Origin: an uncultured Bacteroidales bacterium
GTDB lineage: Bacteria; Bacteroidota; Bacteroidia; Bacteroidales; Bacteroidaceae
Reading direction: 5' to 3'
Assembly (NCBI GenBank): GCA_902781515.1
Contig: CACZJU010000020.1
Location: 1 to 35,915 of the forward strand
DNA length: 35,915 nucleotides
Shown: in pieces, positions 1-35,915 of the stretch
Layout: each line of letters begins with the position of its first letter
Numbering within the stretch: position 1 is the stretch's first letter
The notes under the pieces: model-generated
Databases searched by the model: none
The model's input: only the letters and a program-made list of their open reading frames with translations
Told to the model about the DNA's origin: nothing
Translations under genes and position numbers: made by a program

Positions 1-36
1 AGCCCCCAATATTAACTTTTTAAAACCATTATATCA

Positions 37-1248
37 ATGGAAAACAATCTACTCGTGAATGGGCAGACTATGGATTCGTCTGTTCAGGGAATGCTCGCAG
101 CAGAGCAGTTCCTAAGTGACAATTATCTGTTCCGTCGCAATGTGCTGAACGGAAAGATTGAGTTTACCAACAAGCCGGCCGAAGGGGAAACGGCTTCCAG
201 TTTCCGTCCGCTGACACAGGAGGCGCTGAACAGCATCATCCTCCGTGCTAAGCGAGAGGAAGTTGACGAAAATCCGAAGTCGGACATCGTGGAGTACGTC
301 AACTCGGAGGAGATTCCTACGCACAATCCCATCAGGGAGTTCCTCGAAGGACTGCCTGCTTGGGACGGGCACAACCACGTGGCTGACCTCTTCGGACGCC
401 TGCCGGGCATCAGCAGCGAACAACTGTCGTTCCTCAGTATCTGGCTCCGTTCGACTGTAGCTCACTGGCTGCAGATGGACACTCTTCATGGCAACGAGTG
501 TGTGCCTACGCTAATCGGCTCACAGGGTTGTGGAAAGACCACCTTCCTTCGTCGACTTCTGCCTAAGCACCTGCGTCAGTACTATCTCGACCATCTGAAT
601 CTCTCGAACAAGTTCGACAAGGATATGGCTCTGACGAACAACCTGCTTGTCAACCTCGACGAACTGGATGCTATCCGTCCCAGTCAGCACGCTGCCCTGA
701 AGCAGACGCTCTCGAAAAGCAAGGTGAACGGACGTCCCATCTTCGGAAAGGCTCAGGAGGACCGTCTGCGCTTCGCCTCCTTCGTGGCTACCACCAACAA
801 TCCCCATCCTCTGACTGATGCTACAGGCTCGCGTCGCTACATCTGTCTCCATATTCCACAAGGGCAGTATATTAATAATGTAGGGGACATTGATTACGAG
901 CAGCTTTACGCTCAGGTTCTCCACGAGGTTCGCGAGGAGAAGGCTCCCTACTGGTTCAACAACGATGAGGTGGCTCGAATTCAGCAACTCAACATCGAGT
1001 TCACCGAGAAGAAGGACATCGGGGAGATGGTGGCAGCCTGCTTCCGTAAGCCAAAGGAGGGAGAAGTGGCAAATGTGATGAACAGCCAGCAGATGCTGCA
1101 AATCATCAATTCGGAGTATCCAAGCCTGAAGGTTGACCATAGTGCGAAGATTCACCTGGCTCGCGCGATGAAGGAATTTGGTTACGAGCAAACAGAGAAG
1201 CACCATGTAATCCACTACAAGGTGGTTGTAGCCTTAAAGGCAGCATAG
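37..1248 (+). CDS. VapE-domain (virulence-associated E family) P-loop ATPase
   Basis: This 403-residue protein resembles the VapE/VirE family, primase-helicase-like ATPases common on mobile elements and in Bacteroidota chromosomes. Visible motifs are a Walker A loop GSQGCGKTT at residues 161-169, a Walker B-like strand ending NLDELD near 206-211, a sensor segment ATTNN at 251-255, and an arginine-finger-like GSRR at 264-267. The C-terminal 100 residues resemble the DUF3874 region found with VapE in Bacteroidales. The N-terminal primase-like part of larger VapE proteins is absent, so a partner could lie upstream, outside the window. The ATG at 37 has only 36 bases before it, so a longer frame cannot be ruled out. 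The 3' flank is full of GTGAGGTTT repeats. Family assignment is firm; cellular role is unknown. Confidence 0.85.
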   Translation: MENNLLVNGQTMDSSVQGMLAAEQFLSDNYLFRRNVLNGKIEFTNKPAEGETASSFRPLTQEALNSIILRAKREEVDENPKSDIVEYVNSEEIPTHNPIREFLEGLPAWDGHNHVADLFGRLPGISSEQLSFLSIWLRSTVAHWLQMDTLHGNECVPTLIGSQGCGKTTFLRRLLPKHLRQYYLDHLNLSNKFDKDMALTNNLLVNLDELDAIRPSQHAALKQTLSKSKVNGRPIFGKAQEDRLRFASFVATTNNPHPLTDATGSRRYICLHIPQGQYINNVGDIDYEQLYAQVLHEVREEKAPYWFNNDEVARIQQLNIEFTEKKDIGEMVAACFRKPKEGEVANVMNSQQMLQIINSEYPSLKVDHSAKIHLARAMKEFGYEQTEKHHVIHYKVVVALKAA

Positions 1249-1249
1249 A

Positions 1250-1342
1250 GTGAGGTTTGGGGGACTTTCGGGTGAGGTTTGAGAGCAAACCTCACCGCCT
1301 CCAAGCCTTTATTCATCGGGTCTGGGGGAGGTTGTGAGGTTT
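1250..1342. repeat. GTGAGGTTT repeat cluster with hairpin downstream of the VapE gene
   Basis: Three direct copies of GTGAGGTTT start at 1250, 1272 and 1334, and one inverted copy, AAACCTCAC, lies at 1287-1295. The second and inverted copies form a perfect 10-bp stem (1271-1280 with 1287-1296) around the 6-base loop GAGAGC. The word TATTCATCGGG at 1310-1320 recurs exactly at 35821-35831. There is no T-tract after the hairpin, so a simple terminator is not the obvious reading. Confidence 0.8.
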
Positions 1343-1412
1343 TTTCTAACCTAAGGCAATAAGTCCTAAATCTCGCGACGGGAAGCGATAGTAGGGCTTC
1401 GGGGGGTAGGGA

Positions 1413-2567
1413 TTAGGAGAGGAGGGAGGAGAGAAGGGAGGCGTGGTGACCAGGAAGGAGAATGTGGTGGTTACCGATGGGATGGGTGAGGAAGTATCGG
1501 GCATCCTGTGGATTGGAGAGCTGGACTACGGCTTGCGTGCGGCACAGATTGGGACGAGCCTCGCAGCGCAGCAGCTGGCCTTCTGCAACGAAATGACAGG
1601 TGAGGTCGCCAGAAACCTTGAAGAGGGTGACTGGACCTTCGGGCATATAGCCGCGAATGCCTACGCCGATGCCCGATTCGAAGTGTGTATCGAACTCGTA
1701 GCGAGTGACCATATCGAGAGGAATGGTGCAGTGGGCAAGCATCATTTCACCCGTTTCAACGTCGATATGGGCAGGATTGCACTGGAAACCGGAGATGCCG
1801 AACAGGGAACGCACCACCATCATGGAAAGCATTGCAGGCACATCGCCCTCACAGCCAGCAACCAGACCTTCGGCATTCAGTCTGGCAAGAGCCAGACAAC
1901 CTGTGTTGTGAAGCACGGAGAGGAGGTCGAAACAGCGTAGCGTGAAGCCTTTCAATTGATACTTATCCACTACCTTACGAAGTGCCTCGTAGATGAGCAA
2001 AGCCCCTTCCTTGCCTCCATCGATTTGCGTAGTACCAAGGGCCGTCAGCACTTCATCGAGGGGAATGTCAATGATTTCGATGCCCAGTCGGTTACGAACA
2101 GCCTCATAGTCGGTAGCACTGCTGATGAGCCAGTCGGAGGGCTGACCTATTACTCCCAAACGACAGCCTTGCAGTTGCAGACGAGCCTGTTCGAGGCGAA
2201 TCAAATTTTCGATGCGGCTACCAATGTACTGCGCCGAGCCGTGCAGAATCTCGCCCTGCATGTGGTTCTGCTGCATGAAGGACAGAATCTCCATTGAGGC
2301 AGCCAGCGAGTTGCTGGTGCCAGATGTGAGCAGATAGACGGGCTTGCCGCTCTTCTTGATCTGAGGGAGTAGAGACTTGAAAATGCCTTCCGTGCCGCCC
2401 GTACGGACATAGATGAGGCTGAGCACAGCCTGACCGTAGTCGGAGAAGTCGGCTCCTCGCAGGTTGTATTCGATATTCAGCGAACTCAGGAAAGCCTGTG
2501 TATTGGCAGAAACTGCCTTTTCATCGTGCAATTGTGACGTAAGAGTGTAGATGGAAATGTCTTTCAT
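1413..2567 (-). CDS. L-fucose/L-arabinose isomerase-like protein of unknown substrate
   Basis: This 384-residue protein resembles the sugar-isomerase fold family of FucI and AraA. The clearest signature is CEGDVPA at residues 239-245, similar to the metal-binding Glu/Asp segment of FucI. Possible metal-ligand histidines are in LAHC near 279 and NHHILLPGHH near 365-374. It is much shorter than FucI (about 590 residues) and AraA (about 500), so it is not a standard isomerase. It starts 25 bases after the mutS stop and is probably co-transcribed with mutS. There are no sugar transport or kinase genes nearby, so its substrate cannot be inferred. The last residues (ASLLSSLLS) are encoded by purine-rich low-complexity DNA, so the original end may have been altered. 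Confidence 0.7.
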   Translation of the reverse strand: MKDISIYTLTSQLHDEKAVSANTQAFLSSLNIEYNLRGADFSDYGQAVLSLIYVRTGGTEGIFKSLLPQIKKSGKPVYLLTSGTSNSLAASMEILSFMQQNHMQGEILHGSAQYIGSRIENLIRLEQARLQLQGCRLGVIGQPSDWLISSATDYEAVRNRLGIEIIDIPLDEVLTALGTTQIDGGKEGALLIYEALRKVVDKYQLKGFTLRCFDLLSVLHNTGCLALARLNAEGLVAGCEGDVPAMLSMMVVRSLFGISGFQCNPAHIDVETGEMMLAHCTIPLDMVTRYEFDTHFESGIGVGIRGYMPEGPVTLFKVSGDLTCHFVAEGQLLRCEARPNLCRTQAVVQLSNPQDARYFLTHPIGNHHILLPGHHASLLSSLLS

Positions 2568-2592
2568 AGTAAGGTATTTTTTCGTCTCTGCC

Positions 2593-5196
2593 CTACCCTT
2601 TCACTATGCGTTTGATATCGTTGAGCTTGTTGAGGGCTTCGAGAGGTGTAAGGTTGTTGACGTCGAGATTCAGTATTTCATCGCGAACCTGAGCCAGCAC
2701 TGGGTCATCGAGCTGGAAGAAGCTGAGCTGCACGTTGTCTTCCTTCTTGGTCAGTTGGATGCTGCCGCCCACCTCGCTGTTCTTGGTGGCTTCGAGCTGT
2801 TTCAGCACTTGGTCGGCACGCTTCACGATACTTGAAGGCATACCTGCAAGTTTGGCAACATGGATACCGAAGGAGTGTTCACTGCCGCCTCGTTCCAACT
2901 TGCGCAGGAAGATGACCTTGCCGTCAATCTCGCGAACGCTGACGTTGAAGTTCTTGATGCGCGAGTAGGTCTGCTGCATTTCGTTCAGCTCGTGGTAATG
3001 AGTGGCAAAGAGGGTGCGTGCATGAGCTCGCTGGTTCTCGTGTATGTATTCCACTATAGCCCAAGCGATGCTGATGCCGTCGTAGGTTGAGGTTCCTCGT
3101 CCCAATTCATCGAAGATTACCAACGAGCGCGGCGAAAGGTTGTTTAGGATGTTAGAGGCTTCGCTCATCTCCACCATAAAGGTGCTCTCGCCCATAGAGA
3201 TATTGTCGCTGGCTCCCACACGGGTGAAAATCTTGTCCACCATACCGATGCGGGCACGTTCGGCAGGCACGAAGCAGCCAATCTGTGCCATAAGAGTGAT
3301 GAGAGCCGTCTGTCTCAGCAGAGCACTCTTACCAGCCATGTTGGGACCAGTGATGATGATTATCTGCTGCGTCTCGTTGTCGAGGAACACATCGTTGGGG
3401 ATATAGCGCTCGCCCACAGGCATCTGTGTCTCGATGACCGGGTGACGTCCCTGACGAATATCTATGATATAGGAATCGTCAACAACGGGACGAATATAGT
3501 TGTGCTCGCGAGCCGAAAGGGCAAAGGAGAGCAGACAGTCGAGCCGCGCTATGAGGTTGGCATTGATTTGTATCTGCGGAGTGTATTCAGCCAACGCAAC
3601 GACGAGTTCGTTGTAGAGGCGTGTCTCCAAGGCCAGAATCTTGTCCTCAGCCCCCAGAATCTTCTCCTCGTATTCCTTCAGTTCCTGAGTAATGTAACGT
3701 TCAGCCTGTGCCAGAGTCTGCTTGCGCACCCACTCGGCAGGCACCTTGTCCTTGAACGTATTCCTAACCTCCAAATAATAGCCGAACACATTGTTATAGC
3801 CTATCTTCAGGCTACTTATTCCAGTCCGTTCAGCCTCCTGCTGTTGCAGTTGCAGCAGATAGTTCTTGCCTCCATAGGCAATCTGGCGAAGTTCGTCGAG
3901 TTCCAGATTCACACCGTTGGCAATGACGTTACCTTTGTTCACAAGCAATGGTGGGTCGGGCTGAATCTCACGGGCTATGCGTTCACGGATGTTGGCACAG
4001 GGACTCAACTGTTCGCCTATCTGACGGATTGTTGGGTCGTCGGCCTGTTCGCAGGCTTGCTTTATTTGTTCAACAGCCTGCAGGGCAACCTTCAGTTGCA
4101 CCACATCGCGAGGCGAAACACGTCCCACGCTCACCTTAGAGATGATGCGTTCGAGGTCGTTGATGGGATGAAGGTTTTCCTCGATGAAGTCGCGGAAATC
4201 CGGTTCACGGAAGTAGTAGTCCACCACATCCAGTCGCTGTTCTATCAGTCGCACATCCTTCAAGGGGAAAGTTATCCAGCGGCGCAGCATACGGGCTCCC
4301 ATAGGAGTGATGGTCTGGTCAATGACATCGCACAACGACTTTCCCTCTTCGCTCATAGAACCCAGCAGTTCCAGTGAGCGCATTGTGAACTTGTCGAGCC
4401 GCACGAAGCGTTCTTCCTCGATGCGTCGCAGGGAAGTGATATGACGAATCTGTATGTGCTGGGTAATCTCCAAGTATTGCAGTATGGCTCCACTGGCTAC
4501 GATGCCACTCTTCAGATGGTCTATACCGAAGCCCTTCAGGTTCTTAACCTCGAAATGTTTCTTCAGTTTGTTTGTGGCAAACTGCTCGGTAAACACCCAG
4601 TCGTCCATTTCAAAGACACAATGACGAGTGCCGAATGAACCTTCGAACTGAGGACGACGTCCCCTTTCGAAGAGCACTTCCTTGGGGGCAAAGTTGTCCA
4701 TCAGTTTGTCCACGTATTCCGGAGTGCCCTCAGCGGTCAGGAACTCACCAGTAGAGATATCGAGGAAGGCAACACCACAAGTGGCTTTGCCGAAATGTAC
4801 TGCAGCCAGGAAGTTGTTCTCCTTGTAATTGAGCACATTGTCGCTCATTGCCACACCAGGAGTCACAAGTTCCGTGATACCTCGCTTCACGAGTTTCTTC
4901 GTCAGTTTCGGGTCTTCCAACTGATCGCATATGGCAACCCTTCGGCCTGCCCTTATAAGTTTCGGCAAGTATGTATCCAGCGCATGATGTGGGAAGCCCG
5001 CCATCTCTGTTGGGTTTTCACCACCGTTGTTCCTCTTAGTAAGGGTAATTCCCAGTATGGCAGAAGCCTCAACTGCATCCTGACAGTAGGTCTCGTAGAA
5101 GTCGCCACAGCGGAACAGCAATATCGCGTCCGGATGTTTCGCCTTCAAGTCGAAGAACTGCTTCATCATCGGTGTTAAGCCCTCTGTCTTTGCCAT
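2593..5196 (-). CDS. mutS: DNA mismatch repair protein MutS
   Basis: This is a full-length MutS of 867 residues, the mismatch-recognition ATPase that works with MutL. The N-terminal mismatch-binding motif GDFYE is at residues 31-35, with the wedge Phe33 and Glu35. The connector, lever and clamp regions follow through about residue 580. The ATPase carries Walker A GPNMAGKS at 617-624, the [13 protein letters not shown] signature near 661-673, and Walker [12 protein letters not shown] near 693-703. The chosen ATG gives the expected [14 protein letters not shown]-type start. It follows the preceding lipoprotein gene by 4 bases, so it is translated from the same transcript. No truncation or frameshift is seen. 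Confidence 0.98.
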
Positions 5197-5200
5197 AGCC

Positions 5201-6034
5201 TTAATTATTTGATTGATTGCTGCCGATGCGCTGGATGGTAGGCTTGATATCGCGAGTGTAGTCTGTGCCCAAAGCCTCTATGCGTCCTTTGGGATTCAGC
5301 AGTATGAAGTACGGAAGATTGCGGATGCCGAATTTTCCGACAAGAGGACTTGCCCAACCGCGATGGTCGCAATAGGTGTGCCAATGCAGTGTGTCGCCGC
5401 TGTTTTCGTTCTGTTCCCTGTAAGCAAGGTCGAGACTGTAGGTGAGTGCCGACAAACTATCTGGATATTGCTGCAAGGCCTGACGCGTAAAGTAGTTGGC
5501 TGTGGACGAACCGTGTTTCCACTCTGCCCAGAAACTGACAAGCATCCAACGGCCTCGCTGCATTTTCACGATGTTGTTCTTGGGCAATTTTCCACCAACC
5601 TTCAGAAGCTGCTTGCCAAGATGTTGCTCGACTGGCAGCACAGAATCGGCTCCCTCCACTCGTTCGTTGCCAAGACTGAAAGCATCGCCCTTGATGCTAA
5701 CCTCGGTTCCAGAATGAGCTATGAAGCGAAGCGTAGAGAAGTTGGGATAGAGAATAACCCAGGTGTATTGCTCATTAGCATCGGGCAAGCGAGTTTCGTA
5801 CTTGAACTTGCCGCGAACAACATGCAGGGTATCGATGGTAGAAAGACCGCCATCGGGACTGAAAAGAAGAAGGTCGGCCTGTGGCAGATTTTCGTACTCG
5901 CCAGTTATGCGTAGTCTCCCTCGCTGCGGTCCGCAGGAAGACAATAGTAAGAAAAGGAAAAGGACAACCCCCACCCCTAACCCTCCCCAAGGGGAGGGAG
6001 TGTAAACACTTATGGGATGTGGTAAATTGGGCAT
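5201..6034 (-). CDS. Thioredoxin-like lipoprotein (DUF4369-type N-terminus) lacking CXXC
   Basis: This 277-residue protein has a lipoprotein signal ending LLSSC, with the lipidated Cys34. A beta-rich domain like DUF4369 follows (about residues 40-120), then a thioredoxin-fold domain. Where active thiol-disulfide proteins have WCxxC, this one reads WAEWKHGS at 169-176, so both catalytic cysteines are gone. The cis-proline segment NLPYF at 239-243 is kept. This suggests a binding or structural role in the envelope instead of redox catalysis. The signal region is odd: residues 12-24 ([13 protein letters not shown]) are encoded by a G/C-rich palindromic repeat, and the n-region has no Lys or Arg. 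The true start or export signal may therefore differ. The stop of the upstream gene overlaps its first base at 6034. Confidence 0.75.
5965..6001 (-). repeat. REPIN-like G/C palindromic element, copy A
   Basis: The core CCCTCCCCAAGGGGAGGG at 5981-5998 has 8-bp arms and is preceded on the plus strand by a C-rich head (5968-5977). It is translated in the minus frame as part of the signal peptide of the lipoprotein gene. The same architecture recurs at 9219, 9275, 9685, 9778 and 22345. Confidence 0.75.
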
Positions 6035-7725
6035 TATTTCACAAGGGATGCGATGGTGCTGGCGTACTGGGCGAACTCGAGGTCATCCTTGGCACGAGCC
6101 TTGAGTGATTCGTCGCGCTCGATGGCCTGACGCAGATTGTTGACAACACCTGCGGTGTCACCTGTACGAGCAGCCAGAATAGCCTGCAGATAGGCTGTCA
6201 CGCCGTCGCCGTTCTTGATGGCTGACAGAGTCTGACGTGCAGCAGCATAGTCGTTGTTGAGCAACTGTGCCAATGCAGCAGAGTTGCTGGCAGTTCCATT
6301 GAGATTCTGAGCAGCCTGAGCATAATTACCTTTGGCAAGGTTGTAGCAGCCCATAACCTCCTGATAAGAATTGGCACCGAAGCCCTGAGCCAGATAAGAC
6401 TCGGCCTGAGCCGTGTTGCCCTGACGGAGAGACATCAGAGCCATATTTGTGTTAACTTCAGATGAACGTGTGTTAACATTCTTGGCTTTTGCCAAATACT
6501 CGGAAGCAGCAGCATAGTCGCCCTGAGCATAAGCCACCTGTGCCTGATTGTTGAGGGCACGGAAGTCGTTGGGATAGAGACGCTGGATAGTCTGGTTCCA
6601 TTCCTTCTGTTCGTTAGGAGTCTCCACCAGCATGGTAGCACCATAGACCAGTTCCTCGAGGCTCAGCTTTGAGGGATCTTTCTTGTACTGGTCGAGAATT
6701 TCATCGTCGCTACGACCGATTACCTCGTAGTTTACAATGAGGCGTGCACGACGCAACTCGGGCATGATGCCGTCCTTGATGTCGGTGTAGATGGCACTCA
6801 TGTTGCGAATCTGCTCCTCGCGCTGTTCTGGATCTTCGTACATAGACAGGACGCTCAGAATCACCTTCTTGTCCTGAAGGTTGCTGGCACTAATAAGTTC
6901 CTGGAAACCTTCCCAGTCCTCAGCAGTGTAGCGAGTATTGATGTCGGCATCCATCTTAATCTTCTTCAGCTCGTTCTTCAGATATTCGGCGCTGACATTC
7001 TGACGGCGCTCGGCCAGTTTCTCGTTGAACGAATAGCGACCATCGGGAGAAGCATAGGCGCTGACCTCGATGGCATCCAAGGCACGACCCTCGGCATCGT
7101 CGTTGATTTCACGCAGAACACGAACAAGGTCCTTGAGGCTCACGCTCTCAAGTTCGCTGGTGCGAATGTTTGACTGAGCAATGAGGAACTTAATATTGGC
7201 TTCCTGCTTCTGAGATATCACGCGCTGGAACTGGTCGGGAGCAACGGACATGCTTGTACTGTTGAGACAGCTTGTCAGTAAGTCCTCAGTAGCTCTTACG
7301 CCATAACCAATTTTGACATCCGGCATCTCCTTAACCTTGTTCTTAAGCTTCACATCGAACTTCATGATGAGGTCGCTCTTCAGCATCTCAGGAGTATAGC
7401 GGAAGTTGGCCTTCATATTGTAGGTTCCACCCAACTTGTAGTTTACATCAGTACCATTGCCTTCTACCTTCTCGCCCTGATATGTAACGCTCTGGGCACT
7501 GGTTTCGCCTGTAGCATACTTGAGCACGGGAGTGGCAGTAATCTGAGCCTTCTTCTTCATGAACTTCTCAGGGAAGGTTACGGTAATCTGTGCAGGAACC
7601 TCACCACCCTGTTCAACCAGAGGAGTTGGTGTTACCTTGAAATTATCGGAAGTTAATCTACCTAATTTGCTGCAACCTGTCAGCATTGTGGCTGTAGCCA
7701 CAACAAAGAGAAAATACTTTTTCAT
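6034..7725 (-). CDS. OmpA-like/TPR outer-membrane lipoprotein
   Basis: This 563-residue protein has a clear lipoprotein signal, MKKYFLF...TMLTGC, with Cys18. After a beta-rich segment (about 25-130), residues 219-255 resemble an OmpA-type peptidoglycan-binding core (VSAYASPDGRYSFNEKLAERR). The C-terminal part, about 375-540, is alpha-helical with tetratricopeptide-like repeats rich in Ala, Asn and Gln. A role as an envelope scaffold between the outer membrane and peptidoglycan is inferred; the specific partner is unknown. It is the first gene of a probable unit with the thioredoxin-like lipoprotein, mutS and the isomerase-like gene. A good promoter lies 50-80 bases upstream at 7775-7805. Confidence 0.8.
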   Translation of the reverse strand: MKKYFLFVVATATMLTGCSKLGRLTSDNFKVTPTPLVEQGGEVPAQITVTFPEKFMKKKAQITATPVLKYATGETSAQSVTYQGEKVEGNGTDVNYKLGGTYNMKANFRYTPEMLKSDLIMKFDVKLKNKVKEMPDVKIGYGVRATEDLLTSCLNSTSMSVAPDQFQRVISQKQEANIKFLIAQSNIRTSELESVSLKDLVRVLREINDDAEGRALDAIEVSAYASPDGRYSFNEKLAERRQNVSAEYLKNELKKIKMDADINTRYTAEDWEGFQELISASNLQDKKVILSVLSMYEDPEQREEQIRNMSAIYTDIKDGIMPELRRARLIVNYEVIGRSDDEILDQYKKDPSKLSLEELVYGATMLVETPNEQKEWNQTIQRLYPNDFRALNNQAQVAYAQGDYAAASEYLAKAKNVNTRSSEVNTNMALMSLRQGNTAQAESYLAQGFGANSYQEVMGCYNLAKGNYAQAAQNLNGTASNSAALAQLLNNDYAAARQTLSAIKNGDGVTAYLQAILAARTGDTAGVVNNLRQAIERDESLKARAKDDLEFAQYASTIASLVK

Positions 7726-7774
7726 CGTTGATAAGTATATGTTATTAATTTCGAATCATTCTCCAAAAGTGCTG

Positions 7775-7805
7775 CAAAGGTACGCATTTATCGTGAATGC
7801 ACAAA
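7775..7805 (-). promoter_or_regulatory. Bacteroidales-type promoter for the OmpA/TPR lipoprotein unit
   Basis: Read on the minus strand, TTTG (7805-7802) is followed after 19 bases by TACCTTTG (7782-7775), matching the -33/-7 pattern. The start codon is 7725, giving a leader of roughly 40 bases. Confidence 0.7.
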
Positions 7806-7836
7806 ATAACAAGTATTAATATGTGTAAAACAGCAC

Positions 7837-9069
7837 TTAATCATAGATTAATGTATGCAATCGTGAAGTGTCGAACATTTTACGGGCAATATCGCAAAGT
7901 TGCTGCGACTCCAAACGGTTGATGTCAGCACAATACTGCTCCAAGGAGCATGTATCGCCCAAATGCAGAAGTCGGCGTCCCATACCTATTGCTACATTCT
8001 CGCCATTTTCCCATGCTTGAATAGTCTGTCCGCACATCTGCCGTTTTGCTGCTGCCAACTGACTCGCAGATAGTGGTGAATCGATGAGTTTCTCCAATTC
8101 ACGGTGTACTAATTTCCGGCAACGCTCTACATCCTCGTGGTCGCAACCGAAATATGTCGTCCAAACACCAGTATCAGTGTAACCGGTAAGACTGCTCTCG
8201 ACGGTATAAACCAAACCTCGTCGTTCGCGCAGACTTACATTAAGGCGTGAGTTCATGCCTGGTCCGCCCAGTATGTTGGTGAGCAAGGCAAGTCCCATAT
8301 ATCTCTCGTCACCAAGGGCACAGGCTTGACAGCCAATGATGACATGGGCTTGATGGGTGTTCTTCTTTATGCGAGAAGTGAGAGGTGAGAGGTGAGAAGA
8401 AGTGAGAGGTGAGAAACGAGGTTCTATATGTGCATAAAGATTCTTTTCTGTAGAGGATATTAGGGAGGAAGCCATCTTTTCTACAACTCGAAGAGTGACG
8501 TCGCCATATACGAAAAGTACCATACGGCTGGGATGATAGAGGCGACGGGTGAAAGCTGCAAGGTCCTTAGTTTGGTACTGGTGCAAGCGGTCGGCTTCGC
8601 CAAGGATATTACGTCCAATGGGATGATTGGGGAACAGCAACGCATCGAAATCGTCGTAGATGAGTTCTGACGGCGAGTCGTTATAACTTTCTATCTCATC
8701 TATAACAACCTCCACCTCATGCTCAATCTCGTTCTGTGGAAAGGTGCTGAAGAAAGTGATGTCAAAAAGAAGGTCGAGAGCCCGCGAAAGATACTTGCGC
8801 AAAGTAGTGCAATAATATACTGTGTGTTCCTTTCCAGTGTAAGCATTAAGGTCACCGCCTACTGCCTCCATGCGATTAATGATATGCCACGAGCGCCGCC
8901 GCTGGGTTCCCTTGAATGACATATGCTCAATGAAATGTGCCATTCCGGATTCCGATTCCAGCTGGTCGCGCGTTCCGGCATCTACTGCCAGTCCGCAATA
9001 AACGACCTGTCCCGGATGTTGGTCAACTACCACGCGAAGTCCGTTATCGAGGGTTGTGGTTTCTATCAT
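7837..9069 (-). CDS. M16 family zinc metallopeptidase (processing-peptidase-like)
   Basis: This 410-residue member of the pitrilysin/M16 family carries the inverted zinc motif HFIEH at residues 45-49 (His45, Glu48, His49). The downstream acidic ligand region EVVIDEIESYND lies near 122-133. The second half-domain includes the expected segment GGPGMNSRLNVSLRERRGLVY near 265-285. Length fits the bacterial mitochondrial-processing-peptidase-like group. No signal peptide is visible, so it is probably cytoplasmic. Residues about 217-232 (PRFSPLTSSHLSPLTSR) are encoded by a tandem GTGAGAGG-type repeat inserted in frame. It is the last gene of the dapB-lepB-wbqC unit, 41 bases after wbqC. Confidence 0.9.
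   Translation of the reverse strand: MIETTTLDNGLRVVVDQHPGQVVYCGLAVDAGTRDQLESESGMAHFIEHMSFKGTQRRRSWHIINRMEAVGGDLNAYTGKEHTVYYCTTLRKYLSRALDLLFDITFFSTFPQNEIEHEVEVVIDEIESYNDSPSELIYDDFDALLFPNHPIGRNILGEADRLHQYQTKDLAAFTRRLYHPSRMVLFVYGDVTLRVVEKMASSLISSTEKNLYAHIEPRFSPLTSSHLSPLTSRIKKNTHQAHVIIGCQACALGDERYMGLALLTNILGGPGMNSRLNVSLRERRGLVYTVESSLTGYTDTGVWTTYFGCDHEDVERCRKLVHRELEKLIDSPLSASQLAAAKRQMCGQTIQAWENGENVAIGMGRRLLHLGDTCSLEQYCADINRLESQQLCDIARKMFDTSRLHTLIYD
8373..8419 (-). repeat. Tandem GAGAGGTGA-type repeat translated within the M16 peptidase
   Basis: The plus strand reads as overlapping copies of GTGAGAGGTGAGA. In the peptidase frame it gives SPLTS twice. Length is compatible with the frame, and the protein stays open on both sides. 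Confidence 0.75.
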
Positions 9070-9110
9070 TGTGAGGTTATGAGGTTTTACGGTTATACGG
9101 TTTTGAGGTT
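9070..9110. repeat. Low-complexity intergenic repeat between wbqC and the M16 gene
   Basis: On the minus strand CCGTAAAACCTCA occurs twice within the gap, with related CCGTATAACC and CATAACCTC words. It fills the whole gap and provides the leader of the peptidase gene. Confidence 0.65.
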
Positions 9111-9758
9111 TTACGGTTGCAATAGGTAAAGGAGGGACTCGGGACCGAGATTAAAAAGGAGGTCAACAATACTGAGGTCAGGCATAAAACCATTCTTGTC
9201 CGAGAATAGTTGGTAATAGGGAACCCCTCCCCTCTGCCCCTCCCGATGGAGGGGAAAGTCCTTCCTTATTTTATCCTCTCCCTTCGGAGAGAGTTGAGAG
9301 AGGGGGGCTATCTGCTCCATAACCATTTCCTGAAGAGCCTGATTATAGTCGGCAAGGAACTCCCACTTCTTTTCGTAAAAAGGAGCGAAATCATCGGCAT
9401 AATACTCGAAGAACGGAGTACGACGATAACTGCTCACGAGGGCATTCCAATGGAGATGACGCCAATTACCATGATCGCTGATGCGAATGTCACGCATAGG
9501 AGTATGGTAAGGCACGAATTTCACCACAGGAATGGTAAGGGCAAGAGGACCGTTGGGCGATGCTATGTAGCAACGATTGCGAAGAGTCTGCTTACTATAT
9601 GGTTCGTCTATATCAATAACGACCGATGGTTCCCGCACCAACTGAGCATAATAAGAGATAGGAGCAAGGTAAAAGGAAGGAACGACCCCACCCCCGAACC
9701 CCTCCCGAGGGAGGGTGCGTGTCACTTTTGCAACTTGCGTTTTATTTTCGATTACCAC
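9111..9758 (-). CDS. WbqC-like protein carrying repeat-derived insertions
   Basis: This 215-residue protein resembles the WbqC family, associated with O-antigen and glycan loci but of uncertain biochemical function. The family core begins near residue 29 (YLAPISYYAQL) and includes the NWRHLHWNALVSSYRRTPFFEYY segment and the terminal NGFMPDLSIVDLLFNLGPES. Three stretches are encoded by G/C palindromic repeats: residues about 14-26 (TLPREGFGGGVV), 150-161 (APLSQLSPKGE) and 167-180 (PLHREGQRGGV). The first has probably replaced the native start, so the ATG at 9758 is the best available choice. The frame is intact, but function could be affected. It lies between lepB and the M16 gene in one unit. 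Confidence 0.8.
   Translation of the reverse strand: MVIENKTQVAKVTRTLPREGFGGGVVPSFYLAPISYYAQLVREPSVVIDIDEPYSKQTLRNRCYIASPNGPLALTIPVVKFVPYHTPMRDIRISDHGNWRHLHWNALVSSYRRTPFFEYYADDFAPFYEKKWEFLADYNQALQEMVMEQIAPLSQLSPKGEDKIRKDFPLHREGQRGGVPYYQLFSDKNGFMPDLSIVDLLFNLGPESLLYLLQP
9219..9258 (+). repeat. REPIN-like element, copy B (left half of an inverted pair)
   Basis: A C-rich head (9223-9232) is followed by the palindrome CCCCTCC-CGAT-GGAGGGG at 9237-9254. It is paired head-out with the opposite-facing copy at 9275-9308. Both lie in the wbqC-like coding frame. Confidence 0.7.
9275..9308 (-). repeat. REPIN-like element, copy B2 (right half of an inverted pair)
   Basis: The palindrome CTCTCC...GGAGAG at 9276-9291 is followed by a G-rich tail, the reverse orientation of the copy at 9219-9258. 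It is more diverged than the other copies. Confidence 0.55.
9685..9717 (+). repeat. REPIN-like element, copy C, at the N-terminus of wbqC-like
   Basis: The head CCCCACCCCCGAA is followed by CCCTCCC-GA-GGGAGGG at 9700-9715. It encodes residues 14-24 of the WbqC-like protein on the minus strand and faces copy D at 9778-9814. Confidence 0.75.
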
Positions 9759-9777
9759 AATCTTTATGTCAGAATCA

Positions 9778-9814
9778 ACTCCCTCCCCTCGGGGAGGGCT
9801 TGGGGAAGGGGTCC
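9778..9814 (-). repeat. REPIN-like element, copy D, intergenic lepB/wbqC
   Basis: CCCTCCCCTCGGGGAGGG at 9781-9798 is followed by a G-rich tail, in reverse orientation to copy C. Copies C and D bracket the wbqC-like start codon. D ends just before the lepB stop. Confidence 0.75.
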
Positions 9815-9815
9815 T

Positions 9816-11264
9816 TTATTTTATCCCATCAACCCAACGGAAGAGACGATTCCATCGGATTCCACCATTGAACATTCCGTAGTCGGGACTCTTTGAGAAC
9901 CATATCATAATGGGCTTACCAACGATATGGTCTTCAGGAACGAAGCCCCAATAACGAGAGTCGGCAGAACAGTGACGATTGTCGCCCTGCATCCAATAGT
10001 AGTCCATCTTGAAGGTATAGGAATTTGTCTTATCTCCATTAATAAGGATATCACCCTCGGGAGTGACCTCCAACTTGTTTCCCTCGTATTCACGGATGCA
10101 ACGCTCATATACAGGCAGATTCTCAATGTTCAGCGTTATGCTGGCTCCTTTGGCAGGAATCCATATTGGTCCGTAGTTGTCAACAGTCCAATGCTTATTA
10201 CCATTCAAGGGATACAGATTGTCGCTATCGTCCTGCGGCAGCAACTCCACGCTGAGCACAAGGTCCTTACGCTGACGCATAGCCTCAGCCATCTTGGCTG
10301 TAAGCGGACATATACCACCGTTGTAGAGGTCGCGATAGTCGGAAAAGGACAAACCAATCTCACGAATAAAGTCCTCAGGCAGCGAGGCCTGTGCCAGCTC
10401 CACCTGATAGAGATACTGAACATTATCGGGCTCTTTATTGGCCTTTCCATCGAGATAGATGATGCGGTCCTTGATTTCTAAAGTCTGACCGGGCAAGCCA
10501 ACACAACGCTTGACATAGTTCTCACGACGATCGACAGGACGACTATCAACCTCACCGAACAACTGTGGATTATTACGGATGTACTGGCTACCGATATCGT
10601 GAATTTCTGCGAACATCTGACGGCGATCAAGGGTACTCATACTATCGAGTTCCAAATGTCCGAAATTACGCTCATAGAGCTGGCGTCCGTAGCCATAGCA
10701 CATGATGTAGTAGTCCTGATTCTGCTGACCTAAAGCCACCGTGTCACCAGAAGGATAATTAAACACCACAATATCGTTGAGTTGGACTGGCTTGGGGGAA
10801 ATGCGCTTATATTCCCACTTAGGCCAAGGAATGTAGCTCTGTATTCCACCTATAGGCAGCGTATGCTGACAGAGAGGCATAGAAAGTGGTGTCATCGGAG
10901 CACGGGCTCCATACGCAGTTTTTGATACATAGAGATAATCGCCCACTAAAAGACTTTTCTCCAAGCTGCTCGATGGAATGGTATAGTTCTGGAAGAAATA
11001 GATATTCACGAAATATACTGCAACAAGGGCGAACACTATGGCATCTACCCAACTCATGATTGAGCGGGTGAGAGGGTTCTCGAGTTCCTTCCACCAGCCC
11101 CACTTAATGCGCTTGGTAATGTAGGCATCAAAAACAAAGGGGACTGTGAGATAGCCCCACCAAGAGGCCTTAATCCACACAAGGAAAGCCACGAGAGCAA
11201 GACTGAAACCAATGCCGTAGGTCCAATCCTTCCAAGTTAGCTTATTTTCTTCTATCTTTTTCAT
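9816..11264 (-). CDS. lepB: Signal peptidase I
   Basis: This 482-residue type I leader peptidase removes signal peptides from exported proteins at the inner membrane. Two or more hydrophobic segments occupy about residues 18-45 and 72-92. The nucleophile is Ser100 in IPSSSLE and the general-base lysine is Lys252 in NYVKRCVGLPGQ. The C-terminal conserved box GDNRHCSADSRYWGFVPEDHIVGKP is present near 430-455. The protein is longer than E. coli LepB (about 324), as usual for Bacteroidales, with a large insert between the catalytic Ser and Lys. It lies 33 bases after dapB and is likely co-transcribed. Confidence 0.95.
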   Translation of the reverse strand: MKKIEENKLTWKDWTYGIGFSLALVAFLVWIKASWWGYLTVPFVFDAYITKRIKWGWWKELENPLTRSIMSWVDAIVFALVAVYFVNIYFFQNYTIPSSSLEKSLLVGDYLYVSKTAYGARAPMTPLSMPLCQHTLPIGGIQSYIPWPKWEYKRISPKPVQLNDIVVFNYPSGDTVALGQQNQDYYIMCYGYGRQLYERNFGHLELDSMSTLDRRQMFAEIHDIGSQYIRNNPQLFGEVDSRPVDRRENYVKRCVGLPGQTLEIKDRIIYLDGKANKEPDNVQYLYQVELAQASLPEDFIREIGLSFSDYRDLYNGGICPLTAKMAEAMRQRKDLVLSVELLPQDDSDNLYPLNGNKHWTVDNYGPIWIPAKGASITLNIENLPVYERCIREYEGNKLEVTPEGDILINGDKTNSYTFKMDYYWMQGDNRHCSADSRYWGFVPEDHIVGKPIMIWFSKSPDYGMFNGGIRWNRLFRWVDGIK

Positions 11265-11297
11265 AATTATATTTATGGGGTGAATGGTCTGGATGGG

Positions 11298-12053
11298 TTA
11301 GAAATTAAACAAATCGTCCATAGTGAGCAGACCACTATGCTTAGCTGTATATTCTGCAGCAAGCACAGCACCAAGGGCAAAGCCACGACGATTGTGAGCA
11401 TCGTGTGTAATAGTAATCTGGTCGGCATCGCTGTTCCAAGTGATACTGTGGATGCCAGGAACCTCATCGCGACGCTCACTATTAACACAAAGTTTATCGG
11501 TAGGAACATCAGCACTACCTTCTACGGTTCCATCGGGCTGAGTGAGCTGACCAAACTGCCAGCCATTCATCCTGTCTATCTCGGCTGTCAGTTCTTCTGC
11601 CAAAGTGATGGCTGTGCCACTGGGATGGTCGAGTTTGTGGATGTGATGAACTTCGTCAAGCACAGGCGTATATGCCGGGAACTGGTTCATAATTCGAGCC
11701 AAATAGCGATTTACAGCACGGAATATAGTAACTCCAAGACTAAAGTTGGAACTCCAGAAAAGGGTTTGACCTTCTTCGGTGCACATACGTCTTACATCAT
11801 CGCCATGTTCCTTCAGCCATCCAGTGCTGCCGCTTACCACTTTCACATTGTGACTGAAAGCACGCAAATAGTTATCATAAGCAACATGGGGAGCTGTAAA
11901 TTCGATGGCAACATCGGCACTTTGGAACTGTGGACTATCGAAGTCCTGCTGGTTATCAACATCTATGATGGATACAATCTCGTGACCGCGACTGAGGGCT
12001 ATTTCCTCTATCATACGACCCATCTTACCGTAACCTATAAGAGCTATTTTCAT
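11298..12053 (-). CDS. dapB: 4-hydroxy-tetrahydrodipicolinate reductase
   Basis: DapB reduces the product of DapA with NAD(P)H in the diaminopimelate/lysine pathway, feeding peptidoglycan synthesis. The 251-residue protein has an N-terminal dinucleotide-binding GYGKMG at residues 7-12. The substrate segment HHIHKLDHPSGTA carries the conserved histidine pair, Lys and PSGT. Length is normal. It is the first gene of the minus-strand unit with lepB, the wbqC-like gene and the M16 peptidase. It is divergent from the DUF2851 gene, with an 84-base gap holding -7-like boxes for both directions. Confidence 0.96.
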   Translation of the reverse strand: MKIALIGYGKMGRMIEEIALSRGHEIVSIIDVDNQQDFDSPQFQSADVAIEFTAPHVAYDNYLRAFSHNVKVVSGSTGWLKEHGDDVRRMCTEEGQTLFWSSNFSLGVTIFRAVNRYLARIMNQFPAYTPVLDEVHHIHKLDHPSGTAITLAEELTAEIDRMNGWQFGQLTQPDGTVEGSADVPTDKLCVNSERRDEVPGIHSITWNSDADQITITHDAHNRRGFALGAVLAAEYTAKHSGLLTMDDLFNF

Positions 12054-12076
12054 ATTTATAGTGATAAAAATTTCTG

Positions 12077-12084
12077 CAAAGATA
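12077..12084 (-). promoter_or_regulatory. Candidate -7 box for the dapB unit
   Basis: On the minus strand this reads TATCTTTG, a match to TAnnTTTG, placed 24 bases before the dapB ATG at 12053. No convincing TTTG -33 element was found at the right spacing. Confidence 0.5.
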
Positions 12085-12105
12085 GGGAATATCAGCGAAA
12101 AAGCG

Positions 12106-12113
12106 TACTTTTG
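12106..12113 (+). promoter_or_regulatory. Candidate -7 box for the DUF2851 unit
   Basis: TACTTTTG matches TAnnTTTG and lies 25 bases before the GTG start at 12138. The -33 element is not evident. It faces the dapB box in the same short gap. Confidence 0.5.
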
Positions 12114-12137
12114 TTATGCATTTTTAAGATTTATACT

Positions 12138-13439
12138 GTGGAGAAACTCCTACACTACGTCTGGAAACACAAACTCTTACCCCTGAAAGCCCTGTTAACG
12201 ACCGACGGGCAGGAAGTGGAAATTATAGATACAGGACTGGCAAACCAGAACGCTGGTCCCGATTTCTTTAATGCGAAAGTACGCATTGGCAATACCATGT
12301 GGGCTGGCAACGTGGAAATACACTTGCGTTCCAGCGACTGGTATCGGCATGGACATGATACTGACGAAGCCTACGACAATGTTATTTTGCATGTGGCTTC
12401 TGTTGTGGACATGGATGTATTTACAACTTCAGGTAAAAAGTTGCCACAACTGCAACTGGACATTCCTGCTGATATGAGCCTGAGATACGAAACGTTGAAA
12501 AGAACAGAGGACTATCCGCGTTGCTTTCGTGTAGTTCCTACCATCAACGAATTTAAAGTTCATGCATGGATGGACACATTAATGGTGGAACGGCTTGAAG
12601 ACAGGGCTAAGCAGGTTAAACAACGTTTGCAAAACACGCAGGGAAACTGGGAATGGGCTTTGTTCGTGACACTGTCGCGAAACTTCGGCTTCGGCATTAA
12701 CGGCGATGCCTTTGAGACATGGGCTAATCGCATTCCTCTTGACAAAATAGGGAAACATCGCGACGAACTATTCCAAATAGAGGCTATATTTCTTGGAATG
12801 GCAGGATTGTTGGAGGACGCCTCACTGCCTTCTAATTCGAAACCCGATGACTATTTCCGTCAGCTTCAACGCGAATTTTCATACCAATGCCACATGTTCG
12901 GACTTGGGGCTATAATGCCTTATCAACAATGGAAATACCTGCGACTCCATCCGCAGAACTTCCCCCACATCCGTCTATCAGAACTTGCCTGGATGTACCA
13001 TAAAGGTTGTGTAACCCTGTCGAAACTGAAGGAAGCAGTAATGGAGGAAAAGCCTCTGGAGGCTCTGCGCAATATTCTGGTGGCACAAACTCCAGATTAT
13101 TGGAATACCCACATGATGTTTGGCTGTCCTATCGACGAACGTAAATTGCATCTGAGCCGCAGCTCGCAAAACCTTATCATTATAAACACCGTGATACCAG
13201 TTCTATACACCTATGCTATGACACACAACGACTGGGTGATGCGTGAAAAGGTGCTGGATTTATTGCGAATGCTACCTGCAGAGGAAAACTACATCATGAG
13301 ACAGTGGTTGGGATGTGGTCTGAAGGTTACTACGGCTGCCGACAGCCAAGCACTGATACAACTGAAGAAACAATACTGCGACCGCAACGATTGTCTGCGT
13401 TGCAGTTTTGGATATGAATATTTAAGTTCCCGACTATGA
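12138..13439 (+). CDS. DUF2851 family protein
   Basis: This 433-residue protein matches the DUF2851 family of Bacteroidota, which has no established biochemical role. The frame is open much further upstream, but that part is antisense to dapB. The family start (EKLLHYVWKHKLLPL) points to the GTG at 12138, so initiation is on GTG. Visible conserved segments are NAGPDFFNAKVRIGNTMWAGNVEIHLRSSDW near 42-72 and a Cys-containing C-terminus (YCDRNDCLRCSFGYEYL). That cysteine arrangement, CX4CX2C, could bind metal, but this is a guess. Its stop overlaps the thioesterase start by 4 bases (ATGA), indicating translational coupling. Confidence 0.85.
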   Translation: MEKLLHYVWKHKLLPLKALLTTDGQEVEIIDTGLANQNAGPDFFNAKVRIGNTMWAGNVEIHLRSSDWYRHGHDTDEAYDNVILHVASVVDMDVFTTSGKKLPQLQLDIPADMSLRYETLKRTEDYPRCFRVVPTINEFKVHAWMDTLMVERLEDRAKQVKQRLQNTQGNWEWALFVTLSRNFGFGINGDAFETWANRIPLDKIGKHRDELFQIEAIFLGMAGLLEDASLPSNSKPDDYFRQLQREFSYQCHMFGLGAIMPYQQWKYLRLHPQNFPHIRLSELAWMYHKGCVTLSKLKEAVMEEKPLEALRNILVAQTPDYWNTHMMFGCPIDERKLHLSRSSQNLIIINTVIPVLYTYAMTHNDWVMREKVLDLLRMLPAEENYIMRQWLGCGLKVTTAADSQALIQLKKQYCDRNDCLRCSFGYEYLSSRL

Positions 13440-13822
13440 CACACGAACTTCTAATGAAGGTGCGAGACTATGAATGTGACCTTCAGGGCATTGTCAACAA
13501 TGCAAACTACCAACATTATACAGAACACGCCAGACATGAGATGCTGTTAGGACTTGGAGCATCATTCGCAGAACTGCACAACAAAGGGATAGATGCTGTG
13601 GTTGCCAGAATCACCCTGTCATACAAGACTCCGCTTCATAGTCAGGACGAGTTCGTTGTGCGTTCTAAAGTGGAGAAAGAAGGCATAAAATATGTCTTTC
13701 ATCAGGATATCGTTCGTCTGCCTGACGAAAAACTGGCCTGTCGCGCTAAAGTGGACATTGTGGCAGTGGTCAACGGTAAATTGGTAGCTCAATGTCCGGA
13801 ACTGGATCAATTCTTTATTTGA
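13436..13822 (+). CDS. Acyl-CoA thioesterase, YbgC/4-hydroxybenzoyl-CoA type
   Basis: This 128-residue single-domain hotdog-fold protein hydrolyses acyl-CoA thioesters in the family; the natural substrate is unknown here. The catalytic-type Asp15 lies in YECDLQGIVNNANYQHYTEHARHEML, the hallmark of the YbgC/FadM group. Length is normal for the family. It overlaps the DUF2851 stop by 4 bases and ends 5 bases before the dprA start, so the three genes form one tight unit. It is cytoplasmic, with no signal peptide. Confidence 0.9.
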   Translation: MTHELLMKVRDYECDLQGIVNNANYQHYTEHARHEMLLGLGASFAELHNKGIDAVVARITLSYKTPLHSQDEFVVRSKVEKEGIKYVFHQDIVRLPDEKLACRAKVDIVAVVNGKLVAQCPELDQFFI

Positions 13823-13827
13823 AATAT

Positions 13828-14940
13828 ATGATCGAGCAAGAGATTCTATACAGCATGGCACTAACACGAGTGCTACCATACCAGTCACAGGTGCAGAAGA
13901 CTTTGCTGGATGCTGCAGGCTCGGCTACGGCTTTGTTCGAAGCGCACAAAGACCTAAAACAACTCATACCAGAAGTTTCGGACAGGTTGGGCGATACAAT
14001 AGCAGAAATGGGCAGCCAGTTGAAACGAGTAGAACAGGAGGTGAATTTTGCCCAGAAGAATCATATACGCATCATTCACTACGATGATTCCGAATATCCG
14101 GCACGATTGCGAGAATGTCCTGATGCACCAATTATTATCTTTTATCGCGGAACAGCAGACCTTAATAGCCGTCACATACTGAGTATAGTAGGAACACGAA
14201 AGGCAACCGAATACGGAAGGGATTTCTGTGCACACTTCCTGCGCGACATATCAAAGATGTGTCCTGATGTCCTGGTAATAAGCGGCTTGGCATATGGTAT
14301 AGATATCTGTGCTCATCGTCAGTCGCTGGCAAATCATTTGTCAACCATAGGAGTACTGGCTCACGGAATGGACCAAATCTATCCCAGGATGCACAGGCAG
14401 ACGGCAATAGAGATGCTAAGTCATGGTGGACTGCTGACAGAATATATGAGCCAAAGTACAGCCGAAAAACTGAACTTCGTAAGCAGAAATCGTATCGTAG
14501 CTGGCATTTCTGATGCCATAGTTGTGGTAGAGAGCGCCGAAAAAGGTGGAAGCCTTATCACTGCAGGCTTAGGCAATGACTATGGACGCGACGTCTTTGC
14601 TGTTCCAGGAAGGATACGCGATGCGGCCTCAACAGGCTGTAACCTACTGATTCGTGACAACAAAGCCTCCCTGCTACAATCGGCAGAAGAATTTGTTGAA
14701 GCGATGGGATGGATTTCGAAGGATATGGAAAACCGCCCGATTCAACGGGAGTTGTTCCCAGAACTAAGCGAAGATGAAAAACGCATATTCCAAGCACTTA
14801 AGAATACTGAGGGAAAAACTTTGAACTCGCTAACCGTAGAAACTGATATGCCTGTAAGCAAACTTAATAGCATACTCTTTGAAATGGAAATGCGCGGCAT
14901 TGTTCGTCTGCTAAGCGGTGGAACATATCGTCTTTTATAA
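13828..14940 (+). CDS. dprA: DNA-processing protein DprA
   Basis: DprA loads RecA on incoming single-stranded DNA during natural transformation. This 370-residue protein has an N-terminal helical region, then the Rossmann-like DprA core with SIVGTRKATEYGRDFC, VISGLAYGIDICAH and the SRNRIVAGISDAIVVVESAEKGGSLITA signature. A C-terminal winged-helix-like segment spans about 300-370. The frame extends 36 bases further upstream, overlapping the thioesterase, but the ATG at 13828 gives the family start (IEQEILYSMALTRV). No frameshift is visible. Many Bacteroidales carry dprA without known competence, so its role here is inferred. Confidence 0.95.
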   Translation: MIEQEILYSMALTRVLPYQSQVQKTLLDAAGSATALFEAHKDLKQLIPEVSDRLGDTIAEMGSQLKRVEQEVNFAQKNHIRIIHYDDSEYPARLRECPDAPIIIFYRGTADLNSRHILSIVGTRKATEYGRDFCAHFLRDISKMCPDVLVISGLAYGIDICAHRQSLANHLSTIGVLAHGMDQIYPRMHRQTAIEMLSHGGLLTEYMSQSTAEKLNFVSRNRIVAGISDAIVVVESAEKGGSLITAGLGNDYGRDVFAVPGRIRDAASTGCNLLIRDNKASLLQSAEEFVEAMGWISKDMENRPIQRELFPELSEDEKRIFQALKNTEGKTLNSLTVETDMPVSKLNSILFEMEMRGIVRLLSGGTYRLL

Positions 14941-14955
14941 AACAACATACAACCT

Positions 14956-15927
14956 ATGCATGCACTAATAAAACTAAGCCATTGGCTCGCATCACACGCA
15001 TCGCTTTTCATCATCGCTATTGCGGTTATTACATTTTTCATTCCAGAACTCTTCGTATGGGTACGCGGAACGACACAAACAGCAATCCTCGGCATTATAA
15101 TGCTGACGATGGGATTAACCCTGACCACCAATGATTTCCGCATATTAGCACATCGTCCGTTTGACATATTGATTGGTGCCTGTGCTCAGTTCTTTATTAT
15201 GCCATGTGTTGCATGGCTGCTGGTGAGAGTTTTTCATCTAGAGCCCGCATTGGCATTGGGAATACTGTTGGTAGGATGTTGCCCAGGCGGTGTATCAAGT
15301 AATATTATGTCATTCCTATGTCGTGGAGATGTAGCATTCTCCGTAGGTATGACATGTGCCTCTACCCTACTGGCTCCAGTTATGACTCCCTTACTTATGG
15401 AAATAACGGCTGGTGAAATCATCAAGATAGATACAATAGGAATGTTCCTAAATATTCTCATAGTAACGATTATTCCTGTTGGAATTGGATGTTTTCTCAA
15501 CTACACCTATTCCAAGAGCAAACATTTTCCAACGATTCAAAGCCTGATGCCAGGTCTGAGCGTAATAAGTCTGGCCTGCATAGTAGGTGGCGTTATCTCC
15601 ACCGTACACGATGCCCTCATTGCACGTGGTCTGATACTTTTCATCTGGACGTTCGCCGTCGTATTCTGTCATAATACTCTGGGTTATATACTTGGCTATA
15701 CCGCTGGTAAAATGGCACATTTCTCTACAGCAAAGAAACGCACTATCTCAATAGAGGTTGGTATGCAGAACGCAGGACTGGCGACCGTACTTGCAGGAAA
15801 TTTCTTTGCAGCTCAGCCTTTAGCCGTTCTGCCTTGTGCAATATCATGTGCTTGGCACAGCATTAGCGGTACCATTCTGGCAGGTCTATTCTTACGCTTC
15901 GACAAATGGAGAAATAAAGCCTCGTAA
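14956..15927 (+). CDS. Bile acid:sodium symporter family (BASS) transporter
   Basis: This 323-residue inner-membrane protein has about ten hydrophobic segments. The BASS signature GILLVGCCPGGVSSNIMSFLCRGDVAFSVGMT lies near 98-130, and a second conserved crossover region, SIEVGMQNAGLATVLAGNFF, near 265-285. Family members move bile acids, keto acids or other organic anions with sodium; the substrate cannot be told from sequence. It starts 15 bases after dprA. Its stop directly abuts the convergent cyclophilin stop, leaving no room for a separate terminator. Confidence 0.9.
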   Translation: MHALIKLSHWLASHASLFIIAIAVITFFIPELFVWVRGTTQTAILGIIMLTMGLTLTTNDFRILAHRPFDILIGACAQFFIMPCVAWLLVRVFHLEPALALGILLVGCCPGGVSSNIMSFLCRGDVAFSVGMTCASTLLAPVMTPLLMEITAGEIIKIDTIGMFLNILIVTIIPVGIGCFLNYTYSKSKHFPTIQSLMPGLSVISLACIVGGVISTVHDALIARGLILFIWTFAVVFCHNTLGYILGYTAGKMAHFSTAKKRTISIEVGMQNAGLATVLAGNFFAAQPLAVLPCAISCAWHSISGTILAGLFLRFDKWRNKAS

Positions 15928-16578
15928 CTATTCTACAACGGCTTTCAAAAGGATGACATCTGATATAGGGCGGTCTGTTGAATCGGTTGCAACGGATTGT
16001 ATTGCCTTTACCACCTTCATTCCGTCTATCACATGACCGAAGACGGTGTATTGTCCGTCGAGATGAGGCGAGCCGCCATATTGCATATAATCGTTCCACA
16101 TATCGCGAGACATCTCTATGCCTTTTTCGTCAAGCATTCCACGTACCTTTCCGAGAGCTGTTTCACTCCATGACTCGCCATACACTATGTAAAACTGCGA
16201 ACCTGAAGAACGCCATTCGGGGTTAACATCGTCAGGCTCGCGAGCTGCCGCCAAGGCACCACGAACATGGAACAACCAAGGCAAGCGAATTTCTGCAGGC
16301 AAAGTATAATCGATGGAATCGCGGCTTTTTATGAGACTGCGTGTGTCGCCACCTTGAATCATAAATCGCTTTATAACCCTATGAAACAACGTGCAGTCGA
16401 GTTGTCCCTCACGAGCCAAACGCAGGAAATTGTCGCGGTGGAGTGGAGTCTCGTCGCTAAGCTCCACACGAATCATACCCATTGTAGTTTCTAACCTAAC
16501 TACAGCTGGGTGCGGCTTTTTGGCTTCAGCAGCTAAAGCTCCTATTAAAAATAAGAAACATAACAACCTTATTCGCAT
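15928..16578 (-). CDS. Exported peptidyl-prolyl cis-trans isomerase, cyclophilin type
   Basis: This 216-residue protein has a signal peptide (MRIRLLCFLFLIGALAAEA), so it acts in the periplasm. The cyclophilin core shows FHRVIKRFMIQGGDTRS, ALAAAREPDDVNPEWRSSGSQFYIVYG and GQYTVFGHVIDGMKVVKAI. A loop around residues 130-165 is longer than in minimal cyclophilins. The catalytic Arg (in FHRVI) and the QFYI segment are retained, so activity is likely. Its ATG overlaps the bcp stop by one base, indicating co-translation with the peroxiredoxin gene. Confidence 0.93.
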   Translation of the reverse strand: MRIRLLCFLFLIGALAAEAKKPHPAVVRLETTMGMIRVELSDETPLHRDNFLRLAREGQLDCTLFHRVIKRFMIQGGDTRSLIKSRDSIDYTLPAEIRLPWLFHVRGALAAAREPDDVNPEWRSSGSQFYIVYGESWSETALGKVRGMLDEKGIEMSRDMWNDYMQYGGSPHLDGQYTVFGHVIDGMKVVKAIQSVATDSTDRPISDVILLKAVVE

Positions 16579-17027
16579 TATTTCAGAATCTGGGCTGCAT
16601 GTTCCTTAGTGTTTACCTGTTTCCCTGCAAATATCTGTTCGATAATGCCTTCTTCATTAATAATAAAGGTAGTACGTATGGTGCCCATCGTCTTTTTGCC
16701 ATACATAGTCTTTTCGCCCCATGCACCCATAGCTTCCATCAGTGTCCTATCCACATCGGCAACCAACGGGAATGGCAAAGAATGTTTCTCCTTGAACTTA
16801 ACATGAGAAGCTGCAGAGTCTTTACTCACGCCTACCACCTCATATCCAGCACCCTGCAATTCTCCATAGCGGTCGCGCAGACTGCAGGCCTCAGCCGTAC
16901 AACCACTGGTATTGTCCTTGGGATAGAAGTACAGCACCAGTTTGCGTCCCCTGTAATCACTCAGATGGATATCTCGTCCCTGTTCGTCCTTACCCAGCAC
17001 CTCGGGTGCCTTATCTCCAATGTTCAT
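16578..17027 (-). CDS. bcp: Thioredoxin-dependent thiol peroxidase (Bcp/PrxQ)
   Basis: This 149-residue PrxQ-type peroxiredoxin reduces hydroperoxides in the cytoplasm. The peroxidatic Cys43 lies in YPKDNTSGCTAEAC, with the usual resolving Cys48 five residues later. The KTMGTIRTTFIINEEGII segment is also typical. Length is normal. A strong promoter lies upstream (17054-17084), giving a short leader. It forms a two-gene unit with the cyclophilin. Confidence 0.96.
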   Translation of the reverse strand: MNIGDKAPEVLGKDEQGRDIHLSDYRGRKLVLYFYPKDNTSGCTAEACSLRDRYGELQGAGYEVVGVSKDSAASHVKFKEKHSLPFPLVADVDRTLMEAMGAWGEKTMYGKKTMGTIRTTFIINEEGIIEQIFAGKQVNTKEHAAQILK

Positions 17028-17053
17028 ACCTTAATAATTAAATGATTTTGCCG

Positions 17054-17084
17054 CAAATATACTATATTATAAATATATGACAAA
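17054..17084 (-). promoter_or_regulatory. Bacteroidales-type promoter for bcp
   Basis: On the minus strand TTTG (17084-17081) is followed after 19 bases by TATATTTG (17061-17054). The bcp ATG is at 17027, so the leader is about 20 bases. Confidence 0.7.
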
Positions 17085-17093
17085 AGAAATGTG

Positions 17094-17101
17094 TAACTTT
17101 G
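17094..17101 (+). promoter_or_regulatory. Candidate -7 box immediately before pgeF
   Basis: TAACTTTG matches TAnnTTTG and ends 6 bases before the pgeF ATG at 17108. If used, transcription would start close to the start codon, giving a leaderless or nearly leaderless mRNA. No good -33 element is seen. Confidence 0.5.
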
Positions 17102-17107
17102 TACCGT

Positions 17108-17887
17108 ATGAAAGCACCTCAACTCAAATATTACAACTTAGGAACCGACGTGGTGGCGTTCAGCACTACACGTCAAGGAGGTTACGGCACAGGAAACTAT
17201 GCAGAGTTCAACATCACTCACTATTGCGGTGATGACCCAATGGCTGTAAAGCAAAACCGCAAGGCTTTATGCAATGTATTAGGCATTGAAGACGATCATC
17301 TTATTCTTCCTCGACAGACGCACCAAACAAACATCCGTCAGATTGATGAAGCGTTTCTTGCCCTTCCCGAAACTGAGCGCAACGAGATATTGGAAGGCGT
17401 AGATGCCGTAGTAACAAACCTGTCAGGTGTATGCATCGGAGTTTCCACAGCAGACTGCATTCCCATCCTTCTACACGACCCTGTTCACCATGTTGTAGCT
17501 GCCGTTCATGCCGGCTGGCGCGGCACAGTTGCACGTATCATTGAAAAGACCATAAAGACGATGAGCGAAAATTACGATTCAAAGCCAAATGATATGGTGG
17601 CACAGATAGGTCCAGGCATCAGTCTCGATAGTTTTGAAGTAGGTGATGAAGTCTATGACGCTTTCCGAGAAGCGAACTTCGATATGTCTCTCATCAGCAA
17701 GAGATATGAGAAATGGCACCTTGACCTGCCCGAATGCAACCGCCTTCAGTTGCTTTCCTGCGGAATACCATCCCCCAATATTGCCGTCTCAACCTTCTGC
17801 ACCTATCAAAACCCAGACACTTTCTTCTCCGCCCGTCGCCTCACTATCCACTCCGGCCGCATCTTCACCGGCCTCCTACTAACATAA
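17108..17887 (+). CDS. pgeF: Peptidoglycan editing factor PgeF (YfiH/laccase-domain family)
   Basis: This 259-residue protein belongs to the former multicopper-polyphenol-oxidase/YfiH family. Members include the cytoplasmic factor PgeF, which limits mis-incorporation into peptidoglycan precursors, and purine nucleoside enzymes. The zinc-site residues are visible: His72 in RQTHQTNI, Cys117 in STADCIPIL and His134 in VHAGWRGT. The ATG at 17108 is preferred to the TTG at 17099 because it gives the family-like start and because the TTG lies inside a -7 box. It ends just before a strong hairpin shared with the convergent frdB gene. Confidence 0.92.
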   Translation: MKAPQLKYYNLGTDVVAFSTTRQGGYGTGNYAEFNITHYCGDDPMAVKQNRKALCNVLGIEDDHLILPRQTHQTNIRQIDEAFLALPETERNEILEGVDAVVTNLSGVCIGVSTADCIPILLHDPVHHVVAAVHAGWRGTVARIIEKTIKTMSENYDSKPNDMVAQIGPGISLDSFEVGDEVYDAFREANFDMSLISKRYEKWHLDLPECNRLQLLSCGIPSPNIAVSTFCTYQNPDTFFSARRLTIHSGRIFTGLLLT

Positions 17888-17896
17888 TATAAAAAT

Positions 17897-17930
17897 GAAA
17901 GCACCGCAGAGGGTATTCCGCGGTGCTTTC
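17897..17930. terminator. Bidirectional hairpin terminator between pgeF and frdB
   Basis: GAAAGCACCGC (17897-17907) pairs perfectly with GCGGTGCTTTC (17920-17930), an 11-bp stem with a 12-base loop. A-rich sequence lies on the left, with CTTTCTTAAA on the right. It sits between two convergent genes and could end both transcripts. Confidence 0.85.
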
Positions 17931-17945
17931 TTAAATATGCCTTCG

Positions 17946-18704
17946 TTAATCGCAAAGTTTTGCGGAGATGAACTCGCGGTTGAGACGAGCGATGTTGGCG
18001 ATGGTCTCGTTCTTTGGGCAAACGGCCTCGCAGGCACGAGTGTTAGTGCAGTTGCCGAAGCCCAGTTCGTCCATCTTAGCCACCATGTTCTTAGCACGAC
18101 GAGCAGCTTCTACACGACCTTGTGGAAGGAGGGCGAGCTGGCTGACCTTCGAGCTTACGAAGAGCATGGCAGATCCGTTCTTACAAGCAGCTACGCAGGC
18201 GCCACAACCGATGCAAGAAGCACAGTCCATAGCCTCATCGGCATCCTCCTTGGGGATAAGGATGGCGTTGGCATCCTGAGCCTGACCAGTGCGGATGGTG
18301 GTATAGCCGCCAGCCTGGATAATCTTATCGAAAGCACCGCGGTCAACCATGCAGTCCTTGATGACTGGGAAGCCGGCTGAGCGCCAAGGCTCTACGGTGA
18401 TGGTGTCACCGTCCTTGAAGCGACGCATGTAGAGCTGGCATGTGGTGGCTCCGCGCTCGGTCTTACCGTGTGGTGTACCATTGATGTACAGCGAGCACAT
18501 TCCGCAGATACCCTCGCGGCAGTCGTGGTCGAACACGAAAGGCTCCTTACCCGAGGCGATGAGTTCCTCGTTCATGATGTCGAGGGCCTCGAGGAATGAG
18601 GTATCGTCGGGTATATTCTTCAATACATGGGTATCGAAGTGGCCCTTTTCTTTGGGGCCGTTCTGTTTCCAGAACTTGATGGTAACTGATATATTCTTAG
18701 CCAT
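17946..18704 (-). CDS. frdB: Fumarate reductase/succinate dehydrogenase iron-sulfur subunit
   Basis: This 252-residue subunit transfers electrons between the quinone-binding cytochrome b and the flavoprotein. The plant-type [2Fe-2S] ligands are Cys62, 67 and 70 in [10 protein letters not shown], plus Cys89. The bacterial-ferredoxin part has [14 protein letters not shown] near 161-174 and [12 protein letters not shown] near 219-229, supplying the [4Fe-4S] and [3Fe-4S] clusters. It is the last gene of frdC-frdA-frdB, 5 bases after frdA. In fermenting Bacteroidales this complex works mainly as fumarate reductase, producing succinate. Confidence 0.97.
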
Positions 18705-18709
18705 GATGT

Positions 18710-20689
18710 TTAATTCTTATAGTTACGTGTTTGTACCTTGATTGCCTCATACTCCAGGGGCTCCTTGATGAGTTCGGGATCCTTGTCAGCACCCTGATAC
18801 TCCCAGCAGCCAACATAGAAGAAGTTCTTATCGTCGCGCTTAGCTTCACCTTCCTCGGTCTGGTATTCCTCGCGGAAGTGACCGCCGCAGGACTCATTAC
18901 GAGAGAGAGCATCGTGAGCCACGAGTTCACCCATTGTGAAGAAGTCGCGAAGGTGAATAGCCTTATCGAGCTCTACGTTGAGACCTTCCTTCGAGCCGGG
19001 CACGAACAGGTTGGTGTCGAACTCCTTCTGCAGTTCCTTCATCTTCTGGATACCAGTCTTAAGACCTTCGGCTGTGCGACCCATACCTACATACTCCCAC
19101 ATAATGTGTCCGAGTTCCTTATGGATAGAGTCAACAGAACGCTTACCCTTGATGTTCATAAGACGGTCGATTTCGGCCTGAACACCCTTTTCAGCCTCAG
19201 CGAACTCAGGCAGATCGGTGCTGACCTTCGGCCAGATAGCCTGGTCTGCCAAATAGTTCTGAATGGTATAAGGAAGTACAAAGTAACCGTCGGCAAGACC
19301 CTGCATAAGAGCAGAAGCACCGAGACGGTTGGCTCCGTGATCGGAGAAGTTACATTCACCAATAGCGAAGAGGCCAGGAATGCTGGTCTGCAACTCGTAG
19401 TCAACCCAAACGCCGCCCATTGTATAATGGATAGCAGGATAAATCATCATGGGCTTGTAGTACTTCACGCCGTTGATTTCGTTGGCGAGGTCGCCAGGAT
19501 ATACGTCGGTAATCTCCTCGTACATATCGAAGAGGTTGCCGTAGCGCTGCTTCATAGCATCGAGGCCCAAGCGGTTGATGGATTCAGAGAAGTCGAGGAA
19601 TACGGCAAGACCTGTGTTGTTGACACCGAAGCCCTTGTCGCAACGCTCTTTGGCTGCACGAGAGGCAACGTCGCGAGGCACGAGGTTACCAAAGGCAGGA
19701 TAGCGGCGCTCCAGATAGTAGTCGCGGTCCTCTTCGGGAATCTCCCAGCCCTGCAGTGTACCAGCCTGCAGTTTCTTGGCATCTTCCAATTTCTTGGGTA
19801 CCCAAATACGACCGTCGTTACGCAGAGACTCTGACATGAGAGTGAGCTTTGACTGCTTGTCACCGTGAACGGGGATACAGGTGGGGTGAATCTGCACATA
19901 AGCGGGGTTGGCCATATAGGCACCCTTGCGGTAGCACTGGATGGCAGCGGTGCAGTTGCAACCCATAGCGTTCGTAGAAAGGAAGTATGCGTTACCGTAA
20001 CCACCAGTGGCGATTACTACAGCATTAGCTGTGAAGCGCTCCAGCTTACCTGTTACGAGGTTCTTGGCTATGATACCACGAGCACGACCGTCAACGATTA
20101 CTACGTCCTCCATCTCGTAGCGAGTGAAGAGCTTCACCTTGCCAGTCTTCACCTGAGCAGAGAGAGAAGAGTAAGCACCCAGCAGAAGCTGCTGACCTGT
20201 CTGACCCTTGGCGTAGAATGTACGGCTTACCTGAGCACCGCCGAACGAACGGTTGGCAAGCATACCGCCGTATTCGCGAGCGAAGGGAACACCCTGTGCC
20301 ACGCACTGGTCGATGATGTTGTTAGAAACCTCTGCCAGACGATAGACGTTGGCTTCGCGTGCACGATAGTCGCCACCCTTAACAGTATCGTAGAACAGAC
20401 GATAAACAGAGTCACCGTCGTTTTGATAGTTCTTAGCAGCATTGATACCACCCTGTGCAGCGATGGAGTGTGCACGACGGGGACTGTCCTGAATGCAGAA
20501 ATTATACACATTGAAACCCATCTCGCCCAATGAGGCAGCTGCTGATGCACCAGCCAGACCTGTACCTACTACGATGACGTCGAGCTTCAGCTTATTCTTG
20601 GGGTTCACCAAACGCTGGTGTGCCTTATATTCCTTCCACTTCTCAGGCACTGGACCTGCAGGAATCTTAGAATCTATTACTTTTGCCAT
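18710..20689 (-). CDS. frdA: Fumarate reductase/succinate dehydrogenase flavoprotein subunit
   Basis: This 659-residue catalytic subunit interconverts fumarate and succinate. The FAD-binding GTGLAGAS lies at 42-49, and the FAD-attaching histidine is His74 in [16 protein letters not shown]. Substrate-site segments HPTCIPVHG and [12 protein letters not shown] are present. The C-terminus has the usual [18 protein letters not shown]. Length fits the Bacteroidota/epsilon-proteobacterial type with a type-B cytochrome partner. It lies 37 bases after frdC in a gap filled with AATTACGA-type repeats. Confidence 0.98.
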
Positions 20690-20697
20690 AATGTTTT

Positions 20698-20726
20698 AAT
20701 TACGATTTAGGAATTACGAATTACGA
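20698..20726. repeat. Low-complexity repeat in the frdC-frdA gap
   Basis: Overlapping AATTACGA/AATTACGATTTAGG words fill the gap. It resembles the short repeat words seen in other intergenic gaps of this window. Confidence 0.6.
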
Positions 20727-21416
20727 TTAAGCAGCGCAGCAGAGGCTGGGAGCGCAACCGAAAGCGAAGGCCAGCACTACTGCAAGGAACATGAGCACCA
20801 GAAGGGTCACATAGATGCAACCGATAACACGCCAGCGGCAGAACCATATCTTACCGCTCCAACCCAGTGTCTGCAGAGCCGACCAGAAACCATGTGTCAG
20901 GTGGAACCACAGGGCACAGAGCCAGATGATGTACAATACAACATAGACAGGACAAGAGAATGTCTCGACAATCCAGCCGAAACCATCGGTGGGTGAGCAG
21001 GTAAGGCCTTCCCAGCCCATCAGTTCGGCAAACATCATGTTGTACCAGAAGTTAAACAAATGAAGGCATAGACCCAGGCACACGATAATGCCCAACACCA
21101 GCATGTTCTGGCTTGCCCACTCCACCTTTTCAGGCTTGTCGGTCACAGCATAACTGCTGGCTCCGCGAGCACGACGGTTCTGAATCGTCAACACGAAGGC
21201 ATAAACGATGTGCAGAACAGCCAGGAAAGCCAGTCCCAAGGTTGCAGCAACAGCATACCAGTTGGCACCAAGCAGTTCACAAATCGTGTTGTAGGCATCC
21301 TTCGAGAAAAGGGCCGCCACGTTCATGCTACCATGAAACGTCAGGAACAGGATAAGTGCCAAGCCGGTAACGGACATGATTACTTTCCTGCCGATTGATG
21401 AATTAGTTAACCACAT
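20727..21416 (-). CDS. frdC: Fumarate reductase/succinate dehydrogenase cytochrome b subunit
   Basis: This 229-residue inner-membrane anchor has five hydrophobic segments and belongs to the single-subunit type-B (di-heme) group. Candidate heme-ligand histidines inside the membrane segments are His28, His69, His119 and His172/175 (WFHLTHGFWSA). It anchors FrdAB and exchanges electrons with menaquinone in the family. It is the first gene of the unit and has the best promoter in the window upstream. Confidence 0.95.
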   Translation of the reverse strand: MWLTNSSIGRKVIMSVTGLALILFLTFHGSMNVAALFSKDAYNTICELLGANWYAVAATLGLAFLAVLHIVYAFVLTIQNRRARGASSYAVTDKPEKVEWASQNMLVLGIIVCLGLCLHLFNFWYNMMFAELMGWEGLTCSPTDGFGWIVETFSCPVYVVLYIIWLCALWFHLTHGFWSALQTLGWSGKIWFCRWRVIGCIYVTLLVLMFLAVVLAFAFGCAPSLCCAA

Positions 21417-21482
21417 AGAATTTAGGATTGATTAAAGTTGTTAATAATTTGTTGTTACTTAGTTTTGGGTATTAGAATGGCG

Positions 21483-21514
21483 CAAATTTAAGATTTTTTT
21501 ACCATTCTCACAAA
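21483..21514 (-). promoter_or_regulatory. Bacteroidales-type promoter for frdCAB
   Basis: On the minus strand TTTG (21514-21511) precedes TAAATTTG (21490-21483) by 20 bases, a close fit to the housekeeping consensus. The leader to the frdC ATG at 21416 would be about 60 bases. Confidence 0.75.
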
Positions 21515-21631
21515 CATTTCAGCCAAAAGCTACGCTGTAAATAGGTAAAATTAGTATTGACAAGACAGCAGGTTATCATACCTTACATTAAAATATGCAC
21601 GCGTAAGAGGGGAATTGTCAAGGAAAATCAC

Positions 21632-21639
21632 TACATTTG
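21632..21639 (+). promoter_or_regulatory. Candidate -7 box for the mnmG unit
   Basis: TACATTTG matches TAnnTTTG and lies 22 bases before the mnmG ATG at 21662. A TTG occurs at 21615-21617, but the spacing is short, so the -33 element is doubtful. Confidence 0.5.
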
Positions 21640-21661
21640 CAGTGGAATCCAAAAGACAACG

Positions 21662-23548
21662 ATGAAGGAACATTACGACGTCGTAGTGGTGGGAGCAGGC
21701 CATGCAGGTTGCGAGGCGGCTTGCGCGGCAGCACAGATGGGCGCACAGACGCTGCTCATCACTATGGACATGAACAAGATAGCACAGATGTCGTGCAATC
21801 CCGCAGTTGGCGGCATTGCGAAGGGACAGATTGTGCGTGAGATCGACGCACTGGGAGGACACATGGCACAGGTTACTGATGCAACAACGCTTCAGTTCCG
21901 AATGCTTAACCGCTCGAAGGGACCTGCTATGTGGAGTCCACGTGCCCAATGTGACAGAGGTCGCTTTATCTGGGCTTGGCGTCAGATGGTGGAGAACCAA
22001 CCCAACCTCTCAATCTGGCAGGACCAGGTAAAGGAACTGCTGGTCGAAGGAGGAAGAGTGGCTGGCGTCGAAACCTACCTGGGAGTGACATTTACTGCTC
22101 GCTGCGTAATCATAACGGCAGGAACATTTCTCAATGGACTGATGCACATTGGGCGCACAAAGTTGGCAGGCGGACGCTGTGCCGAACCGCCCTCGCTACG
22201 CCTTTCTGAAAGTATAGCACAGCATGGCATTACTGTTGGGCGAATGAAGACAGGAACACCTGTACGCATAGACGGGCGCTCGGTTCACTTCGACGAAATG
22301 ACCTTGCAACCAGGCGACACAGACTTCCATAGATTCAGTTATCTCAACCCCCTCCCAACCTCCCCGAGGGGAGGAGAAAACACTCTCCCTTGCTACATAA
22401 CATATACGAACCCTGCTGTACACGAACGCTTACGTCAAGGTCTGCCCGACTCCCCACTTTTCAACGGACAGATTCAGTCGATAGGTCCTCGCTATTGTCC
22501 AAGCATCGAGACAAAACTCGTGACCTTTGCCGACAAAGACCAGCACCAACTGTTCCTCGAACCCGAAGGACTGCACACACAGGAGTATTACCTAAACGGA
22601 TTTTCATCATCACTGCCCATAGACGTACAACTTGAGGCTCTGCGCCTTATCCCAGCCTTCCGCGACCTAAAGGTCTATCGTCCTGGTTACGCCATAGAAT
22701 ACGACTACTTCGACCCTACCCTGCTCCACCACACGTTGGAGAGTAAGCGAGTGGAAGGACTCTTCCTTGCAGGACAAGTCAACGGTACCACAGGTTACGA
22801 GGAAGCAGCCGGTCAGGGACTGGTAGCAGGCGTGAATGCAGCTCTTAAATGTAGCGGAGGCGGCGAGTTCGTAATGCATCGTGACGAGAGCTACATCGGA
22901 GTGCTTATCGATGACCTTGTGACGAAAGGTGTAGATGAGCCCTATCGAATGTTCACCAGTCGTGCCGAGTTCCGCATCCTGCTTCGTCAGGACGATGCCG
23001 ATGCACGTCTAACTCCACGCGCCTACGAATTAGGACTCGCTACTGCAGAGCGCTACCACCATTGGACAGAGAAGCGCGATGAAATTGAGCGAATCCTTAC
23101 CTTCTGTCAAGATTTTTCAGTAAAGGCAGCACTCATCAATCCACATCTGGAGGCTATAGGCAGCACACCACTGGCAAAAGGATGTAAACTTATCGACCTT
23201 ATCACACGTCCAGGCATCACGTTTGACAACCTCTCCCCCGCCCTTTCACGTTTAAGAGAAACGCTCAACGTCACACCAAATCGTCGTGAGGAGATAGCAG
23301 AGGCTGCTGAGATACAAATCAAGTACAAAGGCTACATCGAGCGCGAACGCCAGATGGCTGAGAAGATGCAACGGTTGGAGAACCTACACATTAGGGGGCG
23401 CTTCCACTATGAGGAGATTCAGTCGCTCTCAACCGAGGCTCGACAGAAGCTGGCACACATCGACCCAGAGACCCTCGCCCAAGCCAGTCGCATACCAGGA
23501 GTCTCACCCAGCGATGTCAACGTCCTGCTCGTTCTTCTCGGTCGTTAG
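21662..23548 (+). CDS. mnmG: tRNA uridine-5-carboxymethylaminomethyl modification enzyme MnmG (GidA)
   Basis: With MnmE, MnmG makes the cmnm5 modification at wobble uridine 34 of some tRNAs. The 628-residue protein has the FAD-binding VVVVGAGHAGCEAA near the N-terminus, the CNPAVGGIAKGQ segment, GPRYCPSIE, and the C-terminal IKYKGYIERE region. The frame is open 105 bases upstream, but the ATG at 21662 gives the universal start. Residues about 228-242 (LNPLPTSPRGGENTL) replace the normal variable linker before PCYITYTN. They are encoded by a G/C palindromic repeat inserted in frame, with conserved sequence resuming on both sides, so the enzyme is probably active. Confidence 0.97.
   Translation: MKEHYDVVVVGAGHAGCEAACAAAQMGAQTLLITMDMNKIAQMSCNPAVGGIAKGQIVREIDALGGHMAQVTDATTLQFRMLNRSKGPAMWSPRAQCDRGRFIWAWRQMVENQPNLSIWQDQVKELLVEGGRVAGVETYLGVTFTARCVIITAGTFLNGLMHIGRTKLAGGRCAEPPSLRLSESIAQHGITVGRMKTGTPVRIDGRSVHFDEMTLQPGDTDFHRFSYLNPLPTSPRGGENTLPCYITYTNPAVHERLRQGLPDSPLFNGQIQSIGPRYCPSIETKLVTFADKDQHQLFLEPEGLHTQEYYLNGFSSSLPIDVQLEALRLIPAFRDLKVYRPGYAIEYDYFDPTLLHHTLESKRVEGLFLAGQVNGTTGYEEAAGQGLVAGVNAALKCSGGGEFVMHRDESYIGVLIDDLVTKGVDEPYRMFTSRAEFRILLRQDDADARLTPRAYELGLATAERYHHWTEKRDEIERILTFCQDFSVKAALINPHLEAIGSTPLAKGCKLIDLITRPGITFDNLSPALSRLRETLNVTPNRREEIAEAAEIQIKYKGYIERERQMAEKMQRLENLHIRGRFHYEEIQSLSTEARQKLAHIDPETLAQASRIPGVSPSDVNVLLVLLGR
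22345..22385 (+). repeat. REPIN-like element, copy E, in frame inside mnmG
   Basis: A C-rich head (22348-22355) precedes CCTCCCC-GA-GGGGAGG at 22359-22374. It is read on its own strand as NPLPTSPRGGE. Unlike the copies in wbqC, this one is single. Confidence 0.8.
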
Positions 23549-23562
23549 TTTCACGTGAAACA
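23547..23562. promoter_or_regulatory. Candidate parS site (ParB-binding centromere)
   Basis: The 16 bases AGTTTCACGTGAAACA match the near-universal chromosomal parS consensus TGTTTCACGTGAAACA at 15 of 16 positions. The inner 14 bases (23548-23561) form a perfect palindrome. It overlaps the last two bases of the mnmG stop codon. Under equal base use, a match this good is expected about 0.0004 times in a window this size. ParB binding is inferred. Confidence 0.8.
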
Positions 23563-23567
23563 ACATA

Positions 23568-23603
23568 TATTTCTTAATTCTTAACTCTTAATTCCTAATT
23601 AAA
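23568..23603. repeat. TTAATTCTTAA-type low-complexity repeat before apt
   Basis: Repeated TTCTTAA/CTCTTAA/TTCCTAA words fill the gap between the parS-like site and apt. They are the reverse complement type of the AATTAAGA words at 32745-32782. Confidence 0.65.
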
Positions 23604-23607
23604 CAAC

Positions 23608-24138
23608 ATGAACAACCCTATCTTACTTCAAAACCTACGCAATATACCCGACTTCCCAATCAAGGGTATTCAGTTCAAGGACGTCAGCACACTCTTCAAG
23701 AACGCCGAGTGTCTGCGCATCATGGTGGACGAACTGTATGAAATATACAAGGACAAAGGTATTACCAAAGTTGTAGGCATAGAGAGTCGAGGTTTCATAG
23801 TAGGCGCAGCTCTCGCACTGCGTCTTGGTGCTGGCTTCGTCATGTGTCGCAAACCTGGTAAGTTGCCTGCCGAAACTCGTCAGGCTAGCTATATGAAGGA
23901 ATATGGCAAGGACACTATCGAGATTCACTCTGATGCCATTACTGAGGACGACGTCGTACTGCTTCACGATGACCTACTGGCTACCGGTGGATCCATGAAG
24001 GCTGCCTATGGATTGGTGAAAGAATTCAACCCCAAGAAGACATACATAAACTTCATCATCGAGCTTACCATAGAGGGACTGAACGGTCGCGAAGTGTTCG
24101 ACGATGACACCGAAATCACCACTCTCATCACCATCTAA
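23608..24138 (+). CDS. apt: Adenine phosphoribosyltransferase
   Basis: Apt salvages adenine to AMP using PRPP. The 176-residue protein has the usual N-terminal IPDFPIKGIQFKDVSTLF, the SRGFIVGAALAL segment, and the PRPP-binding loop VVLLHDDLLATGGSMKAA near residues 113-130. Length is normal. It lies 59 bases after mnmG and 35 bases before uvrC on the same strand, consistent with one transcript, though the parS-like site and repeats lie in the gap. Confidence 0.97.
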   Translation: MNNPILLQNLRNIPDFPIKGIQFKDVSTLFKNAECLRIMVDELYEIYKDKGITKVVGIESRGFIVGAALALRLGAGFVMCRKPGKLPAETRQASYMKEYGKDTIEIHSDAITEDDVVLLHDDLLATGGSMKAAYGLVKEFNPKKTYINFIIELTIEGLNGREVFDDDTEITTLITI

Positions 24139-24173
24139 TACTTCGGATTCACAGGCTCCATTAGCTCCATCAA

Positions 24174-26000
24174 ATGACAGAGGAAGTAAAACAGCACCTA
24201 AAAGGCATTGTTAGCAACCTGCCCGACCTGCCTGGCTGTTACCAGTATCTCGACGATACGGGAACCATCATTTATGTGGGAAAGGCAAAGCGGCTGAAGC
24301 GGCGCGTATCGTCATATTTTCAGAAGGAGCACCAGAGTCTGAAGACAGCGCACCTTGTCGAGAATATCCGCGACATAAAGTATATTGTCGTTAACACCGA
24401 AGAGGACGCCCTGCTACTTGAGAACAACCTCATAAAGCAGTGGAATCCCAAATACAACATTCTGCTGAAGGACGGTAAGACCTATCCCAGCATTGTTGTC
24501 ACAAACGAATACTTTCCACGCATCTTCCAGACACGAAAGATAAACAAAAGATTTGGCACATACTTCGGTCCTTATAGCCACGTGCCAACGATGTACATGT
24601 TGCTCGAACTCATTCAGAATCTCTATCCACTACGACGCTGCAAAATGCCAATAACAGCAGAAGGCGTAGCCGCCGGACGCTATCGCGAATGCCTCGACTA
24701 CCACATCCACAATTGCGCAGGAATGTGCATAGGGAAAGTCAGCCACGAGGAGTATATGCGTTGGATTGAGGAAGCCAAACAGATACTGAAAGGCAATACT
24801 CGCGAACTAGAGCAACAACTGCGCGACGAGATGATGCGCCTGGCAACAGAACTTCGCTTTGAAGAGGCAGAGCAACTGAAACGCAAATACCTGCTACTCG
24901 AGAATTACAGGAGCAAAAGCGAGGTTGTGAGCAACACAGTCAACAACGTAGATGTTTACAACATCGAAGCAGGCGAAAAAGAAGCCTACGTAAACTATCT
25001 CCACGTAGTAAATGGTTGCATTACACAGGCTTTCACCTTCGAAATACGTAAACGCTTGGATGAGACACCAGAAGAGTTACTTGTGTTAGGTGTTGGTGAA
25101 ATGCGAAAGCGCTATCCAAGTGATAGTAAGGAAGTTATCATACCGTTCCCCGTGGAACTATCACTCGAAGGTGTGGAACTAACAGTACCTCAAAGGGGCG
25201 ATAAGAAAAAGCTCCTTGAACTCTCACGCCTTAATGTCCTGCAGTATAAGAAGGACCGCTTGAACCAAGCCGATAAACTGAACCCAGAGCAGAAAGGTGT
25301 ACGACTAATGAAGGAACTGCAGACTCTATTAGGTATGGAACGTATGCCTATGACAATAGAATGTTTCGACAATTCAAACAGTCAGGGAACTGATGCTGTA
25401 GCTGGTTGCGTAGTATTTCGTATGGGCAAACCGTCGAAGAAAGACTACCGTAAATATATAATAAAGACTGTACAGGGGCCTGACGATTATGCCTCTATGC
25501 AGGAGGTGGTTCGTCGTCGATATACTCGTATGATAGAGGAACAGAATGCCCTACCCGACTTAATTATCACTGATGGTGGTCGTGGACAAATGGAGGTTGT
25601 TCGAAAGGTTGTTGAAGACGAGTTACACTTGCAGATTCCCATTGCTGGATTGGCAAAAGACGACCGTCATCGTACCCACGAACTGCTCTATGGATTCCCT
25701 CCACAGGTCATAGGGTTAAAGGTTGATTCACCCATGTTTCGATTACTCACACAGATTCAGGACGAGGTTCACCGCTATGCTATCACCTTCCATCGTGAGA
25801 AGCGCAGTAAACATCAGGTGGCATCAGAATTGGATGAAATCAAGGGTATTGGACCACGTACACGGGAGCTTTTGATTAAACATTTCCGTAGCGTAAAGCG
25901 CATTCGCGAGGCTTCACTTGAAGTGTTAAGTGAAGTTATAGGCGTTAATAAAGCTAAAATTCTGTATGATGCACTTGCGCGTAACCAAGAAAATACGTAA
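24174..26000 (+). CDS. uvrC: Excinuclease ABC subunit C
   Basis: UvrC makes both incisions in nucleotide excision repair after UvrAB finds a lesion. The 608-residue protein has the N-terminal GIY-YIG nuclease (PGCYQYLDDTGTIIYVGKAKRLKRRVSSYF), a UVR motif with the RFEEAEQLKRKY segment near 225-240, and the RNase H-like domain with ECFDNSNSQGTDAVAGCVVF and ITDGGRGQMEVV. Helix-hairpin-helix repeats close the protein (IKGIGPRTRELLIKHF). No truncation is seen. It ends 9 bases before dtd. Confidence 0.98.
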   Translation: MTEEVKQHLKGIVSNLPDLPGCYQYLDDTGTIIYVGKAKRLKRRVSSYFQKEHQSLKTAHLVENIRDIKYIVVNTEEDALLLENNLIKQWNPKYNILLKDGKTYPSIVVTNEYFPRIFQTRKINKRFGTYFGPYSHVPTMYMLLELIQNLYPLRRCKMPITAEGVAAGRYRECLDYHIHNCAGMCIGKVSHEEYMRWIEEAKQILKGNTRELEQQLRDEMMRLATELRFEEAEQLKRKYLLLENYRSKSEVVSNTVNNVDVYNIEAGEKEAYVNYLHVVNGCITQAFTFEIRKRLDETPEELLVLGVGEMRKRYPSDSKEVIIPFPVELSLEGVELTVPQRGDKKKLLELSRLNVLQYKKDRLNQADKLNPEQKGVRLMKELQTLLGMERMPMTIECFDNSNSQGTDAVAGCVVFRMGKPSKKDYRKYIIKTVQGPDDYASMQEVVRRRYTRMIEEQNALPDLIITDGGRGQMEVVRKVVEDELHLQIPIAGLAKDDRHRTHELLYGFPPQVIGLKVDSPMFRLLTQIQDEVHRYAITFHREKRSKHQVASELDEIKGIGPRTRELLIKHFRSVKRIREASLEVLSEVIGVNKAKILYDALARNQENT

Positions 26001-26009
26001 TTTCGCACA

Positions 26010-26462
26010 ATGAGAGTCGTAATTCAACGCGTAAAGGAGGCAAGTGTAACCATCAACGGACACACAAAAAGCCAAATCAAAGGGGGTATGCTCATACTCC
26101 TCGGCATAGAAGATGCAGACTCTCACGAGGACATTGAATGGCTCTGTCGCAAAATAGTTGCATTACGTATATTCGATGATGCGGACGGGGTGATGAATCG
26201 CAGTATTTTAGAAGCTGGAGGCGATATTATAGTAGTAAGTCAATTTACTCTATATGCTAGCACGAAGAAGGGAAACCGTCCCAGTTACATCCGTGCTGCA
26301 CGTCCAGAGACAGCCATACCACTATACGAAACATTCTGTCAGCACCTCACTACCCTACTCGGAAAACCCATCGGAACGGGCGAATTTGGAGCCGATATGA
26401 AGGTTTCTATCCTTAACGACGGTCCTGTCACCATCTGTATCGATACCAAAAATAAAGAATAA
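26010..26462 (+). CDS. dtd: D-aminoacyl-tRNA deacylase
   Basis: DTD frees tRNA mischarged with D-amino acids or glycine. The 150-residue protein has the active-site segment VVSQFTLYASTKKGNRPSY and the cross-subunit motif NDGPVTICID near 137-146. Length is normal. Just upstream, TAATTTCG (25998-26005) is one mismatch from a -7 box and overlaps the uvrC stop, so a secondary internal promoter is possible but weak. The next gene begins on the base after its stop codon. Confidence 0.97.
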   Translation: MRVVIQRVKEASVTINGHTKSQIKGGMLILLGIEDADSHEDIEWLCRKIVALRIFDDADGVMNRSILEAGGDIIVVSQFTLYASTKKGNRPSYIRAARPETAIPLYETFCQHLTTLLGKPIGTGEFGADMKVSILNDGPVTICIDTKNKE

Positions 26463-26810
26463 ATGACCATAAAAGAAGCACAAGAGAAAGTCGATAAATG
26501 GATTCGGGAGTACGGCGTCCGTTACTTCTCCGAACTGACAAATATGGCAGTTCTAACGGAGGAAGTGGGCGAATTGGCTCGAATTATCGCACGCAGATAT
26601 GGTGAACAATCATGGAAAGCAACTGATCCACGTGCAGAAGATAATGGTCAAAAAGCCCTGAAAGAAGAGATGGCAGACGTACTTTGGGTACTTATTTGCC
26701 TCGCAAATCAAACAGGAGTGGACCTTACCGAAGCACTAAAACAAAGCATCGAAAAGAAGACAAATCGTGACAAGACACGCCACATCAACAACCCCAAACT
26801 AACCCCTTAA
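26463..26810 (+). CDS. MazG-like nucleotide pyrophosphohydrolase
   Basis: This 115-residue all-alpha NTP pyrophosphatase-like protein resembles the single-domain MazG group. Metal-binding acidic residues appear as EEVGELARI near 36-44 and KEEMADVLWVLI near 72-83. Members hydrolyse noncanonical or excess NTPs; the substrate is not predictable. It directly abuts dtd with no gap. The last residues (NPKLTP) run into AACCCCAAACTAACCCCTTAAACCC repeat-like DNA, so the native end may have been rewritten by the flanking repeat. Confidence 0.88.
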   Translation: MTIKEAQEKVDKWIREYGVRYFSELTNMAVLTEEVGELARIIARRYGEQSWKATDPRAEDNGQKALKEEMADVLWVLICLANQTGVDLTEALKQSIEKKTNRDKTRHINNPKLTP

Positions 26811-26875
26811 ACCCTTAAACTATTAAACCTTTAAACCTTTTAAACTATTAAGCTAATAAACCTTTAAACTATAAT
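26811..26875. repeat. TTTAAACC/CTATTAA low-complexity repeat between MazG-like and deoC
   Basis: Several copies of CTTTAAAC and ACTATTAA words fill the gap before the deoC ATG at 26879. The words are shared only loosely with the other gaps. Confidence 0.7.
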
Positions 26876-26878
26876 AAT

Positions 26879-27814
26879 ATGAGTGAACATTGCAATTGTG
26901 GTTGCGAACATCACGACCACCACACAGAAGAAATGAGCAAGTACGAACAGGCACTTGCATTGTACGACACCAACATCAGCGACGAGGAAGTTGCACAGAA
27001 AGTAGCACGTCTCATCGAAGAAAAAGTACCTGAAAACGATACTTTAGAGGTGAAAAAATTCCTCATGGGAAGCGTTGAATTGACAACTTTGAAGACAACG
27101 GATAACGATGAAAGCGTGCTGGCTTTAACAGAGAAAGTGAACAAGTTCTATCACGCCTACCCTGCCCTACCCCACGTTGCTACAATTTGTGTTTACCCCT
27201 GCTTTGCAAGTATCGTAAGCCAAAGCCTCGAAGTGGACGGAGTTGAAGTCGCTTGTGTTAGCGGTAGTTTCCCCTCAAGCCAGGCACTGATTGAGGTAAA
27301 AGTTGCAGAAACAGCCCTTGCCCTGAAGGATGGTGCAACAGAGATTGATATGGTGATGAGCGTTGGTAAATATCTCAGCGGTGACTATGAAACAGTATGT
27401 GATGAAATCTTCGAACTGAAAGCACTATGCGGAGAAAAGAAGCTGAAATGTATCCTCGAAACTGGTCTTCTGCCAAGTGCATCAGACATTAAAAAGGCAA
27501 GCATTCTTGCCATGTATGCTGGTGCTGATTACATCAAAACAAGCACAGGTAAGGAGAAACCAGCTGCAACTCCAGAAGCAGCCTATGTGATGTGCCAGGC
27601 CATAAAGGAATACTATGATAAGACTGGAATCCAGATTGGCTTCAAACCCGCCGGTGGACTCAACACTGTTCACGATGCTCTCGTGTACTATACAATTGTA
27701 AAAGAAATTCTCGGCGAAAAGTGGCTGACGAATCAGTACCTTCGTCTTGGAACTTCTCGTCTTGCCAACCTGCTCTTGAGTGAGGTCGAAGGCAAGGAGA
27801 TTAAATTCTTCTAA
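26879..27814 (+). CDS. deoC: Deoxyribose-phosphate aldolase with Cys/His-rich N-terminus
   Basis: DeoC cleaves 2-deoxyribose-5-phosphate to acetaldehyde and glyceraldehyde-3-phosphate in nucleoside catabolism. The TIM-barrel core shows VCVYPCF-type (here ICVYPCFAS), EIDMVMSVGKYL, KCILETGLLPS, and the Schiff-base lysine in DYIKTSTGK. At 311 residues it is longer than the common 220-260-residue form. The extra N-terminus begins HCNCGCEHHDHH at residues 4-15, three Cys and five His in a dozen residues, suggesting metal binding. This tail precedes a helical stretch up to about residue 95. Confidence 0.95.
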   Translation: MSEHCNCGCEHHDHHTEEMSKYEQALALYDTNISDEEVAQKVARLIEEKVPENDTLEVKKFLMGSVELTTLKTTDNDESVLALTEKVNKFYHAYPALPHVATICVYPCFASIVSQSLEVDGVEVACVSGSFPSSQALIEVKVAETALALKDGATEIDMVMSVGKYLSGDYETVCDEIFELKALCGEKKLKCILETGLLPSASDIKKASILAMYAGADYIKTSTGKEKPAATPEAAYVMCQAIKEYYDKTGIQIGFKPAGGLNTVHDALVYYTIVKEILGEKWLTNQYLRLGTSRLANLLLSEVEGKEIKFF

Positions 27815-27833
27815 GACATGACCTGAAAAGCTC

Positions 27834-27914
27834 CGTTTTACCCTCTTGAGAGTCAAAAATTCAAGCCCGTCTATCGAGTTAAAGGATTCTACGCGATTCT
27901 CAGAGGGGTAAAAT
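27834..27914. repeat. Imperfect inverted repeat in the deoC-ompA gap
   Basis: GTTTTACCCTCTTGAGAGTC (27835-27854) pairs with GATTCTCAGAGGGGTAAAAT (27895-27914) over about 17 positions, with two single-base bulges and one or two mismatches. The intervening 40 bases have no obvious pairing. It might be a terminator-like structure, a small RNA or a miniature inverted-repeat element; the sequence does not decide. Confidence 0.6.
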
Positions 27915-27985
27915 AGAGCATAAAGTACTGATTTACGGGCACTAACGACCATTTTTTAATAACGCGATAAAAAGTGAAATAGAAG

Positions 27986-28831
27986 ATGAAGACACCAAAA
28001 TTGCTATTTTTGCTTGCTCTACCCCTTCTTACCACCTCATGCTTGGTTAGTCGAACAAAATACAACTTAGCAGAGGCTGGAAGGTTGGCAGCACTCTATA
28101 GTTGTGACAGTGTGAACGACCTTTTGACTTCAAAAAGAGCAGAATTCGATCTGTTACAAAAATCGCACAACGGATTGCGCGAAGATACAACACAATTACG
28201 AAACGGAATCAGAAACTACCAGAATCTGTTGAAGACGAATCGAAACGAACGTGACTTGCTGTCAACACAACTTAACGACAAAATGAAGCAACTCGACGAA
28301 CGTGAAGAAACCATCCGTCAATTGCGAGGTGTTATTGACGAGCAGAATGCACGCGTAAAATCATTATTAGATAATGTAAAGTCTGCACTTACCGGATTCA
28401 GTAGCGACGAACTCACTGTGCGAGAAGAAGGAGGTAAGGTATATGTTGCCATGAGCGATAAGTTGCTGTTCGAATCAGGTTCGGCAATAGTAAACGAAAT
28501 GGGCAAATCGGCACTTGGTAAACTTGCAAACGTGCTGAATAAGCAACAGGACATTGATGTCTATATTGAAGGACATACAGATTCTGTGCCCATAAAAACT
28601 GCCGTATTCAGCGATAACTGGGACCTTTCGGTATTCCGTGCAACAAGCGTAGTTCGCATACTTACAGCCGATTACGGAGTAAATCCTATGCAGATACAGC
28701 CATGTGGCAGAGGTGAATTCAAACCTATTGACACGAATAAAACGCCAGAAGGACGTGCTCGTAACCGTCGTACGGAAATCATCATTGCACCAAAGCTTGA
28801 TAAGCTCTACGAAATGATTTCAGCACAATAA
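27986..28831 (+). CDS. OmpA-family peptidoglycan-binding lipoprotein
   Basis: This 281-residue protein has a lipoprotein signal with LTTSC and Cys19. A coiled-coil stretch spans about residues 50-125 (heptad-like, rich in Lys, Glu, Arg and Leu). The C-terminal OmpA domain has VYIEGHTDSVPIKT near 192-205 and EGRARNRRTEIII near 260-272, the residues that hold diaminopimelate of peptidoglycan. It is probably anchored in the outer membrane. A long gap and an inverted repeat separate it from deoC, so it may be its own transcription unit. Its stop nearly meets the convergent prenyl synthase stop. Confidence 0.93.
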   Translation: MKTPKLLFLLALPLLTTSCLVSRTKYNLAEAGRLAALYSCDSVNDLLTSKRAEFDLLQKSHNGLREDTTQLRNGIRNYQNLLKTNRNERDLLSTQLNDKMKQLDEREETIRQLRGVIDEQNARVKSLLDNVKSALTGFSSDELTVREEGGKVYVAMSDKLLFESGSAIVNEMGKSALGKLANVLNKQQDIDVYIEGHTDSVPIKTAVFSDNWDLSVFRATSVVRILTADYGVNPMQIQPCGRGEFKPIDTNKTPEGRARNRRTEIIIAPKLDKLYEMISAQ

Positions 28832-28853
28832 AAGGGAACATCAAAGCTCCCTT
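28832..28853. terminator. Weak hairpin between convergent ompA and prenyl synthase genes
   Basis: AAGGGAAC pairs with GCTCCCTT with one mismatch around a 6-base loop. It overlaps the region of both stop codons. No long T-tract follows, so terminator activity is uncertain. Confidence 0.4.
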
Positions 28854-29818
28854 CCTACAACAAAATGTACATAAGACAACAGAGATTCGACAATGTCCGG
28901 GTCTCTGTTTTCCTTTGATAGTAAGGCTGTCGCCCGTTGTGCCAAATTGTACATATTTTTCTCTGTATATTCTATACCATTATTTGCATGAGTGAAAGCT
29001 ACCAAACGAGCAATCTCATCATCGCTGGCCACTCCCCTACGCACTTTTAGAGCAAGAGCCATCATTGCATCATCAGATGTTGATAATAGTGCATGAATAA
29101 CAGGTAGAGTCAGTTTGCCTTCCTTCATATCATTACCACTTGGCTTACCTGTATCGTGCTGATTATCATAATCTAACAGGTCATCACGCATCTGGAAACA
29201 CATACCTAAAGTCTCACCGAAATTCGACATCTGCAGAATGTCCTCTTCCCCACCCCCTGCAAGCATTGCACCAGCCTTGGCACAAGTCTCGAAGAGAGAA
29301 GCTGTCTTCTTACGGATAACATCGTAGTAATCCTGTTCAGATATAGAAGTTTTGTCAAGATTTGCGAGCTGAAGCAATTCACCGTCCGATAATGTCTGAC
29401 CAAGTTCTGAAACCCACGTCACTACCCTATTCGACCCAGTCATTGCAGAATGATAAAGTGCTTTGGAAAGCAAGAAATCACCAACAAGTACTGCAGCCTG
29501 ATTACTGAGCAAAGCATTCACCGACTTCTGTCCACGTCTGCGGTCGCTTTCATCCACCACATCATCGTGAACAAGCGAAGCTGTATGCAAAAGTTCAAGG
29601 GCAACGGCAGCATGAAGAACTTCCTGCCCTACCTTGCCGACATAACGGGCAGCCAAAAGCACAAGTATGGGCCTCATCATCTTTCCCTGTCTCTTAAGCA
29701 GGTGTTTGAGGGCTAAAATCAACAATGGATTATCAGTCTGCAGCGTATCTTCGAACAGTGTTCTATACGCTGTCAGTTCTACCTCTATTGGACGTCTGAT
29801 ATCTTCAAGTTTATCCAT
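28841..29818 (-). CDS. Polyprenyl (octaprenyl-type) diphosphate synthase
   Basis: This 325-residue trans-prenyltransferase builds a long isoprenoid chain from IPP, most likely for menaquinone. The first aspartate-rich motif is HDDVVDESDRRRG (85-89 DDVVD), and the second is QMRDDLLDYDNQHDTGKP near 205-222. The frame extends to 29890, but that extra N-terminus (MQNVKCKG...) is encoded by TTTTACATT repeat DNA, so the ATG at 29818 is preferred. Menaquinone would serve the fumarate reductase found elsewhere in the window. It is divergent from polA. Confidence 0.93.
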   Translation of the reverse strand: MDKLEDIRRPIEVELTAYRTLFEDTLQTDNPLLILALKHLLKRQGKMMRPILVLLAARYVGKVGQEVLHAAVALELLHTASLVHDDVVDESDRRRGQKSVNALLSNQAAVLVGDFLLSKALYHSAMTGSNRVVTWVSELGQTLSDGELLQLANLDKTSISEQDYYDVIRKKTASLFETCAKAGAMLAGGGEEDILQMSNFGETLGMCFQMRDDLLDYDNQHDTGKPSGNDMKEGKLTLPVIHALLSTSDDAMMALALKVRRGVASDDEIARLVAFTHANNGIEYTEKNMYNLAQRATALLSKENRDPDIVESLLSYVHFVVGREL

Positions 29819-29837
29819 CTTATGCTTTCTACGAGTG

Positions 29838-29845
29838 CAAAAATA
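29838..29845 (-). promoter_or_regulatory. Candidate -7 box for the prenyl synthase gene
   Basis: On the minus strand this reads TATTTTTG, matching TAnnTTTG, 19 bases before the ATG at 29818. It supports the shorter start. No -33 TTTG is evident. Confidence 0.5.
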
Positions 29846-29865
29846 CAAAAATATCTTCATATTTA

Positions 29866-29891
29866 ATCCTTTACATTTTACATTTTGCATA
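29866..29891. repeat. TTTACATTTTACATTTT repeat between prenyl synthase and polA
   Basis: TTTACATTTTACATTTTGC repeats the word found at 32799-32829 inside the GH27 signal peptide. It lies between divergent promoters. Confidence 0.7.
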
Positions 29892-29899
29892 ATATTCCC

Positions 29900-29907
29900 T
29901 ATCTTTG
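29900..29907 (+). promoter_or_regulatory. Candidate -7 box for polA
   Basis: TATCTTTG matches TAnnTTTG and ends 22 bases before the polA ATG at 29930. A TTTA at 29877-29880 is 19 bases upstream, a partial -33 match. Confidence 0.5.
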
Positions 29908-29929
29908 ACTTCGCATAAACACCTTAAGC

Positions 29930-32740
29930 ATGGAAAAACTATTTCTTCTTGACGCATACGCACTGATTTATCGCGCTTACTACGCCTTCATAAAGAACCC
30001 CAGAATTAACTCGAAGGGAATGAACACAAGTGCCATTATGGGCTTTGTGAATACGTTAGACGAAGTGCTTGAAAAGGAACATCCGACGCATATAGGTGTG
30101 GCATTTGACCCTTCAGGACCGACTTTCCGACACGAGGCCTACCCTGAATACAAGGCTCAGCGCGAAGAGACACCAGAAGCCATACGCGTAGCCGTACCAT
30201 ATATTAAAAAGATACTTGCAGCATACCATATTCCAGTGCTTGAAACACCTGGATTCGAAGCCGACGATGTCATTGGAACTCTTTCACAACAGGCTGATGC
30301 TCAGGGTATTGATACATACATGATGACACCAGATAAGGACTATGCCCAATTGGTAAGCAGTCATGTAAAGATGTATCGCCCCAGTCTTGGCAAACAAGAT
30401 GCTGAGATTCTCGGTCCGCAAGAAGTTATGGCAAAATACGGACTCACGAACTGTCTGCAGGTAATCGATATGCTTGGACTGATGGGAGACGCAGCCGATA
30501 ACATTCCTGGATGTCCTGGAGTTGGGGAGAAGACAGCCCAGAAGCTCATTCAGCAATTTGGCAGCGTAGAAGGCCTATTAGAACGTACAGATGAACTCAA
30601 AGGAGCAATAAAGCAAAAAGTAGAGGATAATCGCGAACAGATAAAGTTCTCGAAATGGCTGGCAACGATAAAGACCGATGTTCCTATCAAACTGGATATG
30701 GAATCACTCATCGTAGAGCAGCCCGACATTGAACAACTGCGTCAATTATACGAAGAACTAGAGTTTAGAGCCCTGCTGGCGAAGCGCACAGAGCGCACAG
30801 AGAAGGCAGAGGTCACAGAGAAAGTAGGCTCTAAGAAGCAGCAAGCTCCAAGTGGGCAGCTCGACCTCTTTGGATTTGGCACAGAGGGCACAGAGGAGAC
30901 AGAAAACACAGAGATTAAGCAAACAAACAGACAAACCTGGCACGACCTTAATGTCGATTATCAGCTAATAGACACAAAAGAAGGCATTGAGAAACTGCGA
31001 GAAACCCTACTGAAAGCCGAAGCGATATGCCTCGACACAGAAACCACATCACCTGAAAGCATGAAAGCCAGACTGGTAGGACTCTCGTTCGCCGTTCGAG
31101 AACACCAAGCTTGGTATGTTCCTGTACCACAAAGCCGCGAGGGTGCCAGTAGGGTAGTGGAGGCCTTAAAACCCGTCTATGAAAGCGACATTCCCAAGAT
31201 AGGTCAGAACCTTAAATACGACCTCATGGTGCTTGCCAATTATGGTGTCACGCTGCGTGGAACCATGATAGACACCATGATAGCCCACTACCTTATTAGT
31301 CCTGAACTGCATCATGGTATGGACTATATGGCAGAAACGCTGTTAGACTATCAAACCATCCATATCGAAGAACTTATAGGTCCGAAGGGAAAGAAACAGA
31401 AATCGATGGCAGACCTCAGTCCTCAAGAGGTGTACATCTATGCTTGCGAGGATGCTGACGTGACGCTGCGACTATGGAAAGTTCTTGAACCACGCCTAAA
31501 GGAACTTGGATGCTACGAGCTGTTCCGCGATATAGAAATGCCTTTGATGCCTGTTCTGGCATACATGGAGAGAAACGGTGTACGCATAGATACAGAAGGT
31601 CTGCGCGAAACTAGTCGCCTTTTCACCCAAAGGATGCAGCAAATCGAGGACGAAATACACCAGCTAACAGGTGTACCAGACCTTAATATATCGTCACCCA
31701 AACAAGTTGGAGAGGTCCTGTTTGACCGCCTACATATTGTAGATAAGCCCAAGAAGACAAAAACAGGGCAATACGTTACGTCTGAGGAGGTTTTAGAGAG
31801 TCTGCGCACCAAGCATCCAGTAGTGGAGAAAATATTAGCCTACAGAGGGCTAAAGAAGCTTCTAAGCACATACATTGATGCATTACCACAACTCATCAAT
31901 CCTCAGACGGGACACATACACACTTCCTTCAACCAGACAGTAGCTGCCACAGGACGCCTCTCAAGCAGCAATCCAAACCTGCAAAACATCCCTGTTCGAG
32001 ATGCAGAAGGCAAAGAAGTACGACGTGCATTTATTCCCGATTCCAACGAGATTTTCTTCTCCGCCGACTATAGTCAGATAGAGTTGCGAATAATGGCACA
32101 TTTAAGTCAAGATCCGGCTCTCATTGAGGCATTCCGTTCAGGACACGATATTCACGCCGCTACGGCTGCAAAGATATTCCACAAGGCAATAGAAGAAGTC
32201 ACGGGCGATGAACGAAGAAAGGCAAAAACAGCCAACTTTGGCATCATATACGGCATCAGTGCCTTCGGATTAGCCGAACGCATAGGTTGCAGCCGTTCGG
32301 AAGCCAAGGAACTCATCGACGGATACTTCCTAACCTATCCAAAAGTGCGTGAATACATGGACCGTTCAATACAGATGGCACGCGACAGGGGATATACCGA
32401 AACACTTTTCCACCGTCGCTTGGTATTGCCAGATATAAACAGCCGCAATGCAGTAGTTCGCGGTTATGCTGAACGAAATGCCATCAATGCCCCGATTCAG
32501 GGCACTGCTGCCGACATCATTAAGATAGCTATGGTGCGAGTGTATAAAAGACTTATCGACGAAGGTTTCAAGAGCAAGATGATACTTCAGGTGCACGACG
32601 AGCTGAATTTCAGCGTTTTACCCGATGAAATGGAGCGTTTACAGAAGATGGTTGTTGAGGAAATGCAGTCTGCCTGTCAACTCAGCGTACCTCTCGTAGC
32701 CGACTGCGGCAAAGGCTCCAACTGGCTCGAAGCGCACTGA
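29930..32740 (+). CDS. polA: DNA polymerase I with intact proofreading domain
   Basis: This 936-residue Pol I fills gaps in repair and removes Okazaki primers. The 5' nuclease occupies about 1-285 (FEADDVIGTL, DKDYAQL). The 3'-5' exonuclease has Asp369 and Glu371 in CLDTETTS, GQNLKYD, and YACEDADVT, so proofreading residues are present. The polymerase shows motif A DYSQIELRIMAHL, motif B RRKAKTANFGIIYG and motif C QVHDELNF. Between the first two domains, residues 286-299 (RTERTEKAEVTEKV) and 318-328 (TEGTEETENTE) are encoded by tandem CACAGAG repeats inserted in a linker. The frame remains open, so the enzyme should be functional. Confidence 0.98.
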   Translation: MEKLFLLDAYALIYRAYYAFIKNPRINSKGMNTSAIMGFVNTLDEVLEKEHPTHIGVAFDPSGPTFRHEAYPEYKAQREETPEAIRVAVPYIKKILAAYHIPVLETPGFEADDVIGTLSQQADAQGIDTYMMTPDKDYAQLVSSHVKMYRPSLGKQDAEILGPQEVMAKYGLTNCLQVIDMLGLMGDAADNIPGCPGVGEKTAQKLIQQFGSVEGLLERTDELKGAIKQKVEDNREQIKFSKWLATIKTDVPIKLDMESLIVEQPDIEQLRQLYEELEFRALLAKRTERTEKAEVTEKVGSKKQQAPSGQLDLFGFGTEGTEETENTEIKQTNRQTWHDLNVDYQLIDTKEGIEKLRETLLKAEAICLDTETTSPESMKARLVGLSFAVREHQAWYVPVPQSREGASRVVEALKPVYESDIPKIGQNLKYDLMVLANYGVTLRGTMIDTMIAHYLISPELHHGMDYMAETLLDYQTIHIEELIGPKGKKQKSMADLSPQEVYIYACEDADVTLRLWKVLEPRLKELGCYELFRDIEMPLMPVLAYMERNGVRIDTEGLRETSRLFTQRMQQIEDEIHQLTGVPDLNISSPKQVGEVLFDRLHIVDKPKKTKTGQYVTSEEVLESLRTKHPVVEKILAYRGLKKLLSTYIDALPQLINPQTGHIHTSFNQTVAATGRLSSSNPNLQNIPVRDAEGKEVRRAFIPDSNEIFFSADYSQIELRIMAHLSQDPALIEAFRSGHDIHAATAAKIFHKAIEEVTGDERRKAKTANFGIIYGISAFGLAERIGCSRSEAKELIDGYFLTYPKVREYMDRSIQMARDRGYTETLFHRRLVLPDINSRNAVVRGYAERNAINAPIQGTAADIIKIAMVRVYKRLIDEGFKSKMILQVHDELNFSVLPDEMERLQKMVVEEMQSACQLSVPLVADCGKGSNWLEAH
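30787..30824 (+). repeat. CACAGAG tandem repeat inside polA, copy 1
   Basis: CACAGAG words at 30787, 30796 and 30814, with a related GGCAGAG between, encode a Thr-Glu-rich linker. It lies in the linker between the 5' nuclease and 3'-5' exonuclease domains. Confidence 0.75.
30880..30913 (+). repeat. CACAGAG tandem repeat inside polA, copy 2
   Basis: CACAGAG at 30880, 30889 and 30907 encodes TEGTEETENTE. It is separated from copy 1 by a short unique segment (SKKQQAPSGQLDLFGFG). Confidence 0.75.
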
Positions 32741-32744
32741 TAAT

Positions 32745-32782
32745 AAATTAAGAATTAAGAGTTAAGAATTAAGAATTAAGAA
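32745..32782. repeat. AATTAAGA tandem repeat upstream of the GH27 gene
   Basis: At least four copies of AATTAAGA/AGTTAAGA fill the polA-GH27 gap up to the ATG at 32785. The reverse complement words appear at 23568-23603 and 34396-34420. Confidence 0.75.
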
Positions 32783-32784
32783 TT

Positions 32785-34395
32785 ATGAGACGATTATTGC
32801 TTTACGTTTTACATTTTACATTTTACGTTGGATTTTGCCAAACAGCATTTGCCCAGTTGCCTCCCACAATGGGATGGAGCTCGTGGAATACGTTTGCTTT
32901 GAACATCAACGAGGACGTAATAAAAGGTCAGGCTCTGGCAATGGTTTCTACAGGATTAAAAGCTGCAGGCTACCAATATATTAATATCGACGACGGTTAT
33001 TTCTACAACCGTAACGAAACAACAGGAGCCCTGCTCATTCATCCACAGAAATTCCCCAAAGGGTTGCGACCAATAGTCGATTACATCCATTCCTTGGGCT
33101 TAAAGGCTGGAATATACAGCGATGCTGGCGTCAACACCTGCGGCTCGTGGGGCAATCCAGACCGGTCGGGTAGGGGAGTAGGCCTATACGGTCACGACAA
33201 ACAGGACCTCGATATGTTCTTCTCTGACCTCAATTTCGACTTCATAAAGGTCGATTATTGCGGAGGAAACTGGGGTGAGAAGGGACAGGAACTATATCTC
33301 GATGAACGCGAACGATATACTGCTATCAGTAAGACGATGAAAGACACACGTCGTCCTGATGCTATTCTCAACGTATGTCGTTGGGCTTATCCAGGCACAT
33401 GGGTCAAGGACGTCGCCCTTTCGTGGCGTACCACCTACGACATTCGTGACGAATGGAAATCCGTGAAGGGCATACTCGCAGAGAACCTATATCTCGCGGC
33501 ATATAGCGGGCCTGGACATTACAACGATATGGATATGCTTGAGGTGGGCCGCAGAATGTCTGCAGAAGAGGACAAGACGCATTTCGGTCTTTGGTGCATT
33601 ATGAATTCGCCACTCCTAATCGGGTGTGATATGGCTAACGTTCGTCCAGATGCCCTGGAACTGATGAAAAACCGCGATTTAATCAGCATTAATCAGGATA
33701 AGACCTTCCAACAGGCATATCTGGTAAAGCGTTCGAATGAATGCTACATTCTGGTGCGCGACGTAGAGATGCTGAATGGTGTGAAGCGTGTGTTTGCCAT
33801 CTATAACCCCAACGATGACGAAAGATTCGTAACGGTGAATTTCCAAGACCTCGACCTCGCAGGAAAAGTCTCTCTTCGCGATTGCTTTGAGCAGAAGGAA
33901 ATTGGCGAATTCAACGGAGGATTCCAAATTTCCGTTCCTGCCCACGGAACGCGAATTTATAAGGCTACGGGCGAGCAGCGTTTGGAACGCATACGCTATG
34001 AGGCAGAAACAGCCTTCATCAGCGATTATCAGGAAATTCGCAACAACCAAGAGGCAAAGACGGGAATATATACCTCTGACAACGCTTGCAGCAGCGGATA
34101 TAAAGCTACATGGCTGGGAATGAGCGAGAAGAACGATCTCGTGTGGGATAATGTATATACCGAAAAAGGCGGTAAACGCATACTCACTATTGCTTTCATC
34201 TCTGGCAATGAGCGCAATGTCACTGTAAGCGTGAATGGCAAGGAAGTAAAGCAACTGTCTGTGACAAGCGGCGGATGGGATAAAATCGGACGTGTCAGCG
34301 TTCCTATTAAATTAAAGAAGGGACGCAATGTTATCCGTCTGTCTAATGCCAACGACTGGATGCCGGATATCGACTACATAGAAATTAAAAAGTAA
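32785..34395 (+). CDS. Secreted GH27 alpha-galactosidase with C-terminal carbohydrate-binding-like domain
   Basis: This 536-residue enzyme should cleave terminal alpha-galactosyl (or related) residues outside the cytoplasm. A signal peptide ends at AFA-Q, near residue 23/24. The GH27 barrel shows PTMGWSSWNTF, INIDDGYF, the nucleophile Asp157 in FIKVDYCGG, and the likely acid/base Asp219 in SWRTTYDIRDEW. After a beta-sandwich (about 305-390), residues 395-536 resemble a CBM6/35-like domain (YEAETAFI...NVIRLSNANDWMPDIDYIEI). There are no SusCD genes nearby, so it is not in an obvious polysaccharide utilization locus. The signal h-region is partly encoded by TTTTACATT repeats. Confidence 0.93.
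   Translation: MRRLLLYVLHFTFYVGFCQTAFAQLPPTMGWSSWNTFALNINEDVIKGQALAMVSTGLKAAGYQYINIDDGYFYNRNETTGALLIHPQKFPKGLRPIVDYIHSLGLKAGIYSDAGVNTCGSWGNPDRSGRGVGLYGHDKQDLDMFFSDLNFDFIKVDYCGGNWGEKGQELYLDERERYTAISKTMKDTRRPDAILNVCRWAYPGTWVKDVALSWRTTYDIRDEWKSVKGILAENLYLAAYSGPGHYNDMDMLEVGRRMSAEEDKTHFGLWCIMNSPLLIGCDMANVRPDALELMKNRDLISINQDKTFQQAYLVKRSNECYILVRDVEMLNGVKRVFAIYNPNDDERFVTVNFQDLDLAGKVSLRDCFEQKEIGEFNGGFQISVPAHGTRIYKATGEQRLERIRYEAETAFISDYQEIRNNQEAKTGIYTSDNACSSGYKATWLGMSEKNDLVWDNVYTEKGGKRILTIAFISGNERNVTVSVNGKEVKQLSVTSGGWDKIGRVSVPIKLKKGRNVIRLSNANDWMPDIDYIEIKK
32799..32829 (+). repeat. TTTTACATT repeat coding for part of the GH27 signal peptide
   Basis: TTTACGTTTTACATTTTACATTTTACG-type DNA encodes YVLHFTFYV in the hydrophobic core of the signal peptide. 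The same word lies at 29866-29891. Confidence 0.75.
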
Positions 34396-34420
34396 GAATT
34401 CTAATTCTTAATTTAATAAT
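34396..34420. repeat. Short AATTCTTAATT repeat before gdhA
   Basis: GAATTCTAATTCTTAATTTAATAAT words fill the 33-base gap between the GH27 gene and gdhA. No promoter consensus was found in it. Confidence 0.55.
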
Positions 34421-34428
34421 ATAATACT

Positions 34429-35766
34429 ATGGATGTTAACAAAATCATGGCTCAACTGGAGGCTAAGCACCCTGGTGAGAAAGAATATCTGCAGGCAGTA
34501 CACGAGGTCCTGCTGAGTATTGAAGAAGTTTACAACCAGCACCCCGAATTTGAAAAGGCAAAACTCATAGAGCGACTGGTGGAGCCGGAACGCATTATCA
34601 CGTTCCGCGTGCCCTGGGTAGATGATAAGGGCGAAGTGCAGGTAAATCTGGGCTATCGCGTGCAGTTCAACAGCGCCATCGGTCCCTACAAGGGCGGTCT
34701 GCGTTTCCACGCTTCCGTTAACCTGAGCATCCTGAAGTTCCTCGGCTTCGAACAGACATTCAAAAACGCACTGACAACCCTGCCGATGGGCGGTGGAAAG
34801 GGCGGAAGCGACTTCTCGCCTCGTGGTAAGAGCGATGCAGAGGTGATGCGATTCTGTCAAGCCTTCATGAACGAACTCTATCGCTATATCGGACCGGAAA
34901 TCGATGTTCCTGCAGGCGACATCGGTGTGGGAGCTCGTGAAGTGGGTTACCTGTTCGGACAATACAAGAAACTGACACGCGACTGGAGCGGTGTCCTGAC
35001 GGGCAAGGGATTGGAGTTCGGAGGCTCGCTTGTTCGTCCAGAGGCAACAGGCTTCGGCGGACTGTACTTCGTCAACGAGATGCTGCAGACGCGAGGAATC
35101 GATATCAAGGGCAAGACGGTAGCCATCTCTGGCTTCGGAAATGTGGCTTGGGGCGCTGCCACAAAGGCAACACAACTGGGAGCTAAGGTCATCACCATAA
35201 GCGGTCCCGACGGCTACATCTACGACCCAGAAGGCATCAGCGGCGAGAAGATAGATTACATGCTCGAACTGCGTGCTTCAGGCAACGACATCTGTCAGCC
35301 CTATGCCGACGAGTTCCCAGGTTCCACCTTCGTGCCCGACAAACGGCCTTGGGAGGTGAAGTGCGACATCGCCCTGCCTTGTGCTACGCAGAACGAGTTG
35401 AACGGTGAGGACGCTCGCCAACTCATTGCCAATGGAGTGACCTGCGTAGGCGAAATCTCCAACATGGGATGTACGCCAGAAGCCATAGATGCCTTCATTG
35501 AGGCAGAGATGCTCTATGCACCAGGCAAGGCTGTGAATGCAGGCGGTGTAGCCACCAGCGGCCTCGAAATGAGTCAGAATGCCATGCATCTCTCGTGGAC
35601 GGCAGAAGAGGTTGACCAGAAACTCCACCAAATCATGCATGCCATCCACAAGCAATGCGTCACCTACGGCACTCAGCCCGACGGCTACATCAACTATGTT
35701 CGCGGTGCCAACGTTGCCGGCTTCATGAAGGTTGCCAAAGCTATGATGGCTCAGGGCATAGTTTGA
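34429..35766 (+). CDS. gdhA: Glutamate dehydrogenase (NADP-type, hexameric)
   Basis: GdhA makes glutamate from 2-oxoglutarate and ammonium, a main ammonium-assimilation route in Bacteroidales. The 445-residue protein has substrate-binding lysine segments NSAIGPYKGGLRFH near 81-94 and LPMGGGKGGSDFSPRGKS near 118-135 (Lys124). The nucleotide-binding Rossmann segment is ISGFGNVAWGAA near 235-246. Length fits the small hexameric class. NADP preference is inferred from close family resemblance and is not proven by the motifs I can read. It is 33 bases after the GH27 gene, but the functions are unrelated. Confidence 0.97.
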   Translation: MDVNKIMAQLEAKHPGEKEYLQAVHEVLLSIEEVYNQHPEFEKAKLIERLVEPERIITFRVPWVDDKGEVQVNLGYRVQFNSAIGPYKGGLRFHASVNLSILKFLGFEQTFKNALTTLPMGGGKGGSDFSPRGKSDAEVMRFCQAFMNELYRYIGPEIDVPAGDIGVGAREVGYLFGQYKKLTRDWSGVLTGKGLEFGGSLVRPEATGFGGLYFVNEMLQTRGIDIKGKTVAISGFGNVAWGAATKATQLGAKVITISGPDGYIYDPEGISGEKIDYMLELRASGNDICQPYADEFPGSTFVPDKRPWEVKCDIALPCATQNELNGEDARQLIANGVTCVGEISNMGCTPEAIDAFIEAEMLYAPGKAVNAGGVATSGLEMSQNAMHLSWTAEEVDQKLHQIMHAIHKQCVTYGTQPDGYINYVRGANVAGFMKVAKAMMAQGIV

Positions 35767-35915
35767 GCCTCCATTGGGAAGAAACAGGTAACTTACTACC
35801 TTAACAGGCGTTGAGCCCAGTATTCATCGGGCTTGGAATGGAGGTACCTGTGTCTGCAACAGGTACCTGACAGGTACCTCAAACCTCACACACCAAGTTA
35901 CCTGATAAGGTACCT
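35767..35915. repeat. AGGTACCT/GGTAAC repeat cluster at the right end of the window
   Basis: AGGTACCTGT (35842-35851) and ACAGGTACCT (35859-35868) form a perfect 10-bp stem around a 7-base loop. Further AGGTACCT copies lie at 35872-35879 and at the window end. CAGGTAAC near 35787 and GTTACCTG near 35897 are related. TATTCATCGGG at 35821-35831 and AAACCTCAC at 35881-35889 are exact words from the flank of the VapE gene (1310-1320 and 1287-1295). The cluster continues past the window end. Confidence 0.75.

Follow-up and report, generated by a model that had tools for sequence, protein, structure and literature searches.

We describe a family of small chromosomal elements in which a VapE-like helicase gene lies between two inverted arms of short repeats (iterons). 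The repeat cluster at the right end of the window, i.e. the whole 35,915-nt stretch of DNA that was analyzed, probably constitutes half of a small copy of such an element that lacks the gene. The reading that we favor, with a probability of roughly 0.6, is that this cluster is the left half of the copy, that VapE would be initiator-like and the arms origin-like, and that the family would have spread by over-replication. Four features can be read directly from the sequences: the common layout, the covariation of the repeat word with the C-terminus of VapE, pairs of VapE genes with a shared core, and the dispersed gene-less copies.

The window is the entire contig C20 of a 2.46-Mb assembly (46 contigs, 86% complete), and its right end is therefore an assembly break inside a multi-copy repeat element. 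The ends of C9, C10, C16, C17, C19, C20, C23 and C28 likewise break inside or adjoining VapE genes or VapE word clusters, and hence the elements are probably under-counted in draft genomes. An earlier note on this DNA had drawn attention to exact words and hairpins common to the two ends of the window, and all of these are present. TATTCATCGGG occurs at 1310-1320 and 35821-35831, and AAACCTCAC at 1287-1295 and 35881-35889, the latter pair being its only plus-strand sites in the window. The right-end hairpin is formed by AGGTACCTGT/ACAGGTACCT (35842-35851/35859-35868, 10 bp, 7-nt loop) and that of the VapE flank by GGTGAGGTTTG/CAAACCTCACC (1271-1281/1286-1296, 11 bp, 4-nt loop). Folded as single-stranded DNA against shuffles, the regions 35776-35915 and 1246-1350 give z-scores of -2.8 and -3.9, respectively, while no known RNA family was recovered in the window at gathering thresholds. 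With 16 exact copies of TATTCATCGGG in the genome, as against about 1.2 expected at equal base frequencies, and none of its reversed control pattern in the 2.46-Mb assembly, the recurrence of this word is not due to chance. Nor is it scattered randomly, the outcome which the same note had set against its own proposal: the copies are dispersed, yet 15 of the 16 sit in iteron clusters as read by eye, the exception being a copy on C12 (L008) without a cluster. The features of the window are collected in the table.

Table. Features of the window, with their positions, strands and the basis on which they were delineated
Feature	Position	Strand	Basis or remark
VapE-A, 403-aa VapE-like AAA+ helicase	37..1248	+	Pfam, AlphaFold2 model, Foldseek
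Right arm of the VapE-A element	1249..1345	+	Iterons GTGAGGTTTG at 1250 and 1272, inverted at 1286-1295; core 1310-1320; distal iteron 1334-1343
Host gene, presumably glutamate dehydrogenase-like	34429..35766	+	Open frame; stop 16 bp before the B element
Predicted gene-less element of word B (AGGTACCTGTT), first 133 bp	35783..35915	+	Contig ends inside; identity to the C16 and C9 copies; predicted full size ~226 bp, ends picked by eye
Core dyad AGCCC-AGTATTCATC-GGGCT, containing the conserved TATTCATCGGG	35814..35833	.	Window letters and folding
Inverted pair of B iterons (perfect 10-bp hairpin, 7-nt loop)	35842..35868	.	AGGTACCTGT/ACAGGTACCT
Further B iteron AGGTACCT	35872..35879	.	
Other B iterons	35908-35915; degenerate ones 35786-35793, 35896-35903		
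Inner stretch	35890..35915	+	Also in the gene-less C16 copy; absent from the VapE-B left arm on C19 (alignment)

The assembly encodes three VapE proteins, VapE-A (C20), VapE-B (C28) and VapE-C (C17), each with a cluster of its own word at the stop codon of the gene, namely GTGAGGTTTG for A, AGGTACCTGTT for B and TATGAGGTGTC for C. In relatives, a matching cluster is also found upstream of VapE in inverted orientation, which places the gene between two inverted arms. These relatives are drawn from rumen and gut Prevotella, Prevotellaceae and Bacteroidales, mostly as metagenome assemblies, the named ones including Prevotella communis E15-14 (complete chromosome), khp7 and tc2-28; in the genus of the window, 43 of 139 genomes encode a VapE relative (E<=1e-100). 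From 140 loci given, 135 were kept after dropping those with no hit or an identical CDS, and 111 of these have both flanks and a near-full gene: 78 close loci, whose VapE is at least 60% identical to that of the window, and 33 with lower identity. Inverted arms were recovered in 73/78 close loci at E<1e-3 and in 69/78 at E<1e-6, as against 70/234 and 37/234 control pairs, in which up- and downstream flanks of different loci were combined; since 70 swapped pairs pass the looser threshold, many words must be alike between elements. The five close loci failing the arm test are L075, L134, L177, L184 and L210, and in L177 the right arm comes after a DUF6078 gene. Below 60% identity, arms were detected in 5/33 loci, and on visual inspection several of these loci have their own words. 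The typical element is thus a VapE-like helicase of ~400 aa between inverted arms of 11-12-bp iterons, spanning ~1.7 kb end to end (median 1670 bp, range 1467-1931, 69 elements). In these 69 elements there is no ATG frame of at least 120 aa other than VapE between the arms; ten carry a frame of 60-119 aa in the 5' region, which in nine is antisense only (the exception being L159).

The iteron array lies directly downstream of the gene, starting at or near the VapE stop codon with a period of 11-12 bp (self-identity 0.47 and 0.40 at shifts of 11-12 bp versus 0.25-0.33 for the remaining shifts between 4 and 19). The last direct iteron pairs with an inverted one across ~10 nt, and is followed by a core dyad (CCC-TTTATTCATC-GGG, CCTTTGTACAAAGG or CCGATAACCATCGG) and then by distal iterons, often with a T-run; the core dyad of the window end occupies, by eye, the same place in the layout. 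Across 30 right arms (out of a selection of 32 among the 69 elements), changes on both sides that keep the pairing were seen at 9/9 predicted pairs of the foldback. Inverted sites for a pair of protein rings and a genuine hairpin in the DNA look alike at the sequence level.

The 69 elements share one layout while displaying 47 different commonest 9-mers, some of which are shifted readings of one word; joining 9-mers that share a 7-mer on either strand yields 13 groups, probably too few because such joining chains. Word similarity was set against sequence identity in three parts of VapE (N-terminal, core and C-terminal), each controlled for the other two. For the downstream arm the partial correlation was 0.44-0.46 with the C-terminal part, 0.04-0.06 with the N-terminal part and -0.01 to -0.03 with the core; for the upstream arm the respective values were 0.41, 0.10 and -0.03. 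Thinned to 47 sequences, the C-terminal correlation was 0.39 downstream and 0.33 upstream, that of the N-terminal part -0.02 and 0.05, and that of the core -0.06 and -0.02. The permutation p for the C-terminal part was the minimum reachable in every run, while the link to the N-terminal part was weak (p 0.043 in one run and 0.005 for the upstream arm; 0.64 and 0.13 in the thinned set). Physical linkage as the cause of the covariation is rejected because the upstream arm, which adjoins the N-terminus, also tracks the C-terminus. When the thinned set is scored in blocks of 20 residues, the correlation peaks at 381-400 (0.36), in the predicted wing (see below), followed by 361-380 (0.16). Thus, the proposal of the earlier note that the clusters belong to a diversifying family of cognate repeats is supported, along with the co-variation of repeat word and VapE that it had suggested looking for, and the word appears to change jointly with the putative DNA-reading end of the helicase.

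A related pattern emerges from 12 comparisons of VapE copies within the same genome, in which nucleotide identity was computed per 90 nt. The two P. communis copies are 90-99% identical over residues 1-300 and then fall to 84, 56, 44 and 39%. Likewise, VapE-A and the C17 VapE share 88-98% over the common core, followed by 74, 68 and 48%, and VapE-A and the C28 VapE 90-94%, followed by 69, 53 and 52%. The incomplete G063 pairs L116/L117 and L118/L119 show the same shared core with differing C-termini, and L139/L140 a mild form of it (90-100, then 83 and 83%). In several same-genome copies, therefore, the core is near-identical while both the C-terminus and the word differ. The pattern holds in about half of the comparisons and is not general: in the other six pairs (three from G091, one each from G059, G149 and G063) the core differs too, mostly with a further C-terminal fall, and L134/L133, whose right arms share a word, show no drop toward the C-terminus (86% over the final block). 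The shared-core pattern could arise through gene conversion of the core or through exchange of the C-terminus together with the arms.

In VapE-A, Pfam detects the VapE-like domain (E 2.1e-32) and DUF5906, with DUF3874 below cut-off, while no primase domain was recovered at E<=0.001. A sequence search of the PDB gave a single match, 7pds_A (E 2.2e-7). The AlphaFold2 model, built with 32 aligned relatives (pLDDT 79.8, pTM 0.71; residues 1-11, 190-194, 226-242, 262-265 and 401-403 of low confidence), retrieves with Foldseek as its top match PriRep1 with dsDNA (7pds; E 1.8e-14, TM 0.57), which we take to be a SaPI protein; the rmsd of 10.7 implies that the domains are placed differently in the two. 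Further matches were SaPI5, SaPIbov1 Rep, SCCmec Cch and D5-type helicases. Pfam, the PDB sequence match and Foldseek thus concur on an AAA+ core of the D5/VapE type. At its C-terminal end the model shows the order helix-strand-helix-helix-two strands, i.e. that of a winged helix, and we predict such a domain there. An alignment of 87 VapE proteins shows a conserved AAA+ core and variable sequence in residues 321-403 and in parts of the first 100. PADLOC anti-phage models matched neither VapE-A nor one DUF6078 protein (0 families at E<=0.01).

Gene-less copies with the words of resident VapEs are dispersed both in the genome of the window and in complete P. communis. The 141-bp window end has nine matches in its genome at E<=0.001, itself included, with identities of 99% to C16:84658-84798, 98% to C16:67-208 (minus strand) and 96% to C9:85976-86112; its identity to the VapE-B left arm on C19 is 77%. 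C16:84666-84891 is a full gene-less copy of word B (226 bp, with chosen ends) with no ATG ORF over 12 aa, and it resembles a deletion derivative in which the left arm is fused to the right arm. For word A, gene-less elements are found at C2:93117, C18:605, C11:75994, C4:94813 and C2:24163; these five are two-armed, 242-245 bp long and 82-90% identical to the fifth, which served as query, and their longest ATG frames are 29-62 aa. In P. communis, two-armed gene-less elements with the word of L163 lie at 1212206-1212661 and 3550275-3550795, and the same word recurs in two single right arms, the right arms being 80-86% identical, among 13 matches. The start of the P. communis record carries two single right arms (L281:517-622 and L281:3213-3318) whose left junctions are identical (TTGATTTCTTGATAAGTGAGAGG), suggestive of copying of the single arm on its own. 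A TAACAT-type word is present at C16 and C25, and no VapE with that word was found in the assembly.

The suggestion of the earlier note that a second VapE-type element may start just beyond position 35915 is not supported by these copies. The window end has the layout of a left arm, as it would if it belonged to a second complete VapE element; yet its inner stretch is shared with the gene-less C16 copy, to which it is 99% identical, and is missing from the VapE-B left arm. Moreover, the VapE-B and VapE-C left arms are accounted for elsewhere, on C19 and C23: the VapE-B left arm at the end of C19 runs into the same 5' region as the end of C23, which carries a C-word arm and reaches the start of a VapE. 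Judged by shared sequence and word, C19 would join C28 (VapE-B) and C23 would join C17 (VapE-C); no left arm was recovered for VapE-A. With the left arms elsewhere and the inner stretch matching a gene-less copy, it is unlikely that a VapE gene follows directly after the window, and a second complete element there is very improbable, the genome being 86% complete and thus leaving a little room for a fourth VapE.

No clear target-site duplication was seen in 30 elements, whose ends are uncertain (mean longest flank repeat 3.5 versus 3.1 in shuffled pairs). Matching P. communis flanks against 30 genomes in search of a strain-level empty site gave some match in 19/30, none of them informative (one upstream region, that of L243, was read). 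In the genome of the window many gene-less copies lie between the same palindromic modules, a common composite, and the moving unit may accordingly be larger. Joined palindromic modules have 80 matches, two of which span the joint: one on C5 (C5:119016-119162), with no word cluster (78%), and one on C9, with a remnant (75%). The C5 site is the sole empty-like site and is a paralogous repeat in the same genome. Dense arrays of other palindromic words (AAGACCTAGGTCTT, AGGTTAATATAACCT, AGATAATATTATCT and GGGATAGTATCCC) were noted in G000, and such arrays recur as composites around gene-less elements, e.g. at C2:24084-24507, C5:119016-119162 and L037:1040-1230. Insertion at tRNA genes was rejected, as no tRNA borders any of the 69 elements (the nearest, a tRNA-Pro, is 158 bp off, in L203), and so was a phage origin, viral contigs having yielded 24 loci, all remote (at most 32% identity).

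PICI and SaPI satellites are defined by an integrase and packaging-interference genes, and Cch and Cch2 of SCCmec form part of a large, recombinase-bearing cassette. REP/BIME sequences with RAYT transposases are dispersed palindromes whose cognate protein, an HUH nuclease, is encoded between copies; the VapE elements show the same arrangement, with the difference that their protein is an AAA+ helicase. They are closest to the replication module of SaPI/PICI (PriRep1, SaPI5, SaPIbov1 Rep) in having a D5/VapE-type AAA+ helicase, in its fold and in the iterons directly downstream. SaPI Rep uses its C-terminal domain to read iterons that directly follow the rep gene (PMC7581432); in the VapE elements, covariation points to this domain as the putative reader. 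They depart from SaPI/PICI in lacking a primase domain, in their size (~1.7 kb), in the second inverted iteron arm upstream, in the dispersal of gene-less copies on the chromosome, and in that neither integrase nor packaging genes were seen between the arms; L177 carries a DUF6078 gene in addition. Cch2 is described as binding direct repeats just downstream of its own gene, which is comparable to the VapE arms, and Cch is a weaker fold match; the VapE elements differ from that system in having no recombinase between the arms. As short gene-less inverted-repeat elements they recall MITEs and IS elements, including, in a Bacteroidales relative (Porphyromonas gingivalis), BrickBuilt (PMC4596501); they differ in that no transposase partner was found and that their inverted repeats are iterons covarying with a helicase. 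A search of open-access PMC papers, preprints excluded, yielded no title on elements of this kind.

Since the VapE proteins and their iterons fit the SaPI Rep scheme, we propose initiator-and-origin action, which by this analogy is the most likely function of VapE and its arms. A gene-bearing member runs from a left arm through a short 5' region and VapE to a right arm. The arms are inverted repeats, and in each of them direct iterons spaced by 11-12 bp are accompanied by a single inverted pair, a core dyad and distal iterons. VapE would be a self-loading helicase resembling SaPI Rep. Through its predicted C-terminal winged helix it would recognize the iteron word of the arms that flank it, and two hexamers loaded at the inverted pair would unwind the DNA in outward directions. 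VapE would thereby act as the initiator of a minimal replicon and each arm as an origin. If DNA that lies between cognate arms or adjoins them were over-replicated and then reinserted with the aid of host repair, gene-bearing and gene-less copies alike would spread. That VapE binds DNA, that the arms act as origins, that the elements replicate and how they move are all inferred, and the weakest step is their movement through re-replication and host repair. Because word and C-terminal domain diverge together, mutually blind systems could coexist in one cell. Tentatively, the elements may even represent a class of transposable element whose sole protein is an initiator helicase, without transposase, integrase or nuclease, moving by helicase-driven re-replication between inverted iteron origins, with joint change of word and C-terminal domain and with gene-less satellites for each word.

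The dispersal of the elements, their gene-less derivatives and the inverted repeats at their termini would also suit MITE/IS-like elements mobilized by an unseen transposase that acts in trans on common outer ends, with VapE as a passenger or a target-choosing helper; the similar outer flanks, with CCTGAAAA/TTTTTCAGG, of the A, B and D word clusters in the genome of the window (by eye) also fit this. We consider it unlikely: the frames between the arms leave no room for a transposase, clear target duplications did not emerge from the 30 elements with their uncertain ends, and a passenger VapE leaves unexplained why the C-terminal domain alone tracks the word in both arms. Less probable again is that VapE with its arms is an autoregulated gene, the gene-less clusters being a dispersed regulon or terminators bound by VapE or by its transcript and spreading slowly by recombination. 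The position of the right arm directly after the stop codon, the stable foldbacks of both window regions and the placement of the window copy 16 bp past a host gene speak for such a role, whereas near-identical gene-less copies at several places, the deletion-derivative-like fusion of arms in the B copy and the predicted AAA+ replicative-helicase fold speak against it. On the initiator-and-origin reading, the VapE family, whose name says only 'virulence-associated', is offered a concrete role as readers of a private, evolving DNA word. The 69 elements would constitute a natural library of protein/word pairs, with 13 to 47 words depending on strictness, from which a winged-helix recognition code might be derived, and they raise the question of whether an initiator helicase could by itself suffice to make DNA mobile.

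Several further observations concern the neighborhood and relatives of these elements. A DUF6078 gene (PF19555 in the two tested) is found near VapE in 31/96 close loci, in 30 of the 31 downstream on the same strand within ~280 bp; at L177:5213-5800 it lies between VapE and the right arm, amounting to a two-gene element. In G091, L134:1100-2930 (minus strand) has a left-arm word, AGGGTATATG, that differs from its right-arm word, ACGGGAGGTG, and words resembling these occur in L136 and L133 of the same genome. Longer VapE relatives (702-719 aa; L064, L067 and L071) are likewise flanked on both sides by inverted repeats (E 8e-12, 1e-4 and 2e-4), that of L071 being of low complexity. Finally, VapE relatives of 665-716 aa in different genomes (L065, L069 and L070) lie just upstream of what seems to be the same gene, presumably lpxD-like.
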